64,000 nt of DNA from Saprospiraceae bacterium. GTDB taxonomy: Bacteria; Bacteroidota; Bacteroidia; Chitinophagales; Saprospiraceae. Position numbers and translations under genes: made by a program. The stretch's first letter is position 1. Every line of letters begins with the position of its first letter. Location of the stretch: the NCBI GenBank assembly GCA_958295895.1, contig CATQHI010000003.1:124001-188000 (forward strand), written 5' to 3'. Below the pieces are notes generated by a model, which was not told where the DNA came from, searched no databases, and was given only the letters and a program-made list of their open reading frames with translations. This document shows, in pieces, positions 1-64,000 of the stretch.

Positions 1-103
1 CAAAAGTGTAACTGCGGGTGTCGTGGGTACGTATATGGTTGCTACGCTGTGCACCCAACAGTAGGGGAAAAAGGAACACAAACAGAAGTGAAGATTTCAT
101 CAT
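1..103 (-). CDS. Secreted protein, N-terminal part only (cut by window edge)
   Basis: Reading leftward from two adjacent ATG codons (103 and 100) gives an open frame to the window edge. It begins MMKSSLLFVFLFPLLLGAQ, a clear Sec signal peptide with a lysine n-region, a hydrophobic core and a cleavage site near GAQ. About 15 residues of mature protein follow (RSNHIRTHDTRSYTF), too few to name a family. It lies 93 bases downstream of riboflavin synthase on the same strand, so it could be co-transcribed. The signal peptide is read directly; the function is unknown. Confidence 0.6.
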   Translation of the reverse strand, partial: MMKSSLLFVFLFPLLLGAQRSNHIRTHDTRSYTF

Positions 104-196
104 CGTGGTAGTTAGTGGGGTTACGGTTTCTTACCTTTAAGGTCACGCCAATCTACCGGCTACACAAGCCACCAAGTTCACTTTAGCAAAACTTTA

Positions 197-784
197 TCAC
201 CGCCGGTACGCCGCCCACTGCCGCGCAATGTACTTCCCGATAATGTCGAACTCCAGGTTCACACTGCTCCCCGGACGCAACTCCCGAAAGTTGGTATGGT
301 CGTGGGTGTAGGGGATAATGGCTACCCGGAAGGTATCGTCCGTAGGCTCGACTACCGTCAGGCTCACACCGTTGATGCACACGCTGCCCTTGTCCACCAG
401 TAGATCGTCCGTACCGTAGCGGAAGGTGTAGTACCAGCTACCGCCGCTTTCCCGTACCTCCAGGCACTCCCCAACGGTATCCACGTGACCCTGCACAATG
501 TGGCCGTCTAGGCGCCCGCCAGCTACCGTAGCGCGCTCCAAGTTTACGACGCCACCTACCTCCCAGTCTCCCAGGCGAGTGCGGTTGAGGGTCTCCAGCA
601 CGGCGGTAACGGTGTGGGTACCGTCACCAAGCGCGACAACGGTCAGGCACACCCCATCGTGCGACAGGCTCTGATCTATCCTTAGCTCCGCACTGATGGG
701 GCTACGCACCGTAAAGTGTACATTGCTTTGCTCGCGCTCCACGGCTGTGATAGTGCCGGCCGCCTCGATGATCCCGGTAAACAT
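197..784 (-). CDS. ribE: Riboflavin synthase, alpha chain
   Basis: Catalyses dismutation of two 6,7-dimethyl-8-ribityllumazine molecules to riboflavin, the last step of vitamin B2 synthesis, in the cytosol. The 195-residue protein has the family start MFTGIIEAAG and the expected duplicated lumazine-binding barrels: the first carries SLSHDGVCLTVV and ends at GHIVQGHVD, the second repeats it as GSVCINGVSLTVV, with the C-terminal trimerisation tail FDIIGKYIARQW. Length is normal for the family (about 195-215). It starts 28 bases after the GH31 gene on the same strand and is probably the last gene of a DUF547-GH31-ribE transcript. No FMN riboswitch is visible in front of it, as expected for an internal operon gene. 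Confidence 0.95.
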   Translation of the reverse strand: MFTGIIEAAGTITAVEREQSNVHFTVRSPISAELRIDQSLSHDGVCLTVVALGDGTHTVTAVLETLNRTRLGDWEVGGVVNLERATVAGGRLDGHIVQGHVDTVGECLEVRESGGSWYYTFRYGTDDLLVDKGSVCINGVSLTVVEPTDDTFRVAIIPYTHDHTNFRELRPGSSVNLEFDIIGKYIARQWAAYRR

Positions 785-811
785 GGTAGAAAAAATTAAC
801 GGTTAGATACC

Positions 812-3342
812 TTACTCAATGACGACCGTCCGGAAGTCGAAGGGGACAACAACCGAGGCCGTCCGCTGGTCGAACTGCAGGGCGTGGGGAAGCAACTGCC
901 CGTCGACCGTCACGCGACCCGGAGGGTGGCTGAGGCCCACCAGCCGAATGTTGGCAAAGCGAAAGCTGGCGTTGTACTGACCGTTGACCTCCTGCGTAAG
1001 GGTGATCTGCCGCCCGGCGCGCTGCATTCCGTACTTGCGCAGGGTGTACTGCTTGACCCGGTAGCCGTAGCCCTCGCCGGCATCCCAGTACAGCGCGCTG
1101 CTCCCGGTGTCGGCTAAGAAGAGCGATAGGTGCAAGGTCTCCGCTGTCGCTAACTGGCGAGTGTACTGCACCTTATCGACGGTAGGTAGTATGGCCCCGG
1201 CCCGAACAAATATCGGCAGTCGGTCGGCCTTGATGCGCACCCGCAGCCTCTGCTGTCCACCGTAGTGCTTGCCCGTCCAGAAATCGTACCAGTCTCCCTT
1301 CGGTAGGTAGATGTTCATCGTTTTTACCCCCGCTTCTACCACCGGGCACACCATAAGGTCGTCACCGGCCAGGAACTGATCGCCGTACTTGCGGCACTGT
1401 GGATCGGTCTGGTCGTAGAAAAAGAGGTTGCGTAGTACCGGTGTGCCAGTCTCTATGTGGTGGCGAAAGGCGGTATACAGGTAGGGGAGCAGCTTGTACC
1501 GCATCTCGATGGCCAGCCGGTTGCGTCGGGTGTGCTCGCCGCCGTGGGCCCAGGGTTCCTGGTCCTGGCGATCCTCCTGCTCGGCCTTTTTGACCTCGGC
1601 CGCCTCGGCCTCCGCCGCCCCGTCGGTGTTGTTGCCCATGCTGTGAATACGCATTAGGGGGTGGAACACGGCCAGTTGCAGCCAGCGGGTCAGTAGCTCC
1701 GGGGTGGGATCGTCCACAAAGCCGCCGATATCGCTGCCCACGAAACTGTAGCCGCTGATGGATAGCCTCAGCGACTGCCGGTTCGCCAGCGCCAGGTGCT
1801 CCCAGCTGGCTACGTTGTCGCCCGTCCAGAGCGAGGCGTAGCGCTGTCCGCCACTGAAGTTAGCCCTGGCCAGTAGGAAGGGGCGTTTGGCGGGTTGCAG
1901 CGACTTGAGCCCATCGTGGGTAGCGCGCGTCATCTGCATCCCGTACACGTTGTGGGCCTTCTTGTGGTCGCCGCGGTGGCCGTCGAAGTCGTGCCGCACG
2001 TCAAGTGGAAAAGTCAGGGCGTTGACCTTAAACATGGCCGGCTCGTTCATGTCGTTCCAGAAGCCGCTCACGCCCTGTTCGACGTAGAGTTCCCGGTAGA
2101 GTCGACCCCACCATTCGCGTACCTCGGGGTCGGTGTAATCGGGCCAGACGCACTCCGAGGGCCATACCGGACCGGTCATCTGTTCCCCGGTACTGCGCCG
2201 GCAGAATACGTCGCATTCCTCGCCCTCGCTGTACACCCAGTAGTCTTCATCCACTCGAATACCCGGGTCGATCATGACCACGGTGTGGAAGCCGTCATCG
2301 CGCAGCTCCGCGATCATCCGCTTCGGATCGGGGAAGTAGTCCTTATTCCAGGTGAAGCAGCGGTAGCCATCCATGTAGTCGATGTCCAGGTAGATGCATC
2401 GCAGGGGATCTGCTTTTCCCGGAAGGTAGCCGCCACCTCCTTCACCCGCGCCTCCGGATAGTAGCTCCAGCGGCACTGGGTGGTAGCCCAGGGACCACAG
2501 CGGTGGTAGCTCCGGAAGTCCCGTAAGCTGGGTGTAGCGCCGGGCTACGGCATCCAACTCCGGTCCGTTGATGAAGTAATAGTCGAACTCCCCCCCGTCG
2601 GTCCACACCGTAGCCAGCCCGTCGCGGTGGCTATTGAAGTCGAAGTGACTGCGGTAAGTGTTGTCTACGAAAACACCGTAGGCCGCCCCGTCCCGAAGCC
2701 CGTAAAAAAAAGGAATGGCCCGGTAGAGGTTGTCCCGCTCCCGTCCGTAGGCGAAGGAATCCGCACACCAGTTGTCGAGGTAGCGTCCGTTCAGGTCCGT
2801 ATCCCAGGCCTTGTCGCCGAGCCCGAAGAACCCTTCCTTCCCGTCAGTCGTAAATTGTAACCGCATCTGGTCCAGCCCGCGCATGAGGGTAAATCGGGTA
2901 TAGAAGGGCGCCGCGTACTGGTGGAGCACCCGCCCGCCATCGCGCGCCAGAATCGTCACGGCGGCGTCCGCCCGCTGTAGGTGCAGTTCCAGCGTAGCGG
3001 TACGGATGGTAAAACCCTCCTCACCTTCCGCAAACTCTACCTGCGTGCCCTGCATCCGTGCGTCCGGGTCGCGGGCGTAACTGAAGTCATCGATGTCTTT
3101 ACCGAAGGCATAAAAGAAGCGGATCATGTCCTCACTCCACACTTCCAGCCGCAGGCGCACCTCACGGTCCCGCTGACGAGAAAGGTCTGACTGCCCTGGC
3201 GGTGCACTTCCTGCACCGCCCCCACCGAGTGCTCGTAGTACACATCCTCGTAGCGCAGGGTGCTCGTCGTATCGTTTACGTTCACCACGTCCGCCGGCGG
3301 GGCGTAGGGCGGCCGGGCTACCGCCTTGATCATCTTAGCCAT
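812..3342 (-). CDS. GH31 family alpha-glucosidase (reading frame broken three times)
   Basis: Glycoside hydrolase family 31 enzyme, probably an alpha-glucosidase acting on maltose- or isomaltose-type sugars. The nucleophile motif GFWNDMNEPAMF and the acid/base region LWTGDNVASWEHL are present, followed by a beta-sandwich C-terminus. The longest uninterrupted frame begins at a GTG (3160), but the natural start is ATG 3342 (MAKMIKAVARPPYAPP...), whose frame runs into the main frame after a missing G in the GGG run at 3169-3171. A second pair of shifts, near 2478 (CCC for CC) and near 2397 (one base missing), puts about 27 codons out of frame; correcting them restores YHQCRWSYYPEARVKEV followed by a normal IYLDIDYMDGY. 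No signal peptide is seen, so it is probably cytosolic. Its start overlaps the DUF547 stop by 8 bases. Confidence 0.88.
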
Positions 3343-4334
3343 GCCGCAAGGTAAAAATTATCACTGCCCCGTTTCTTAGTTGTTCAGAGCTCCAGTCGTA
3401 GTCCAGGTAGCTGATTTCCTTGCCATCAGGGATGTCCGTCGTCAGGTATTTATTCAAGTATTGCCGCACCTCGCCAAAATCCTCGCCGTACCAGTCGAAA
3501 ATAGGGACACCCGTACCACCTCCTCCTGCGTAACGTTGAGTGCCTCGTCGTTGATGAAGCTCCGTGCGCGTTGATCCAGCAATTGATCCAGGTTCTGGGC
3601 GGTAAATGCCTTATTGGGCAGCGGCGGACAGCTCCGGGCCGCGCACTACCAGGGCGAAGTGAATGCGCGGCTCGCGGTAGGTAGGCCGGATGATTTCGTG
3701 CTCGATTTGATTGAGGCTGTACGTTTTGCCTGCTAGTGCGATCCATTTTTTGTCCCAGGGCTCATTTATCTCGCGGATGCTCTCCAGTGGCCAGTTGTCT
3801 AGAATCAACTTGATGGTGTAGGCATTGTAGGTGTTGATCCAGTACGCGAGGGATTCATCGCGACTCCAGTCCTCACCGGGCGTCTCCTCGGCCAGGGTGG
3901 CTAGGTACGCGTCCAGTGCAGCTTCGTCGTTGCGAAAGCCGACATAATCTACCCTTCCGGCGGCGCTGACGTGCTTGCGCAGTAGCTCATCCCAGGCCGT
4001 GTGCTCGGGGGCGCTGCTCACGACGGGTGGGGCTTCCACGGCGGCAGGGGGGGGCGGGGACGCCGGTGCGGGCGTTGGTCGGGGGAGGCGGAGCCACGGG
4101 GGTGGGGGCGGGAGTCACCGCGCGTTGGGGGGCGTCGTTTGCGGGCACTTCCGGATTCTTCTCCAGGGTGTACTCGATTTGGTCGGAGGCTACGGTGTCC
4201 TCGGTGATGGGTAGGGCACCTAGATCCTCAGTCCGGGTAGTCGACGCGGCGGGCGGCGGGGGGCCATCCGCACAGGAGGAGGTGGTCAGTAGCAGGAGTA
4301 GCAGACAGGTGGGAAGGGAAGGTAGCGTAGCCAT
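3335..4334 (-). CDS. DUF547 domain lipoprotein (reading frame broken three times)
   Basis: Function of DUF547 is not known. From ATG 4334 the product begins MATLPSLPTCLLLLLLTTSSC, a lipoprotein signal with lipobox TSSC, then a proline/alanine-rich linker, then the DUF547 domain (WDELLRKHVSAAGRVDYVGF, SLAYWINTYNAYTIKLIL, IRPTYREPRIHFALV, CAARSCPPLPNKAFT, LNVTQEEVVRVSPIFDWYG). These blocks lie in different frames: one C too many in the 8-base run at 4047-4054, one extra base near 3645, and one missing C at 3504-3506. Corrected length is about 330 residues. The stop lies 8 bases inside the GH31 start, so the two are translationally linked. Each frame change leaves conserved residues intact, which argues for sequence error or a very recent pseudogene. 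Confidence 0.8.
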
Positions 4335-4381
4335 GGTAACCAAACGCATGCGGCCGGTGGCTGGGTTCACGCCAATAAAAA

Positions 4382-4405
4382 GACCCACGCCAAAAGGCGT
4401 GGGTC
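4382..4405 (-). terminator. Rho-independent terminator T1
   Basis: Perfect 10-bp stem GACCCACGCC/GGCGTGGGTC with a 4-base AAAA loop (plus strand); on the minus strand it is followed by TTTTTATTGG. It sits 48 bases upstream of the DUF547 start, so it would stop minus-strand transcripts before that operon, or act as an attenuator. It is the last of three similarly placed terminators. Confidence 0.8.
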
Positions 4406-4422
4406 GACATAAAGCTTTCTAA

Positions 4423-4452
4423 CTACCATAATAACAAAAGGATACGGCGCAT
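4423..4452 (-). CDS. Possible 9-codon leader peptide before terminator T1
   Basis: ATG at 4452 opens MRRILLLLW and stops at TAG 4423-4425, 17 bases before the stem of terminator T1. A short basic start with four leucines and a tryptophan next to a terminator resembles an attenuation leader, but no antiterminator pairing was found and the downstream operon (DUF547, GH31, ribE) has no leucine or tryptophan link. It may be chance. Confidence 0.15.
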   Translation of the reverse strand: MRRILLLLW

Positions 4453-4629
4453 ATCACCGTTAAAAAACTGTCTTTAGCCGATCGCCGTCAGTACGGTCGA
4501 TCGCTACAACCGAAAAAATTGGGGGGTTAAAGGAGCGTACTGGAATAAGTTCTTTGGGTGTTGGGTACACCAGGAAAACGAGGTGGCCCCGGTGCCAGTA
4601 CCCCCATTTACGTGGGGTAGGGGAGCAAA

Positions 4630-4826
4630 ATAAAAAAGGCCCCCACCGCAGTGGGTGGAGGCCGCAACATTACACTTTCTAACTACCGTAAAATAAGCCG
4701 TCGATCGGGTGGCCCGATCAAGATGTAGACTGATAACGGAAGGTAATAGGTAGAGCTTCCGCATGCAGTAAAGGTGAAGGGTTTAGGTTTATTACAAGGC
4801 CCGATGTAAGGAATTCCTTCCATCGT
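4630..4826 (-). ncRNA. Candidate small transcript, unit 2 of the tandem array
   Basis: A -7-like box TATCTTTG (minus strand, 4839-4832), matching the Bacteroidota TAnnTTTG consensus, lies 23 bases downstream of palindrome H2. Transcription from about 4826 would end at T2, giving an RNA of about 195 bases. It contains strong hairpins (GATCGGG-CCA-CCCGATC and CGGAAG...CTTCCG). A 46-codon frame (ATG 4823 to TAG 4683) begins MEGIPYIGPCNKP and resembles no family I know. The product could be an RNA or a small protein. Confidence 0.3.
4638..4663 (-). terminator. Rho-independent terminator T2
   Basis: Ten-base arms GGCCCCCACC and GGTGGAGGCC with one mismatch and a 6-base loop; on the minus strand followed by TTTTTTATTTTG. 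Only minus-strand use makes sense because the A-tract lies on the left of the hairpin. Confidence 0.7.
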
Positions 4827-4890
4827 TACGACAAAGATAACGGCCGGGTCTGGGGCCGAACACCCCACGGCCGTGGGGCGGGGGGGGAAA

Positions 4891-5095
4891 TAAAAAAGAC
4901 CCGCACGTTGCACCGTACGGGTCTAATAAGTCTTTAAGTCTATTCTACTGAGAAACTGAGAAACTGAGACGAATCGCGTCCGCTAACAAACACTTCGAAA
5001 TAAAGGCGTGCGAATAAAAGTCCACACTCCCGTTCAAAAATAGGTTTAAAAATGAGAGACACAATATCGACGCGACAACATTTTCCCGCCGTCGA
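4891..5095 (-). ncRNA. Candidate small transcript, unit 3 of the tandem array
   Basis: A -7-like box TACTTTTG (minus strand, 5108-5101) lies 22 bases below palindrome H3, matching the geometry of unit 2. The predicted transcript of about 205 bases ends at T3 and includes a short tandem repeat CTCAGTTT CTCAGTTT CTCAG (4947-4968). Frames through it are not convincing as proteins. The call rests on promoter-like and terminator signals only. Confidence 0.28.
4898..4923 (-). terminator. Rho-independent terminator T3
   Basis: Arms GACCCGCACG and CGTACGGGTC (one mismatch) with a 6-base loop, followed on the minus strand by TTTTTTATTTCC. Confidence 0.7.
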
Positions 5096-5146
5096 TGTGA
5101 CAAAAGTAAGGTACAGTAAGGAATATAGCACCCCACAACCGTGGGG

Positions 5147-5424
5147 TTTGAAAGGTTTGGACGCAATATTCTTCCACTGATTTCTACGCTGTTTTTGATC
5201 CGTGTAGGCAAATAAATAACGTCAATCAACCAATTTCATCCACTTATCAGCACCATAATTCGTTTTAGCTAAAAATTATGTGATGTAATTAAGATTTTTG
5301 GGATGACGAGATTTGCAACATAAAAATTTTGATTTTTTCTGTTTTTCTTCAATTCCTGGCTTCTTTCACAGCCATACACTGTTGTCAGCGCAGCGTATAT
5401 TAGGATTCGTAAAACCATCCCACC
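5147..5424. other. AT-rich intergenic region, no gene seen
   Basis: This stretch is clearly richer in A and T than its surroundings (for example 5262-5340) and lies between the tandem array and the plus-strand outer-membrane gene at 5425. It most likely holds divergent promoters, but no clean TTTG-N19/20-TAnnTTTG pair was found. No convincing frame or RNA fold is visible. Confidence 0.4.
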
Positions 5425-6160
5425 GTGCGCCTCCACCCGTGTTCACCCATCCTGCTGCTTGCCTTAGTCACGGCGCTTAGCACGCTACTGCCCGCACAGC
5501 AGGCTTTCGATCCTACTCCGGTACGCGAACCCGATGGACTGGCCATAACCTGGAGCCCGCTCAGCATGCTTACTCTGCGCGAGCGGTACACGCTGGGTAT
5601 GACGCTGACCGGGGGGCGGTGGGCCTACGTGATGGAAGCTGAGTACGGCGGGGGTATTCTTCCCACGATCATAAACGACGACGATCACGTATACCGCCTT
5701 GCCGGAGCACGGATCGAGGCGCGGTACGAGCTCTGGGGCCCCGATCCGATCTTCGTACAGCGGCGCTGGCACTACGTGGGCCTGGAAGTAGGTTACCGGA
5801 ATTACCACCGGGAACTCTTTGACCGGGACTACGTAGCAGCGGCCGACGTGAAAATTAGTTTCGACCGGGCCATCCAGACCTTTACGCGCTACGAGGCCAT
5901 CGTGAACTACACCCTGCGTCTGCCGGTAAGCGACCGCTTGTGGGTCGAAGGATTTACGGGATTAGGCGTTGCGCTGCGCACCGTGGACTACCGGGATGCC
6001 ATAAATCAACGCGAAACCGACCCTTTTTAAGGAAACCATCGCATCAATAATCTTTCCCGGTTTGGGACTGTACGATGATACACTACCGGAGGGCACTCGG
6101 TTCGTGCCCGCCTACCGCCTCGGCTTCCGGGTGAGTTACTTGCTGAGTCCGGCTAGGTAG
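5425..6160 (+). CDS. Secreted, probably outer-membrane protein of unknown function (one frameshift)
   Basis: Starts at GTG 5425 with signal peptide MRLHPCSPILLLALVTALSTLLPAQQ. The mature part has alternating hydrophobic/polar strands and many aromatic residues (RLAGARIEARYELWG, RRWHYVGLEVGYRNYH, FVPAYRLGFRVSYLL), typical of a small outer-membrane barrel or DUF3575-like protein. The frame stops at 6028-6030 because the run at 6024-6028 has five T; with four T it continues DPFKETIASIIFPGLGLYDD and ends at TAG 6158-6160, about 244 residues in all. The end overlaps the convergent thioredoxin gene by 25 bases. I do not recognise a named family. Confidence 0.65.
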
Positions 6161-6659
6161 TCCTGAAAGCTCTGGGTTTTCCAGTGCCGCTCCTGATGTA
6201 CCGAAGTTCGTGGATGTAGCGCTCGGCGGGTTTGAAGCCCGGACTGATCGTGATCCGGTTGCGCTGCTCGTCGAGGTACACCACGCTGGGGTAGCTCATC
6301 TGCCCGTCTAGGAGGGCAACGGCCAGGGCGTGCACGCCGCGGCGGCCGTTGTTCGGGTCGTACTTGAAGGTGTGATTGTCGTACACGATGTCCTCGGTTT
6401 GCTCCGCATTGAGCTTGACGGCGTAAAAATTGTCCGCGATGTAGTGGGCGATCTGTTTTTCGGAGAACACCTTCTTGTCCATCTGCTTGCACCAGCCGCA
6501 CCAGTCGGTGTACACATCGACCAGCATCGGCTTAGGTTCGGCGGCCTGTCGTTGCATGGCCTCCTCCCAGCTCAGCCATTCTACCTGCGCGGTAAGGGGG
6601 AGAGCAAGGAAGACAAGGAGGGGCAGGAAAAACTTCACGGTCAGTGCTTTAGGTACCAT
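6136..6659 (-). CDS. Secreted thioredoxin-fold protein (one frameshift near the C-terminus)
   Basis: Signal peptide KFFLPLLVFLALPLTAQ, then a thioredoxin fold with active site DWCGWCKQMDKKVF, so a periplasmic thiol-disulfide protein of the DUF255/thioredoxin-7 kind. The uninterrupted frame ends at 6153 in an unusual tail. One missing C near 6198 (ATCAGG for ATCCAGG) would restore the usual ending ERHWKTQSFQDYLAGLSK, stopping at 6136, for about 174 residues. It follows the PorP/SprF gene by 35 bases on the same strand, suggesting co-transcription. Its partner proteins are unknown. Confidence 0.82.
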
Positions 6660-6694
6660 AAGTAGGTAATGAACGCATTTAGTATCCGCTCGGA

Positions 6695-7766
6695 TTAAAA
6701 TCTCGGGCAGGGCACGGCTTCATCGTCTTCACTCTGGCCGGTGTACGATACGCTAAGCTCAAACGCCCCCCGGTGGCGGGAGCTTACCTCCTGGGGGTTG
6801 ACGCCTACGTCGTAACTGAGTCCGAAAAGAAAGCCGCTTATCTCCAGTCCGACCAGCGCGGTGAGGCTCTCGGGCCCGAAGCCGTCCTGGTTTTTGACGC
6901 CCCGCACCCAGCCTCCGAGATGGATGGCACTGGCAGCCGCGTCGCCAGTCAGCAGCCGGACATTCGAGCCGGCCTGTAGCATCGCGTGGGGGCCCTGCTG
7001 AGTGTAGTAAAGTCGCGGAGAAACCTCGGTATTGATGCCGGTAGGAATGCGAAAGTTTACGTAAGCGCTGTAGCGCCGGTACAGCGTATTGGTCACTTCT
7101 ACCTCATCCCCTGCCGTTACGGAGGCATAAAAGCTCTGTTCGGGTGTAGTGAGTGGTGGTGTATGGCCGCCCCCAGTAGGTAGCCCGTCTGGCGGCGGGT
7201 GGGGGAGCGGCTGTAGTTGATTCCGAGTTGGTAGTCACCGAAGGCGACGCTGTTTTCCGGAAGCGCCTCCCGCGTCGAGCGGGGCACGAAGGCCGTCAGG
7301 CCGTTGAACTCGTCCTCGAAAAGGTGAGGTCCCCGTAACCAACGTTGCGTTGTACGATGCCGGCCTGCCCGCCCAGGCTAAGCACTTTCTCGCCGCGGGC
7401 ATCCAGCGTTTTGTGGAAGGCGGCTGCCACCATGGCGTGGTTGGTGGTAAAGCCCACCTCGGGCATCCGGTCATTGAGGAAGTACACGCCACCACCAAAG
7501 GCATCGCTGCCGCGCCGCTTAGGCCGTAGGGCGTAGTGGAAATCGGCGGCGAAGGCCGAGGTTTGGAAGGGGTCCTGCAGCACCTGTCCCCACTGACTGC
7601 GGTGATTGATCGCGACGCGGTAGCGGCCGGAGAAGAGTCCGGTCAGGGCGGGGTTGAGCGTGGAGGGCGAGGTGAAAAACTGCGAGAAGTAGGCATCCTG
7701 TGCCCCGGCCGGAGCGGCAAGGAGCAGGCAGGCGACCGTAAGACTGGCAAGGGCGTGGCGGTACAT
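6695..7766 (-). CDS. PorP/SprF family type IX secretion membrane protein (two frameshifts)
   Basis: Outer-membrane beta-barrel of the PorP/SprF family; members are linked to T9SS and gliding motility and many genomes carry several copies. Signal peptide MYRHALASLTVACLLLAAPAGAQ is followed by the family signature DAYFSQFFTSPSTLNPALTG and NHRSQW, and near the end by YVNFRIPTGINTEVSPRLYY. The gene is in three frames: near 7318 a T is missing from a TTTT run (restoring GDLTFFEDEFNGLTAFVPRS), and near 7155 a base is missing (restoring TPEQSFYASVTAGDEVEVTN). Corrected length is about 356 residues, normal for the family. No gliding genes are adjacent. Confidence 0.85.
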
Positions 7767-7867
7767 GGTACGAAGGTACTGCAGATACCCCGGCGTGCCA
7801 ACGCGCGTGCACTACCTGGCGGTGACCCCGGATGCCCGCCAGCTTTTGATTTTTTGACCTACCTTGA

Positions 7868-7887
7868 CCGCACCTGCGTCCCCGCCC
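7868..7887 (+). promoter_or_regulatory. Promoter-associated GC-rich motif upstream of otsAB
   Basis: CCGCACCTGCGTCCCCGCCC resembles the element TTGCACCTGCGkCCCCGCC found in the promoter regions of speA, the 48.4 kb DUF1573 gene, the THUMP methyltransferase and the deoxynucleoside kinase. It is 38 bases before the start codon. A weak -7 candidate TACTGCTTTC follows at about 7893. Confidence 0.35.
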
Positions 7888-7925
7888 CGTTGTACTGCTT
7901 TCACTTGACACTTTAGACACACGCT

Positions 7926-10117
7926 ATGTCCCGCCTGGTCATCATTTCCAACCGTCTACCCATCACCGTAAACCGGAGCGACGGCGAGCTCCATTACCAC
8001 CCCAGCGCCGGTGGTTTGGCTACCGGACTCAACTCTCTGGACGCCAGCTACAACAAAATCTGGATCGGCTGGCCGGGCCGGGATATCACCAACGAATGGG
8101 AACGTGAGGCGATTAAAACGACCTGATGAAGCGCAGCCTCGTGCCGGTGTTTCTGACCGAGCGAGAGATCGACCTATACTACGAGGGCTTCAGTAACAAG
8201 ACGATCTGGCCCCACTTCCACTACTTCACGGAGTATACTACCTATAACGACGAGATGTGGGCGGCCTACCAGGAGGTGAACTTCAAGTTCCTCCAGGCCG
8301 TGGAGGAGCACCTACGCGACGACGATATGGTGTGGGTGCACGACTACCAGCTGATGCTGTTGCCGGCGATGATCCGTGCCAAGTTTCCGAAGATTAGTAT
8401 TGGCTTTTTTCTGCACATTCCCTTTCCGAGTTATGAGGTGTTCCGTATCCTGCCATGGCGAAAGGAGATCCTGGACGGTATCCTCGGCTCCGACCTGGTG
8501 GGTTTTCACACCTTCGGCTACATGCGGCACTTTCTTTCGGCCGCCTACCGCATCACGGGCTACGAGCACGAGTTCGGCCGCCTAAGCATCGACGACCGGC
8601 TGGTGAACGTGGACGTCTTTCCGATGGGCATCGACTACGAAAAGTATGCCAACCCCGACGTTGACGCCCAGAGCGACCGCAGCAGTGGGGAGATCCGAAA
8701 ATTGCACGCCAGCCGTAAGATCATTCTGAGCGTAGACCGCCTGGATTACACCAAGGGGATTCCCCACCGCATCCGGGCCTTCGGGGAGTTTATTCGCCAC
8801 AACCCGGAGTACATCGGTAAGGTGAACCTGATCATGATCGTAGTACCGAGTCGCTCCAACGTCGACCAGTACCAGAGCCTGAAGACGGAGGTAGATGTGC
8901 TGGTAAGCCAGGTGAACTCCGAGTACAGCACCTTCGACTGGATGCCCATCCACTACTACTACCGTTCGGTGAATTTTGCTGCCCTTACTACCCTATATAA
9001 GGAAGCGGATATCGCCCTCATCACGCCGCTGCGCGACGGGATGAACTTGGTGGCCAAGGAATACGTGGCCGCCAAGGAGGAGACCAAACGCGGGGTGCTG
9101 ATCCTGAGCGAGATGGCCGGAGCCGTCTACGAACTCAACGACGGGGCCATCACGGTCAACCCCCAGAGTAGCCGCGATATCCAGCAGGCCCTGGTGGAAG
9201 CCCTGGAGATGCCGCTGGAGGAGCAGGAGCACCGGCTGCTACAGATGCAGGAGAAGCTGCGGCAGTACGACGTCAAGCACTGGGCCGCTACCTTTATCAA
9301 AGAACAGCAGAAACTACAACAGAAGAATAAGATGCACCACACCACCCACCTGAGCGGCGAGGCCCTCGACGCCGTGGCCGAAAGTTACGAGCAGGCCGAA
9401 AAGCGCCTACTGTTTGTCGACTACGACGGCACCCTCATGGACTTCGATCCCGATCCCCAGGCCGTGAGCCCCGACGACGAGGTCCTCGACGTGCTCGCCA
9501 AACTGGCCGCCGACGCCCAGAATACCGTGGTGATCAACAGCGGGCGCGACAAGACCACCCTGCAGAAGTGGCTCGGCCACCTGCCGGTACACATGGCCGC
9601 CGAACACGGGGTGTGGATGAAGGAAAGCGGCAAGTGGGCCCTTAACCCCAACGTCGTTGACGGCTGGAAACCCAAGGTGCGCGAGCTGCTGGAAAACCTG
9701 GTGAGTCGCACCCCCGGCTCCTTCATCGAGGAAAAGGACTATAGCCTGGCCTGGCACTACCGGAACATTGACCGCGACCTGGGCAACAAGCGGGTGCGGG
9801 AGTTCCGCGATATGCTCACCTACCTGATCCAGAACCAGGACCTCCAGGTGCTGGAGGGAAATAAGGTGGTGGAGATCAAAAACGCAGGCGTCAATAAGGG
9901 CAAGGCTACACAGTACTTCGTGGGCAAAGCAAAGTGGGACTTCATCCTCGGCATCGGCGATGACAGCACCGATGAGGACATTTTCCGCGCCCTGCCCGAC
10001 TGGGGGGTGAGTGTAAAGGTGGGCAAGGGACGTACCGCCGCCCGCTACAGTCTCCTTGGCGTGGCCGAGGTACGCAACTTCTTCAGCCGCCTGGCCCACA
10101 GCACCCAAAAAGCCTGA
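7926..10117 (+). CDS. otsAB: Bifunctional trehalose-6-phosphate synthase/phosphatase (OtsA-OtsB fusion, one frameshift)
   Basis: Makes trehalose 6-phosphate from UDP-glucose and glucose 6-phosphate, then removes the phosphate; trehalose serves as osmolyte or stress protectant. The N-terminal GT20 synthase starts MSRLVIISNRLPITVNR and includes SAGGLATGL, VWVHDYQLMLLPAMIR, GFHTFGYMRHF, DRLDYTKGIPHRI and the C-terminal TPLRDGMNLVAKEYVA. The last ~240 residues are a HAD phosphatase with LFVDYDGTLMDF and GIGDDSTDEDIF. The frame breaks at 8115-8118: AAAA where AAAAA would give EAIKNDLMKRSLVPVFL. Otherwise it would be split at 8124-8128 into a 66-residue stub and a 663-residue remainder. Followed 2 bases later by the SDR gene. 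Confidence 0.94.
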
Positions 10118-10119
10118 TC

Positions 10120-10890
10120 GTGCACCACCTAGGATTGATCACCGGGGCCAGCTCCGGCATCGGCCGCGCCCTGGCCCACGAGCACGCCCGCCGCGGCCGC
10201 GACCTCCTCATCGTAGCCCGCCGCGAAGAGGAGCTCAGTGAGCTCGCCGAGAAATTACGCTCGAAGTACGCCGTGGAGGTCCGGGTAGTAGCCAGAGACC
10301 TGACGGAGCCCACTTCCCGCCGCGACCTCTTCGACCTCGTCGAACAAGAAGGACTCACCGTAGACTATTTATTCAACAACGCAGGGTACGGCGGTGCCGG
10401 TCAGTTCTACGAGCAGGACTGGGATATGCTCAGTGGCATGATGGAGCTCAATATGCGCGCCGTGACCGAGCTGATGCACCTCTTCCTGCCGGGCATGGTG
10501 GCCCGTGGCCGCGGCCGGGTGCTGAATACGTCCAGTACGGCAGGCTTCATGCCCGGACCGGTACAGGCCGTTTATTTTGCCACCAAGGCCTTCGTCAATT
10601 CGGTCAGTAAGGCCGTTGCCTCGGAACTACAGGGCACCGGAGTGACCGTCACGGCCCTCTGCCCCGGCGCGGTCAAGACCGAGTTCGCCGATACCGCCGG
10701 GCTGGGCGATTCGAAGCTGTTCGAGCGTGCCGCCACGCCGCAGACGACCGCCGCCCAGGGCTATACCGCCATGGAATCCGGCCGCCTGGAGGTAATCACG
10801 GAGGTGGGGCTGGCCGTGGCGATCAAGGGACTGATGCCGTTCATTCCGGAGCGGCTGGCTATGGCTGGGGTCAAGAAAATACAGTCCTAG
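10120..10890 (+). CDS. Short-chain dehydrogenase/reductase
   Basis: NAD(P)-dependent oxidoreductase of the classical SDR family, 256 residues, starting at GTG 10120 just 2 bases after the otsAB stop, so the two are probably co-transcribed. It has the cofactor motif TGASSGIG near the N-terminus, NNAG, the catalytic serine region NTSSTAG and the YFATK (YxxxK) dyad, followed by PGAVKTEF. The substrate cannot be told from the sequence. The downstream gene on the other strand ends 19 bases away. Confidence 0.88.
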   Translation: MHHLGLITGASSGIGRALAHEHARRGRDLLIVARREEELSELAEKLRSKYAVEVRVVARDLTEPTSRRDLFDLVEQEGLTVDYLFNNAGYGGAGQFYEQDWDMLSGMMELNMRAVTELMHLFLPGMVARGRGRVLNTSSTAGFMPGPVQAVYFATKAFVNSVSKAVASELQGTGVTVTALCPGAVKTEFADTAGLGDSKLFERAATPQTTAAQGYTAMESGRLEVITEVGLAVAIKGLMPFIPERLAMAGVKKIQS

Positions 10891-10909
10891 CCCTCGTCGT
10901 CCGCCGAGT

Positions 10910-12306
10910 TCAATACCCCAAAATCTGCAACATACTCTCCGCAGACTGCTTTCCGGCCAGCAGCCGGTCCACTAGATTGCCCTCCTCGTCAACGTCGATG
11001 ATGATGTGCTGGGGGCTGGGAATCATGCAGTGCTTGATGCCGCCGTAGCCGCTGATGTTGTCCTGGTAGGCGCCGGTGTGAAAAAACCCGAGGTAGAGGG
11101 GCTCAGGGTCGCCCTCCTTATCGACGGGCAGGTAGACCTGTGACTCGTGCACTTCCGAGTTGTAGTAGTCGGAGTTGTCGCAGCTCAGGCCCCCAATGTT
11201 AACGCGGCGGTAGTCGCGGTCCCATTTGTTGATCGGCAGCAGGATGAAGCGCTCACCGATGCCCCAGGCGTCGGGTAGGGTGGTCATGAGCGAGTTGTCG
11301 ATCATGTACCACATCTCGGAGTCGTTCTGCTGCTTGCGTGCCAGGACCGAAAAGACGGTAGCGCCGCTCTCCCCCACGGTATACTTACCGAACTCCGTGA
11401 AGATATCGGGCTCGGGCACCTCGTCCTCCTCGCAGGCCGCCAGGATATTCTTGACGATCTCCCGTACCATATACTTGTAGTCGAACTCGAAGCCCAGGCT
11501 GTTGCGGATCGGCATGCCGCCGCCGATGTTGAGGGCGTGGAGGGTAGGGCTTTCCTTTTTCAGCTCTCCGTACAGCCGCACGGCCTTTTTAAGTTCACCC
11601 CAGTAGTAGAGGGTATCCTTGATGCCGGTATCGACGAAGAAGTGGAGCATGTGCAGCTCCAGTTTCGGGTTGTCGCGGACGCGCTCGCGGAACAGCGGCA
11701 TCACGTCGCCGTTGCGCAGGCCGAGTCTGCTGGTGTAGAATTCAAAGTTGGGCTCTTCCTCCGTGGCCATGCGGATCCCGATCTTGGCCACCCCCTCCAC
11801 GTGGGCCTCGTAATAATCGAGCTCGTGGCTGTTGTCGACTACGGCGATGACGTTCTCGAAGCCGTCGTTCATCAGTCCCACGATGCCCTCCAGGTAGTTT
11901 TCCGGCTTGAAGCCGTTACAGACGATGTGGATCTTCTTATCGAGCTGCTTGCGGGCGTAGAGCCGGCGCACCAGGTCAATGTCGTAGGCCGAGCTGATCT
12001 CCAGCTGCACGTCGTGATCCAGTGCCTCCTCCACCACGTGGGCGAAGTGGCTGCTTTTGGTGCAGTAGCAGTAGTTGTACTGTCCGGCGTACCCCTGGGC
12101 GCGCATGGCCCGGCGAAAGAGGTTGCGGGCCTCCTTGATCTTACGTCCGATACTGGGCAGGTAGGTCAGCTTCAGCGGCGTGCCGTACTTGCGGATCAGG
12201 TGGATGAGCGGAATGCGGTTGAAGGTCAGGTAGCCATCGGCTAAATCAAAGCCTCCTGGGGGAAGTAAAACGTTTGATCGATCAGATCAAAGTATTTGTT
12301 AGCCAC
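10910..12306 (-). CDS. speA: Biosynthetic arginine decarboxylase (one frameshift near the N-terminus)
   Basis: PLP enzyme that converts arginine to agmatine, the first step of polyamine synthesis. The PLP-lysine motif YCYCTKSSHF, the glycine-rich NIGGGMPI, FTEFGKYTVGESG, and the ending SPQHIIIDVDEEG...MLQILGY all fit the family. The long frame starts at ATG 12106, but the true N-terminus lies upstream: GTG 12306 opens VANKYFDLIDQTFYFPQEA; at 12250-12254 TTT should be TTTT, giving FDLADGYLTFNRIPLIHLI and joining the main frame. Corrected length is about 464 residues, the usual size. A promoter is visible just upstream. Confidence 0.93.
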
Positions 12307-12326
12307 GACGGTTTTTTTAGGGCCCG

Positions 12327-12357
12327 CAAAGATACACTGGCGGGGCCGCAGGTGCAA
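12327..12357 (-). promoter_or_regulatory. Promoter of speA (TTG-N20-TATCTTTG)
   Basis: On the minus strand TTG (12357-12355) is followed after 20 bases by TATCTTTG (12334-12327), matching the Bacteroidota -33/-7 pattern. Transcription would start near 12320, 14 bases before the GTG start. The spacer is the GC-rich element TTGCACCTGCGGCCCCGCC (12357-12339). Confidence 0.65.
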
Positions 12358-12434
12358 TCAATGTCGATCCGCAGCACATTGCGCGCAGTGGCGTACTTTC
12401 ACTACCTTACGCTGCACGTTTTTAACTACCGATC

Positions 12435-15400
12435 ATGACCCTAAGACTACTCACGGGCTTTTTGTTTTTCCTTGCGCTGACCGCCTCCCTGAGCGCCCAG
12501 CTAACGCCCCAACGGGCCATCGCCGAGATGAGCCGCGGCATCAACCTCGGCAACACTCTGGAACCCCCCAACGAGGGCGCCTGGAATAACGGTCCGGCGG
12601 AGGAAAAGTACTTCGACGCCTACGTGGAGGCGGGATTCACCAACGTGCGCATCCCCGTACGCTGGGATGAGCACACCGCCGATGCCCCCCCCTACGCCAT
12701 CGACCCCGCCTGGCTCAATCGCGTCGAGGAGGTTGTCGACTGGGGGTTGGACCGCGACCTCTACATCACCCTCAACGGCCACCACGAGGACTGGCTGAAG
12801 AACGACTACGCCAATCCCGCCACCCGCGCCCGCTACGACTCCATCTGGGTGCAGATCGTGGAACGCTTCGGCGGTAAGTCAGATAAGCTGCTCTTCGAAA
12901 TCATCAATGAGCCCTTCGGTATGACCGTGGCCGAGGTCGATGACCTCAACGCCCGTATCCTGACCATCATTCGGAACGACAACCCCACGCGGCTGGTGAT
13001 TTTCGGGGGCTACCAGTACGCCAACTCCGCTGAGCTCCTGGCCGCGGCAGTTCCGGAGGACGACTACGTCATCGGATATTTTCACTCCTACGATCCCTAC
13101 CAGTTCGGACTGAATGGGGAGGGTACCTGGGGCACCGCCGACGACTACCGGCAGCTCGATCGTAAGTTCGCCGCCGTAGCCGCCTGGTCCACCGCCAACG
13201 ACGTACCGGTCTACCTCAGCGAGTTTGGCGCGGTGCTACAGGCCGACTACAACTCCCGGATGCGCTTCTACGCGGCCTTCACGGAGGCTGCCCTACGCTA
13301 TGGTTTTGCCTTTGCGGCCTGGGACGACGGGGGCATGTTTCGCATCCTGAACCGTGAGACCAACACCTGGCCCGAGGTAAAGGACATTCTGATCAACACC
13401 TACGCCACCTCACCCACCGAGGTGGTAGCCGTGGCCTCCGACCCGGCCGCGGCAGTACAGGAGGTGACGGTCTCCTGGCGTAACCGCAGTACGGCCAATG
13501 CGATTACCGTGGAGCGCCGGGTGGGGGAGGGAGACTTTGTACCGGTAGCCGAACTGGCGAGCGACGCGACCACATTTACCGACACGGAGGTCGAGACCGG
13601 TAATTTCTACACCTACCGCATCGTCAGCTCGAACACCACCGGCACCCTAATACAATCTTATCCCGCCCGCGCCCTGGTGGCCGGGGAGCAGCTCCCCTTC
13701 CGCGATACGGTCTTCGTGCTGCGTGATACCCTCCAGGTGGAAGACTTCGACCGCGGAGGCGAGCAGGTGGCCTACCACGACCAGGAATCGGAGAATATTC
13801 CCAGGGGCTACCGTCCGGAAGAAGGCGTGGACATCGGGGCCACCGCCGACGGTGGGTTCGCCATCGGCTACATCGCACGGGGCGAGTGGCTGGAGTATAC
13901 GGTCGACGTACCCGAGGGTGGAACCTATTCCCTGAGTGCGCGGATCGCAACGGCGCAGGGTGGCGGCAGCTTCCAGCTAAGCTCGGATCTGAATGGCACG
14001 CTTACCACGCTTAGCGTACCCTCGGAAGGGACCGGCAGCTACGAGACATTCGAGACCTTTCCGGGCCGGGGCGTCATGCTCCTGGAAGCCGGCCGGCAGA
14101 TTCTGCGCATCGACATCACGGGAGAGCAGGCATTTAATTTGGATTACCTCGTCTTTGCTCCCGCAGAGGCGGATACGAGTGCGATTGTCAACTACTCCGA
14201 CGGACTGGACACTGCCACCACGGCCTTTTCCGGTACGCCGGCAGGGATCACCTACTCCCTCGCCGACGGTGTGCTGACCGTAGTCGGCGACGGCAGTTCC
14301 CCTCAGTACCAGACCTTCCGCTATACCCTGCCCGATAGCCTGCTGGCTAATGCAGTGCTGTCTCAGAATAAGCTTTACGTACGGGCACGCACCACGAGCG
14401 GACGGCCCATCAATCTACGCGTCGATTTGATCGACGACTACGAGGTGGCTACCACCCTGGCCGGCAGGACCAAAAGTATTACGGGGCCTGACTTCGGCGA
14501 GTACCTCTACGATTACACCGGTGGGTACCAGGACGGCGGCTACGGCGGTACGGGCTGCACCGCCAATGCTCCCTGTGACGTGGATGGCACGCGCATCAAG
14601 GCGATTGCCTTCTACCCCGATCCTAACGACGGCGGCTTCAACGACACCCTACAGATCGACTACCTAAGCTTCGGCCAGCCCCTCGATACCACCACGACCG
14701 GTGGCGATCCGACCGGCATCATCAATTACCAGGACAACTTTGAGGAGGGAGCCGATGCCTTCTCCGGTACGCCGGGCGGCATCACGTACCGCGTGGACAA
14801 CAGCGTGCTGACGATCGCGGGCGACGGTACCTCGGCGCCGTACCAGACCATCCGGTACACCATTCCGGGCGACGAGAGTGGGGTGAGGCTCGCCGATGCC
14901 GCCGGTAGCAACGACCTGCTCTTCATTCGTGCCCGTACCACCAGCGGCGATACGGCCAGTTTGCGGATCGACCTGGCCGACCGCTTCGATAACCAGACTA
15001 CGCTGGCCGGGCGCACGCTGCGCATCGGCGGTACCGAGTTCATGAACTACTCCATCAATTACGCCGGTGGCTACCAGGATGGCGGCTACGGCGGTACGGC
15101 CTGCGCTGCGGCTAACCAGCCCTGCACCGTGGATGCGCAGCGCATCCAGGGGCTCATCTTCTACCCCGAGCCGGTCGCCGCACAGTTCAGCGATACCATC
15201 GAGATCGACTGGATCAGCTTTGGCGGCGTAGTCGTGGTCGGCGTGCGTGACTTTGTCGAGCTGGATCGCTTTGCCGTATTTCCTAACCCGGCTACCGATG
15301 TGCTTAATTTACGGATTGACTTACACGCTGCCACTCCCGTAGGCACCGAACTTTTCGACGCTACCGGCCGGCGGGTCCTGCAGCGTGATTTCGGACAGCT

Positions 15401-15518
15401 TAGTGCGGGTGAGCAGCAGCTACAGCTTCCGGTTGCCGGTCTACCCCGGGGTCCCTATTTCCTGCGCCTCCGGGTAGGAAGTAAGGTTACCCGTGCCGTG
15501 TCGGTCACCGTCCGGTAG
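12435..15518 (+). CDS. T9SS-exported GH5 endoglucanase with CBM6 and two unassigned repeat domains
   Basis: Secreted 1027-residue glycanase. Signal peptide 1-22 (LTGFLFFLALTASLSAQ). GH5 domain at about 25-345: GINLGNTLE, acid/base Glu159 in EIINEPFG, nucleophile Glu263 in YLSEFGA, plus NGHHEDW. An FN3-like segment follows (~345-430), then a CBM6-like domain (~430-575; YHDQESENIPRGYR, GEWLEYTVDVPEGG). Residues 582-748 and 760-931 are two copies of an unassigned domain (YQDGGYGGT...RTTSG). The C-terminus (~943-1027; VFPNPATDVLNLRI...GPYFLRLRVG) is a type A T9SS sorting domain, so the enzyme is probably surface-attached. GH5 specificity (cellulose, xyloglucan, mannan) cannot be fixed; the RGINLGNTLE opening is typical of beta-1,4-glucanases. 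Confidence 0.9.
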   Translation: MTLRLLTGFLFFLALTASLSAQLTPQRAIAEMSRGINLGNTLEPPNEGAWNNGPAEEKYFDAYVEAGFTNVRIPVRWDEHTADAPPYAIDPAWLNRVEEVVDWGLDRDLYITLNGHHEDWLKNDYANPATRARYDSIWVQIVERFGGKSDKLLFEIINEPFGMTVAEVDDLNARILTIIRNDNPTRLVIFGGYQYANSAELLAAAVPEDDYVIGYFHSYDPYQFGLNGEGTWGTADDYRQLDRKFAAVAAWSTANDVPVYLSEFGAVLQADYNSRMRFYAAFTEAALRYGFAFAAWDDGGMFRILNRETNTWPEVKDILINTYATSPTEVVAVASDPAAAVQEVTVSWRNRSTANAITVERRVGEGDFVPVAELASDATTFTDTEVETGNFYTYRIVSSNTTGTLIQSYPARALVAGEQLPFRDTVFVLRDTLQVEDFDRGGEQVAYHDQESENIPRGYRPEEGVDIGATADGGFAIGYIARGEWLEYTVDVPEGGTYSLSARIATAQGGGSFQLSSDLNGTLTTLSVPSEGTGSYETFETFPGRGVMLLEAGRQILRIDITGEQAFNLDYLVFAPAEADTSAIVNYSDGLDTATTAFSGTPAGITYSLADGVLTVVGDGSSPQYQTFRYTLPDSLLANAVLSQNKLYVRARTTSGRPINLRVDLIDDYEVATTLAGRTKSITGPDFGEYLYDYTGGYQDGGYGGTGCTANAPCDVDGTRIKAIAFYPDPNDGGFNDTLQIDYLSFGQPLDTTTTGGDPTGIINYQDNFEEGADAFSGTPGGITYRVDNSVLTIAGDGTSAPYQTIRYTIPGDESGVRLADAAGSNDLLFIRARTTSGDTASLRIDLADRFDNQTTLAGRTLRIGGTEFMNYSINYAGGYQDGGYGGTACAAANQPCTVDAQRIQGLIFYPEPVAAQFSDTIEIDWISFGGVVVVGVRDFVELDRFAVFPNPATDVLNLRIDLHAATPVGTELFDATGRRVLQRDFGQLSAGEQQLQLPVAGLPRGPYFLRLRVGSKVTRAVSVTVR
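14178..15227 (+). repeat. Tandem duplicated domain inside the GH5 gene
   Basis: Two in-frame copies (14178-14678 and 14712-15227) code for domains of about 170 residues. Shared blocks are (I/V)NY, FSGTP(A/G)GITY, VGDG/AGDG, YQT(F/I)RYT, VRARTTSG/IRARTTSG, TTLAGRT, GGYQDGGYGGT, a short cysteine pair (GC...PCD / AC...PCT), and the ending IDYLSFG / IDWISFG. Both copies have two cysteines spaced 7-8 residues apart after GGYGGT. DNA similarity is strongest around the GGYQDGGYGGT codons. Confidence 0.85.
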
Positions 15519-15592
15519 TAGGTGTAGTAGGTAAGGTCGGCGTACAACGCATCGACCCTATAGCCCCTACGGCTTTTCGTATCTTGCCGGTC

Positions 15593-17398
15593 ATGGATTA
15601 CATCTCCTCGCGTAACCTCCGCTTCGTGCTTCACGAAGTGCTCGATCTCGGTCAGTTGCGCCAACTCGAGCGCTTTCAGGATTTTGACGAAGAAGCCATC
15701 GACTTCAGCCTCGACGCGGCCAAACAACTGGCTGACCAATACCTGTATCCCATCTACCGGGAGATGGACAGGAACAAGGCCTACTATCAGGATGGTCAGG
15801 TCCACGTGCTCCCCGGGGTAGGGGAGGGGATGCGCGCTATGGGCGAGGCCGGCTGGTTGAGCGCCAACTGGGATTTCGAGCACAACGGGCAGCAGATGCC
15901 CCTCACCGTCCACAACGCCGGCGGTCTGATCTTCCAGGCCGCCAACGGCAACCTGGCCGCCTACGGCTTTCTGACCACCGGGGCGGCCAACCTCATCCGG
16001 GCTTTTGGCAGCGACGACCTTAAGGCCACCTACCTGGAACCCATGGCCCAGGGCCGCTGGCAGGGTACCATGGCACTGACCGAACCCCAGGCGGGGAGCT
16101 CGCTCAGCGACATCACCTCTACCTACGAGGAGACCGAGGAGGGGCACTACCTCATCCGTGGACAAAAGATCTACATCAGCGGTGGCGACCATACCGGAGT
16201 AGAAAACGTAGTGCACCTTTTACTAGCGCGCAAGAAGGATGGGCCGAAGGGCGTCAAGGGGGTGAGCCTCTTCGTCGTACCGAAGTACCTGCCGGAAGCC
16301 GAAGGGCAGCAGGACAACCACGTCACCACCGCCGGCATCTACGGCAAGATGGGGCAGCGGGGCTACGTGGCCGCCCACCTCATGTACGGCGAGCAGGGCC
16401 CCACCCGCGGCTACCTGGTCGGCGAGGAATTTAGCGGCCTCAGGCATATGTTCCTGATGATGAACGAAGCGCGGATCGGTACCGGCATGATGGCCGCCGG
16501 CTCAGCTTCGGCCGCCTACTACGCCAGTCTCAAGTACGCCAGGGAACGCCCCCAGGGCCGCCACCCCGACAACAAGGATATCAACGCCCCCCAGGTCACG
16601 ATCATCGAGCACGCCGACGTACGCCGCATGCTGCTGTTCCAAAAGGCCGTCGTCGAGGGCAGCATTCACCTGCTCCTTCAGTGTAGTCTGTACGAGGACC
16701 GCTACCGGTCGAGCGGCGACGAGCGTGCCCACCTGCTCCTGGAGCTACTTACTCCCGTCGCTAAAAGCTTCCCGGCCGAATACGGCAACGAGGCCGTCAG
16801 TACCGGCATGCAGGTCCTCGGCGGGGCGGGGTATACGGATGACTTCCCCCTGGAGCAAATCTTCCGCGATATCCGCGTCAACTCCATCTACGAGGGCACC
16901 ACCACCATTCACGGGCTCGACCTGCTGGGCCGTAAGGTGCTGATGCAAAACGGACTGGCCGTGCGCTACCTCAACGAGGAGTTTCTGGCTACGGTAACGG
17001 AAGCCACCACCCAACCCGCCGTAGCCCCCTTAGCCACCGCACTCAGCAGTAGCCTCCAGGGCCTGCAGGCGGTGATGGAACGGTTACTCGGACTGGCCCG
17101 TAGGGAAGATGCCCGGGTCTTCCTCGCCGATGCCACCGTATTTTTGGACTACTTCGGCCTCCACGTACTAGCCTGGTGCTGGCTGCGGCAGGCGACCGTG
17201 GCCTCCCGCGCCCTCGACACCGGTGCCACCGTCGGCAAGCCCGCCCTGGGCGACGACGAACGGGCTTTCTACCGCTCCAAACTTCAGACGGCCCGCTACT
17301 ATTTCACCTACGTCTTCACCCGTACCGCCGGCCTCCAGCGCACCCTCCTGGCCGAGGAGCGCATCACCCTAGACACTGAGCCCGCACTACTCGTATAA
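15593..17398 (+). CDS. Acyl-CoA dehydrogenase, long form with C-terminal extension
   Basis: FAD-dependent oxidation of an acyl-CoA to the enoyl-CoA, in beta-oxidation or amino-acid breakdown. I choose ATG 15593 (MDYISSRNLRFVLHEV); a TTG lies 3 codons upstream. Motifs: GTMALTEPQAGSSLSDI (FAD/substrate), GQKIYISGGDH, GMQVLGGAGYTDDFPLEQIFRD and the catalytic glutamate in NSIYEGTTTIHGLDL. At 601 residues it belongs to the group with an extra helical C-terminal domain. No electron-transfer flavoprotein or thiolase gene is nearby. The gene ends 22 bases before the VOC lipoprotein and may share its transcript. Confidence 0.92.
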   Translation: MDYISSRNLRFVLHEVLDLGQLRQLERFQDFDEEAIDFSLDAAKQLADQYLYPIYREMDRNKAYYQDGQVHVLPGVGEGMRAMGEAGWLSANWDFEHNGQQMPLTVHNAGGLIFQAANGNLAAYGFLTTGAANLIRAFGSDDLKATYLEPMAQGRWQGTMALTEPQAGSSLSDITSTYEETEEGHYLIRGQKIYISGGDHTGVENVVHLLLARKKDGPKGVKGVSLFVVPKYLPEAEGQQDNHVTTAGIYGKMGQRGYVAAHLMYGEQGPTRGYLVGEEFSGLRHMFLMMNEARIGTGMMAAGSASAAYYASLKYARERPQGRHPDNKDINAPQVTIIEHADVRRMLLFQKAVVEGSIHLLLQCSLYEDRYRSSGDERAHLLLELLTPVAKSFPAEYGNEAVSTGMQVLGGAGYTDDFPLEQIFRDIRVNSIYEGTTTIHGLDLLGRKVLMQNGLAVRYLNEEFLATVTEATTQPAVAPLATALSSSLQGLQAVMERLLGLARREDARVFLADATVFLDYFGLHVLAWCWLRQATVASRALDTGATVGKPALGDDERAFYRSKLQTARYYFTYVFTRTAGLQRTLLAEERITLDTEPALLV

Positions 17399-17420
17399 CA
17401 CCCCCTCAAGCCCCTGCCCC

Positions 17421-17918
17421 ATGCGCTTTCTACCCCTTGTTGCCCTCCTTCTGAGTCTTGCATCCTGCGCGCCCCGCCCGCCCCTGTTTGGTGTAGAATC
17501 CGGTTCGTTTAAAGCAAGTTTCGATCACTACGCCATCAACGTGGATGACGTGGATGCCAGCGTGGCCTTCTACCAGCGCGTGTTCGATCTACCGGAGGTA
17601 TACGACGGTACCGGCAAGGACAATATCCGCTGGCTAGCCCTGGGTGACGGTATGGCCCTCCACATCATTGAGTCCGACCGCAGCCAGGTCAAACTGCAAA
17701 AGGGCGTGCATATGGCCATTAGCCTGGGAGACTTTACCGGTTTTGTGGAGCGCCTACGCACCCTGGACGTGCCGTTCGAAAGCTGGCAGGGTGCACCCCT
17801 GGAGACCAACGGCCGACCGGATGGCGTGCAGCAGGTGTACCTCCAGGACCCGGACGGCTACTGGATCGAGGTCAACGACGGGCGCTCGATCTTCGGCAAA
17901 ACCCCCGTGCAGCCCTAG
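17421..17918 (+). CDS. VOC (glyoxalase/dioxygenase-fold) lipoprotein
   Basis: 165 residues. The start MRFLPLVALLLSLASC is a lipoprotein signal with lipobox LASC, so it is anchored in the periplasm or outer membrane. The rest is one vicinal-oxygen-chelate domain with two beta-alpha-beta-beta-beta modules; possible metal ligands are His in FDHYAINVDD, His in KGVHMAISLG and Glu in GYWIEVND. VOC proteins include glyoxalases, dioxygenases and antibiotic-resistance proteins; secreted forms are poorly known and the substrate cannot be inferred. It ends 2 bases before the OsmC start. Confidence 0.82.
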   Translation: MRFLPLVALLLSLASCAPRPPLFGVESGSFKASFDHYAINVDDVDASVAFYQRVFDLPEVYDGTGKDNIRWLALGDGMALHIIESDRSQVKLQKGVHMAISLGDFTGFVERLRTLDVPFESWQGAPLETNGRPDGVQQVYLQDPDGYWIEVNDGRSIFGKTPVQP

Positions 17919-17920
17919 TG

Positions 17921-18337
17921 ATGACCGTAGAACTCCACCGCCGCGACGAAGCCTTCCTCTTCGAGACCACCAACGCCGAGGGACTGACCGTACTCGCCGA
18001 CGCCAGTCCGGCCATCGGCGGGCAGGGGAGGGGAATGCGGCCCATGGAGCTCGTACTGGCCAGCGTGGCGAGTTGCTCCAGCATCGACATCGTGCTGCTG
18101 CTCAAAAAACAGCGGCAGGAGGTGCGTGACCTGCGGGTGCGCGTGACCGGGCAGCGGGCCGAGACCGTACCCAGGGTATTCACCGCCATCCAGGTGCACT
18201 ACCAGTTTGCGGGGCCGCAGGATGCAAAAAAAGTGGAGCGGGCGTGTAGGCTCAGTATGGAAAAACTCTGCAGCGTCAGTATGATGCTCCAGGCGGGTGG
18301 GGTAAACATCAGCTGGACCTACGAGCTTACCGCGTAA
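17921..18337 (+). CDS. OsmC/Ohr family peroxiredoxin-like protein
   Basis: OsmC-type organic hydroperoxide reductase, 138 residues from ATG 17921 (a GTG at 17918 overlaps the previous stop). The two catalytic cysteines are visible in SVASCSSIDIV and EKLCSVSMML, and the glycine-rich GQGRGMRPMELVLAS precedes the central helix. Reduces organic peroxides using thiols in the cytosol. Coupled to the VOC lipoprotein gene by 2-base spacing. Which subfamily (OsmC, Ohr or YhfA-like) is uncertain; the short form and MRPMELVLASVASC resemble the YhfA group. Confidence 0.87.
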   Translation: MTVELHRRDEAFLFETTNAEGLTVLADASPAIGGQGRGMRPMELVLASVASCSSIDIVLLLKKQRQEVRDLRVRVTGQRAETVPRVFTAIQVHYQFAGPQDAKKVERACRLSMEKLCSVSMMLQAGGVNISWTYELTA

Positions 18338-18390
18338 CGCATGGGGTGGGGTGGGGGTAATAGGTACCGCACCATCACGTTGAAGAAGTA

Positions 18391-18882
18391 ATGCTTGCCA
18401 CCTTTCACACACTGCCGCATCTTTTGGTGACGGGGCTTATTTTGTTCCTCACCGGTTGTGTAGCCGGTCAGAGCGAGCAAGACCTGGCCGATCAGCTACC
18501 CGCCGATACCCTCGAACTGCGGTCCTTCCAGGCTACGCGCAGTAGCTCCCCCTACATCGTCCTCGAATGGCGCAGCCTACCCGAACGCGACAACGAGCAC
18601 TACCTGGTGGAGCGTTCCGAAGGGGGGGTCACATTTACCGTGGTAGGACGGGTGACGGGGCACGGAACCACCAAAACGGGGTACGAATACAACTTTTTCG
18701 ATTGTGCCGGCAGTGATGTGACGATCTATTACCGCATCACCCAGGTAGACTTCGGTGGCGCCACCCACCGGAGCCGTGTCTATGTGGTCCCCACCGATCG
18801 GGTAGAACGTTTACCCCTACCGGGCCTGGAGCCGGATTCTCTTCGCTATCAGGTAGTTACGCTACTGGGGCCCCTGCATTAA
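18391..18882 (+). CDS. Lipoprotein with a fibronectin-like domain, function unknown
   Basis: 163 residues. LVTGLILFLTGC is a lipoprotein signal (lipobox LTGC). The remaining part, from LRSFQATRSSSPYIVLEWRSL to YYRITQVDFGG, is a beta-sandwich segment closely similar to the domain that precedes the sorting signal in the L-domain protein next door (VEWLAFTGALGS...YYRIRQVDFDG). Such segments normally sit at the C-terminus of T9SS cargo, but here it is alone and the T9SS signal is missing. It might be a degraded cargo or a stand-alone surface lipoprotein. Confidence 0.65.
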   Translation: MLATFHTLPHLLVTGLILFLTGCVAGQSEQDLADQLPADTLELRSFQATRSSSPYIVLEWRSLPERDNEHYLVERSEGGVTFTVVGRVTGHGTTKTGYEYNFFDCAGSDVTIYYRITQVDFGGATHRSRVYVVPTDRVERLPLPGLEPDSLRYQVVTLLGPLH

Positions 18883-18898
18883 GTTTTCCCCACAAAAG

Positions 18899-18929
18899 TT
18901 TGTCGGCTGCTTCCCAGGAAGTAGCTTTG
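18899..18929 (+). promoter_or_regulatory. Bacteroidota consensus promoter of the L-domain gene
   Basis: TTTG (18899-18902), exactly 19 bases, then TAGCTTTG (18922-18929): a full match to the TTTG-N19-TAnnTTTG consensus. It would start transcription near 18936, leaving an untranslated leader of about 240 bases before the L-domain gene at 19177. No known riboswitch was recognised in that leader. Confidence 0.75.
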
Positions 18930-19176
18930 CGCTGACCCTATGATGGTAGCGTCCCCCCACTGACGGGTGAACACGGGCCCCGTATTCGCCTTTATTAGTT
19001 ATAGTACGCTTACTCTAAGGCGGTGACGGAGTGATGGTGTATGCGGTAAAGACGTCGATCTTGCGCATTCATTGTTTCTTAACACCTCTTTTTCGCGTAG
19101 GTGTACTGACTCTCCTGTCCACCCCGTCCCTGCACGGCAGGTCTAGCTTTTCTAACCCACCAGATTAACACTCGCT

Positions 19177-21258
19177 ATGCGAACACTTTACCCTTGCTCC
19201 TTACATTTCTTGCGCTACTTGCCGGTCTTATTGGGCCTGGTGATGTCCTCATCCATACTAGCCCAGACTTTTCCTGGCGATGTAACAATCTCTACCCAGG
19301 CTGATCTGGATGCTTTTGTCGCTCCCGGGGGCGGCACTTATGATCGCGTTGAGGGTAGTTTTATCATTCGTCCGGTGGACAACCCAACTGCCGCGCAGGT
19401 GCTAACAGACTTTTCCAACGTTGCGGACCTAGTCACAATCGCGGATGAATTGAGAATTGATAATTACGAAAGCGAACAGACCGTTGGTGACCCACTGTCT
19501 CAATTTATCAATATCGATAGCATTGGATCACTTCGTGTTTTTGATAATGTGACCTTTAACTCCGGGTTGACTGGATTGAGTAATGACAGTCTTCGTATAG
19601 TAGATGGTATCCTGGAAATTGGTAATAATGACAAATTAGTCACTCTTGTTACTTTTCCATCCTTGACTAATGTCAGTTTTTCTTTCATAATTAGAAACAA
19701 CCCCATCCTCCCGGGTGTGTCACCGCCCGCTCTCACCACTATTGGCGGGAACTTCCGTATTGTTGATAATGATGCACTGACGAATCTAGACAATTTTGAT
19801 CAAGTCTCGGTTTTTTCCGGTGGATTTTTCATTCGTGACAACGGTACGCTTTCAAATATTGATGGTTTCGCTAATTCTAGCAACGTACGATTCGACATCC
19901 CCGCCCTGGTAGTAGAAAATAATCCCGAGCTTGAAACATTAGGTGGTACCCCTGGTCCGAACGTGATACGGCTTCGCGTCACGGATAGCATTATCATCAG
20001 CAATAATGTTGCTCTAACTGAGATTAGCACTGAAGTGCAGGGAGGAATATCCGGTGGTGATATGACTCTTTCCGCGGTACGCATCATCAACAATGATAAT
20101 CTAACTTCTGCCGGCAGAATATTTGATCGTGACTACATGCTCACTATTGGCGATTATATCGTCACTGACAATCAAGACCTTAACAACCTAGGCGGTCAAA
20201 ACATTAATATAACCGGTAACCTCAATATATCGGCGAATCCAAACTTAACCAGACCTGGTAATTTTGCTGCGACCACTAACTTGAGCGGTGACTTGACCAT
20301 ATTTGACAACGCTATTCTCAATACATTTGTCCGCTTGGGTGGCGACAGACCCGAAAACGGACTGCGCACCGTGGCCGGTGATATCCGTGTAGAAAATAAC
20401 CCACAACTGACCACCCTCGAAGGGTTTAGAAGATTGACACAAGGGCAGTCGCTGATCCTTAACTCCATCGGACTGGTTTCCGATCTATCCGGAATTCGGA
20501 GCCTTGACACGCTGGCCAATTTCCTGACCATCACTAATAACCCGAACCTTAGCGATTGCTGCGAGATCGCCTGTGAACTGATTGTCAACGGCCAGCAAGT
20601 TGACGGCACGAACAATGCTGTCTTGATCAGTGGTAACACCGGCGGCTGTGAAGACAAGCCTACCTTCGTTTCTAACTGCCAGGACGAACCAGGCAAAGGC
20701 TGCCTAAACGCCGCCCCCGTAGAATGGCTAGCCTTCACCGGCGCCCTCGGCAGCGGCAGCATCGACCTAGCCTTCTCCACCGCCACCGAATCTGACAACG
20801 ACTATTTCCAGATCGAGCGCAGCGTGGCCGGCGGTGCCTTCGTAGCCATCGGACAAATCGATGGCGCCGGCAATAGTCAAACTGCCCTTGAGTACTCCTT
20901 CAGCGACTACGACTACAGTTCGGGACTGAATTACTACCGCATCCGCCAGGTCGACTTCGACGGCACCGAGGCCTTCTCCGATGTGATCGTCGTCGATGCT
21001 GGTGGCAGCAAACTCGCCCTTACGTTATTCCCCAACCCTGCCAACGGGTCGGATGTGACCCTGCAACTTGGTCGCGACTGGAACGCCGATCGGGTGACCG
21101 CTCAGATCTACTCCGTCGCCGGGCAATTCGTCCGGGAAATACGGGCTACGGGCAACAGCCGCCTGTTCCTGCCCACCGCCGATCTCCAGGCCGGTATGTA
21201 TGCCGTGCGGGTCAGCGATGGAAGCCGCACCGTGACCACCCGCCTCACCGTCCGGTAA
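19177..21258 (+). CDS. T9SS-exported surface protein with receptor L-domain repeats
   Basis: 693 residues. An N-terminal signal (LPVLLGLVMSSSILAQ) is followed by residues ~28-480 of leucine-rich, receptor-L-domain-like repeats with recurrent xxIxNNxxL units (RIVDNDALTNLDNF, VVENNPELETLGG, ISANPNLTRPGNF, RVENNPQLTTLEGF, ITNNPNLSDCCEIAC). A beta-sandwich (~515-600) precedes a C-terminal T9SS sorting domain (LTLFPNPANGSDVTLQL...AGMYAVRVSDG). L-domain proteins of this kind are probably adhesins or binding proteins. Codon use in the repeat part (about 19300-20600) is clearly more A/T-rich than in the tail and in neighbouring genes, hinting at a different origin for the repeat region. Confidence 0.85.
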   Translation: MRTLYPCSLHFLRYLPVLLGLVMSSSILAQTFPGDVTISTQADLDAFVAPGGGTYDRVEGSFIIRPVDNPTAAQVLTDFSNVADLVTIADELRIDNYESEQTVGDPLSQFINIDSIGSLRVFDNVTFNSGLTGLSNDSLRIVDGILEIGNNDKLVTLVTFPSLTNVSFSFIIRNNPILPGVSPPALTTIGGNFRIVDNDALTNLDNFDQVSVFSGGFFIRDNGTLSNIDGFANSSNVRFDIPALVVENNPELETLGGTPGPNVIRLRVTDSIIISNNVALTEISTEVQGGISGGDMTLSAVRIINNDNLTSAGRIFDRDYMLTIGDYIVTDNQDLNNLGGQNINITGNLNISANPNLTRPGNFAATTNLSGDLTIFDNAILNTFVRLGGDRPENGLRTVAGDIRVENNPQLTTLEGFRRLTQGQSLILNSIGLVSDLSGIRSLDTLANFLTITNNPNLSDCCEIACELIVNGQQVDGTNNAVLISGNTGGCEDKPTFVSNCQDEPGKGCLNAAPVEWLAFTGALGSGSIDLAFSTATESDNDYFQIERSVAGGAFVAIGQIDGAGNSQTALEYSFSDYDYSSGLNYYRIRQVDFDGTEAFSDVIVVDAGGSKLALTLFPNPANGSDVTLQLGRDWNADRVTAQIYSVAGQFVREIRATGNSRLFLPTADLQAGMYAVRVSDGSRTVTTRLTVR

Positions 21259-21288
21259 ACTTGTCAGTTTGACTCCTTGCTTTTGGAA

Positions 21289-21313
21289 GGCCATCCCCGC
21301 ACCGGGGGTGGCC
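21289..21313. terminator. Hairpin between convergent genes
   Basis: Arms GGCCATCCCC and GGGGGTGGCC pair except for one G-T wobble, with a 5-base loop. It lies 30 bases after the L-domain gene and could end its transcript, but there is no U-tract on either side, so intrinsic termination is doubtful. Confidence 0.4.
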
Positions 21314-21387
21314 TACTAGCCGGGGTGTACACGCTACGGGTACTCAATGACGACCAGTGGCTGCACTGACGGGTGATGGTTGACTAA
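21307..21387 (+). pseudogene. Leftover T9SS sorting-domain tail
   Basis: One plus-strand frame reads GGLLAGVYTLRVLNDDQWLH, then a TGA at 21367, then RVMVD and TAA 21385-21387. This is the typical ending of a type A T9SS domain (LxxGxYxLRV...RxxVxx), yet no gene leads into it and the L-domain gene upstream already has its own complete sorting domain. It looks like the remains of a deleted cargo gene or of a past domain exchange. Confidence 0.5.
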
Positions 21388-22223
21388 TCCCGGCTACGGT
21401 TGAGCACCTTTTCCACGCTCACACCTAGTCGGCTGATCAGTTTGCCCTGCTGGGCGATGGTGGCCTTGAGCTCGCTCATCTCATCGTGCACGTAGCGCTG
21501 GATGTTCTGCGGCGAGGGCAGGAAGGGGGTGATGCGGGCGCGTACGTACCAGATCTCGCGGAGATCACTCAGGGGGATACGGTAGGTGTCGTAGAAACTG
21601 TTGTCCGAGATGACCTCCAACTCCTTGCTGTCGGCTAGGTAGTTCCGCACCCGTTTGACCACCACGTCGCTACGGGTTACGATCACGTAGGCATAATTGT
21701 CCTTGATGCCACTCTGCCAGAGCGTCGGCTCGAGGAAGGCGCAGACCACCTTGTCCCCTTCGAACAGCGTAGGCTCCATGCTATCGCCGGGTACGTCGAA
21801 GCTGCGGTGGGTGCCCACCTTGTACTTATAGTCGGGCAGGCTGTAGGTAGGTAGGCTTTCTACAAACGACGGATCGCTTAATTCGGCGGCGTAGACGCTC
21901 TGGGCCGGAAGGGGCACGTGCACGATAAGCTCGTCGGCGTCCGGGGTAGTTATGGTAGTCAGGACCCGAAAGTTCTGGTTGCTCTCCTCGGTCATGAACA
22001 TCGGACCGTCGCCGGTGAAGATATAGACGGGGTTGAGCTTATACTTGGCGATGGCCTGCCGCAGTAGTTCGATGGTGACATCCCGGCGTCCCTTGAGAAT
22101 TTCACTGAGCGACTGCGGGAGGTAGTCCAGGGAAAGGGCAAAGGCGCGGCTTGACCGAATGCGTTTCTCCGCTTTGAGCTTATCGTGGCATTTGATGAAG
22201 CGCTGAGAAACGACATTTTTCAT
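21384..22223 (-). CDS. S24 (LexA-like) peptidase-domain transcription regulator
   Basis: 279 residues from ATG 22223 (MKNVVSQRFIKCHDKL). The N-terminus is a helix-turn-helix of the Xre kind (LDYLPQSLSEILKGRRDVTIELLRQAI), the middle a LexA/CI-type peptidase: serine in DVPGDSMEPTLFEGDKVV and lysine in VVVKRVRNYLAD. A short coiled-coil tail (ELKATIAQQGKLISRLGVSVEKVL) is added. Such single-copy regulators are common in Bacteroidota chromosomes outside prophages, and no phage gene is nearby. It is transcribed away from the EEP gene's 3' end, which lies 85 bases upstream. Confidence 0.85.
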   Translation of the reverse strand: MKNVVSQRFIKCHDKLKAEKRIRSSRAFALSLDYLPQSLSEILKGRRDVTIELLRQAIAKYKLNPVYIFTGDGPMFMTEESNQNFRVLTTITTPDADELIVHVPLPAQSVYAAELSDPSFVESLPTYSLPDYKYKVGTHRSFDVPGDSMEPTLFEGDKVVCAFLEPTLWQSGIKDNYAYVIVTRSDVVVKRVRNYLADSKELEVISDNSFYDTYRIPLSDLREIWYVRARITPFLPSPQNIQRYVHDEMSELKATIAQQGKLISRLGVSVEKVLNRSRD

Positions 22224-22308
22224 GAAGGGCGGTTTGGAGAAGGCAAATATACGTGCCCGACCGTAGTGACCACGGTGATGCAGGCGCGAAGTAACATTGT
22301 TTTGCGAA

Positions 22309-23409
22309 CTAGTGCTGACCCTCGATGACCGCGTCATCTTTTTTCTGCCGGCCCAGCTCGATTGTCTTACCTGCTTCCTCTAAATCATCCTCCTCGGGAG
22401 ACTCGCCCTGCTTAGCATCCTGCTCGGGTTCGTAGCTCAGGCGAATCAGCACCGGGAAGTGATCGGAGCCGACGTAGGGTAGCCGCTTCAGCTCCAGTAC
22501 CGTCAGGTCGCTGGAGTGAAACACGTGGTCGAGGGGCCAGCGTAGCAGGGCGTAGTCCGCGTGGAAGGTCGAGAACATACCCCGCCCCCTACGGGGATCG
22601 AGCAGGCCGCTCAGCCGCTGAAACAGCCGGGAGGAGTGGCTCCAGGCCACGTCGTTCAGATCCCCCGCTACGATGGTCGTACGGTCGGGTTTGTCCCGCA
22701 CTTCGAGCCCCACCAGCGAGAGTTCCGCGTCGCGCCCCGTGCTGGCGTACGCCTCGGAGGGGCTAGGGGGCATGGGGTGTAGAAAATGGAGGTCGACGAC
22801 GCGCCCGTTCCCGAGTCTTACCTGGGTATCGATGCTGGGTATATCGTCCTTGATGCGGTACTTCACTTCCGGGTCGATGAGCTCTATCTTGCTCCAGAGG
22901 TGCATGCCGTACAGATTGTCTAGGGGCACGGGTACGCGGTAGGGATAGTCCTCCCCGATGCCCTCGGTAAGCTTCTCTTCCCACCAGTCGTTGGTCTCCA
23001 CGGTAAGGAGAATGTCCGGGTCATTCTCCTTAATGACGCCGATCACCAGGTCGGTGCGTTTATTGGTCTGCAGCACATTGGAGATCATCAGGGTAAGGTG
23101 CCGGTCGGTCTGTTCGGTGCGCTCGGCGTTGCGGGCATCCGTTTCGTGTAGGGGGGTGTAGGGATAGATACGGAAGGCCTGGTAGAGGGTAGCGGCGGCC
23201 AGAATAATGCCTACCGTCCAGTTCATCGTCGGGCTGTAATGGCGGGAGACGAACCAGAACACGGCGGACCCTGCCAGAATGATTACCAGTTGCTGACGAG
23301 GATAGTCAAAGCCGCGAATCCACCAGTCGTCGTATTTTAGAAAGGGTAAGAGCGTACCCACTACGCCAATGAAGCCAAGCGCGTAGGCAATTATTCGGAG
23401 TGCGAGCAC
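22309..23409 (-). CDS. Membrane-anchored endonuclease/exonuclease/phosphatase family protein
   Basis: 366 residues from GTG 23409. Three N-terminal membrane helices (IIAYALGFIGVVGTLLPFL, LVIILAGSAVFWFV, WTVGIILAAATLYQAF) precede an EEP catalytic domain from about residue 105: MISNVLQTN, the metal-binding VETND, HFLHPMPPSPSEA, GDLNDVAWS and the terminal VGSDHFPVL. The N-terminal layout suggests the catalytic domain faces the periplasm. A charged tail (EPEQDAKQGESPEEDDLEEAG) follows. Substrate may be nucleic acid, phospholipid or phosphoinositide; not decidable here. Confidence 0.88.
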   Translation of the reverse strand: MLALRIIAYALGFIGVVGTLLPFLKYDDWWIRGFDYPRQQLVIILAGSAVFWFVSRHYSPTMNWTVGIILAAATLYQAFRIYPYTPLHETDARNAERTEQTDRHLTLMISNVLQTNKRTDLVIGVIKENDPDILLTVETNDWWEEKLTEGIGEDYPYRVPVPLDNLYGMHLWSKIELIDPEVKYRIKDDIPSIDTQVRLGNGRVVDLHFLHPMPPSPSEAYASTGRDAELSLVGLEVRDKPDRTTIVAGDLNDVAWSHSSRLFQRLSGLLDPRRGRGMFSTFHADYALLRWPLDHVFHSSDLTVLELKRLPYVGSDHFPVLIRLSYEPEQDAKQGESPEEDDLEEAGKTIELGRQKKDDAVIEGQH

Positions 23410-23522
23410 AGAATAGGTGTGTGTTTAATCGGTAAAAAGTAGTTGTTGTGCTAAATGTTCGGGTTGCGGCTTCTACCGTGGGAGTGCAATATAGCAGGAT
23501 GCCCACGGTTAGCCCTATAGCG

Positions 23523-23530
23523 TATTTTTG
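23523..23530 (+). promoter_or_regulatory. -7 box upstream of the dikinase-like gene
   Basis: TATTTTTG matches TAnnTTTG and stands 38 bases before the ATG at 23569. No clear TTTG is found 19-21 bases upstream, so the -33 half is weak or absent. Confidence 0.4.
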
Positions 23531-23568
23531 TACCGCCTAAGTGTTTTACGTCCCAAAGTACTCTCATC

Positions 23569-26514
23569 ATGTGTTGCCCCGCTGTTTTAAGTCGGTTCGT
23601 CGGTCTGTTCTGTTGCTTTCTTGGTCCTACAATCGTTCTTGCCCAGGAGCCACTTACGAACGCTGAAATAGGGCAACTGATTACTGAATACCGTAGCGAT
23701 GCGCGCGGCCCCTACAGGGGGATCTACTGGTTTTGCTCCGATGGCAGCACCCGCGCGGCCCGCGACCCCTGCCCCGACGACCCGCGGGCCCACCAGCACG
23801 CCGACTATAAGCCGGCGATCGATCGGCTGATGCGGGATCAGCAACTGTACTTCGGACAGCTACTCACCGATACCCGTTACGCTGCCTTCTGGGATGCCGA
23901 GCAGGACCACGACCGCCTCAAGCAGTACCAACTGAATGATTACCTGGTCGGCGTAGACAATGGCTGGATCCTCGAACAGGCGCGTTTCTACCGTGGGGCC
24001 TTCCAGGTAGAGGACGAGGAGGAGTGGGGCCGTAAGTTCTTCCGGTGGCTCCTGGCCCGTGAGGAGGTACTGCGCACCGACTATTACCTGGTGGCGCAGG
24101 CTGCGCGCGATATCCCCCACCGCGGCGACACGGACCTCAACCAGCGCATCCGCGCACGCTCCAAGGAGATCGCCGATGGCTACCCCGCCTTTATGGATCT
24201 CCGTATCAAGATCCACGGTCGCCCGGGTGCCGAGGACGCCGCGGCCGTCCGCGACTTCATGACCGCCCACGAAGGTGAGCTCCGCGATAATAACTTATAC
24301 GAGTCCGCCGCCGAACTGGCCTCTGACATCGACGATGCCTACGGCGGTAGCGGCCTGGCGAGCATCACCGATCTACTCACCAGCCTGCCGGAGTCCGATA
24401 CGCTACACGGCCGTATCGCTACCTTCCTCGCCACCCAATCCGACCCTGCCGGACGGGACCATTCCGTGGCTCGCCTTACCGCTGCCACCGAGCTCAGCCT
24501 GGCCGTTCGCAGTAGTCTTGCCAGCGACGATCGACGCGCCGCGCACCGGCTCACCCTACTGGATATCAACAACGAACTCGGTGACCTGATCTTCCGCAGC
24601 GCCGGAAACTGGCAGCCCACCGTGGCCCGCGAGCAGATGGAGAAGATTTGCTACCTGGGCCAGGCGGCTACCGGTGCTGGCTTCGTGGAGCTCTGGGAAC
24701 ACGAGGCCGGCGGACCGCTACTGGCTGATCCGAACTACCAGTACGTGTGGCCCGCCATGCTGACTGCCTATTTAGACAACGCCCGTCGCTTCGTCGAGTG
24801 GGGCACGGCCACCAACCGCGCTACCTACGCCGACGTCGTAGCGCGCTACGCTGCCTTCGAGCCGAAGGTGCTGGGTTTTCTCGACGATCGCATCCGCGCC
24901 TCGGTGCTGCTGCCGCTCGGACAGGCCGTTGGCGAGCTCGGCGACTGGCTGGCCAGTAACAGCGAGTCCGGTAACGCCATCCTCGATATTGCCACCCAGG
25001 CCCAGGCCCGCGGACTCAACGCCGGCTACGCCCGCGGCGTGCTTCACCTCATCGAGGGAGCCCCCGATGAGGTCGAGGTCAACAACCGCGATATCTTCGT
25101 CTTCGGCCGCCCCCCGGCCGACCTCAAACCCGTAGGCGGTATCCTGACCGTCAGCGAGGGCAATATGGTCAGTCACGTGCAGCTGCTGGCGCGTAACCTC
25201 GGCATCCCGAATGCCGTACTCACCGAGCAGCAATTTCAGGAGCTACAGCCCTACGCCGGCCAGGAGGTCTTCTACGCCGTCTCGCCCTCCGGCGCGGTGA
25301 TCATGAAGCCGGTCGGTGAGATGAACGACACGGAGCGCGAACTCTTCGCCGTCAAGGAACGGAAGGAGGAACGCATCCGGGTACCCGTCGACCGCATCGA
25401 CCTCAGCACCCGCGACATCCTTAATATGCGCAACGTCGGTAGTGAGGACAGCGGCGTCCGCTGTGGACCCAAGGCCGCCAACCTAGGGCAACTCAAGCGC
25501 CTCTTCCCCGATAAGGTGGTGGAAGGGCTCGTCATCCCCTTCGGTGTATTTCGTGAGCACCTCGACCAGCAGATGCCGGGCCAGCCGGCCGGCACCTCCT
25601 ACTGGACTTTTCTCAACGACCGCTTTATTCGGGCCAGGGCGATGGAACAGCAGGGGAGTACCGAGGCCGAGGTGGAGGCTTACACCCTGGAGCAGCTGGC
25701 TACGCTGCGCGAGGCTATCGCCGAAATAAGGATTCAAGGAAAGCTGATTGCCCAACTGCGTAGCGGATTCAGTGAGGTACTCGGCGACCGCTTTGGGGCC
25801 GTGCCCGTTTTCCTCCGCTCCGACACCAATATGGAGGACCTGGCCGACTTCACCGGCGCCGGGCTCAACAAAACCGTCTTCAACGTTGTCAAGGAAACGG
25901 CCATCCTCAACGGCATCAAGGAGGTCTGGGCCAGTCCCTACACCGAGCGAAGCTACCGCTGGCGGCAGCGCTACCTACTCAATCCCGAGAATGTGTTTCC
26001 CAGCATCCTCATCATCCCCAGTGTCGACGTCGACTATTCGGGCGTCATGATCACCAAGGGCGTCACCACCGGCAACCAGGACGATATCACTGTAGCCTTC
26101 AGCCGGGGCGCCGGTGGGGCCGTCGACGGACAGGCCGCCGAGTCCTACCTGCTCGACCACACCGGCCGCTTCACCCTCCAGGCCCCCGCCCGCGAGCGGC
26201 TGCACCGCCGCCTACCCGCCACCGGGGGCAGCGTGATGGTGCCGGCCTCCTTCGACCGGCCTATCCTCAACCAGCAAAATCTCGTCGATCTTTACCAGCT
26301 CGGGCAGCGTATCGAGGAGGTCATGCCGACCGCCCCCGGCGTTAGTTCCGAGGGGCCCTACGACGTGGAGCTTGGTTTTCAGGATGGTAAGATCTGGCTC
26401 TTCCAGATCCGCCCCTTCGTCGAAAATAGCCAGGCGCAGCGCTCGGAGTACCTGCAGCGTATTTCACCACCGGTACGCGAGGGGGTGTACATCGACCTGG
26501 CCTCGGCGCTGTAG
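23569..26514 (+). CDS. Secreted PEP/pyruvate-binding (dikinase-like) protein
   Basis: 981 residues with an N-terminal signal (LFCCFLGPTIVLAQ). The first ~490 residues are mostly helical and not recognised. A phosphohistidine swivel-like segment at about 505-560 (GGILTVSEGNMVSHVQLLARNLGIPN; His near 536) precedes the ATP-grasp domain of the PPDK/PEP-synthase N-terminal type (~625-970: GPKAANLGQLKRLFP, VFLRSDTNMEDLADFTGAGLNKT, ending GPYDVELGFQDGKIWLFQIRPFVE). That order, swivel before ATP-grasp, is that of glucan water dikinases and rifampin phosphotransferase relatives rather than PEP synthase. An ATP-using enzyme with a signal peptide is surprising because the periplasm has no ATP. The substrate is unknown. 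Confidence 0.8.
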   Translation: MCCPAVLSRFVGLFCCFLGPTIVLAQEPLTNAEIGQLITEYRSDARGPYRGIYWFCSDGSTRAARDPCPDDPRAHQHADYKPAIDRLMRDQQLYFGQLLTDTRYAAFWDAEQDHDRLKQYQLNDYLVGVDNGWILEQARFYRGAFQVEDEEEWGRKFFRWLLAREEVLRTDYYLVAQAARDIPHRGDTDLNQRIRARSKEIADGYPAFMDLRIKIHGRPGAEDAAAVRDFMTAHEGELRDNNLYESAAELASDIDDAYGGSGLASITDLLTSLPESDTLHGRIATFLATQSDPAGRDHSVARLTAATELSLAVRSSLASDDRRAAHRLTLLDINNELGDLIFRSAGNWQPTVAREQMEKICYLGQAATGAGFVELWEHEAGGPLLADPNYQYVWPAMLTAYLDNARRFVEWGTATNRATYADVVARYAAFEPKVLGFLDDRIRASVLLPLGQAVGELGDWLASNSESGNAILDIATQAQARGLNAGYARGVLHLIEGAPDEVEVNNRDIFVFGRPPADLKPVGGILTVSEGNMVSHVQLLARNLGIPNAVLTEQQFQELQPYAGQEVFYAVSPSGAVIMKPVGEMNDTERELFAVKERKEERIRVPVDRIDLSTRDILNMRNVGSEDSGVRCGPKAANLGQLKRLFPDKVVEGLVIPFGVFREHLDQQMPGQPAGTSYWTFLNDRFIRARAMEQQGSTEAEVEAYTLEQLATLREAIAEIRIQGKLIAQLRSGFSEVLGDRFGAVPVFLRSDTNMEDLADFTGAGLNKTVFNVVKETAILNGIKEVWASPYTERSYRWRQRYLLNPENVFPSILIIPSVDVDYSGVMITKGVTTGNQDDITVAFSRGAGGAVDGQAAESYLLDHTGRFTLQAPARERLHRRLPATGGSVMVPASFDRPILNQQNLVDLYQLGQRIEEVMPTAPGVSSEGPYDVELGFQDGKIWLFQIRPFVENSQAQRSEYLQRISPPVREGVYIDLASAL

Positions 26515-26531
26515 CGACGGCTACACCATCG

Positions 26532-27167
26532 CTACCGGAACAGGCCGTGTAGCTTCCCGTCCACCATATTGATCACCCGCCCCAGGTCCTCTTTCTTGTT
26601 GGCGAAATCGACCTCATCGACGTTGATGATCAGAATATTACCGTCGGTGTATCCGGCGATCCAGTCCTCGTAGCGGCGGTTCAGCTGCTTGAGGTAGTCC
26701 AGGCTCATACTACCCTCGTAGTCGCGGCCGCGGCTCTCGATGTGGGCTACGAGCGTACCGATGCCGGCCCGGAGGTAGATCAGCAGGTCGGGGGGCTCGA
26801 TGCGGCTGGTCATGGTGCGAAACAGCTCCGAGTAGCTCTCGTAGTCCCGCTCCGTCATCAGGCCCATCCCGTACAGGTTAGGGGCAAAGATGTTTGCGTC
26901 CTCGTAGATCGTCCGGTCCTGGATTACGGTGCGGTTGCCATCCTGTATCTCCAGAATCTGCTTGTAGCGATTGTGCAGGAAGTAGACCTGGAGGTTGAAG
27001 CTCCAGCGCTTCATGTCGTTGTAGAAGTCACTGAGGTAGGGATTATTCTCCGCACTCTCGTAGTGTATCTCCCAGCCAAAGTGGTGCCCGAGCTGCCGGC
27101 ACAGGGTCGTCTTACCGGCTCCGATGTTACCGGCGATCGCTACGTGTTTAATCTTACTATGCTCCAT
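26532..27167 (-). CDS. Deoxynucleoside kinase
   Basis: Phosphorylates deoxynucleosides with ATP in the salvage pathway. From ATG 27167 the 211-residue product begins MEHSKIKHVAIAGNIGAGKTTL with the P-loop GNIGAGKT, then the DRTIYEDANIF substrate/base motif and the LID arginines in ESRGRDYEGSMSLDYL. The family (dNK/dCK/dGK-like) is clear; base preference is not. It faces the dikinase-like gene tail to tail (17-base gap). Confidence 0.9.
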   Translation of the reverse strand: MEHSKIKHVAIAGNIGAGKTTLCRQLGHHFGWEIHYESAENNPYLSDFYNDMKRWSFNLQVYFLHNRYKQILEIQDGNRTVIQDRTIYEDANIFAPNLYGMGLMTERDYESYSELFRTMTSRIEPPDLLIYLRAGIGTLVAHIESRGRDYEGSMSLDYLKQLNRRYEDWIAGYTDGNILIINVDEVDFANKKEDLGRVINMVDGKLHGLFR

Positions 27168-27196
27168 GCGGCGCGCAAGATCGTAAAAAACACTTA

Positions 27197-27216
27197 GGGC
27201 GGGCACGCCGGTGCAA
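27197..27216 (-). promoter_or_regulatory. Promoter-region motif of the deoxynucleoside kinase gene
   Basis: On the minus strand TTGCACCGGCGTGCCCGCCC, a close relative of the speA spacer element, ends 29 bases before the ATG. The -7 position that follows (TAAGTGTT) is a weak match. Confidence 0.35.
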
Positions 27217-27230
27217 CGGTCATAGCGGCG

Positions 27231-27923
27231 CTACCAGCTGATCCCGAAACGGGCCTCGATCTGCACCACTGCGCCACTCACGTCGTTAGCCGTTACGTTC
27301 GGAACGTCATTCACACCACTGGCAAAGCGGTACCCCCCCTCGATGCCCAGGCGAAACCACTGGAACAGATTTAACTCCGCTCCGGCCATGACCTGACCGA
27401 CAAACATACGCTCGCGGAAGTCCGTCACCGTTCCGTTCTCACCGGTATAGCTGCCCTGAATACGACCGGGGCCGAGGATGGTGGTGATCCGTGGGTGGAT
27501 GGTGTTGTCCGCCCCGGGGCTGTAGGCGACAATAAAACCACCGTGGCGGAAGTCGTAGGTGGGTCGGTCCCCCGTGGGCAGTGCATCATCGGTGGTGAAG
27601 GCATCCCGTGACGACCAGCCGCCGTAGCCGATGAACACCTCGTCGTCGAGCTCGAGTCCGCCGAAGCCGCCGCGTACCAGCGCCCAGTCGTCGCCGGTGG
27701 CGGAGTAATTATAGGTGGGACCGCCCCACAGACCCGACAGGTCGAGGTCACCGAAGAGGGTGCGCTCGCGCCGCAGGCTGTAGCGGGTGCTGACCGTGCT
27801 AGTAGTGGTTGTGGCATGAACACTAGTCGGCCCATCGTCAGCTAGGGCCAGGGTGGGGGAGTCCTGGGCCCGGAGCAGTCCGCCAAGGGCAAGGAATAAA
27901 ACGAGGGTGGGTAAGGATCTCAT
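27231..27923 (-). CDS. Outer-membrane beta-barrel protein of unknown function
   Basis: 230 residues from ATG 27923, with signal peptide MRSLPTLVLFLALGGLLRAQ. The mature region alternates hydrophobic and polar residues in strands with aromatic ends (LVRGGFGGLELDDEVFIGYGGWSS, RHGGFIVAYSPG, GQVMAGAELNLFQWFRLGIEGGYRF), and ends in a strand plus W (EARFGISW), typical for outer-membrane barrels. About eight strands fit. A named family is not recognised. Upstream, the dihydroorotase gene runs in the opposite direction (divergent, 177-base gap). Confidence 0.7.
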   Translation of the reverse strand: MRSLPTLVLFLALGGLLRAQDSPTLALADDGPTSVHATTTTSTVSTRYSLRRERTLFGDLDLSGLWGGPTYNYSATGDDWALVRGGFGGLELDDEVFIGYGGWSSRDAFTTDDALPTGDRPTYDFRHGGFIVAYSPGADNTIHPRITTILGPGRIQGSYTGENGTVTDFRERMFVGQVMAGAELNLFQWFRLGIEGGYRFASGVNDVPNVTANDVSGAVVQIEARFGISW

Positions 27924-28100
27924 GTCGTAGGAATTTTGCTGTTCTAAATGGGTTGTACCGGCGACCCCGCCCACTTTATCAACAATGGCGGCCGCCGTAT
28001 CCCAAAGGTTGCACCGGCGGTTCTTAAATTTTGTGAGGGATGTATTAATGGTTCCCTAAAGTCGGTGGGCGTGGGGTACTTTGGCGCGAAAAGGGAACAA

Positions 28101-29444
28101 ATGGCAGGCGGAAGTATCCTCATTAAGGGCGGAACGATCGTAAACCGGGGACAGCGGAAGGTAGGTGACCTCCTGATCCGCGACGGATTCATCGAGCGGG
28201 TGGGGGGAACGATTGACGTGGCGGCCGACCGGGAAATTGACGCCGATGGCTGTCTGGTGCTGCCCGGTATTATTGACGACCAGGTGCACTTCCGCGAGCC
28301 GGGGCTCACTCATAAGGCCACCATTGCCTCCGAAGCACGGGCGGCCGTAGCGGGCGGCACGACTAGTTTCATGGAGATGCCCAATACCAAGCCGAGCACG
28401 CTGAACCAACTACTGCTGGAAGAAAAATACCGCATCGGGGCGGCCGGTAGCGTGGCCAATTACAGCTTTTACATGGGTGCGTCGAACGATAACCTGGACG
28501 AGGCGATGCGCACCGATCCGCAGACCGTCTGTGGGCTGAAGATTTTTATGGGAAGTAGCACCGGCAATATGCTGGTCGATAACGAAAAAACGTTGGATGC
28601 GCTCTTCGCCCAGAGCCCCCTGCTTATCGCTACCCACTGCGAGGACGAGGCCACCATACGCCACAACGCCGCCCTGGCCCGCGAAAAGTACGGTACGGAC
28701 ATCCCCGTCTGGGAGCACCCGAACATCCGTTCGGCGGAGGGTTGTCTGAGGAGTAGCTCGCTGGCCGTGGCGCTGGCGAAGCGGCACAACACCCGCCTGC
28801 ACATTCTCCACATCAGTACGGCCGATGAGGTGGGGCTGTTCCGCAACGATATCCCCCTAGAAGAAAAGCGCATCACGGCCGAGGTCTGCGTGCACCACCT
28901 GACTTTTAATGCCGATGACTACGCCCGCCTGGGCAACAAGATCAAGTGCAATCCGGCCATCAAGTCCGAGCACCACCGGTCGGCCCTCCTGCCGGCCCTA
29001 CTCGACAATCACTTCGATGTGATCGCTACCGACCACGCTCCGCACACCGCGGAGGAAAAAGCACAGCGTGACTACTTTAAGGCTCCCGGCGGTCTACCCC
29101 TGGTACAGCACAGCCTGGACATGATGATGCGGCTGGAGCAGGCCGGCCAGATCGGTCTGGAGCGCATCGTAGAAAAAATGTGCCACGCCCCGGCGGTCTG
29201 TTTTCAGATCGACCGGCGCGGGTACCTCGATGCGGGCATGTGGGCGGACGTGGTGGTTTATGACCCGCGCACGGAGTGGACGGTGGCTCCCCACAACATC
29301 CGCTACCACGTGGGCTGGTCGCCGCTGGAGGGGCAGACCTTCCGGGGCAGGGTGCGGGAGACCATCGTGAGCGGGCGGCTGGCCTACGCCGGCGGGCGGG
29401 TTGATGAGTCGGTACGTGGGGAGCGGCTGGCCTTTCGCCGGTAG
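28101..29444 (+). CDS. pyrC: Dihydroorotase
   Basis: Zinc amidohydrolase that closes N-carbamoyl-aspartate to dihydroorotate in pyrimidine synthesis. 447 residues from ATG 28101. Metal and catalytic motifs are in order: DDQVHFREPG (HxR), GLKIFMGSS with the lysine that is carboxylated in this family, ATHCEDE, LHILHIST, ITAEVCVHHLTF and ATDHAPHT. The sequence style is the long Bacteroidota type annotated as pyrC or as amidohydrolase/allantoinase relatives; dihydroorotase is favoured by FREPG and the DHAPHT ending. The frame extends upstream but that part lacks family similarity. Confidence 0.9.
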   Translation: MAGGSILIKGGTIVNRGQRKVGDLLIRDGFIERVGGTIDVAADREIDADGCLVLPGIIDDQVHFREPGLTHKATIASEARAAVAGGTTSFMEMPNTKPSTLNQLLLEEKYRIGAAGSVANYSFYMGASNDNLDEAMRTDPQTVCGLKIFMGSSTGNMLVDNEKTLDALFAQSPLLIATHCEDEATIRHNAALAREKYGTDIPVWEHPNIRSAEGCLRSSSLAVALAKRHNTRLHILHISTADEVGLFRNDIPLEEKRITAEVCVHHLTFNADDYARLGNKIKCNPAIKSEHHRSALLPALLDNHFDVIATDHAPHTAEEKAQRDYFKAPGGLPLVQHSLDMMMRLEQAGQIGLERIVEKMCHAPAVCFQIDRRGYLDAGMWADVVVYDPRTEWTVAPHNIRYHVGWSPLEGQTFRGRVRETIVSGRLAYAGGRVDESVRGERLAFRR

Positions 29445-29460
29445 GGGGTGGACTAAAGAA

Positions 29461-29488
29461 CCCCGGTCATCCCTTGCGGGGCCGGGGC
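29461..29488. terminator. Possible bidirectional terminator
   Basis: CCCCGG...CCGGGG inverted repeat with a GC-rich 15-base centre between the convergent dihydroorotase and subtilase genes. U-tracts are poor on both sides (TTCTTT on the minus strand), so the call is tentative. Confidence 0.4.
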
Positions 29489-29612
29489 TCGTTCCAACTT
29501 ACTGATACCAAATAAAACAAGTGGTGACGGGGCGGACCCGTCGTACTGTGATTTCCCAAAAATAGGAAGAGTGGGCCGGAGCCGCAAGCGCCGCGGGCAA
29601 AAAGTCACAAAC

Positions 29613-31022
29613 TTATTCCAGCTCGGCCCGCAGATAGCGGTAGGCCGCCGTAAAGTTGGGTAGGCCGTAGCCGACGGAGTCATCGGGCGACTGAGCCTGT
29701 GAGGCGGTGGCGCGAATGGCGTCAAGTAGCTGCTGGTTGGTGGCGCGGGGAACGGCCTGAATAAGGCAGGCAACGAGGCCACTGATCAGGGGGGCGCTCA
29801 GGCTGGTACCGTTGGCCCCGGTGAGGCCCTGACCGTTGGCGGCAACGGCTGCCACCATGACGCCGGGCCCGCTCACGTCGGGTTTGATCCTGCCGTCCGC
29901 GGTGGGGCCAAAACTGCTGAAATAGGCGCGCTCGTCGGTATCGTCCAGGGCCCCGATGCTGAAGGCCTGGGTGGCGTCGGCCGGGGTGCCGATGTAATTC
30001 CAGGCGTCGGCTCCGTTGTTGCCGGCGCTGGTCACGACGATCATCCCCCGGGCAAACGCCCGGTCGATGGCCACCGAGGCGGGACTGTGCCGGCCGTCCA
30101 GGTCCGCGTAGCGGTAGTTCATGGTGGTATCGGAGAAGGTAGTGTACCCCAGGCTACTATTGACCAGGTCCACGCCGGCGCTATCGGCCAGCTCCAGGGC
30201 AATGGCGTAGTTGACCTCCTCCATGCGGTGCTCACCGCGGCTGTTCTCCGTTTTGAAGAGAAGGTAACGGGCCTCGGGGGCCATGCCGATGAAGAAGAAG
30301 GGATGGTGCGCCGCCATGGTGCTGAGTACCGTAGCTCCGTGGGTGGAGCCGTCCAGGGCGGTGCTATCCTGCTCCACCAGGTCATAGTTAGCGGGCACGG
30401 CTTCGGCTTGATCGTAGCCCAGAAAATCCTTGTAGCCGACATCCGGAAAGCCGCCGTCGAAAACGGCGACGAGCACGCCCGCGCCACGAAAGCCCAGTTG
30501 GTGGAGGCTATCGCCGCCCAGGTGGGCCAGGTTCTTCCACCCGAAGCCGTAGAATTTTTCGTTTACGGGTACGGGATCGACGCGCGGGGCGGGGCGGTCG
30601 AGTTGCGGACGAACGGGCAGCGGACCGGCGCGCTCGTACTGAAGCGGAGCCGCATAAAAAGAGGTGTCGACGAAAGGAAGCTCCCGCACGCCGGCGTACT
30701 GCTCGGGAGAGGCGGCGATGACGACGCCGTTCATCCACTTACTGCGTAGCCAGATGGGTAGGCCCCGCTCGGTGAGGACCGTCTCGTAGGCTGGATTGAC
30801 CGGTAGGTCGAGCTCCGTTACGGCCACCCCGTGCTTCTGGCGCCGGGCGAGGGCACGTGCGCTGAGGAACTCCTCCGGACGATCGATGCTGTAGGGGTAG
30901 TCTGCCTCGTCCACCGCTTTATCGGTAAAGCCAATGAAGTAAAGTCCGGTGCCGGTAGTGGCCTGGGCGGAAAGGAAGCCGGTCGCTAACAGGACCAGTA
31001 ACTGAGGAAATAATAGGCGCAT
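29613..31022 (-). CDS. Secreted subtilisin-like serine peptidase (S8)
   Basis: 469 residues. Signal peptide MRLLFPQLLVLLATGFLSAQ, an inhibitor-like propeptide to about residue 150, then the S8 domain with all of the catalytic residues: Asp in VLVAVFDGGFPD, His in GSTHGATVLS, the oxyanion Asn in VVTSAGNNGADA and Ser in GANGTSLSAPLISG. No T9SS sorting domain is present, and the protein ends shortly after the catalytic domain, so it is probably periplasmic or released. It lies 4 bases downstream of shikimate kinase on the same strand, giving an odd biosynthesis-protease pair. Confidence 0.92.
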   Translation of the reverse strand: MRLLFPQLLVLLATGFLSAQATTGTGLYFIGFTDKAVDEADYPYSIDRPEEFLSARALARRQKHGVAVTELDLPVNPAYETVLTERGLPIWLRSKWMNGVVIAASPEQYAGVRELPFVDTSFYAAPLQYERAGPLPVRPQLDRPAPRVDPVPVNEKFYGFGWKNLAHLGGDSLHQLGFRGAGVLVAVFDGGFPDVGYKDFLGYDQAEAVPANYDLVEQDSTALDGSTHGATVLSTMAAHHPFFFIGMAPEARYLLFKTENSRGEHRMEEVNYAIALELADSAGVDLVNSSLGYTTFSDTTMNYRYADLDGRHSPASVAIDRAFARGMIVVTSAGNNGADAWNYIGTPADATQAFSIGALDDTDERAYFSSFGPTADGRIKPDVSGPGVMVAAVAANGQGLTGANGTSLSAPLISGLVACLIQAVPRATNQQLLDAIRATASQAQSPDDSVGYGLPNFTAAYRYLRAELE

Positions 31023-31026
31023 AGAA

Positions 31027-31542
31027 TCAGATGGGGGAGGAGCGGAGCAGATGGTCGTAAACCAAACGCGCTACGTCCGTAGTCCGGTTGTCAATACGAA
31101 CCCTAAGCTGCGCTTTTTCGTAACAGCCCCGACGTTCGGCCAGTTTGCTTTCGATGGCCTGCCGGAGGTCGGTGGCCGAGGCGAGTAGGGGGCGGTGGGC
31201 GGCCTCCGGGCCGAGGCGCTCGAGTAGCAGCTCGAGCGCAACGTCCAGGAAGACCGTGGTGCCGATGCGATTCAGCTCCTCGATCAGTTGGTGGTAGCAG
31301 GGTGTACCGCCACCGGTGGCCATCACAAACATGGGTAGGGTAGCGAGGCTGAGCAGCATTTCGCGTTCCAGCTCGCGAAAGTAGCCCTCACTGTGCTGGG
31401 CGAAGATTTCGGTGATCGACATGCCGGCCCTGGCCGTGACATAGTCATCCAGATCGATGAAGGGCGTACCCATCAGTTCGGCCAAGGTTCGCCCGGTGTG
31501 GCTTTTTCCGGACCCCATGAAGCCAACGAGAAATAATCGCAT
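31027..31542 (-). CDS. aroK: Shikimate kinase
   Basis: Phosphorylates shikimate at the 3-OH with ATP in the aromatic amino-acid pathway. 171 residues; P-loop GFMGSGKSHTGR at the N-terminus, the shikimate-binding FIDLDDY and FRELEREML, the glycine-rich ATGGGTPCY, and the LID region with PEAAHRPLL. Length is normal (about 165-180). Ends 4 bases before the subtilase start on the same strand, and is divergent from the DUF1573 lipoprotein gene. Confidence 0.93.
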   Translation of the reverse strand: MRLFLVGFMGSGKSHTGRTLAELMGTPFIDLDDYVTARAGMSITEIFAQHSEGYFRELEREMLLSLATLPMFVMATGGGTPCYHQLIEELNRIGTTVFLDVALELLLERLGPEAAHRPLLASATDLRQAIESKLAERRGCYEKAQLRVRIDNRTTDVARLVYDHLLRSSPI

Positions 31543-31653
31543 AGGCGCGGCGGTGCGTACGAATCATAGGTGGTGGGGTCCTAAGGTAGGGCATGTGGGC
31601 GAACCGCCCCCGGGCCCTGCCGTATCTTGGCTCCCTCATGAGTGGTTAGGAGA

Positions 31654-32121
31654 ATGGTAAAATGGTTATTGCTGGGGGTTGTTGGAATCTGTCTCGGTTG
31701 TGGTACGGTGGAAGATGAGCGGCAGGTGGTAGCTACCCCAAATATGGCGGATACCACGGCTACCTACGTTCGTCGGGCGGAGCCAGCCATGGCGACCGTA
31801 CTTGATAGCGGCTCCACCCTGACTTTCACGGACACGGACTTTAATTTCGGCCGCGTGCGGCTCGGTACAACCGTGCGCCATCATTTTACCTTTACCAACG
31901 AAGGACCGGCGCAGCTACGCATCGGTGCGGTGGCGAGCTCCTGCGGATGTACGGTGAGTAGTTACCCGACCGAACCCATCGATTCCGGCGCGAGTGCGAA
32001 TGTAGAGGTGACTTTCCGTACCTCCGCCACGCTCGGGCATCAACACCGTGCGGTGGTCCTGCACGCTAACACCGCCCCACCCCAAACTACGCTATACCTT
32101 AGCGGCGAGGTGGTACCCTAA
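31654..32121 (+). CDS. DUF1573 lipoprotein
   Basis: 155 residues from ATG 31654 (a GTG at 31642 is also possible). MVKWLLLGVVGICLGC is a lipoprotein signal with lipobox CLGC. The DUF1573 domain follows: FNFGRVRLGTTVRHHFTFTNEGP and the family signature SSCGCTVSSYPTEPIDSG, ending in the beta-strand LYLSGEVV. DUF1573 proteins are ASPM/MSP-like beta-sandwich domains of unknown function. Forms the start of the conserved Bacteroidota block DUF1573-yajC-ybbR; 11 bases separate it from yajC. Confidence 0.88.
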   Translation: MVKWLLLGVVGICLGCGTVEDERQVVATPNMADTTATYVRRAEPAMATVLDSGSTLTFTDTDFNFGRVRLGTTVRHHFTFTNEGPAQLRIGAVASSCGCTVSSYPTEPIDSGASANVEVTFRTSATLGHQHRAVVLHANTAPPQTTLYLSGEVVP

Positions 32122-32132
32122 ATCTCGAACGT

Positions 32133-32441
32133 ATGTTATACCTACAGGCCGGCGGAGGCCTTTTCACGAACGGATTTTTCATGATCGCCATGCTGGCGGT
32201 ACTCGTTTTTACCATGATCCTGCCCCAGCGTCGGCGCAGTAAGCAGCAAAAGGAGTTCATGAGCGGACTTGCCAAGGGCCAGCGGGTGGTGACCGCCAGT
32301 GGTCTGCTGGGCATTATCGATAAGGTAGATGAGCAGGTCGTGACCCTCAACGTCGGCAACAAAACGTACCTCCAGGTCACCAAGAATGCCATCTCCAAGG
32401 AGCTTACCGATGCGATCTATCCTGCAAAGACTGACGCATAG
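32133..32441 (+). CDS. yajC: Preprotein translocase subunit YajC
   Basis: 102 residues. One N-terminal membrane helix (FFMIAMLAVLVFTMILPQRRR) followed by the cytosolic YajC domain (KGQRVVTASGLLGIIDKVDEQVVTL). Accessory factor of the SecDF-YajC complex, which supports Sec export and membrane-protein insertion. Sits between DUF1573 and ybbR, the usual Bacteroidota order, and overlaps the ybbR start by 32 bases. Confidence 0.93.
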   Translation: MLYLQAGGGLFTNGFFMIAMLAVLVFTMILPQRRRSKQQKEFMSGLAKGQRVVTASGLLGIIDKVDEQVVTLNVGNKTYLQVTKNAISKELTDAIYPAKTDA

Positions 32442-33387
32442 GCTGCCCCTGCGCAATATGGCCACCACGGATCGGCAAATGTTGCTGATCTGTATGGGGC
32501 TGGCCTTCGTGTTTTGGCTCATTCTGAATCTCTCCCAGGAGTATGAGATTGGTAAGGACGTACGCCTGAGCTACGTCGTGAGTCCCGAGCGGGTGATCGC
32601 CGGTACGCCGCCGCAGTCGGTGCCCGTTCAGGTAGCCGGCCGGGGCTGGAATTTGATTTGGGAAAGTATGCGGGGCCGTACGCTGGATGTCACCATCGAT
32701 GTGGACGACCAGCAGGAATTGCTGCTCAGTAGTAATTTGCTGCGGCAGGAAATAAGCCGGCAGTTAAGTAGTGGCGATGTAACCGTGGTCAGCATGGGCT
32801 ACGAATCCGCTCAGCTACTGACCACCCCGCGCGATGGGAAACGGGTGCCGGTGGTAGCCGATGTCCGGGCAACTTACGTTCCGGGCTACTTCAGTCCCGA
32901 CCGGCCCACCGTGCTACCGGATAGCATCACCGTAAATGGCTCGGCCGATGCCCTGGCGGAGATTAGCGGCTGGCCTACCCAGGAGGTAGTATTGGAGAAC
33001 CTAGAGCAGAATACGGTAGTGACTGCCCCGCTGATGCAAGCGCCCCCGGGGCTTACCCTCAACTACCAGGAGGTGCGAATAGGTCTTCCCGTCGAGGCAT
33101 TCATCGAGCAGCAACTCAGCGTACCGATTGCCCTGGACCACGCGCCGCCCGGCGATTCCGTGCGGGTGTATCCGAATAATGTTACGGTGACCCTCACCAT
33201 CCCCGAAAGTGAGTTCGGTCGGTACTCGATGATCGACTTTCGCGTGGAGGCGGACCTGAGTCAGATGCGTACGGCCGGTAAGGATAACACCATCCCCCTG
33301 ACGCTGACGCGGGTACCGGAGTCCATCAAGAGTGTGTCCTTCGCTCCGCGGGCTGTGGAGTATTACGTCTACCGCCGCGACAATTAG
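32410..33387 (+). CDS. YbbR-like domain protein
   Basis: 325 residues from ATG 32410, inside the end of yajC; ATG 32458 (MATTDRQMLL) is an alternative. One membrane helix near the N-terminus (MLLICMGLAFVFWLILNLSQ) is followed by three to four YbbR-type beta-domains outside the cytoplasm (VPVQVAGRGWNLIWESM, VRATYVPGYFSPDRPTVLPDSITVNGS, SVPIALDHAPPGDSVRVYPN). The family is linked to diadenylate cyclase regulation in Firmicutes; in Bacteroidota its role is unclear and no cyclase gene is adjacent. The usual coaE neighbour is missing: the next gene is convergent. Confidence 0.85.
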   Translation: MRSILQRLTHRLPLRNMATTDRQMLLICMGLAFVFWLILNLSQEYEIGKDVRLSYVVSPERVIAGTPPQSVPVQVAGRGWNLIWESMRGRTLDVTIDVDDQQELLLSSNLLRQEISRQLSSGDVTVVSMGYESAQLLTTPRDGKRVPVVADVRATYVPGYFSPDRPTVLPDSITVNGSADALAEISGWPTQEVVLENLEQNTVVTAPLMQAPPGLTLNYQEVRIGLPVEAFIEQQLSVPIALDHAPPGDSVRVYPNNVTVTLTIPESEFGRYSMIDFRVEADLSQMRTAGKDNTIPLTLTRVPESIKSVSFAPRAVEYYVYRRDN

Positions 33388-35024
33388 TAACGGTCACGTA
33401 CCGCAGAAACCGGCATTAGCTCATCGTAGGTTCCGGTGAGGGTCGGCGTCTGGATGTTGCCGGTGTACCCCCGCACCTCCCGGTGTACGTAGGCGAATAG
33501 TTCCTGGATGGACACCAGGCGGTCTCCATTTTCGTCTGCCTCCCCCTTCAGGCCACGTATCAGGTAGTGGCTGAAGACACCGGAGCGCAGTCCACCGTCC
33601 TCCATGCTGATTTCCTCGCTCCTACTCGACATCATCAGCGCGGTGGAGGCCTGGGCATCGGTCAGCGCGGAGTAGTAATTGGATAGTGTTTCGCTGCTAC
33701 TGCCGCCGCTACGGGCGGCCAGGCTGCCGCTGTGACAGGCATCGGCGATGACCAGCTTATGGCGGGAGCGGCTTTCGAGCAGCGCGTCGTGGACGTCCTC
33801 GTGGCGTAGGGCGTTGAGCTGCCCGTCGTAGTCTACGGGGAGGAAGGACCCAGGTAGTCCGTGACCGCTGAAGTAGAATAGAATGACGTCGTTCTCATCC
33901 GCCCGCCGGTACGTCTCGCGCATGGCGGCCAGAATATTGTCGTGGGTGGCCTCCTCGTCGATCAGCACCCGGACCTGGTCATCGCTCAGGGCACCTCCCT
34001 CTACGCTTTTAAGGAAGGCGTAGACCTGGTAGGCGTCGTCATCCGTGTAGCGCAGAGTCTTCATGTGCTGATAGAAGGCGCAGCCCACAACTACCGCCCA
34101 AACCCGAACCTCGGGGTCAAAGGCGGTCACCGCCAGGTCGGCCGGTTCCGTACTGGAGGTGTAGAGTTCGCGGTAGAGCGAGCCATCCTGCCAGATACCA
34201 CCCTCGATCTGACCGCTGGCGTAATGCATCACTCCCAGGCCGTTGGGCCGGTGGCCGCTGAAGTGGCCGTAGTAGGTATCGCCGGTAGTGAAGCGCACCG
34301 TGCCGGCCCCATCGGGCGAGCCGTTGCGGAACTGCCCTTCGTAGATCGTGCCGTTGGAGTAGGTGAAGCGCCCCGGTCCGTCCGGGCAGCCCTCGTTGCA
34401 GGAGACGAGGCCGTCCGTGGTCCCGGTGAAGCCTAATGCGGCCCAGTTGGTTTGTAGCTCGCCGCGCGCCCAGTCACCACTCACTTCCACGCCGTTAGCG
34501 TAGCGCATATTACCCTTGCCGTGGGGCAGGTTTTCGGACCACTCTCCCTGGTATTCATCGCCGTTGGCGTACTGCATCGTGCCGCGGCCGTGCAGCAGAT
34601 TGCCACTCATGTGGCCACGGTAGTAGTCGCGGTTAGCAAAGGTGAACGTCACCTCCCCCTCGAGCTGATCGTCCTGCCAGGTACCTACGATACGACTACC
34701 GTCGATGTAGGCTAGCTCTCCCTTCCCATTGCGCCTTCCGCTCCGCCAACTGCCCTCGTAGCGGTTGCCGGTTGCGTCCACCAGTCTGCCCTGACCCTGC
34801 TGCAACTGCTGGGCAAAGTTACCGGTGTAGATCGACCCATCGGGATAGGTGAGGGTACCCGTGCCCTCGAACTTGCCGGCGCGGAAGGTGCCGGAATACA
34901 GGGCACCATCCGCAAAGCGAAGTACTCCTTCCCCGTTATAGCAGTTGCCCCGTTGGCACCGGCCCTGGGCGAAGCCCGTAGCTGCAAGGAGCAGCAGACA
35001 GGCCATAATCTTGAGTTTTAACAT
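33384..35024 (-). CDS. Secreted caspase-family (C14) protease with MORN repeats
   Basis: 546 residues from ATG 35024. Signal peptide MLKLKIMACLLLLAATGFAQ, then about ten MORN repeats at ~30-285 (YxGxFxxGxxxGxGxxxYxDGxxYxG units such as YEGSWRSGRRNGKGEL and YQGEWSENLPHGKGNM), then a caspase-like domain at ~305-535. The catalytic pair is visible: His388 in FYFSGHG and Cys430 in VIADACHSGS. A segment DENGDRLVSIQELFAYV near the end resembles an EF-hand-like loop and may bind calcium. Both MORN and C14 proteins occur in bacteria, usually cytosolic; here the signal peptide implies periplasmic or surface use. It ends 4 bases inside ybbR's end and is divergent from the M14 peptidase gene. Confidence 0.88.
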   Translation of the reverse strand: MLKLKIMACLLLLAATGFAQGRCQRGNCYNGEGVLRFADGALYSGTFRAGKFEGTGTLTYPDGSIYTGNFAQQLQQGQGRLVDATGNRYEGSWRSGRRNGKGELAYIDGSRIVGTWQDDQLEGEVTFTFANRDYYRGHMSGNLLHGRGTMQYANGDEYQGEWSENLPHGKGNMRYANGVEVSGDWARGELQTNWAALGFTGTTDGLVSCNEGCPDGPGRFTYSNGTIYEGQFRNGSPDGAGTVRFTTGDTYYGHFSGHRPNGLGVMHYASGQIEGGIWQDGSLYRELYTSSTEPADLAVTAFDPEVRVWAVVVGCAFYQHMKTLRYTDDDAYQVYAFLKSVEGGALSDDQVRVLIDEEATHDNILAAMRETYRRADENDVILFYFSGHGLPGSFLPVDYDGQLNALRHEDVHDALLESRSRHKLVIADACHSGSLAARSGGSSSETLSNYYSALTDAQASTALMMSSRSEEISMEDGGLRSGVFSHYLIRGLKGEADENGDRLVSIQELFAYVHREVRGYTGNIQTPTLTGTYDELMPVSAVRDRY

Positions 35025-35397
35025 GTTTGACGTGTGTGAATGTGCTGGTATCAGTGAAACTCCTCCCATTCCGTAATGGGATGGAACGGGTATATAGGCA
35101 TGCCCCAAGTAGCTAGCCAAGGCAGACGGTACATCCGTAGGTAAACTTGAAGATCAAAGGCTAAACTTAAATTTGTGTGGAGAGAGACGCTGAGAACCAA
35201 ATTAATGAGAGATGCAGGTATAGCAGCAGTTACTACCCTAAAATTGCACCTTTTGCCCGCCGTCAAGCTGCCCTTTAACGGAACGGTAGCTTTACCGGGG
35301 TAAACGGTCAGCTCGTTATGCGTGCTGGTCACCCTTCGTTACCTAATCGAATACCTGCCTGCTGTGTACATTACGATCCTACACTACCTGACCGTCT
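35025..35397. promoter_or_regulatory. Divergent regulatory region between caspase and M14 peptidase genes
   Basis: 373 bases without a gene. A perfect 7-bp inverted repeat TCCCATT-CCGT-AATGGGA (35064-35081) lies 40 bases before the caspase start and may be an operator. On the plus strand TTG (35147-35149) and TAAATTTG (35168-35175), 18 bases apart, match the Bacteroidota promoter pattern; this would give the M14 gene a 215-base leader. A 93-codon minus-strand frame here has no family features and was discarded. Confidence 0.45.
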
Positions 35398-38031
35398 ATG
35401 CGTTTTTACTCAGTCGTAATTTTCTTTATTTGTTATAATTATGTTTCCGCTCAGCTGGACCCCTACCAGCGCTTTGAATTTCCCGACAATATGGGTACGG
35501 CGGAGGTACTCACACCACGGCAGTTTCTGGGGTACCGACTGGGGGAACGGTTTACTGAGTACGCCACCGCGGTTAGTTACTTCGACTACCTGGCGGAGCA
35601 AAGCCCGCGCATCAGATCCGAGCGGTACGGAAGCACTTACGAGGGACGCCCCCTGGTGCTGCTCACGGTGACTGGCCAGCGCAATATGAATCGCCTAGAG
35701 GAGATCCGCCGCAACCAACAACTGCTGGTCAATAGCTTCCGCGGCGGAAATGAACGGGAGGTACAACGGCTGCTGCAAGATCAGCCGGTCATCAATAGCT
35801 ACAGCTACAACATCCACGGCAACGAGGCCAGTAGTACCGAGGCTGCCCTCCAGGTAGCCTACGAGCTAGCCACCAGCGAGGACCCCGCCACGGTGGCCGC
35901 CCTGGATAGCAGCGTTATCCTCCTCTTTATCTGTGTCAATCCCGACGGACGCGACCGCTACGTCTACTGGTACAACGGCATGGCGCGGGCCACCGGCGGG
36001 GAGGACCCCAGCGACCTGGAGCACCACGCCCCCTGGCCCAACGGGCGAACGAACCACTACTGGTTCGACCTGAACCGTGACTGGGTGTGGGGCGTGCACC
36101 CCGAGAGCCGGGGCCATACCGGAGTTTACCAGCGCTGGATGCCCAGCGTACATACCGATTACCACGAACAGGGCTACGATGGTAACTACTTCACCGTGCC
36201 CGGCACCACGCCGCGTAACTTACTGCTCCCCGACGCCTACGAAAGCTGGGCCGATACCTTTGGCCGGGCTAACATCGCCCGCTTCGATGCCCAGGGCGTG
36301 AGCTACTTCACCCGCGATCGCTTCGATTTCTTCTACCCCAGCTACGGCAGCAGTTACCCCTCCGTCATGGGCGCCATCGGTATGCTCACCGAGCAAGGGG
36401 GGATTGCGGCGGGCCGGGCCGTGGAAACCGAGGACGGCTACGTACTCACGCTACGGCAGCGCATCTGGGACCACTACACCACCAGTATCGCCCAGGTGAA
36501 GACCGCGGCCGCCAACCGACGTGCGCTGATCGACTACAGTCTAGCTGCCTGGAACCCCCTGGCAAGCAAGGAGGGCACCACCGGCTACCTGATCGAAAAC
36601 GATGGAAGTGACTACGTGGATGACTTCGTACAGATGCTACTGCTGAACGGGGTGGAGGTAGAGCGGACTACGGAGGACCTCACCGCCACCGGCGTAAGCT
36701 ACCGCAACGGCACGGCTAGGGAGCGTACCCATCCCGCCGGGAGTCTTATCGTTGCCACCGAGCAGGCCCGCCACCTGTTCCTCAACAGCATTATGAGCCG
36801 CTCGCTGGAGATAGAAGACAGTGTAATGTACGATATGAGCACCTGGTCGGCGCCGCTGGCGTACAACCTGGAAGCCTTTAGTTTTAGCCGTCCGATTCAG
36901 GTAGATACCGAACCGGTGACTGTGATCGAGCGCCGGGGAGAGGTGACCGGACTCGGTGATCCCGGGGCGGTCTACGCCTACGCCATCGACTGGTCGCAGC
37001 GGCAGGCACCACGGGCGCTCTCCGCGCTGTGGGAAGCGGGACTGCGGGTACGCGCCGCACTGGAGCCCTTTACCGCTGACGATGGTCGTACATTTTCCGC
37101 CGGTACCCTCATCGTACTGCGGGGGCGTAACCTGGAACACGCCAACACCCTTCCGGCGCTAATGCGCCAACTCGCCGACGACCACGGACTCCAAATTCAC
37201 GCCTTCGCTACCGGTCGCATGCGGGCGGGTAACGACCTGGCCAGCACCCGCAACTTCCCGCTGCGTAACCCTCGGGTAGCTATGCTGGTAGAGCCGCCCT
37301 TCGACACCTATACGAGCGGCCAGGTGTATTTTCTCTTCGACTGGGAGACCCACCTCCCCGTAACCCGCATCCGCACCTCGCTACTGCGGCAGACGGCAGT
37401 GCCAAAATTCGGCAGCCGCTACGGCTACGCCAACCTGAATGACTACGACGTATTGATCCTGCCCGATGCCGATGACCTCGAAGCTGTCTTTGGAAAGGAG
37501 GAGCTTGCGCAGCTTAAGGTGTGGATTTCCGCCGGCGGTACCCTGGTCACCGTGGGCTCCACCGCGGAGTACTTCACCAAGACTTCCGAGTTCAATGAAC
37601 AGGAGGTGCGTAAGGCCGAGCGGGACACCAGCCAGGTGGCCGCCGACTTGACCTTTGCCGAGCGCACTAATTATTTCGGTAAACAGACCGTGCCCGGCAC
37701 CGCGTTGAACGCCTCCGTCGACGTCACCCACCCCCTTGGATTCGGCCTGAAACCGGAGGTCTACACCCTCAAGTTTGGCAGCAGCGCCCTGGTGCCGGCG
37801 GCGGAGCTACAGAGTGTAGGGCGCTACGCCACAGACTCCACCGCGCTGCTGGCCGCCGGCTACGCCAGCCAGGCAAACCTCAACCGGCTGGCGGGCAATA
37901 CCTGGGCCGGAGTGCGTACCCTCGGCCAGGGAAAGATTGTGTACCTCCTGGACAATCCTCACTACCGCATGTTCTGGCGCGGACCGAGCCGGCTGATGCA
38001 GAACGCGGTGATGATAGTGCCCGGCATGTAA
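35398..38031 (+). CDS. Secreted M14 zinc carboxypeptidase with amidotransferase-like C-terminal half
   Basis: 877 residues with signal peptide VVIFFICYNYVSAQ. The M14 domain spans ~40-370: zinc ligands in SYNIHGNEASSTEA (HxxE at about 140-143) and the third histidine in SVHTDYHEQG, the substrate-binding NPDGRDRY and the catalytic glutamate in GAIGMLTEQGG. The second half (from ~400) carries a Rossmann-like segment of the class I glutamine-amidotransferase/ThuA sort (NDYDVLILPDADDLEAVFGKEE... WISAGGTLVTVG...), a pairing common in Bacteroidota M14 proteins. Probably digests peptides or cell-wall material in the periplasm; it lacks a T9SS domain. Confidence 0.9.
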   Translation: MRFYSVVIFFICYNYVSAQLDPYQRFEFPDNMGTAEVLTPRQFLGYRLGERFTEYATAVSYFDYLAEQSPRIRSERYGSTYEGRPLVLLTVTGQRNMNRLEEIRRNQQLLVNSFRGGNEREVQRLLQDQPVINSYSYNIHGNEASSTEAALQVAYELATSEDPATVAALDSSVILLFICVNPDGRDRYVYWYNGMARATGGEDPSDLEHHAPWPNGRTNHYWFDLNRDWVWGVHPESRGHTGVYQRWMPSVHTDYHEQGYDGNYFTVPGTTPRNLLLPDAYESWADTFGRANIARFDAQGVSYFTRDRFDFFYPSYGSSYPSVMGAIGMLTEQGGIAAGRAVETEDGYVLTLRQRIWDHYTTSIAQVKTAAANRRALIDYSLAAWNPLASKEGTTGYLIENDGSDYVDDFVQMLLLNGVEVERTTEDLTATGVSYRNGTARERTHPAGSLIVATEQARHLFLNSIMSRSLEIEDSVMYDMSTWSAPLAYNLEAFSFSRPIQVDTEPVTVIERRGEVTGLGDPGAVYAYAIDWSQRQAPRALSALWEAGLRVRAALEPFTADDGRTFSAGTLIVLRGRNLEHANTLPALMRQLADDHGLQIHAFATGRMRAGNDLASTRNFPLRNPRVAMLVEPPFDTYTSGQVYFLFDWETHLPVTRIRTSLLRQTAVPKFGSRYGYANLNDYDVLILPDADDLEAVFGKEELAQLKVWISAGGTLVTVGSTAEYFTKTSEFNEQEVRKAERDTSQVAADLTFAERTNYFGKQTVPGTALNASVDVTHPLGFGLKPEVYTLKFGSSALVPAAELQSVGRYATDSTALLAAGYASQANLNRLAGNTWAGVRTLGQGKIVYLLDNPHYRMFWRGPSRLMQNAVMIVPGM

Positions 38032-38097
38032 GGTTGCGCTCCGCCAGCAACACCAACCCCCCACTTTCGTTGTAGGTACATTAAACTTAACCCCCCC

Positions 38098-38895
38098 ATG
38101 CTTAAATCTCCCCACCACCTCCTTTGCACCTGCGCACTCGCCCTCCTTACCCTGAGTTGTGGCGAGCAGCCCAACGCTACCGCTGCCAACACTGCCCTTT
38201 CTACTCCTCCGCAGGGTAGCAGTATGGCCGATACCGTGGCGATTCATCCGATCTTCCACGCCTCGACGGTGCTCACCCAGGGGGACCGAGTGATCTTCGT
38301 GGACCCCTACAACGGGGCGGCGCGCTACACCAGCTACGGCGCGCCCGATATGGTGCTGATCACCCACACCCACCCCGATCATTTGGACACCGCCACGCTA
38401 GCCGGACTCGACCTCAGTGCCGCTACCCTGATTGCCCCCCAGGCCGTGATCGACGCACTGACCGATAACCCCTTTGCTGCAACCTACGCACTAGCTAATG
38501 GCGAAGACTTTAGCACGGACGACGTGACCGTCACCGCCGTAGCGGCCTACAATCCGCCGCCCAAGGAGAACTTTCATCCTGAGGGCAAATTCAACGGCTA
38601 CGTAGTAGAGATGGGCGGCAAACGCTACTACTTTAGCGGCGATACGGAGGGCGTGGACGAGATGCGGGCGCTGGAAAACATCGATGTAGCCTTCGTGTGC
38701 ATGAACCTGCCCTACACGATGGATATCGAACAGGCCGCCAGCGCCGTTGCGGACTTTGCCCCACGGGTGGTCTACCCCTACCACTACCGCAATCAGGACG
38801 AGACGAAGAGCGACGTCGAAGCCTTCCGCCGCATGGTGCAGGAGGCAAATCCGGACATCGAGGTACGGCTAGAAAACTGGTACCCGGCCAAGTAG
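38098..38895 (+). CDS. Metallo-beta-lactamase-fold lipoprotein (UlaG-like)
   Basis: 265 residues. LLCTCALALLTLSC is a lipoprotein signal (lipobox LLTLSC). The MBL fold has HTHPDHLDTATL (HxHxDH), the later ligand in YYFSGDTEGVDEM, and VVYPYHYRNQDE near the end. The arrangement resembles UlaG/L-ascorbate-6-phosphate-lactonase-type hydrolases and NAPE-PLD relatives, without a definite substrate. As a lipoprotein it acts outside the cytoplasm. Its stop abuts the stop of the convergent lipoprotein gene directly. Confidence 0.87.
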   Translation: MLKSPHHLLCTCALALLTLSCGEQPNATAANTALSTPPQGSSMADTVAIHPIFHASTVLTQGDRVIFVDPYNGAARYTSYGAPDMVLITHTHPDHLDTATLAGLDLSAATLIAPQAVIDALTDNPFAATYALANGEDFSTDDVTVTAVAAYNPPPKENFHPEGKFNGYVVEMGGKRYYFSGDTEGVDEMRALENIDVAFVCMNLPYTMDIEQAASAVADFAPRVVYPYHYRNQDETKSDVEAFRRMVQEANPDIEVRLENWYPAK

Positions 38896-39435
38896 CTAGT
38901 CACAGCTATAGCTGCCCTGCTTACCCACCTGAAGGACCGTTTGCGGACCCAGCGCTCCGCGGAGTTCCGGTCCGGTTTGCTCGATGAGCTTCCCCTCGTA
39001 GTAGTACCTAGTTTCTAGTGTCGGCAGGCTACTGCCCTGCTCCGTCGGCGGATCGCTGGCCAGGGCGGCAAAGTACACCTCGCCGTCCTCCAGGTAATAC
39101 ACCTCGGTGTAGACCAGCGTAGGTTGGGGTGGGGTAGCAAGGTGGTCTGCTTTCACCAGGTCATCTCCGAGGTAACAGCGGGTGAATACGCCACCGCGTT
39201 CCTGCCCCGCGCAGTCGTAGCGGATGGTATCACAGCGTAGTCTGCCCTCCAGGTACATCCGGTCTACCCGGTCGACCCGCTGCTGGGCGAAACTGCGCTG
39301 TGCGTTGGCATCGCCGGCCTCGCTGCTGAGGCCGGGACCGGCCACCTCCGTATCTGAAGTAGGCGGTGGGGGAGTGCCTTCGTTACCGCAGGAGCAACAG
39401 CAAACAACTAGTAGGAAGTAGGTGAGTCGGTACAT
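38896..39435 (-). CDS. Lipoprotein of unknown function
   Basis: 179 residues from ATG 39435: MYRLTYFLLVVCCCSCGNEG is a lipoprotein signal with several cysteines at the lipobox. A Thr/Pro-rich linker follows. The mature part holds RVDRMYLEGRLRCDTIRYDCAGQERGG and repeated tyrosine-rich strands (YTEVYYLEDGEVYFAALAS, LETRYYYEGKLIEQ), a pattern found in small beta-sheet lipoproteins. No family recognised. The longer reading frame upstream belongs to the neighbouring TIM-barrel gene's shadow. Confidence 0.6.
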   Translation of the reverse strand: MYRLTYFLLVVCCCSCGNEGTPPPPTSDTEVAGPGLSSEAGDANAQRSFAQQRVDRVDRMYLEGRLRCDTIRYDCAGQERGGVFTRCYLGDDLVKADHLATPPQPTLVYTEVYYLEDGEVYFAALASDPPTEQGSSLPTLETRYYYEGKLIEQTGPELRGALGPQTVLQVGKQGSYSCD

Positions 39436-39442
39436 AGGGCGT

Positions 39443-40360
39443 TTACTTCGCCACAATATCCACTTTCCGGTACGCTTCGAGCACGGCCTGTTCGCCGGCC
39501 TCACCCTCCAGGCTATTACCGTGCTCCATGCCGTACACGCCGGTAAAGCCCTTTTCGTGAATGTGCTCCAGCACGCGGCTGTAGTTGATCTCTCCGGTGG
39601 TGGGTTCCTTGCGGCCGGGGTTATCCCCGATCTGGAAGTAGGCGATCTCCTCCCAGGCCGCATCGATGTTCGGGATCAGGTTACCCTCCTGAATCTGCTG
39701 GTGATAGATGTCGAAGAGGATCTTACAGCTCGGGCTACCCACGGCCCGGCAGACGGCGTAGGCCTGAGCGGCCTTATTCAGGAATAGTCCCGGGTGGTCC
39801 CGGTAGTTAAGGGGTTCGAGCACCATCACCAGGTCGTGGGGTTCCAGAATGGCGGCGCCCTGCTTCAGGGTTTCCACCACGTTGGCCATCTGGTAGAAGG
39901 GCTCCAGGCGCAGCTGCACGAAGCCCGGCACGACGGTCATGTGCTTGGCGTTGCAGCGTTTGGCTACTTCCACGGCCGCCTCAATATCCTTTAGGAAGGC
40001 ATCTCGGTGCTCGCCGGCCCCGTTGGTCAGGGTGGGCTCGGTCCAGTTGATGGTATTGGCGACGAACACGCCCATGCTCATGCCGCGCTGGGCGAGTAGC
40101 TCGCCAATTTTGGTCTGCATGGCCACCTCACGCTTGGGCATCCCGTTGTCCTCCCAGGCGTGAAAGCCGAGATCGGCCGCGTAGTTGATCTGGTCCAGAA
40201 CATCGGCTCCGGCGCTGGCCCGGAACATCCCATCGTGGGGCGCAAAGGCCAGGGTGAAGGGCGGGGCCGCGGGTGCAGCCTGCGTGGAAGAGCCTCCGAA
40301 GGCGAGGGGAGAAAGACCCAGAGCGGCTCCGGTTAGTTTGATGGCGTGGCGGCGTTTCAT
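39443..40360 (-). CDS. Tat-exported sugar isomerase/epimerase-like TIM barrel (hydroxypyruvate isomerase-like)
   Basis: 305 residues. The start MKRRHAIKLTGAALGLSPLAF has a twin-arginine-like RR motif and a hydrophobic stretch ending at TQAAP, so it is probably exported folded by Tat. The rest is an AP-endonuclease-2/xylose-isomerase-like barrel: FHAWEDNGMPKREV, LVMVLEPLNYRDHPGLFL, KILFDIYHQQIQEG, AYFQIGDNPGRKEPTTGEINY, VYGMEHGNS, with metal-binding Glu, Asp, His and Glu in these motifs. Closest in style to hydroxypyruvate isomerase, but periplasmic members in Bacteroidota are usually suspected to act on 3-keto sugars. It is divergent from the DUF1080/PA14 gene. Confidence 0.85.
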   Translation of the reverse strand: MKRRHAIKLTGAALGLSPLAFGGSSTQAAPAAPPFTLAFAPHDGMFRASAGADVLDQINYAADLGFHAWEDNGMPKREVAMQTKIGELLAQRGMSMGVFVANTINWTEPTLTNGAGEHRDAFLKDIEAAVEVAKRCNAKHMTVVPGFVQLRLEPFYQMANVVETLKQGAAILEPHDLVMVLEPLNYRDHPGLFLNKAAQAYAVCRAVGSPSCKILFDIYHQQIQEGNLIPNIDAAWEEIAYFQIGDNPGRKEPTTGEINYSRVLEHIHEKGFTGVYGMEHGNSLEGEAGEQAVLEAYRKVDIVAK

Positions 40361-40416
40361 ATCGACGAGTTTACGCCAAGCTAGTAAATAAATCGGTACT
40401 TCCGTTACATTTGGGC

Positions 40417-42127
40417 ATGCCGAAGTTTTTCCCGTTCGTTATCCTGAGTTGCCTACTGGCGTGTAGTTCCGACCCTCTGGACGTACAGACCATCGAAACG
40501 GAGGAGACCGCAACGACCGACGGACTGACCGCGCTGGCGGAACTACCCAGTGGAGAAGGATGGACCGCGGAAAATGGCGTACTTACCGCTACGGGCCCCG
40601 CGACCATCGAGTTGTTGCCGGAGCACGGTGCGCTGACCCTGGCCTTCAGCTTTCGCTACGATGCGGGGGCGCAGGCCGAGTTGCTGCTCGACAGCAGTTT
40701 TGCTATCCAGCTGCCGGCGCTGGAGCTGGGCGATTCCGCCGTGCGGCGCAGCAACACGGCACCCTCGCCGGGAATGTGGCAAGACCTGGAGCTAGCTTAC
40801 CAGCCCGCCCGCGGCGAGGCACCCGCCCTGCTGGTGGCTGCCTACCTAAACGGCAATCTAGTGTACTACCAGGAAACGCTGGCGAGCGGTGGGCAGGGTG
40901 ACGGGCCGCTGGTGCTAAACCTACAGTCGGGCACGCTGTCCATTACGGGTTTACGGAGTTCCGACCGGGCGGGCAAATCCTCCAGCCTGGCGAGCAACGG
41001 GGAGGTCGAGCTTAACCTGCCACTGATCCACTACGCCTACTATCCCATCGACGATAAGCCCGAGGACGTGACGAACTGGGGGACCATGACGCCTACTCGG
41101 GAGGGCTACATCGGCCGCTTCGACCTGGGCGCCATCCGCGATCGCCCCACGGCCTACGCGGTGCGCTTCACCTCACAGCTCGACGTACCCAGGGCTGGTG
41201 AGTACACCTTTACGATGTTCTCCCCCTCCAGTACCCGCTTTTATATTGACGATCGGCCGGTGGTCGACCTTGGGGGGCGTAGTGACGAATTCGAGGGCAA
41301 AGGCTCCATTCAGCTCAGCGAAGGCACCCACGAGGTACGTATTGACCACTACCAGTACGGCGGCTGGAACCGGCTGAACCTGGCCTACCTGAACGGTAAG
41401 GGAGAGGCGGTGAGCTTCAACGACCTGCCGGAGGGACGCCCGGTTACCACTCCGCCGGCGGGGGAGGGCCTGGAGCTGGAAACTGACGAACGGCCCTACC
41501 TGCTGCGTAGCTTCCTCAACTTTCCACCCACGCGGATATATGACTTTGCCGAAAAGCGCACCCACGTGGTGAACGTCGGTGAGGCCGGCGGTCCCCACTA
41601 CAGCTACGACCTGCACAACGGAAGTCTACTGCAAATGTGGCGGGGCGGTTTTGTGGACGTAGGCGATATGTGGGTCGGACGGGGCGAGCCGCAAACCGCC
41701 CGGGCCCTGGGTAGTGTCGTGGCCCTTCGACGGTCGGCCGCAGTGGTCCGAAGACGGAAACGAATGGCCGGATACCCTGGCCGAGCTACGCCACCTGCGG
41801 TACGAGCTCGACCAAACCGGTCGGCCCACCTTCTTTTTTGACCTGGAAGGCAGCACGGTCACCGACCGCATCCTACCTGACGGGGCGGGCCTACTCCGTA
41901 CGCTGACCAACACCGGCGGAGAGGGCACCGTCTACACCCAACTCGCCTCCGCGCGTGGAATTCGGGAGACCGGACCGGGTACCTTCGAACTTCAGGGCCC
42001 GGGCGCTGCCATTTCCGTTCAGGACCTGGCTGCCGGCGGCCTCCGTATCCTACAGGGGGATCGAACGAGCCGCCTGGTCGCCGAGCTACCCGCCGGGGAG
42101 CACATCAGCTACCGCATCGACTGGTAA
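40417..42127 (+). CDS. Lipoprotein with DUF1080-like and PA14 domains (one frameshift)
   Basis: From ATG 40417, signal peptide MPKFFPFVILSCLLAC (lipobox LLAC). Residues ~30-190 resemble DUF1080, the 3-keto-disaccharide hydrolase/laminin-G-like fold (SGEGWTAENGVLTATG, LTLAFSFRYDAGAQAELLL); ~230-345 is a PA14 domain (GEYTFTMFSPSSTRFYIDDRPVVDLGG, LSEGTHEVRIDHYQYGGWNRL). A C-terminal part (~370-570) with SLLQMWRGGFVDVGDMWVGRGE is found next to sorbosone-dehydrogenase-like proteins. The first frame ends at 41841; a single extra C in GGCCCTTC (about 41721) moves the continuation FDGRPQWSEDGNEWPDTLAEL to another frame that ends at 42127. Corrected length about 569. Confidence 0.75.
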
Positions 42128-42186
42128 GGTCGGCAGCACAACCAGCTGCCGTTGCTTCATTTTATAGGGTATTCAATCTGATCGAC

Positions 42187-44110
42187 ATGCAACTACTTCG
42201 CCTAACCGTTTTTCTGCTTTGTGCCTTCCAGCTTGTGGCCCAGGATGAGTCGGACTTTTACGCCCTGGAAAAGATCGCTATCCCCGAAGAGATCAAGCTC
42301 GAGGTCGGCGGTATGGACTTTCTGCCCAACGGCGATCTTGCCGTCTGCACCCGTCGGGGGGAGGTGTTCATGATCAGCGATCCCGCCGGGGCTGCCAACT
42401 ACTCGCTCTTTGCCCGGGGCCTCCACGAACCGCTCGGTCTGACGGCACACGATGGGGCTATTTACATTGCACAGCGGGGTGAGATCACCCGGTTGACCGA
42501 CCGCGACGGCGATGGAACGGCCGATGTGTACGAAACGGGTCAACGAACTTCCGCTCACCGGCAACTACCACGAATACCACTACGGCCCCCTCTTCCGCCC
42601 TGACGGCAGCATGATGACGACCCGCAACGTTGGGTGGGAAGGGCGCGGCGTCAGTAAGTCCGAATTCCGGGGCTGGATGATGCAGTACGATCCGGCCAGT
42701 AATAAGCTCATTCCCTACGCCGCGGGTATGCGGAGCCCCGCCGGCTTCGGCACCAACCTGGAGGGCGACATCTTCGTGGCCGAAAACCAGGGAGACTGGA
42801 TCGGCTCCGGCCGCATCACCCACCTCGATAAGGGAGACTTCGCCGGTCACCCGGCCAGCCTGCGCTGGAGTGGCACGGAGGGGAGCACCGTCGAGCTGAA
42901 GGAGGAGGACCTGAACGATGACTTTCGGACCATGTATAATGCTCGCGAAAAGTTAGGCAAGGTCAAACTCCCCGCCGTATGGTTTCCGCACGGTATCCTG
43001 GGCATATCTACTGCCGCCGTTATTGCCGACCGCACGGAGGGCGCCTTCGGTCCCTTTGCCGGGCAGCTGCTGGTGAGCGATCAGGGGCAGAGTAAAATCA
43101 TGCGTGTGGCCCTGGAGAAGGTGGACGGGGAGTACCAGGGCGTCGTATTTCCCTTCCGGGAAGGGTTCAGCTCAGGACTGATCCGACTAAACTTTGCCTC
43201 CGATAATACGCTGTACGCCGGCCAGACCGCCCGCGGTTGGGCGGCCACCGGTGGCGAACAGTACGCCCTGGAACGACTGAAGTGGACGGGCAAAACGCCC
43301 TTTGAAATGTATGCCGTACGGGCCACCGCCGATGGGTTCGACATCGAATTTACGAAGCCCATTGCCGCCGGTGATGTCCGACCCTCCGCCTTCGCCATCC
43401 AGAACTTCACCTACCTCTACCACCACAATTACGGTAGCCCGGTCGTGGATATCGAGGACAACGCCATCACTTCCGCCCAGTTGCTGGATGATGGCAAAAC
43501 GGTTCGGCTCAACGTAGAGGGCCTTCGCGCCGGCTACATCTATGAGATGAAGGTCTCCGGCTTGCGTAGCGAGGACAACGACAATTTACTCCATGACTAC
43601 GGCTACTACACACTAAATGCCGTTCCCGGTGGGGGTAGCGGGGAGTCACTAGCAGCTGCCGGTGAAGTAGCCGAGGACCCAACCGCCAGCAAGCGACCCA
43701 CCAGCATGCCCGCAGACTGGAACGGCACCTTTGACGAGGAGATTACCCTCGAATCCGCCCTCGGTATGCGCTTCAAGCAGCAGTACCTGACCGCCACCCC
43801 CGGGGCTAAGATTAAATTTACCTTTCGTAATCCCGATGATATGGAGCACAACTTCGTGCTTACGAGCGGGAAGATGGGCGATAAGGTAGGCCTTGCCGCC
43901 GCTGATCTAGGACTTAAGGGTGCCGCCTCCGACTACATCCCCGATATGCCGGAAGTGCTCGTCCACACCCAGCTCGTTGCCCCCGAAACCGAGGACACCA
44001 TCTACTTCACCGCCCCCACCGAGCCCGGCACCTACGAGTATATCTGCACCGTCCCCGGCCACTACAAAGTTATGCGCGGCATCCTAGTCGTCAAGGGCCC
44101 CGCCAGCTAG
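42187..44110 (+). CDS. Secreted sorbosone dehydrogenase-like beta-propeller fused to a cupredoxin (auracyanin-like) domain (one frameshift)
   Basis: Signal peptide MQLLRLTVFLLCAFQLVAQ, then a six-bladed propeller of the PQQ/L-sorbosone dehydrogenase type (IAIPEEIKLEVGGMDFLPNGDLAVCTRRGEV, FARGLHEPLGLT, GSMMTTRNVG, MRSPAGFGTNLEGDIFVAENQGDW). The C-terminal ~130 residues are a blue copper domain with ligands His in DMEHNFVLTSG, and Cys, His and Met in YICTVPGHYKVMRG. The frame breaks near 42536: ACGGGTC lacks one G (ETGVNELPLTGNY restored). No CxxCH haem site is seen. Fusion suggests that electrons from sugar oxidation go straight to a copper carrier. 59 bases after the DUF1080/PA14 gene. Confidence 0.85.
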
Positions 44111-44159
44111 TACGATGCTGCCTCCGGCAGCGATGTTGAGCGCAGTCTACGACTGCGAG

Positions 44160-45296
44160 TCACGCTTTTTCTACCACTACACTCACCACATTGCCCCCGA
44201 ACCCAGTCGCATTCACCAGTATGCTATTCGGGGCGAGATCGCTTTTTTCATCCACCGCCGCAGAATAAGGCAAGCCCACCACCCGCCCCGCCTCCAGCAT
44301 CTGCACCCCCGCCACCAACCCCAGCGGCCCACTCGCCCCAAAGGTGTGCCCCGTAGCCCACTTTAGGGACGTAACGGTCGGATCAGCCCCGCGTTCTCCA
44401 AACACCGCGCCGATTGCCGCCCGCTCCGCTGCATCCCCCCGCCGTGTCCCCGGCGCGTGGGCAATCACTATGTCAGGAAGCTCACTCATCCCAATTGCTT
44501 GGTGCATAGCCCGTTGTAGACCTTCACCCGTAGGCGTTATACCGGTTTTACTTACCCCCGCCTCCCGGCAAAACCCTACCTCCAGGGTAGGGACCAAAGC
44601 AGTTGCCCCTACCAACTCCAGTGCCAAGAAGGCAGCCCCCTCACCGACCACCATACCTGATGGCGGACTAGCCAGGGGCCGGCAGGCATACTGCGTGTTC
44701 GCGTCAACCCAGGCGTACACGCGTAGGGCGCGTAGTTGTTCCAGCGTGAAGGGCGTTAGGGGCGCTTCGGTACCCCCAACCAGCACCCGCTCCGCCATAC
44801 CGGAACGGAGCAGCGCCACTCCGTGCAGCAGCGCGTGCAGACCCGACGAACAGGTCACGCTTAGACTGGACGCGATCTGCTCTACCCCAAAATACTCCGC
44901 CAGGGTAAAGCCAATGCTTCCCAGGGTGGTAGCCGGCGAAGTGCGGGGCGGTACCGTCCCCTCCCGGCTGAATGTACCGTAGCCTTTCTCCCACGCCTGG
45001 GTAGGACCGCGGGAGCAGCCCACTAAAATTGAAAAATCTTTACCGGACCACCCCGCCGCCGCCACCGCCTGATCCGCAGCGTGCAGGGCCAGTAACCCTG
45101 TGCGATCGACCGCGTAGCCGGCGGTAAATGTAGCAATGGTGGGGCGAGCGGGAAGCTGTGCTACGGGGTAGATTGGCAGGCCAGTCACCTTGTCTACCTT
45201 CCAGGTGGTTAGCTTCTGCTCGTAGGTGTTCCAGCTACTTGCAGCATCGGTACCCGCCGCCGATACCGTACCCATGCCGACTATTCCTACTCGCAT
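44160..45296 (-). CDS. Beta-ketoacyl synthase (KAS I/II-like)
   Basis: 378 residues from ATG 45296. Decarboxylative condensing enzyme of the thiolase fold: active-site cysteine in SLSVTCSSGLHALLHG, first histidine region IAHAPGTRRGDAAE (usual HGTGT), lysine/second histidine in SLKWATGHTFGASG, and the ending NATGFGGNVVSVVV. It carries the ketoacyl-synthase family pattern but is shorter than FabF (~410). Start and BioF stop share a base (TGATG), a sign of translational coupling. Whether it acts in pimeloyl formation, in sphingolipid/aminolipid supply or in a small polyketide is not decidable. Confidence 0.9.
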   Translation of the reverse strand: MRVGIVGMGTVSAAGTDAASSWNTYEQKLTTWKVDKVTGLPIYPVAQLPARPTIATFTAGYAVDRTGLLALHAADQAVAAAGWSGKDFSILVGCSRGPTQAWEKGYGTFSREGTVPPRTSPATTLGSIGFTLAEYFGVEQIASSLSVTCSSGLHALLHGVALLRSGMAERVLVGGTEAPLTPFTLEQLRALRVYAWVDANTQYACRPLASPPSGMVVGEGAAFLALELVGATALVPTLEVGFCREAGVSKTGITPTGEGLQRAMHQAIGMSELPDIVIAHAPGTRRGDAAERAAIGAVFGERGADPTVTSLKWATGHTFGASGPLGLVAGVQMLEAGRVVGLPYSAAVDEKSDLAPNSILVNATGFGGNVVSVVVEKA

Positions 45297-46432
45297 CACA
45301 TCCGCCGTTCCAGGTGCCGGCGCAGGGAGCTGCATAGTCCGTCTACCTCCTCCAGGGTGTTGAAGGCGTGCAGACAAATGCGGAGCCGCTCCTCCCCGCG
45401 GGCTACGGAGGGGTAGCGGATGCCCTTTACTAAGTAACCGTCAGCGAGCAGGTCGGCTTCCAGGTCCATTACATGGCCCTTGCCCCTGGGGTACACTAAC
45501 TGAATGGGTCCCTGCACCTGCGACGTAGGCCCCTGGACCCGCTGATAGAAGGTGTTGGTACAGAACCGTTCGATCACCGCGGCTAAATTGTCACGCGCCT
45601 CTATCTGCTCACTAGCCAGAAGATTGTATCCCCTAGCAATGGCGGCCAATTGCTCCGGCCGCGGACCGGTCGTGAAAATGAAGGGGCGGCTAAAGTTAAT
45701 TAGGTAGTCCCGTAGCGCTTCCTTACCCAGTACGGTCGCACCACTCGCTGCGGGTGCCTTTCCGTAGGTGGTGATGGTAGCTAGGATGTGCTCCTGTAGA
45801 CCGAGCTCGGCAACGAGTCCGGCGCCCTGACTACCGTCAATGCCGATCGAGTGCGCCTCGTCCACGATCAGGTGAGCCCCGTGACCGGCGCACACCTCGG
45901 CTAACTCCCGTAGGGGGGCCACGTCGCCGTCCATGCTGAAGCGCGACTCCGTAACCACGAAGCGTTCACCCTCCGTGGAGGCTGCGGCGAGCAGACGGCG
46001 CACGTCCTCCACATCATTATGCGTGCACCGGCGCGCCGCCGCCCCGCTGAGCCGGATGCCGTCGCGGATGCTAGCGTGGATGAGGGCATCGTAGATGATG
46101 GTGTCGTTCCGCCTGGCCAGACAGCTCAACACACCAAGGTTGGCCGTATAGCCACTGCCGAACAAGAGGGCGGCGGGGTGGCCGTGAAAGTGCGCGATGC
46201 GCTGCTCCAGGGCGGTAATGTCACCGTGGTCGCCGGAGATAAGTCTACTCCCCGGAGCGATTGACGCGAACACGCGCGTTGACGCGAACACCCCCTGCTG
46301 CCGCTGTGTATGCGCAAAGCCTAGGTAGTCATTAGACCAGAAATCTACCCCCTTCCGCTGCCCCGGAAGGGTACGGTAGGTGCCGGATTCGCGGAGTGCT
46401 TCCAGGCGGTGAGTCAGGAAGGGCGCGTCCAA
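45296..46432 (-). CDS. Alpha-oxoamine synthase: 8-amino-7-oxononanoate synthase-like (BioF)
   Basis: PLP enzyme that condenses an acyl-CoA/ACP with an amino acid; BioF uses pimeloyl thioester plus alanine for biotin. Motifs: FWSNDYLGFA, ISGDHGDITALEQRIAHFHG, FGSGYTANLGVLS, VVTESRFSMDGDVAPL, LIVDEAHSIGIDG, the PLP lysine in TTYGKAPAASGA and FTTGPRP. The probable start is TTG 46432, 2 bases after lepB; the longer frame upstream is lepB coding. 378 residues. Serine palmitoyltransferase and Kbl share the fold, but length and GDHGDI-type motifs favour BioF. Coupled to the ketosynthase gene. Confidence 0.88.
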   Translation of the reverse strand: MDAPFLTHRLEALRESGTYRTLPGQRKGVDFWSNDYLGFAHTQRQQGVFASTRVFASIAPGSRLISGDHGDITALEQRIAHFHGHPAALLFGSGYTANLGVLSCLARRNDTIIYDALIHASIRDGIRLSGAAARRCTHNDVEDVRRLLAAASTEGERFVVTESRFSMDGDVAPLRELAEVCAGHGAHLIVDEAHSIGIDGSQGAGLVAELGLQEHILATITTYGKAPAASGATVLGKEALRDYLINFSRPFIFTTGPRPEQLAAIARGYNLLASEQIEARDNLAAVIERFCTNTFYQRVQGPTSQVQGPIQLVYPRGKGHVMDLEADLLADGYLVKGIRYPSVARGEERLRICLHAFNTLEEVDGLCSSLRRHLERRM

Positions 46433-46434
46433 AC

Positions 46435-48040
46435 CTAGTCGCCCTGTTTGCTGGCCGATCGGAAGATGCGGTTCCAGTTGACGCCGTTGAACAGACTGCC
46501 CTCCTTGATGCTGAACCAGATAAATAACGGTTTGCCCAGGATGTGATCCTCGGGTACGAAGCCCCATACGCGGCTGTCCTCGGAGTTGTGGCGGTTATCA
46601 CCCATCATCCAGTAGTAGTCCTGCCGGAAGGTATATTCCGTGATCTCCTGACCGTCCAGGTAGAATTTACCCCCCCCGTCGCTCAAGGCTCGGGTGGTTT
46701 TCGTACACCTTGATGGGCCGCCAGTAGAGCTCGTAGCTGCGTTCGTCAAGTTTGATGGTCTGGCCCCGGGCGGGTATCTGAATGGGGCCGTAGTTGTCTA
46801 CCGTCCAGTCGCCGAAGTACTTGGCACTGTGGGGGTAGAGCCGTACGCCGTTGGGCTGTGATTGGTCCAGAAAGTCGAAGGTGCCGCCGGGGTCACCTTG
46901 TTTCAAAAATTCGAGTTGCTCGGCGCTGAGGTGAATGATGTAGCGGTTGCCCTGGGACTGGGCTACGTCGTCGGTGCTGATGCCGATATCGGCCCAGCGC
47001 GACTTGTTGGGCGGACCGGTGAACGTAATGTCGTAGAGGAACTGAATATTCTTCGGGTCCTCTACCTGCGTGCCGTTGATAAATAACTTACGGTTTTTGA
47101 TCTCCAGCGTTTCTCCCGGCAGCCCCACGGCGCGCTTTACGTAGTGGTCTTTTTTATCGACCGGCCGGGTGACCAGGTCGGCGCGGTCCGTCTCGATCGC
47201 GCGCTGCGCATTGGGGTCGATGTTCCCCATCTCAAAATCGGAGGCGGAGTAGGTACGGTAGGGGAAAATGTAGACGCTATCGCCGGCCGGCACATTGAAT
47301 ACCACCGGATCGTAGCGGTCGATCCGTTCCAGCGCGGGCAGGCGGCGGTAGGGCAGGCGAGCCCCGTCGATGTAGCTTTCACCCCCCACCAGCGGGGCGC
47401 GGTTGTGCACCAGGGGTAGCATCAGGATCGTCTCCGGTAGCCGCAGTCCGTAGTTCACCTTCGACACGAAGAGGAAGTCCCCCACATTAAGGTTCCCCTC
47501 CATGGAGGGGGTAGGGATGATGTAGCTTTCAATGAGTAGCAGCCGGATGAGTGCCGCGGCAAAAATGGCGAAGATGGCCGCTTCGGCCCAGTCCCGTAGA
47601 ATAGGTTTAGCAAACGGTGCCTGGCTGCGGAGCTTACGCACCTCCCGCTCGTCCTTGGCCTTTTCTGCGGCGGCGAGCTTGGCCTGCCAGGCGCGCTCCT
47701 CCACCAGGATGGGTCCCCGGTACTGCGGCTCCGTCGTACTCAACCAGCCGAAGTACCCCCAGCTGGCCACCACGGCAGCCACGTGCTCGAAGAAGCTGAA
47801 GCGGTTAAAGCTGCGTGCCAGGTCCACCATCAGTCCGGCAAACCAGATCATGTTGAACCAGGGGATGAGCAGCAGCAGACTGTAGCTCCCCTTACGCCCG
47901 ACCAGCTCGGCCACCACCCACATGTTGTACCCCGGGATGAGTCCGTGCCGGGCCGGTCGGCCGGCGTAGGGGAATAGCCGGGAAAGCGCCAGGCTCAGTC
48001 CGAGGTAACCGAATAAAAGGACCAGGGTCAACCAAGTCAT
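46435..48040 (-). CDS. lepB: Signal peptidase I, long Bacteroidota form (one frameshift near the end)
   Basis: Cleaves Sec/Tat signal peptides. From ATG 48040 the product has two N-terminal membrane segments (YSLLLLIPWFNMIWFAGL) and a helix before the catalytic Ser179 in SYIIPTPSMEGNLNVGD, the general-base Lys302 in HYVKRAVGLPGETLEI, and the box MMGDNRHNSEDSRVWGFVPEDHILGKPLFIW. The last block is in another frame: AAAA at about 46695 should probably be AAA, giving VYETTRALSDGGGKFYLDG and a stop at 46435 rather than after RRGG. Corrected length is about 534 residues, normal for this group. Probably co-transcribed with bioF and the ketosynthase. Confidence 0.9.
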
Positions 48041-48081
48041 ACCGTGTCGTTTAGCGGCGAAGGTACACTACGCCGGGGGCC

Positions 48082-48471
48082 TTAGTCGGCCGATTCGACG
48101 AAGCCCTCCAGCCAGAGCTTGTGTCCCCCCCGGTGGCCGCGAAAGTAGACCTTGGCGTACTTGCGGTAGTAGCCGGCGTTGGTCGCATCGTAGGTGACGT
48201 TGATCGATCCCACCTCCCCGGGGGCTACCGGCGCCTCCTGCCATTCGGTCGCCGTACAGCCGCAGCCTACGCGTACATTGTCGACGATTAGCGGCGCGTC
48301 GGTCAGGTTGCGGTAGCGGAAGGTGTAGGTGACCGGTTCGTGCTGGAAGGTATCGCCGGCCGCCACGGTCATGTCCTGGAGCCATTCCACGGGCTCGGCC
48401 TGCGGAAAAGCAACCAACTGCAGCAGTAACATCAGGTACGCCATGGGGGGTAAACGTCGCGACGGGGTCAC
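48082..48471 (-). CDS. DUF1573 secreted protein
   Basis: 129 residues from GTG 48471; ATG 48444 (MAYLMLLLQLV) is a possible start. The N-terminus MTPSRRLPPMAYLMLLLQLVAF looks like a signal peptide, favouring the longer form. DUF1573 signature: YTFRYRNLTDAPLIVDNVRVGCGCTATEW, then GSINVTYDATNAG and KLWLEGFV. It is the second DUF1573 gene in the window but, unlike that at 31.7 kb, has no lipobox. It stops 41 bases before the LepB start on the same strand. Confidence 0.85.
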   Translation of the reverse strand: MTPSRRLPPMAYLMLLLQLVAFPQAEPVEWLQDMTVAAGDTFQHEPVTYTFRYRNLTDAPLIVDNVRVGCGCTATEWQEAPVAPGEVGSINVTYDATNAGYYRKYAKVYFRGHRGGHKLWLEGFVESAD

Positions 48472-48513
48472 TATTTCGTTAAGGAACTCCTATACTTGCT
48501 CAGCGGCACATAC

Positions 48514-48532
48514 GGCGGGGCCGCAGGTGCAT
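48514..48532 (-). promoter_or_regulatory. Promoter-region motif upstream of the DUF1573 gene
   Basis: Minus-strand ATGCACCTGCGGCCCCGCC (48532-48514) matches the speA element in 18 of 19 bases and lies 43 bases before the GTG start. The expected -7 box (TATGTGCC, 48512-48505) is weak. Confidence 0.35.
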
Positions 48533-48556
48533 TCTTCCTAGCAAAAGCCATTCCTA

Positions 48557-48943
48557 ATGAAAAAGCTTGTATTCGCGCTTACCCTTATGCTCGGCACGGC
48601 CACCGCTGCCTTCTCCCAGGTCGTCGTCGATGGCGTCAACATCAACAATCTGGAGGAGGTGCAGATGGTGCGCATGATTGCCCAGGAGCGCTTTCTGTCC
48701 AACAAAGTCACCATATTCATCGACTACGGTCAGACCATCAACGGCGGTAGCCGCAACCGCATGGAGGTCATCGACCCCAGCACGGGCGACCGCATCCGCT
48801 TCAACTCCGTGATGCACGCCGTCAATTACCTCATCGCTAACGGCTGGACGTACGTCGAGGCCATGGTGCTGCCCAGTGAGGGCAATGCCAGCACTACGGG
48901 GGGTAGTACGCAGTATCTGTTTGTGCGGAACCTGGCGCGGTAG
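48557..48943 (+). CDS. Small secreted protein, function unknown
   Basis: 128 residues. Signal peptide MKKLVFALTLMLGTATAAFSQ. The mature part includes VQMVRMIAQERFLSNKVTIFIDYGQTINGGSRNRMEVIDPSTGDRIRFNSVMHAVNYLIANGWTYV: a mixed alpha/beta fold of about 100 residues. The start codon, signal peptide and codon use favour a real gene. I do not recognise the family. It ends 3 bases before the convergent GlgE gene. Confidence 0.7.
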   Translation: MKKLVFALTLMLGTATAAFSQVVVDGVNINNLEEVQMVRMIAQERFLSNKVTIFIDYGQTINGGSRNRMEVIDPSTGDRIRFNSVMHAVNYLIANGWTYVEAMVLPSEGNASTTGGSTQYLFVRNLAR

Positions 48944-48946
48944 GCC

Positions 48947-50875
48947 CTATAGCACCACCTCCAGCACGTGCGCCGGCCAGTACCCCGGATCCAGGCGCAC
49001 GTAGTTCGACTCCCCGTTCCACCAGTAGGTTTGGTCGGTGAGCAGCTCGTTGACGCGGAAGCTCTTGGCGCTGCCGAGTAGCTTCTTCGGTACCGCACAG
49101 TAGCCGTCCTGTGGCTGATCCGGATCGAAATTCACCACGCACCAGATGATACTCCTGCGGTCGTCGCTGTACTTCACGTAGCTCAGGAGCTGCGGATTGG
49201 TCGTGTCGGTAAAGACGACGTTGTTCGTCTGCTGCAGGGCGGGGTGATCGCGACGCAGTGCGTTGATGCGGCTATACGTTTCGGTGACGCGGTTACGGTA
49301 CGACCAGTCGTAGTGGCGGGCCACGTACTTCTCGCTGTCGTAGTACTCCTCCTTGCCGTTGGTGTTACCGCGGTTCTCCTGGATCTCGTAGCTGGGACCG
49401 TAGAGCCCGTAGCTGCTCGAAAGAGTAGCGGCCAGTAGTAGACGCTTGACGAACTGATTCTCTCCGGCACCCATCATTTCGTAGGCGAGTATGTCGGGGG
49501 TATTGGGCCAGAAGTTGGGCTGCATGAACTGGGACAGCTCCGTGGTGGTCAGCTCCTCCAGGTACTCGCGCATCTCCCCGGCGGTGGTGCGCCAGGTGAA
49601 GTAGGTGTAGCTCTGCTGAAAGCCCCGTTTCGCCAGCTCCGCCATGATGGCCGGACGGGTAAAGGCCTCGGCCAGAAAGAAGACGTCGGGGTACTTCTCG
49701 TTTGTCTCGCGGATGATGTACTCCCAGAAGCGGTACGGCTTCGTGTGGGGGTTGTCCACGCGGAAGATGCGCACTCCGGTCTCACACCAGTACAGCGTGA
49801 CGCTGAGCAGTTCCTCCCAGAGGGCCTCCCAGTCCTCGGTCTCGAAGTTGATGGGCACGATGTCCTGGTACTTCTTCGGGGGGTTCTCGGCGTACATGAT
49901 CGATCCGTCGGGCCGCCAGATGAACCACTCGGGGTGCTGCTCGATGTAGGGGTGGTCGGGGGCACACTGGAAGGCTAGGTCCAGGGCGACTTCCATGCCG
50001 TACTCTTTGCATTTGGCGAGTAGGTCCGTGTAGTCATCGATCGTGCCCAGCTCCGGTAGGATGCTTTTGTGGCCGCCCTCTTTGGCGCCGATGGCCCAGG
50101 GGCTACCGGGTTCCCCCTCCATGGCCTCCGTAGCGTTGTTGCGGCCCTTACGGTTGCGGTAGCCGATGGGGTGCACCGGCGGCATGTAGAGTACGTCGAA
50201 GCCCAACTCCTGGATGCGGGGCAGTAGGTCTTCTACATCCTTAAAGGTACCGCTGCGGTTGAGGTCCGGCGAGGTCGAGCGGGGGAAGAGCTCGTACCAG
50301 CTGCTGAAGCGTTCCTTGATGCGGCCTACCTTTACACGTAGGTTCAGATCGTAGGTGGTTTCGTGGCGGCGCAGGGGATACCGGTGCAGCACATCGGCAA
50401 AGGCATCGCCGAGCACGTAGTCAACCGCCGTCTCGGTCTCACCCCCGAGTTGCTGAATGGCCGCAGTTACTTCCTTTTTACCGCTGCCCTTCAGCGTGTC
50501 GGCCTCCTCGCTCAAAAAGTTGGCCCCGATCCGGAGTTCTACGGACATGTCCTGCCCGTCCGCCTGCTTTTTCTTGAACCCCCGGTACCAGGTCTTCAGG
50601 TGATCGACCCAGGCCACGAGCTTATAGTCGTACATGCCCTGCTCGTTTACCGTGAAGCTGCCCCGCCAGAGGTCGTTGGCCTCCTCTTCCATTTCGATTT
50701 CCTGCCACTCACTTGCCCCCCCCTTACGGTAGGCCAGCACAGCGCGGAGGTAATCGTGGCTATCGCCGAATATTTTGGCATCCACCTCGACCCGCTCGCC
50801 GACCACCCGTTTGATCGGAAATCTGCCGTTGTTGATCTGGGGGTTGACGTGGTCAATTATGGTACGATTCTGCAT
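48947..50875 (-). CDS. glgE: Alpha-1,4-glucan:maltose-1-phosphate maltosyltransferase
   Basis: GH13_3 enzyme that adds maltose units from maltose 1-phosphate to alpha-glucan, the last step of the trehalose-to-glycogen route. 642 residues from ATG 50875 (MQNRTIIDHVNPQINNGRFPIKRVVGE). DUF3416-type N-terminal domain, then the barrel: YMPPVHPIGYRNRKGRNN, LDLAFQCAPDHPY, the nucleophile Asp in GVRIFRVDNPHTKPYRFWE and the acid/base Glu in FFLAEAFTRP. The route usually needs TreS and maltokinase; neither is in this window, while the trehalose-6-phosphate enzyme is at 7.9 kb. The gene is divergent from lpd (152-base gap). Confidence 0.95.
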   Translation of the reverse strand: MQNRTIIDHVNPQINNGRFPIKRVVGERVEVDAKIFGDSHDYLRAVLAYRKGGASEWQEIEMEEEANDLWRGSFTVNEQGMYDYKLVAWVDHLKTWYRGFKKKQADGQDMSVELRIGANFLSEEADTLKGSGKKEVTAAIQQLGGETETAVDYVLGDAFADVLHRYPLRRHETTYDLNLRVKVGRIKERFSSWYELFPRSTSPDLNRSGTFKDVEDLLPRIQELGFDVLYMPPVHPIGYRNRKGRNNATEAMEGEPGSPWAIGAKEGGHKSILPELGTIDDYTDLLAKCKEYGMEVALDLAFQCAPDHPYIEQHPEWFIWRPDGSIMYAENPPKKYQDIVPINFETEDWEALWEELLSVTLYWCETGVRIFRVDNPHTKPYRFWEYIIRETNEKYPDVFFLAEAFTRPAIMAELAKRGFQQSYTYFTWRTTAGEMREYLEELTTTELSQFMQPNFWPNTPDILAYEMMGAGENQFVKRLLLAATLSSSYGLYGPSYEIQENRGNTNGKEEYYDSEKYVARHYDWSYRNRVTETYSRINALRRDHPALQQTNNVVFTDTTNPQLLSYVKYSDDRRSIIWCVVNFDPDQPQDGYCAVPKKLLGSAKSFRVNELLTDQTYWWNGESNYVRLDPGYWPAHVLEVVL

Positions 50876-51027
50876 ACTGGTTCTTTGGGGACGTATAAAG
50901 GCATAGAAAGGATTGGCGCGACGGACGTTCACGTGGATGTACGATTTACCCGGTAAATTCCCCCGCTCCAACTAAGCCCAAGCCTCCCGCGTTACACCCC
51001 TTTACCCAACTAACCCTACCAACTTAC

Positions 51028-52425
51028 ATGGCATACGATCTCATCGTCGTCGGAAGTGGCCCCGGCGGCTACGTCGCCGCAATCAGAGCCGCCCAACTGG
51101 GCATGAAAGTCGCCGTCGTCGAGCGCGAAAGCCTCGGGGGCATCTGCCTCAACTGGGGCTGTATTCCCACTAAGGCTCTACTGAAGAGCGCCCAGGTATT
51201 CGAATACATCAGCCACGCGGGCGACTACGGCATCGAGGTCGAACAGCCGAAGGCCGACTTCGAAAAAATGATCGGGCGTAGCCGCGGGGTGGCCGACGGA
51301 ATGAGCAAGGGCATAAACTTCCTCTTCCGCAAGAACAAGATCGAGGTCCTCGCCGGTAACGGGAAGCTGGTCCGCGGCAAAAAAGTAGAGGTGACCGACG
51401 AAAACGGCAAGGCTACCACCTACGATGCCGAGCACATCATCCTGGCCGTAGGTAGCCGCGCACGTCAGCTGCCCAACCTGCCCATCGACGATGAGAAGAT
51501 CATCGGCTACCGTAAGGCCATGACCCTACCCACCCAGCCTAAGCGCATGGTGGTCGTGGGCGCCGGAGCTATCGGTGTTGAGTTCGCCTACTTCTACAGC
51601 AGCATCGGCACCGAGGTGACGATCGTAGAGTATATGGAGCAGGGTCTAGTCCCCCGCGAAGACGCCGACATCTCCAAGGAGCTGGCCAAGGTGTACAAGA
51701 AAAAGGGCATCAAAACCCTGGCGAATACCAGCGTGGAAAAGGTGGACACCAGCGGCGATGTGCTCAAGGTCACCACCAAGAACCGTAAGTCAGGGGCCAA
51801 GGAGATCATCGAGTGCGACGTAGTCCTTTCCGCCGCCGGCATCACCCCCAACACCGAGAATATCGGACTGGAAGAACTAGGTATTGAGGTCGACCGCGGC
51901 CTCATCCACGTCGACGCCGAGTACCGTACTAACGTCCCGGGTATTTACGCAATCGGTGATATTACCCCCGGTCCGGCCCTGGCCCACGTAGCGAGCGCCG
52001 AGGGCATCATCTGCGTCGAGGCCATCGCCGGTATGAAGCCCGAGCCCCTTGACTACGGCAATATTCCGGGCTGTACCTACTGCTCGCCCGAGGTAGCCAG
52101 CGTAGGCTATACCGAGGCGGCCGCCAGGGAAGCCGGCTACGATATCAAGGTGGGCAAGTTTCCCTTTTCCGCCTCCGGTAAGGCCAGCGCCGCCGGTGCC
52201 AAGGAAGGCTTCGTTAAGGTCATTTTCGACGCCAAGTACGGCGAATGGCTCGGCGCCCACATGATCGGGGCCAACGTCACCGAAATGATCGCCGAGGTCG
52301 TGGCCAGCCGTAAGCTAGAAACCACCGGCCACGAGATCATCAAAACCGTCCACCCGCACCCCACCATGAGCGAGGCGGTGATGGAGGCTACGGCTGCGGC
52401 CTACGATGAGGTCATTCATCTGTAA
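51028..52425 (+). CDS. lpdA: Dihydrolipoyl dehydrogenase
   Basis: FAD enzyme (E3) of pyruvate, 2-oxoglutarate and glycine-cleavage complexes. 465 residues: GSGPGGYVAAIRAAQLG (FAD), the redox-active pair in GGICLNWGCIPTKALL, VVGAGAIGVEFAYFY (NAD), AIGDITPGPALAHVASAEG and the active-site dyad HPHPTMSEAVMEA. The gene stands alone, with no E1/E2 genes nearby, and is closed by a strong terminator. Confidence 0.96.
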   Translation: MAYDLIVVGSGPGGYVAAIRAAQLGMKVAVVERESLGGICLNWGCIPTKALLKSAQVFEYISHAGDYGIEVEQPKADFEKMIGRSRGVADGMSKGINFLFRKNKIEVLAGNGKLVRGKKVEVTDENGKATTYDAEHIILAVGSRARQLPNLPIDDEKIIGYRKAMTLPTQPKRMVVVGAGAIGVEFAYFYSSIGTEVTIVEYMEQGLVPREDADISKELAKVYKKKGIKTLANTSVEKVDTSGDVLKVTTKNRKSGAKEIIECDVVLSAAGITPNTENIGLEELGIEVDRGLIHVDAEYRTNVPGIYAIGDITPGPALAHVASAEGIICVEAIAGMKPEPLDYGNIPGCTYCSPEVASVGYTEAAAREAGYDIKVGKFPFSASGKASAAGAKEGFVKVIFDAKYGEWLGAHMIGANVTEMIAEVVASRKLETTGHEIIKTVHPHPTMSEAVMEATAAAYDEVIHL

Positions 52426-52459
52426 CCTCGTCCGCCGAGGTACCGTGAGTTCCTGATCC

Positions 52460-52499
52460 AAAAAGCCCCGACTGGATACAATCCAGTCGGGGCTTTTTT
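52460..52499. terminator. Strong bidirectional terminator between lpdA and rpmE2
   Basis: AAAAA, a perfect 13-bp stem GCCCCGACTGGAT/ATCCAGTCGGGGC with a 3-base loop, then TTTTTT. The symmetry serves both convergent genes. Confidence 0.93.
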
Positions 52500-52519
52500 A
52501 TTGCACTGAACGTACAGAC

Positions 52520-52837
52520 CTAAGCCTCCTCCTTTTCGGCGGTGGCACCCTCAGCGGGGGCGGTCTCTTCCGCCGTCTTCTTCGCAAAGCGGCTCTTACC
52601 GAACTTCTTGTTGAACTTATCGATCCGGCCGGCCGTGTCGACAAATTGCATCTTACCGGTAAAGAAGGGGTGGCTCTCGCTCGAGATCTCGAGTTTGATG
52701 AGGGGGTACTCCTTACCGTCCTCGTAGGTGTCGGTGTCGCGCGTCTTAGCGCACGAGCGTCCCAGCCAGCTGACGTTGGCGTTGATATCGCGGAAGATTA
52801 CCGTGCGGTAACTATTGGGGTGCAGCTCCTTTTGCAT
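52520..52837 (-). CDS. rpmE2: 50S ribosomal protein L31, type B
   Basis: 105 residues: MQKELHPNSYRTVIFRDINAN, EGKEYPLIKLEISSESHPFFTGKMQFVDTAGRIDKFNKKFG (type B lacks the zinc-binding cysteines of type A), with an acidic Ala/Glu-rich tail (KKTAEETAPAEGATAEKEEA) that is common in Bacteroidota. The tail is longer than in E. coli YkgM. Its own promoter is visible upstream and the shared terminator is downstream, so it is a single-gene unit. Confidence 0.94.
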   Translation of the reverse strand: MQKELHPNSYRTVIFRDINANVSWLGRSCAKTRDTDTYEDGKEYPLIKLEISSESHPFFTGKMQFVDTAGRIDKFNKKFGKSRFAKKTAEETAPAEGATAEKEEA

Positions 52838-52857
52838 TGCTTTTCTAGTTTAGCGGA

Positions 52858-52889
52858 CAAAGGTACGGCTCGTTCCGCGTTCGCACAAA
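52858..52889 (-). promoter_or_regulatory. Promoter of rpmE2 (TTTG-N20-TACCTTTG)
   Basis: On the minus strand TTTG (52889-52886), 20 bases, TACCTTTG (52865-52858): a full consensus match. Predicted start is about 10-15 bases upstream of the L31 ATG. Confidence 0.72.
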
Positions 52890-52911
52890 CGCCCCCGGTG
52901 TGGTATGTTTG
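52880..52911 (+). promoter_or_regulatory. Overlapping divergent promoter of the lamin-tail gene
   Basis: TTCG (52880-52883), 20 bases, TATGTTTG (52904-52911) on the plus strand. The ATG at 52916 is only 4 bases after the -7 box, so the transcript would start at or beside the start codon. The element overlaps the rpmE2 -33 box. Confidence 0.45.
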
Positions 52912-52915
52912 TGCT

Positions 52916-53797
52916 ATGCCGCGGCTGCTCTTCCCCATTTTTCTTTTTCTATCGCTCGGCCTTGCTGCCCAGGCCCCGCTCGCCCCGGGCAATCTGCTGC
53001 TCAGCGAACTACTCTTCGATCCGGTGGGGGACGGTGCCGATTTCGTGGAGCTGTACAACGCCTCCTCGGATACCCTGTCTCTCGACGGACTCCACTTAGT
53101 CAATGCCCGCGGGACGACGCGCCAACTTACTACCGAGCGGCTGCTACCCCCGGCCGCTTACGTCGTGCTCACCGACGATCCCCGGAATGTTCTGATGCGC
53201 TTTCCCGACGCCGATTCCAACTTTATACTGGACCTAGATCTACCCTCCCTACCCAATACGTCGGGTACCGTCGAGATCGTGACGGTAGACGGGGTGCCGC
53301 TCGACCGATTCGACTACGACGAGTCGATGCACAGCACATTGATCGACCCGGAGGGGGTAAGCCTCGAGCGGCGCAGTTTTAACCTCGCGAGTGATACGAA
53401 GGACAACTGGCACAGTGCCGCCAGTGGCGCGGGCTACGGTACCCCTACCCAGCCAAATTCCCAGGGGGAAGTAACGGCAGTCACTCAGCCTAACGTACAG
53501 CTCTCTGAGCCGGTATTCTATCCAGCATCCGGTGGTCGGCAGCGCTCGGCTACGGTCACCTATCGCACCGCTCGTCCGGGCTGGCTGGCCCAGTTTGCCG
53601 TGTTTGACTCCGCCGGCCGCCCCGTCACCTCCCAGCCGCGCACCGAGCTGCTGGGTACCCAGGGTGCATTCAGCTGGGACGGCCGGGATTCCACGGGCGC
53701 CCTACAACCTGTGGGCCCCTACGTGCTGCTCGTCAACCTTTTCCACCCCGATGGGCGCACCGCTACGTTCAAGTTTGTGGCCGTGCTTTCCACTTAA
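52916..53797 (+). CDS. Secreted lamin-tail-domain protein
   Basis: 293 residues from ATG 52916, chosen because the signal peptide (MPRLLFPIFLFLSLGLAAQ) begins there; the frame is open far upstream through rpmE2. A lamin-tail domain (~25-140: LLLSELLFDPVGDGADFVELYNASSDTLSLDGLHL, VEIVTVDGVPLDRFDY) is followed by DPEGVSLERRSFN and a C-terminal FlgD-like Ig segment (FAVFDSAGRPVT...FSWDGRDSTGALQPVGPYVLLV), common in Bacteroidota lamin-tail exoproteins. There is no standard T9SS domain. Upstream promoter elements almost touch the ATG. Confidence 0.82.
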   Translation: MPRLLFPIFLFLSLGLAAQAPLAPGNLLLSELLFDPVGDGADFVELYNASSDTLSLDGLHLVNARGTTRQLTTERLLPPAAYVVLTDDPRNVLMRFPDADSNFILDLDLPSLPNTSGTVEIVTVDGVPLDRFDYDESMHSTLIDPEGVSLERRSFNLASDTKDNWHSAASGAGYGTPTQPNSQGEVTAVTQPNVQLSEPVFYPASGGRQRSATVTYRTARPGWLAQFAVFDSAGRPVTSQPRTELLGTQGAFSWDGRDSTGALQPVGPYVLLVNLFHPDGRTATFKFVAVLST

Positions 53798-53806
53798 GCT
53801 CCGCCC

Positions 53807-54379
53807 GTGGATCAGACCCTGTTCGACTTCCTCAACCACCAGCTCGCCAATCCCTTTCTGGACGCGGTCCTACCGATCTACCGGGAAAAGACGACCTGGA
53901 TCCCCCTGTACCTACTGTTCCTGTTTTTCCTCGTGCGCAGCTACGGCTGGCGGCGCTCGCTCTACCTCATCCTTTGTTTAGCGGCAGTGATCGCCGTAGC
54001 CGATCAGCTCGCCGCCACACTACTCAAGCCCTGGGTCGGTCGCCTCAGGCCCTGCGCCGAGCCGAGCCTGGCCGGTCGGGTGCGGGAGCTCGTCAGCTGT
54101 GGCGGGGCCTACGGCTTTCCCTCCAACCACGCCACCAACCACTTCGCCGTGGCGGTGGTCCTAAGTCTCACGTGGGTGCGCGGTACTGTGGGGCGACTGG
54201 CGCTATTCCTGTGGGCAACGTCCATCGGTCTGGCGCAGGTCTACGTCGGTAAGCACTACCCCGGTGACGTCCTAGCCGGCGCGTTTCTGGGTACTGCGGT
54301 GGCCATCATCGGCGTCATGGTCTACCACCGCCTGGTCGGTCGCCTGGCTATCGGCACGCCCCCTACGGCAGCCGATTAA
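53807..54379 (+). CDS. PAP2-family phosphatase
   Basis: 190 residues from GTG 53807, 9 bases after the lamin-tail gene. Membrane phosphatase with the three PAP2 motifs: KPWVGRLRPC (KxxxxxxRP), FPSNHATNHF (PSxH-like with Asn for Gly) and YVGKHYPGDVLAG. About five membrane helices. Likely acts on undecaprenyl pyrophosphate or phosphatidate; which one is not visible. Confidence 0.9.
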   Translation: MDQTLFDFLNHQLANPFLDAVLPIYREKTTWIPLYLLFLFFLVRSYGWRRSLYLILCLAAVIAVADQLAATLLKPWVGRLRPCAEPSLAGRVRELVSCGGAYGFPSNHATNHFAVAVVLSLTWVRGTVGRLALFLWATSIGLAQVYVGKHYPGDVLAGAFLGTAVAIIGVMVYHRLVGRLAIGTPPTAAD

Positions 54380-54422
54380 CTTATCCGCGCGCCCCGGCGT
54401 TTGCATCACCACGCACTCCCGT

Positions 54423-55145
54423 ATGGCCCTCTGGCAGTACCTATTATTATTCAGTACCGCGATCGTTGGCGGCGGACTGGCACTCCTCGGGGAGGAACGC
54501 GCCCGTAAGCAACTGCCTACGCTTCTGTCCTTCAGTGGGGCCTACTTACTCGCTATTGCCGCCCTGGAGCTACTGCCCGAAGTATTTGGCGCGCACGAAT
54601 TGGGGTCACCGGGGCTGTTCCTCCTCCTCGGCTTTTTCATTCAGTTGCTTCTGGAGGGGCTCAGCCAGGGCGTGGAGCATGGCCACGTACACGTCCACCG
54701 GCAGGCGCGCTACGGCTACGGCATTCAGGTGATGATCGGCCTGGGTCTGCACGCACTACTGGAGGGGCTACCGCTAGGGGCAGGGGGCGGGGCCGCGGGT
54801 GCAAACCACGGGGACCATCTGCTCTTCGGTATCGTACTGCACAAACTGCCCGCCGCCTTTGCCCTGGGGCTCTTACTGCGTAGGTCCGGCTACAGTACGC
54901 TTTTCGTGTGGGGGTGCCTGGTGGTGTTCGGGTCACTCTCTCCGCTGGGTGCAGCACTGGCCGAGGTGGCGAGTATCAATCCCGTCTGGCGGACGCACAT
55001 CCTTGCCCTGGTGGTGGGAAGTTTTCTGCACATTTCGACCACTATTCTTTTCGAAGCCGACGGCAGTCACCAGCACGGAATTTCTGTCCGGAAATTCCTG
55101 GTCGTCCTCGCGGGCATGGGGGTGGCTTACCTTACGGCCCTCTAA
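54423..55145 (+). CDS. ZIP-family divalent metal transporter
   Basis: 240 residues, about seven to eight helices. His-rich loop QGVEHGHVHVHRQARYG between helices 3 and 4, then the metal-binding helices with LGLHALLEGLPLG and GIVLHKLPAAFALGLLLR, which carry the conserved His/Glu ligands of ZIP helices 4 and 5. Imports zinc, iron or manganese; specificity is unclear. It is 4 bases from the DMT gene and may share its transcript. Confidence 0.88.
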   Translation: MALWQYLLLFSTAIVGGGLALLGEERARKQLPTLLSFSGAYLLAIAALELLPEVFGAHELGSPGLFLLLGFFIQLLLEGLSQGVEHGHVHVHRQARYGYGIQVMIGLGLHALLEGLPLGAGGGAAGANHGDHLLFGIVLHKLPAAFALGLLLRRSGYSTLFVWGCLVVFGSLSPLGAALAEVASINPVWRTHILALVVGSFLHISTTILFEADGSHQHGISVRKFLVVLAGMGVAYLTAL

Positions 55146-55149
55146 CTCG

Positions 55150-56073
55150 ATGTCTCCCGACCTACTCCGCACCGGCGACCCCGCCCGTATCCGCCGCATT
55201 GGTTTGTTGTGCCTGCTGCTGGGTGCGGTACTGTTTAGCTCGAAGGGGATCATCATCAAGCTGGCCTACCGGTACGAGGTCAGTAGTATCAGTTTGCTCG
55301 GACTGCGGATGATCTTTTCGCTGCCGCTTTTCTTGCTGATCGCCTACTTCCGTAGTGGCGACCGGGCGACGCGTGCGCCAATGACGGTGGCCGATTTTTT
55401 CACCATCGTCGCACTCGGGGTCGTCGGCTACTACCTGGCCAGCTATACGGACTTCCTGGGCCTCAGGTACCTGAGCGCGGGAATGGAACGGGTCATTTTG
55501 TTTACCTATCCCACGATGGTGCTGCTACTACAGCGCCTGATTTTCGGCACGCTGATTCGCAGGGTGCAGTGGATCGCGACCGGCATCTGCTACCTCGGTA
55601 TCGTCGTGGCCTTTAGTGGTTCTGACCTCCGGGTGGGAAGCGGGTTTACGACCGGGGCGGGCTTCATTTTCCTGAGTGCTTTGCTGTATAGCGCCTACAT
55701 CATCGGTAGCGGTCGTCTGGCGCCCCGCCTTGGTAACGTACGGTTTACGAGCTTGGCGCTGATTACAGCTTCCCTGAGCGTGATTCTGCACGTGATGCTC
55801 AGCAGCGATCCCCTGCTGGGGCTGCCGGTAGCGGTATACATCTACGGTGGCGTGATGGCGGTGTTCTGTACGGTGATTCCGAGTTACCTGGTTACCGAGG
55901 GGGTTCGTAGACTCGGTGCCGGAGATGCGGCCATCATCGGTGCCGTGGGGCCGGTGGCGACCATTGTGCTGGAGTACGTGGTACTGCACGAGCACATGAA
56001 CCTACTGCAGGGTCTCGGGGCGGCATTAATTATCAGTGGAGTGGTAGTGATCGGACGCAGCAGGGGACGGTAG
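55150..56073 (+). CDS. EamA/DMT-family transporter
   Basis: 307 residues from ATG 55150, ten predicted membrane helices in two EamA halves (LLCLLLGAVLFSSKGIIIKLAYRYE... and SALLYSAYIIGSGRLAPRLG...). The second half ends VEYVVLHEHMNLLQGLGAALIISGVVVIGRS with the usual GxALIxxGV pattern. Substrates for this group are amino acids or metabolites and cannot be guessed. A longer frame upstream overlaps the ZIP gene and is not used. Confidence 0.88.
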   Translation: MSPDLLRTGDPARIRRIGLLCLLLGAVLFSSKGIIIKLAYRYEVSSISLLGLRMIFSLPLFLLIAYFRSGDRATRAPMTVADFFTIVALGVVGYYLASYTDFLGLRYLSAGMERVILFTYPTMVLLLQRLIFGTLIRRVQWIATGICYLGIVVAFSGSDLRVGSGFTTGAGFIFLSALLYSAYIIGSGRLAPRLGNVRFTSLALITASLSVILHVMLSSDPLLGLPVAVYIYGGVMAVFCTVIPSYLVTEGVRRLGAGDAAIIGAVGPVATIVLEYVVLHEHMNLLQGLGAALIISGVVVIGRSRGR

Positions 56074-56114
56074 TTAAAACAATTTGTAGTATATTAGGGC
56101 GCGAAAACAGCAGC

Positions 56115-57524
56115 ATGGCAAAAGTGAAAGTGGCGTTCTTCTGTACCAACTGCGGTGCGGAGAGCCCCAAGTGGATGGGGCAGTGCCCCGCGTGCCGGGA
56201 GTGGAATACCCTGGTGGAGGAAAAGGTGGTCAAGACCAAGAACGACCGCCTCGAAAACAAGCCCGACTGGCGGCAGGTCGGTACCGGGGCGGCGGCAGCG
56301 GCGGCCGGTCCCATCGGTAAGGGGCCGCGGCCCGTCCTACTGGACGACGTCACGGCCGGGGAGGTCGAACGGCTCATCGCACCTGACCGCGAGCTTAACC
56401 GGGTCCTCGGGGGGGGGATCGTGCCGGGAAGTATCGTACTGTTTGGCGGACAACCCGGCATCGGTAAATCGACTCTGCTGCTGCAACTGGCCCTGCGGCT
56501 GGGCAAGCGCGTGCTCTACATCAGTGGCGAGGAGAGCGAGGAGCAGATCAAGATGCGGGCCGACCGACTCGGGGGGGCGGGGGAGCACTGCTACCTACTG
56601 ACCGAAACGAACACCGATGCCCTACTCAAACACGCCGCAGCGCTGAAGCCGGACTTGCTCATCGCGGACTCGATCCAGACGCTGGCCAGTCCCCACGTAG
56701 AAAGCATGGCCGGTACGGTGAGCCAGGTCCGGGAGTGCGCCGCCGAGCTCCAACGCTTCGCCAAGGAGAGCGGTATTCCGGTCTTTCTCATCGGACACAT
56801 CACCAAGGAGGGCAGTATTGCCGGGCCAAAGTTGCTGGAGCACATCGTGGATGCGGTACTACAGTTCGAGGGCGACCGCAACTACACCTACCGCATCCTG
56901 CGGACGCTCAAAAATCGGTTTGGCTCCACGGACGAGTTGGGGATTTACCAGATGGAAGCCTCCGGACTGCGGGAGGTATCCAATCCTAGCGAGCTGCTCC
57001 TGAGTGAGCGCGACGAGAACCTGTCGGGCTCCGCCGTCTGCGCTACCCTGGAGGGGATGCGACCGATGCTCATCGAAACCCAGGCCCTGGTGAGTGCCGC
57101 CGTGTACGGCAATCCGCAGCGGTCCGCCACCGGCTTCGATCTGCGCCGGCTGTCGATGCTCCTAGCCGTACTGGAAAAACGCGCCGGCCTGTCGGTGGGC
57201 AACCAGGACGTGTTTCTCAATATTGCCGGCGGGCTACGGGTGGATGACCCGGCCATCGACCTGTCCATTATCGCCGCCATTCTCTCCTCGGCGCAGGACG
57301 TGATGGTGCCACCGGATCTTTGCTTTGCCGGAGAGGTAGGACTAAGCGGCGAGATTCGCGCCGTGACCCGCATCGAACAGCGCATCCAGGAAGCCGACCG
57401 GCTGGGCTTTCGGGGTATCTACGTCAGTAAGTACAATACCAAGGGCCTCGATCCCGACCGCTACAGCATCCGCATCCATACCGTAGCTACCGTGCGCGAG
57501 CTTTTCGAGGCGCTGTTTGCCTAG
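56115..57524 (+). CDS. radA: DNA repair protein RadA
   Basis: 469 residues. RecA-related helicase that helps branch migration of recombination intermediates. N-terminal zinc finger FFCTNCGAESPKWMGQCPACREWN (CxxC...CxxC), Walker A GGQPGIGKST, LKNRFGSTDELGIY (RadA-specific KNRFG motif), and the Lon-like C-terminal domain ending with SAQDVMVPPDLCFAGEVGLSGEIR. A canonical length. Its stop overlaps the stop of the convergent HlyD gene by 4 bases. Confidence 0.96.
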   Translation: MAKVKVAFFCTNCGAESPKWMGQCPACREWNTLVEEKVVKTKNDRLENKPDWRQVGTGAAAAAAGPIGKGPRPVLLDDVTAGEVERLIAPDRELNRVLGGGIVPGSIVLFGGQPGIGKSTLLLQLALRLGKRVLYISGEESEEQIKMRADRLGGAGEHCYLLTETNTDALLKHAAALKPDLLIADSIQTLASPHVESMAGTVSQVRECAAELQRFAKESGIPVFLIGHITKEGSIAGPKLLEHIVDAVLQFEGDRNYTYRILRTLKNRFGSTDELGIYQMEASGLREVSNPSELLLSERDENLSGSAVCATLEGMRPMLIETQALVSAAVYGNPQRSATGFDLRRLSMLLAVLEKRAGLSVGNQDVFLNIAGGLRVDDPAIDLSIIAAILSSAQDVMVPPDLCFAGEVGLSGEIRAVTRIEQRIQEADRLGFRGIYVSKYNTKGLDPDRYSIRIHTVATVRELFEALFA

Positions 57525-58780
57525 CCCCGGTCCAGAAGTCGACTGAGTAACCGCCGCCGATCCACGACAATGGTAGCCTGCCCCTGCATCAGGGGGCTAC
57601 CTTCAATCCGGCCGCCGGTGCTGGTCACCAGGCCATCCGGAAAAGCTACCTCCAGGGTAATCTGACCCTCTACCGGCACTAGTCCGATGGAGGCCACCTG
57701 CCCGTGGACGGAACCGTACTCCAGCGTGGGCCAGCGGTCGAATGCCACTACCACATCCTGGCCGACCGCTAGCCGGCCACTGCCCGCTACGGGTACCGTT
57801 ACCCGCCCTACGGTCGTGCCGGCGTCACTCGGTAACACGGTGGCAAGCAGCTGGTCCTCGCGTACGTAGGTCCCGTCCTTGATCTCCGGCTGGAGGATTG
57901 CGGTGCCGGTAACGGGGCTCACTACGGTAAACTCCCGTTTCCAGCTAGCTACTGCGGCTTGTAGTTGTCCGAAGGCCCCGCTGAGCTCGTCGGCCGCCAG
58001 CCGGCTACTGCCCTGCTGCCCGCTGCGGTAGGCTTCGATCTGATTGCGCATCAGTTCGACGGATAGACTCGCCGCACGCAGGGCGCTGACCCGCTCCTGT
58101 AGGGCTTCCTCGGCTTGTACCGATTGCTCTTGGGCCCAGGCTAGGCGATCTGTATTGCGGAGGCCTTCGTTTTGTAGAGTTTGTTCCCGCTGCAGCTCGG
58201 TTTGTGCACGCGCCGCAGCGTCCTCGAGCGCGGTCTGGCCGCTGCGAAGTTGCCGGACCTCCCGTTCGGTAGCTCCAATCATGTCCGCTAACTCAGCGGA
58301 AGTGTACCCATCGAGTCTGCGGTCGGCGAGATTGCGGTACACCTCCTGCCGTTGCCGGAATACATTGACCGCATCCTGGAGGGGTCCCAGGAGCAGCTTC
58401 GGTGACACGGTCAGCTGGAGGAGCCTGGCCGGACTACTACCTCTGAATTCGAGGAGGCGGTCCTCTAGCGCCAGCACGTGCTCGAAGCGCGCCCGGGCGT
58501 CGGTAGCAAGGAGCAGCGTCTGTCCGGCCTGCACGGTATCTCTGTTTGTGATCAGCACCCGCTCCAGCGTCATATCGCGGGGTGACTGTAGGCGCCGGGG
58601 CGGGTCTACGGTCGTCAGCACGAGATCGCCCCGTAGCGTTGCGGGGTAGCGGTAGAGTCCGCTCAGAAGTAGGAGCGCTACGATCAGCAAACCCAGCACG
58701 AGCATGCCACGGCGGGCTACCCAGGGCGCCGGCCGACCCAGTACCGCTTCCACCTCAGGGCTATGGCGCAGGTCGGTCAC
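57521..58780 (-). CDS. HlyD-family membrane fusion protein
   Basis: 419 residues from GTG 58780, whose start overlaps the exporter stop (GTGA). One N-terminal membrane helix (GMLVLGLLIVALLLLSGLYRY), a short barrel/lipoyl part (LVLTTVDPPRRLQSPRDMTLERVLITNRDTVQAGQTLL), a long helical hairpin (~100-270), and the second lipoyl half (SPVTGTAILQPEIKDGTYVREDQLLATV). Links the inner-membrane C39 exporter to an outer-membrane channel. No TolC gene is nearby. Confidence 0.88.
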   Translation of the reverse strand: MTDLRHSPEVEAVLGRPAPWVARRGMLVLGLLIVALLLLSGLYRYPATLRGDLVLTTVDPPRRLQSPRDMTLERVLITNRDTVQAGQTLLLATDARARFEHVLALEDRLLEFRGSSPARLLQLTVSPKLLLGPLQDAVNVFRQRQEVYRNLADRRLDGYTSAELADMIGATEREVRQLRSGQTALEDAAARAQTELQREQTLQNEGLRNTDRLAWAQEQSVQAEEALQERVSALRAASLSVELMRNQIEAYRSGQQGSSRLAADELSGAFGQLQAAVASWKREFTVVSPVTGTAILQPEIKDGTYVREDQLLATVLPSDAGTTVGRVTVPVAGSGRLAVGQDVVVAFDRWPTLEYGSVHGQVASIGLVPVEGQITLEVAFPDGLVTSTGGRIEGSPLMQGQATIVVDRRRLLSRLLDRG

Positions 58781-60972
58781 TGTCCGAGCAGGGTCTGGTT
58801 ACGGACCAGTTGGTAGTAGGTACGTCCTTCGGCCATCAGGTCGGCGTGGGTGCCGCGCTCTACGATACGGCCCCCGTCGAGTACCATCACGTAGTCGGCC
58901 CGTTCAAAGGTGGTGTAGCGGTGGGCGACCAGTAGGATGGTCGATCCCTCCATGTAGGTCAGGAGATTATCCATCAGCGTCAGCTCGGTGAAGGCATCCA
59001 GGGCGGTAGTGGCCTCGTCCAGGAACAAATAACGGGGCCGGTGGTAGATGGCCCGCGCCAGCAGGATGCGTTGCTGTTGTCCCCGGCTAAGTCCCATGCC
59101 GCTGGCCCCCACCTTCGTGCCGTAGCCCTGGGGTAGCCCCTCGACGAAGCGGTCGAGCTGGGCTACTTTGGCCACCTCCAGCAACCTGGTCTGATCCACG
59201 CGCTCTTCTCCCAGCACGATATTACGGGCGATGGTATCGCTGAATAGGTAGCCCTCCTGGCTGACCATGCCGACGTGCTCGCGCCAGAAGGTGAGATCCA
59301 GACTCGACAGACTACTGCCCCCCACCCGGATCTCGCCGGCCTCCGGAGGATAAAAGCCCACCAGTAGTTTCAGGAGCGTTGATTTTCCGCTGCCGGAGGA
59401 GCCCACCAGCGCGGTAACTTTTCCCACCGGTAGGGCCGCCGTGACACCCTGTAGCACCCAGGGCGCATTGGGCACGCGGTACCGAAAGGTGACATCCTGC
59501 AGCGTGACTTGGCCCCGCTCCGGGATCACGCGTAGTTTGGGCGTGGCGGTAGACTGCTCATCGTCCTTGCGGTGAATTTCCTGGATCCGCTCCATGCCGA
59601 TGCGGTTCTCCTGGTAGGCGGCCACGAGGTCACCCAGCTCTTCAATGGGGCTATTGAGCTGGGCCAGTAGGTAGTGAATGGCTACCAGCGCACCGATGGA
59701 TAGATCACCGGACACCACCGAAAGAGCGGCTAGCAGCGTGATCGATAGGTTCTTGGATTGGTTGATGAGGGTACCGACGGTGCGCTGCGACTGCTCTAGA
59801 CTGTTGAGCGCTACGGTAGTCTGGTAAAGCGTGGCCCGCTCCCGCTCCCAGGCCCAGCGGCGCTGCTGCCCGGCGTTGTGCTGCTTGATCTCGGCCATGC
59901 CGTCGATGATTTCCATCAGCAGCTCGCTATTGTTGGCCGACTGCTCGAAGTGCAGCCGGTCCAGATTTTGCTTGCGCCGTTGCAGGTGTATGACCCACGC
60001 CAGCTGCAGTGCCGTACCCAGTAGGAAGACCGCGAATAGGGTGGGATTCCAGAGCAGGAGCACGGCCGCGAAGGCTACGAAACTCACCATGCTAAATACC
60101 TGGGGTAGGGTGCTGCCCGTAAGGAACTGTTCGATCCGGCTGTGATCCTGCAGCCGCTGAAACAGATCGCCCCGGCTGCGACTGTCGTAAAATTCCATGG
60201 GTAGCCGCACGAGTTTCGCCAGGTACGCACTGACCAGACTGACGTTGATCCGGCCTCCAATGTGGATGAGTACGTAGCGCCGTAGCGCCGTCAGCACGGT
60301 GGTGGATAACAGCAGTACACCCTGGGCGATGACGATCAGCACGATCAGGTCCGGGTCGTTGAGTACGATGCCCTGGTCCACCAGGTTCTTAATTAGAAAG
60401 GGAAGCAGTAGGGCCAGCAGGAGGGTGAGTACCAGCCCGGCCACGAGATTAAGGCTCAGGCTGCGGTACTGCCGAATGTACTGCCACACGTAGCGCAGTC
60501 CGCCGGTAAGTGGTGGGCTCCCGGTACGGGTGGCAAAGCCGGGGGTCGGTTCGAGTACCAGCACGCTACCGGCAAAGGTGCCGGCCTCGGATAGGGAATG
60601 CGACCAGGCCTCGATGAAGGACAGTCGGCCCAGCTCCGTGCGGCCTACCGCCGGATCGGGGTCAGCAACGGTAAAGGTGCCGCCCGTAATATCTTCCAGT
60701 ACCACGAAGTGGTCCGCCCGCCACGGCAGGATGCAGGGTAGGGGCACCTCCCGTTCCAATTGGGGTAGTCCAACGGTAAGGGCCAGGGTTTGCAGCCCGA
60801 TACTTTCGGCGCCCTCGCTGATGCCGAGTAGACTTACCCCCTCCCGGCTGATCCGCGTGCGCTCCCGGAGCTCCTCCAGGCCATAGTCCTGCCCGTGGTA
60901 TTTGGCCACCATACGCAGGCAGGCCGCCCCGCAGTCCATCTCCTCGAACTGTTGGTAGTAGGTCAAACGCAT
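58777..60972 (-). CDS. C39-peptidase bacteriocin-type ABC exporter
   Basis: 731 residues. Removes double-glycine leaders and exports peptides or proteins. N-terminal C39 domain: catalytic Cys in MDCGAACLRMVAKYHGQDYG, His in ADHFVVLEDI, Asp in VADPDPAVG. A six-helix ABC transmembrane domain follows (~160-440), then the ATPase: Walker A LVGSSGSGKSTLL, Q-loop, signature GLSRGQQQRILLARAIYH, Walker B YLFLDEATTALDAF. Partner HlyD gene overlaps by 4 bases. No double-glycine peptide gene was found in the neighbourhood, so its cargo is unknown. Confidence 0.93.
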   Translation of the reverse strand: MRLTYYQQFEEMDCGAACLRMVAKYHGQDYGLEELRERTRISREGVSLLGISEGAESIGLQTLALTVGLPQLEREVPLPCILPWRADHFVVLEDITGGTFTVADPDPAVGRTELGRLSFIEAWSHSLSEAGTFAGSVLVLEPTPGFATRTGSPPLTGGLRYVWQYIRQYRSLSLNLVAGLVLTLLLALLLPFLIKNLVDQGIVLNDPDLIVLIVIAQGVLLLSTTVLTALRRYVLIHIGGRINVSLVSAYLAKLVRLPMEFYDSRSRGDLFQRLQDHSRIEQFLTGSTLPQVFSMVSFVAFAAVLLLWNPTLFAVFLLGTALQLAWVIHLQRRKQNLDRLHFEQSANNSELLMEIIDGMAEIKQHNAGQQRRWAWERERATLYQTTVALNSLEQSQRTVGTLINQSKNLSITLLAALSVVSGDLSIGALVAIHYLLAQLNSPIEELGDLVAAYQENRIGMERIQEIHRKDDEQSTATPKLRVIPERGQVTLQDVTFRYRVPNAPWVLQGVTAALPVGKVTALVGSSGSGKSTLLKLLVGFYPPEAGEIRVGGSSLSSLDLTFWREHVGMVSQEGYLFSDTIARNIVLGEERVDQTRLLEVAKVAQLDRFVEGLPQGYGTKVGASGMGLSRGQQQRILLARAIYHRPRYLFLDEATTALDAFTELTLMDNLLTYMEGSTILLVAHRYTTFERADYVMVLDGGRIVERGTHADLMAEGRTYYQLVRNQTLLGQ

Positions 60973-61052
60973 AGAACTTTGGTGAAGATAAGACCGTTAG
61001 ACTGGCTCCTTTATTTTGGCCGGGCCCTTCAACCCGCGCGAAAATCAACCGT

Positions 61053-62156
61053 ATGAGCAAATTAGGACGCGTGCTGGTCGCCATGAGCGGCGGCATCGAC
61101 AGCACGGTGACGGCCATGATCCTGCACGAGCAGGGCTACGAAGTGGTCGGTATCACCATGAAAACCTGGGACTACGCCAATTCCGGCGGGAGTAAGAAGG
61201 AGACCGGCTGCTGCAGCCTGGACTCCATCAACGACGCCCGCTCGGTGGCCGTCGAGATGGGCTTTCCCCACTTCATCATCGACATCCGCGAGGAGTTCGG
61301 CGATCACGTGATCGACAACTTCGTCGATGAGTATATGGCCGGTCGTACCCCGAACCCCTGTGTGCTCTGCAATACCCACATCAAGTGGAGTGCCCTGCTC
61401 AAACGCGCCGATGCTATGGACTGCGCGTTCATCGCCACGGGCCACTACGCCCAGTTGCGCCAGACCGGCGCCGGTCGCTGGCACGTACGTAAAAGTGCCG
61501 ACGATAAGAAGGATCAGAGCTACGTCCTGTGGGGACTTAGCCAGGAGTGCATGGCCCGCAGCCGCTTTCCGCTGGGTCAGATGACCAAACCGGAGGTGCG
61601 CCAGCTCGCCTACGATTTTGGTTATGAGGAACTTAGCAAAAAGGCCGAAAGCTTCGAGATCTGCTTCGTGCCCGACAACGACTACCGCGGCTTTCTCAAA
61701 CGTCGCCTCCCGGAACTTGAAGCGCAAGTCGCCGGTGGGAGTTTCGTCGATACCAGCGGGGCGGTCATTGGTACCCACGATGGCTACCCCTTCTACACCA
61801 TCGGTCAGCGTAAGGGACTTGGCCAGGCCTTCGGACAACCCATGTACGTCACTAAAATTGACGCCGGTACGAATACCGTGACCCTCGGTCCGGTCGACGC
61901 ACTCGTGAAGAATGGTATGCTCGTAGGCGGTGCCACCCTCCAGAAGTACGCCGAGCTCCCCGCCGGTGGGCTGGAGCTGGTCACCAAGGTGCGCTACAAA
62001 GATTCCGGTACCCTTAGCCTAGTGGATCAGTTCGCCCCCGACCGATTTTCCGTCGAGTTCTACGCCGACGTACGCGGCGTGGCTCCGGGCCAGAGTGCGG
62101 TGTTCTACGAGGGGCATGATGTCGTGGGTGGTGGACTGATTCACGCCTCGCGGTAA
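61053..62156 (+). CDS. mnmA: tRNA 2-thiouridylase MnmA
   Basis: 367 residues. Puts sulfur on U34 of tRNA Lys/Glu/Gln. ATP PP-loop SGGIDSTVTA at the N-terminus, catalytic Cys in TPNPCVLCNTHIK and Cys in SFEICFVPD, then FYTIGQRKGLG and the C-terminal barrel (LVTKVRYKDSG). Divergent from the exporter gene (80 bases) and stops directly beside the THUMP methyltransferase stop. Confidence 0.95.
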   Translation: MSKLGRVLVAMSGGIDSTVTAMILHEQGYEVVGITMKTWDYANSGGSKKETGCCSLDSINDARSVAVEMGFPHFIIDIREEFGDHVIDNFVDEYMAGRTPNPCVLCNTHIKWSALLKRADAMDCAFIATGHYAQLRQTGAGRWHVRKSADDKKDQSYVLWGLSQECMARSRFPLGQMTKPEVRQLAYDFGYEELSKKAESFEICFVPDNDYRGFLKRRLPELEAQVAGGSFVDTSGAVIGTHDGYPFYTIGQRKGLGQAFGQPMYVTKIDAGTNTVTLGPVDALVKNGMLVGGATLQKYAELPAGGLELVTKVRYKDSGTLSLVDQFAPDRFSVEFYADVRGVAPGQSAVFYEGHDVVGGGLIHASR

Positions 62157-63305
62157 TTATCGACTGCCACGGTAGAGTTCGTACTTGCAGAAGCGCGTCT
62201 CCACCGGACCGTTCATCAGTGGCACCTTCTGACTCGTACGCAGGCCCACTCGCTTGACCGCCCGCGCGTTTGCCGAAATCAGCCAGGCTATGTAGCCAGT
62301 CCAGTGCTGTTTGAGCGTATCTCCGATGCCGCGGTAGAATGCTTCGATATCTCCGGTTTCCATCCGGAATTCGTAGGGTGGATTCGTGACCAGTAGGCCA
62401 GGCGTCTCGAGTGATGCGGGCAGGGGGGTAAGGTCAGCGAAGGCGGAGGTACGTAGTTCCACCAGCGGCAGTACGCCAGCGCGGTCCAGCGTAGCTCGGG
62501 CAATGGCGATGGCGACCCCGTCGATGTCCGCTCCCAGGATCGGCTGCCGCAGCGGCACGATCCGATCCATAGCCGCTTGTCGCAAACTCCCCCATTCAGC
62601 CGGGTCGAAGTCCGGCCACCGCTCGAAGCCGAAACTCCGCAGTAGCCCCGGCGGACGATTCGTCGCCCGCATCACCGCCTCCGCTACAATGGTTCCCGAA
62701 CCGCACATGGGATCGACGAAGGGCTGCTCCCCCGTGTAGCCCGCAATGGCCAGCATTCCCGCCGCCAGTACCTCATTGATGGGTGCCTCCCCGGTGCGGC
62801 GGCGGTACCCCCTACAGTGCAGGCCCGCGCCGGAGGAGTCTACACTCAGGTCCACCTCCCCCTCTCCGTGGATCCGCAGGTGAATGCGCAAATCGGGGTT
62901 GCCCTTATCCACGGAGGGCCGCGTCTGGTACTTATCGCGCATCTGATCCACAATGGCGTCCTTGGCTAGCTGGGCGATGTAGTGTGTGTTGCGAAACCAC
63001 CGCCCCGGGTCCACTACATCGACATAGAGCGTCCCCTCCGGCCTGAGGTACGCTCGCCAGTTGGTGGCCCGCAGTCGGTCGTAGAGTTCCTGCTCCCGAT
63101 CCACCCGAAAGGCATCGATGTTGATCAATACGCGCAGCGCCGTGCGTACTTCGAGGTTCGCGCGGTACACCAGTTCCCTGTTTCCTCGACCCGTTACTAC
63201 CCGTCGTCCGGTCTGCAGATCGGTCACTCCCAGCTCCCGCAGTTCCGCGGCGAGCACCTCTTCGAGTCCGGCTAGGGTAGGGAAGGCGAGATCAAGCGTA
63301 GCCAT
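62157..63305 (-). CDS. THUMP-domain RNA methyltransferase (RlmL/YpsC-like)
   Basis: 382 residues from ATG 63305 (MATLDLAFPTLAGLEEVLAAEL). THUMP domain, residues ~1-160, then a Rossmann SAM-methyltransferase: FVDPMCGSGTIVAEA, LGADIDGVAIAIARATLDRAG and the catalytic motif LLVTNPPYEFRM (NPPY for N6- or N2-methylation). Like RlmL or YpsC it probably methylates 23S rRNA guanine. There is no second methyltransferase as in E. coli RlmKL. A GC-rich promoter element is upstream. Confidence 0.92.
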   Translation of the reverse strand: MATLDLAFPTLAGLEEVLAAELRELGVTDLQTGRRVVTGRGNRELVYRANLEVRTALRVLINIDAFRVDREQELYDRLRATNWRAYLRPEGTLYVDVVDPGRWFRNTHYIAQLAKDAIVDQMRDKYQTRPSVDKGNPDLRIHLRIHGEGEVDLSVDSSGAGLHCRGYRRRTGEAPINEVLAAGMLAIAGYTGEQPFVDPMCGSGTIVAEAVMRATNRPPGLLRSFGFERWPDFDPAEWGSLRQAAMDRIVPLRQPILGADIDGVAIAIARATLDRAGVLPLVELRTSAFADLTPLPASLETPGLLVTNPPYEFRMETGDIEAFYRGIGDTLKQHWTGYIAWLISANARAVKRVGLRTSQKVPLMNGPVETRFCKYELYRGSR

Positions 63306-63333
63306 GAATTGTAATAAGGGTGAGTAAAGGGTT

Positions 63334-63354
63334 GGCCGGGGACGCAGGTGCAAA
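63334..63354 (-). promoter_or_regulatory. Promoter-region motif upstream of the THUMP methyltransferase gene
   Basis: Minus-strand element with TTTGCACCTGCGTCCCCG at its 5' part (63354-63337), a relative of the speA element with a full TTTG -33 box. The -7 region (CCCTTTAC) is weak. It lies 28 bases before the start codon. Confidence 0.4.
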
Positions 63355-63361
63355 GGTGGTG

Positions 63362-63952
63362 CTAATCCATGGCATCGAGGGGTTCAGATTCGCCCCAGCG
63401 GTAGGCATCGGGCAGCTCGAAGCCGGCTAGGTCGAGTACGCGGTCGACCACCGTGCGTACGATCTCTTCAGCCGTCGTGGCTCCCGAATAGAAGGAGGGT
63501 ACGGCCGGGCAAATTATTCCTCCAGCTTCAGTAATGGTCGTCATATTCCTGAGGTGAATGAGGCTATACGGTGCCTCACGCGGCACCACAATCAACCGGC
63601 GGCGCTCCTTCAGAACGACGTCGGCCGCCCGGGTGATTAGGTCGGTAGACACACCGGAGGCGATCCGCGCCATCAGCCCCATGCTACACGGACAGACCAG
63701 CATGGTATCGTAGTGGGCACTGCCGGAGGCGAAGGGAGCTGTGAAGTCCCGCTGCCCGTAGTAGTCGAAGGGGTAGTCCCGCCACCCCTCGTCCCCCAGC
63801 TCGAATTGCCAGTTGTACTTACCGTTCTCAGTGATTACTACTCCAACATTTTCCCATTTTGGTTTTAATTCCTTTAAGCGGTCAAACAAAACTCTTGCGT
63901 ACAGCGAGCCACTACTCCCACCTACTGCGACTACAAGCTTTCTCTCAGACAT
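63362..63952 (-). CDS. ubiX: UbiX-family flavin prenyltransferase
   Basis: 196 residues. Makes prenylated FMN from FMN and dimethylallyl phosphate, the cofactor of UbiD decarboxylases. FMN site VVAVGGSSGSLYARVLFDRL, catalytic CPCSMGLMARIASGVSTDLITRAADVVLKERR, and the arginine-rich VPREAPYSLIHLRNM. No UbiD gene is in view. In Bacteroidota, menaquinone-related or hydroxybenzoate roles are possible. Stops 56 bases before the THUMP gene start on the same strand. Confidence 0.94.
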   Translation of the reverse strand: MSERKLVVAVGGSSGSLYARVLFDRLKELKPKWENVGVVITENGKYNWQFELGDEGWRDYPFDYYGQRDFTAPFASGSAHYDTMLVCPCSMGLMARIASGVSTDLITRAADVVLKERRRLIVVPREAPYSLIHLRNMTTITEAGGIICPAVPSFYSGATTAEEIVRTVVDRVLDLAGFELPDAYRWGESEPLDAMD

Positions 63953-64000
63953 TGTTCAAACCTTTCGACTGTATACCTCTATTTTTTCTCCGTGCCTCGC

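Follow-up and report, generated by a model that had tools for sequence, protein, structure and literature searches.

The closest described analogues of the units reported here are FopS and GibS, paralogous small RNAs (sRNAs) of Bacteroides which, according to excerpts of the two reports, repress mRNAs at their start regions (PMC11697453; PMC7366714). Like the present units, they are multicopy, belong to the same phylum, and have an intrinsic terminator and a shared sequence block (excerpts of PMC11697453). The GibS promoter carries a near-palindromic motif, PM2, at which an unknown factor is presumed to act (excerpts of PMC7366714), and the units here are also led by a palindrome. On the other hand, FopS RNAs are ~65–70 nt long, occur in 14 copies and share one 5' seed (excerpts of PMC11697453), whereas the units are ~200 nt long and have a shared 3' motif and separate cores. 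The elements of PM2 are centred at -10 and -30 (excerpts of PMC7366714), whereas the palindrome lies near -43, and unlike FopS/GibS the units stand in tandem in one clade behind a different, G/C-rich operator. Neither the length of 65–70 nt nor the unpaired 5' R1 seed of FopS was found in unit D, the most widespread unit, which measures ~200 nt from box to terminator and whose consensus starts with a hairpin. Permissive scans with Rfam 15 gave no FopS match in the window region or in five D loci; a FopS model has been deposited according to the excerpted paper (PMC11697453). On present evidence, FopS/GibS and the units do not appear to be homologous.

Other comparable systems are sets of sibling sRNAs under one regulator, whose promoters and terminators resemble each other as they do here. 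NgncR_162/163 of Neisseria, which belongs to another phylum, is such a pair, and PrrF1/PrrF2 and LhrC are further examples in other phyla. However, the divergence between siblings is much greater here than in NgncR_162/163, PrrF1/PrrF2 or LhrC. A full-text search of open-licence literature found no paper on sRNA in Lewinella.

Units A, B and C in the window and its relatives

The window, i.e., the whole stretch of 64,000 nucleotides that was analysed, is part of a 4.77-Mb draft genome (35 contigs) of a Saprospiraceae bacterium. Three units, designated A, B and C, form a contiguous tandem on its minus strand, within 5147–4382 (table 1). Each consists of a palindrome, a sigma-A -7 box, ~200 nt without conserved ORF and an intrinsic terminator; the box is clear in A and B and degenerate in C. 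The sequence-only reading had described three tandem hairpin-palindrome units here, which are real, with coordinates and spacings right within a few bases: the terminator-like hairpins, with their minus-strand U-tracts, recur at steps of 256 and 259 bases as it had held, and the palindromes, compared with ACCCCAC-N4-GTGGGGT, do so at steps of 261 and 268 rather than 264–268. It had also placed a TAnnTTTG box 22–23 bases below the palindrome in two units, and such boxes indeed occur in B (TATCTTTG, 23 nt below the 16-bp core) and A (TACTTTTG, 22 nt); likewise, the sequence it reported before the hairpin in two units is common to C and B (GGTAGTTAGAAAG).

Table 1. Features of the A-B-C tandem and its neighbours (window coordinates)
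Feature	Position	Strand	Remark
Unit A operator palindrome, ACCCCAC-N4-GTGGGGT (predicted)	5130..5147	-	Perfect, 0 mismatches; CCCCA-N6-TGGGG in 9/9 A orthologues including the window
Unit A -7 box TACTTTTG	5101..5108	-	22 nt below 16-bp core; TAnnTTTG in 9/9 A orthologues
Unit A candidate small RNA gene, core TCTCTCATTTTTAAACCTA	4891..5096	-	5' end inferred by taking the box as -12 to -5; 3' boundary at U-tract
Unit A terminator hairpin	4897..4924	-	ACGGTGCAACGT at top in 9/9 orthologues
Unit B operator palindrome (predicted)	4862..4879	-	1 mismatch
Unit B -7 box TATCTTTG	4832..4839	-	
Unit B candidate small RNA gene	4632..4827	-	Start inferred
Unit B shared 3' motif GGTAGTTAGAAAG	4675..4687	-	
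Unit B terminator hairpin	4638..4663	-	
Unit C operator palindrome, imperfect (predicted)	4601..4618	-	2 mismatches; exact CCCCA-N6-TGGGG in 7/9 C orthologues including the window
Unit C expected -7 element position, degenerate	4571..4578	-	TAnnTTTG there in 0/9 orthologues
Unit C conserved 3' block, AGTTTTTTAACGG to GGTAGTTAGAAAGCTTT	4413..4469	-	
Unit C shared 3' motif GGTAGTTAGAAAG	4415..4427	-	
Unit C terminator hairpin	4382..4405	-	
Thioredoxin-like gene	6153..6659	-	Upstream-side neighbour in 9/9 tandem loci; not part of the RNA system
DUF547 gene fragment	3611..4039	-	Other-side neighbour of the tandem in 9/9 tandem loci

Shuffled sequences were used to examine whether these elements exceed chance. 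The 2.6-kb region holds ten terminator-like sites, where its shuffled versions average 3.4. The motif GGTAGTTAGAAAG gave 2 exact matches and 5 with at most two mismatches, a count of 5 being reached in 0/100 shuffles. The loose 18-bp palindrome (at most three mismatches) taken alone was not significant in the window (9 against 5.4 expected, with 12/100 shuffles reaching 9). A candidate at 27209 (CGGTGCAACG) was rejected because it does not lie within a terminator.

We then analysed 21 genomes of Neolewinella (formerly Lewinella). Using a covariance model of the 3' module built from 8 units of two genomes (R1), matches at E ≤ 1 were obtained in 21/21 genomes, the weak ones being mostly bare terminators (best match in G206, 0.07). 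The tandem itself, in the same A-B-C order, was present in nine genomes (the window's own, G006, G202, G203, G204, G207, G208, G210 and G215), with the thioredoxin-like gene on one side and DUF547/GH31 on the other in all nine. R1 matched 26 of the 27 tandem units, six of which were training units of the model, and missed only B of G207.

All nine A orthologues have the palindrome, the box, ACGGTGCAACGT in the terminator and the core TCTCTCATT..TAAACCT. Palindrome and box are present in eight of the nine B orthologues, both being damaged in G207, and a TCTCTCA element was read in seven, excluding the window's B and G207. The most conserved part of C is its 3' block, which is almost unchanged in 9/9 orthologues and in which AGUUUUUUAAC is able to pair over 11 bp (G-U included) with GUUAGAAAGCU. 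Thus, A and C, as well as D, keep their own sequence cores across species: the claim that the middle sequence is not conserved is true when paralogues within a genome are compared, and fails for the orthologues of these three units.

When 20 D units were placed on an unrooted tree, the nine genomes with the tandem clustered together in one group (support 0.997). The thioredoxin gene was found in 11 of the 12 non-tandem genomes, G214 (55% complete) having none at E 1e-20. Twelve thioredoxin loci of non-tandem genomes showed no R1 match, palindrome or DUF547 in the fetched flank, which extended ~1.5 kb past the gene on its downstream side, or no more than ~0.46 kb in the case of G213. The restriction of the tandem to one clade, together with its absence from these 12 loci, implies that A-B-C was gained once, or was lost or moved elsewhere.

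Several features of the surroundings were also noted. An ORF of 201 aa (5425–6030, plus strand) lies between the thioredoxin-like gene and unit A in the window; it had no tblastn match in the other eight tandem loci and no Pfam match. Three genes in the window look split over at least two frames, i.e., DUF547 (3454–4388, minus strand), a PorP-like gene (6695–7766, minus strand) and a trehalose-phosphate-synthase-like gene (7926–10117, plus strand), which may reflect either a draft sequence with many indels or pseudogenes. In N. aquimaris, DUF547 is uninterrupted and forms one ORF (L046:1305-2258). In the same species, ~160 bases separate the A terminator from the B palindrome (L046:2867-3026), against about a dozen in the window, and this spacer looks rich in inverted repeats by eye.

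Unit D and the common promoter in Neolewinella

A fourth unit, D, was found on another contig of the window's genome, adjoining a cca-like gene whose product has a poly(A)-polymerase head, an RNA-binding domain and an HD domain as in tRNA nucleotidyltransferases. It consists, in order, of ACCCCACGGTTGTGGGGT, 23 nt, TATCTTTG, ~200 nt containing GGTAGTTAGAAA, and a terminator. The strict 16-mer CCCCAC-N4-GTGGGG occurs at only 4 places in the 4.77-Mb genome (reversed control, 0), namely A, B, D and a site inside an ORF of more than 900 codons; considering the location of this fourth site, a role of the palindrome as regulator of ordinary genes was rejected. The same genome contains exactly three copies of GGTAGTTAGAAA, in B, C and D (control, 1). 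As a family marker on its own this 12-mer was discarded, since it occurs in 66/199 family genomes and control matches appeared as common by eye; the copy in G116 overlaps an ORF end, and a fourth copy in G006 has no palindrome or U-tract nearby.

Twenty D loci were extracted and aligned, and the twenty-first (G206, L109) was found through its promoter. A model of the D core (R2) had one match in each of the 21 genomes (E 5e-10 or better), always with a CCCCA-N6-TGGGG palindrome and a TAnnTTTG box. The cca-like gene was present within the fetched flank at 17/21 loci (not in L058, L062, L067 and L068). When applied to C, R2 gave E-values of 0.04 (window) and 0.006 (N. aquimaris), no better than a chance match at 0.005 (L094) in the same scan; what links C to D is therefore the frame they share, together with the 3' motif.

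Outside the genus, R2 gave one weak match among 377 sampled family genomes; since the scan covered a sample, applied tighter Infernal filtering and scored 8 candidates in each genome, it may miss distant relatives. This match (G238, E 0.0021) was judged to be due to chance, as it lies in AT-rich sequence with no visible palindrome. A pattern scan of genome contigs yielded 20 loci, of which 17 are labelled Neolewinella or Lewinella and one "Bacteroidia bacterium"; the other two, in a Prevotella MAG (L090) and a Proteobacteria MAG (L094), have no operator. The plasmid collection gave no match. In the family sample, the strict promoter pattern was found in 2/199 genomes, both Neolewinella, and is not sensitive because it missed G116 and G193, two other genus members among the 199.

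The sequence-only reading had asked whether other loci carry the palindrome plus TAnnTTTG. Searching for CCCCA-N6-TGGGG followed at 19–27 nt by TAnnTTTG, which covers palindrome sites with a box, we detected 41 sites in the 21 genomes and none with the reversed pattern. By reading, 21 of these belong to D, 17 to A or B and 2 to a further type ("E"), and one (in G205) precedes an ORF. With 40/41 sites before terminator-ended units, the operator would be nearly exclusive to the RNA family within the reach of this pattern. By unit, the box matches in 21/21 D, 9/9 A, 8/9 B and 0/9 C, and the terminators were recognized by scan in the window and by alignment in relatives. Most genomes of the genus have one or four members, and two genomes have two.

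The single site read as preceding an ORF rather than a terminator (L108, G205:C14:1025597) has a leader of ~170 nt. The E units (L119/L136, G200:C41:40664; L116/L137, G213:C176:30481) appear to be a fifth operator-driven, terminator-ended type. The E RNA holds AAGCTTTCTGACATACCA, which nearly matches the reverse complement of GGTAGTTAGAAAGCTT, the 3' motif found in the other RNAs; E could pair with D, as a sponge or partner.

The geometry of the promoter is nearly fixed. In the 20 aligned D promoters, the box is TA(T/C)CTTTG, and a C-rich spacer of 22 or 23 nt separates it from the 18-bp palindrome. Taking the box to span -12 to -5, the distance described in an excerpt of PMC9723704 and also used to set the start of unit A, the palindrome would be centred at about -43.5 or -44.5 in D, and the same count gives -42.5 in A and -43.5 in B relative to the inferred starts. 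The letters flanking N4 change together in 19/20 D promoters (pair 7/12: 10 UA, 9 CG, 1 UG), as expected for a dimer site. However, asymmetric letters were found at these positions in 4/9 A sites (CAC..ATG or CAT..GTG), most C sites, both E sites and 1/20 D sites, and this co-change is therefore not general.

Predicted RNA structure, known families and possible targets

RNAalifold analysis of 20 D sequences predicted a 5' hairpin that has GUGCAA in its loop, a middle hairpin whose loop is AUUGUUGGUUUU, then a GUAG/CUAC hairpin and finally the terminator. Single-sequence folds of D vary, and several add long-range closing stems which the consensus drops. For the 32 named pairs, 89.2% of cells were paired, compared with a mean of 78.7% after shuffling (0/500 as high) and 43–53% when the pairing was slid; the structure was derived from the same alignment, which makes this a self-leaning test, and relatedness inflates the shuffle comparison. 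Changes on both sides were observed in 19/32 pairs, and such double-sided changes are the stronger point for the structure of D. The segment before the middle hairpin, UUUCCAA(A/G)AA(A/G)CGU(A/G)UU, is nearly invariant in the 20 aligned sequences.

Covariation was counted for D only, and single-sequence folding scores, with terminators included, were calculated for A, B and D (z = -2.3, -3.2 and -3.4 against shuffles, respectively). In the predicted folds of C and D, GGTAGTTAGAAA is paired, and it may thus not be free to act as a seed. The loop GUGCAA, which contains the self-complementary UGCA, was also noted in the A terminators (9/9) and in the terminators of 11 of the 20 D sequences that have it in the 5' hairpin (20/20); it is possible that it is a kissing-loop or protein site.

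All Rfam 15 families were scanned permissively: the window region gave 10 matches up to E 5 and the five D loci 3 matches up to E 2, all of them sub-threshold. The best of these was Chlorobi-1 (E 0.013), which falls on the palindrome on the opposite strand. The idea that UAGAAAG pairs with the 16S 3' end was dropped, as a search of the window's own genome for GGATCACCTCCTTTCT gave no match. Start regions of the type AAAUGAGAGA are complementary to the motif of A; however, near-complete complements of TTTANAAATGAGAGA (at most one mismatch) in the nine A-bearing genomes were limited to A itself and one site in G204, and no strong target of A is shown by this search.

Candidate roles of the proposed RNA family

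We consider it probable (roughly 70%) that the units are paralogous small RNAs which are co-regulated by one dimeric transcription factor near -43 and probably act by base-pairing. Each unit would then be the gene for a non-coding RNA of ~200 nt. The factor would bind the predicted operator ACCCCA(C/T)-N4-(G/A)TGGGGT, which in A, B and D has its centre some 42.5 to 44.5 bp ahead of the inferred start, and would recruit sigma-A polymerase, which would use the TAnnTTTG box; the predicted transcript opens with a hairpin and ends at the intrinsic terminator. The common operator would unite the members in one regulon. The RNAs likely work in trans, either by pairing over short stretches with mRNAs, for which their conserved segments suggest themselves as sites, or alternatively by protein binding through the shared 3' motif GGUAGUUAGAAAGCU. 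D would be the genus-wide member, and A-B-C probably arose in one clade by duplication and divergence from it. The lack of a canonical -7 box in C, in 9/9 orthologues, counts against this reading.

A different reading of the same RNA genes, which we regard as unlikely, is that the palindrome is a repressor site, e.g., of a CsoR/RcnR-like metal or sulfur sensor, and that the RNAs are made on derepression. CsoR/RcnR operators are also G/C-tract pseudo-palindromes, such as the TtCsoR site CCCCACCCCACCTGGGGTGGGG and a Mycobacterium tuberculosis site holding CCCCCAGTGGGG (excerpts of PMC10318464), and the right half-site here lies just upstream of the -33 region. On the other hand, a centre near -43 is a usual position for an activator. 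The M. tuberculosis site overlaps -10 and -35 (excerpts of PMC10318464), which is further downstream than the 18-bp palindrome with its N4 centre near -43, and the likeness may be taken as a lead only. It is a distant possibility that D, and perhaps its kin, is instead a structured protein-binding RNA, e.g., a substitute for 6S RNA in binding RNA polymerase. Like 6S RNA, D is a ~200-nt RNA gene found once per genome across the genus, and it has conserved loops in covarying stems. RF01685 and RF00013 had no match in the window's own genome, in a comparison where RF00013 scored above cut-off in 4/14 control genomes and RF01685 in 0/14; a 6S gene may be missing from the draft or may escape the Rfam models. 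Unlike the long rod of 6S RNA with its central bubble, the D consensus is a row of separate hairpins. Moreover, 6S RNA genes do not usually have an operator of their own or divergent paralogues.

That the units encode small proteins is very improbable. ORFs of 40–94 codons can be drawn across the region, but four of these had no Pfam match at E 0.001, and no ORF is common in frame or place among the orthologues, in which the longest ORFs of the inferred transcripts vary in length, frame and place and several have none above 17 codons; the region is in this sense gene-free, as had been stated. The RNA option is thus favoured over small proteins by the absence of a conserved ORF and by the covarying stems of D. 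Chance palindromes and hairpins, or decayed MITE/REP-like repeats, would account for the weak showing of the loose palindrome in the window, and are scarcely credible in view of the orthology at fixed loci across the genus, the promoter count of 41 to 0, the covariation and the presence of only 4 strict palindromes in the window's own genome. The earlier proposal, in which one regulator controls multicopy regulatory RNAs (or small proteins), gains support, as far as sequence comparison reaches, from orthologous units with a palindrome in all and a -7 box in all but C, with RNA as the preferred option and four members instead of three.

A bolder version of the small RNA reading is a long shot: D may have founded a new class of structured regulatory RNAs in the genus, with conserved loops making tertiary or protein contacts and a global role such as that of 6S RNA, under a dedicated factor having this family as its only recognizable regulon, and one clade may have evolved three further RNAs under the same switch.

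Considered as co-regulated small RNAs, the family would be a system of paralogous RNAs under a common operator, whose expansion can be placed on one clade of nine genomes. The operator offers a concrete route to the regulator. Such a family may also illustrate how regulation can be retained by a fixed promoter-plus-terminator frame even as the RNA enclosed in it diverges.
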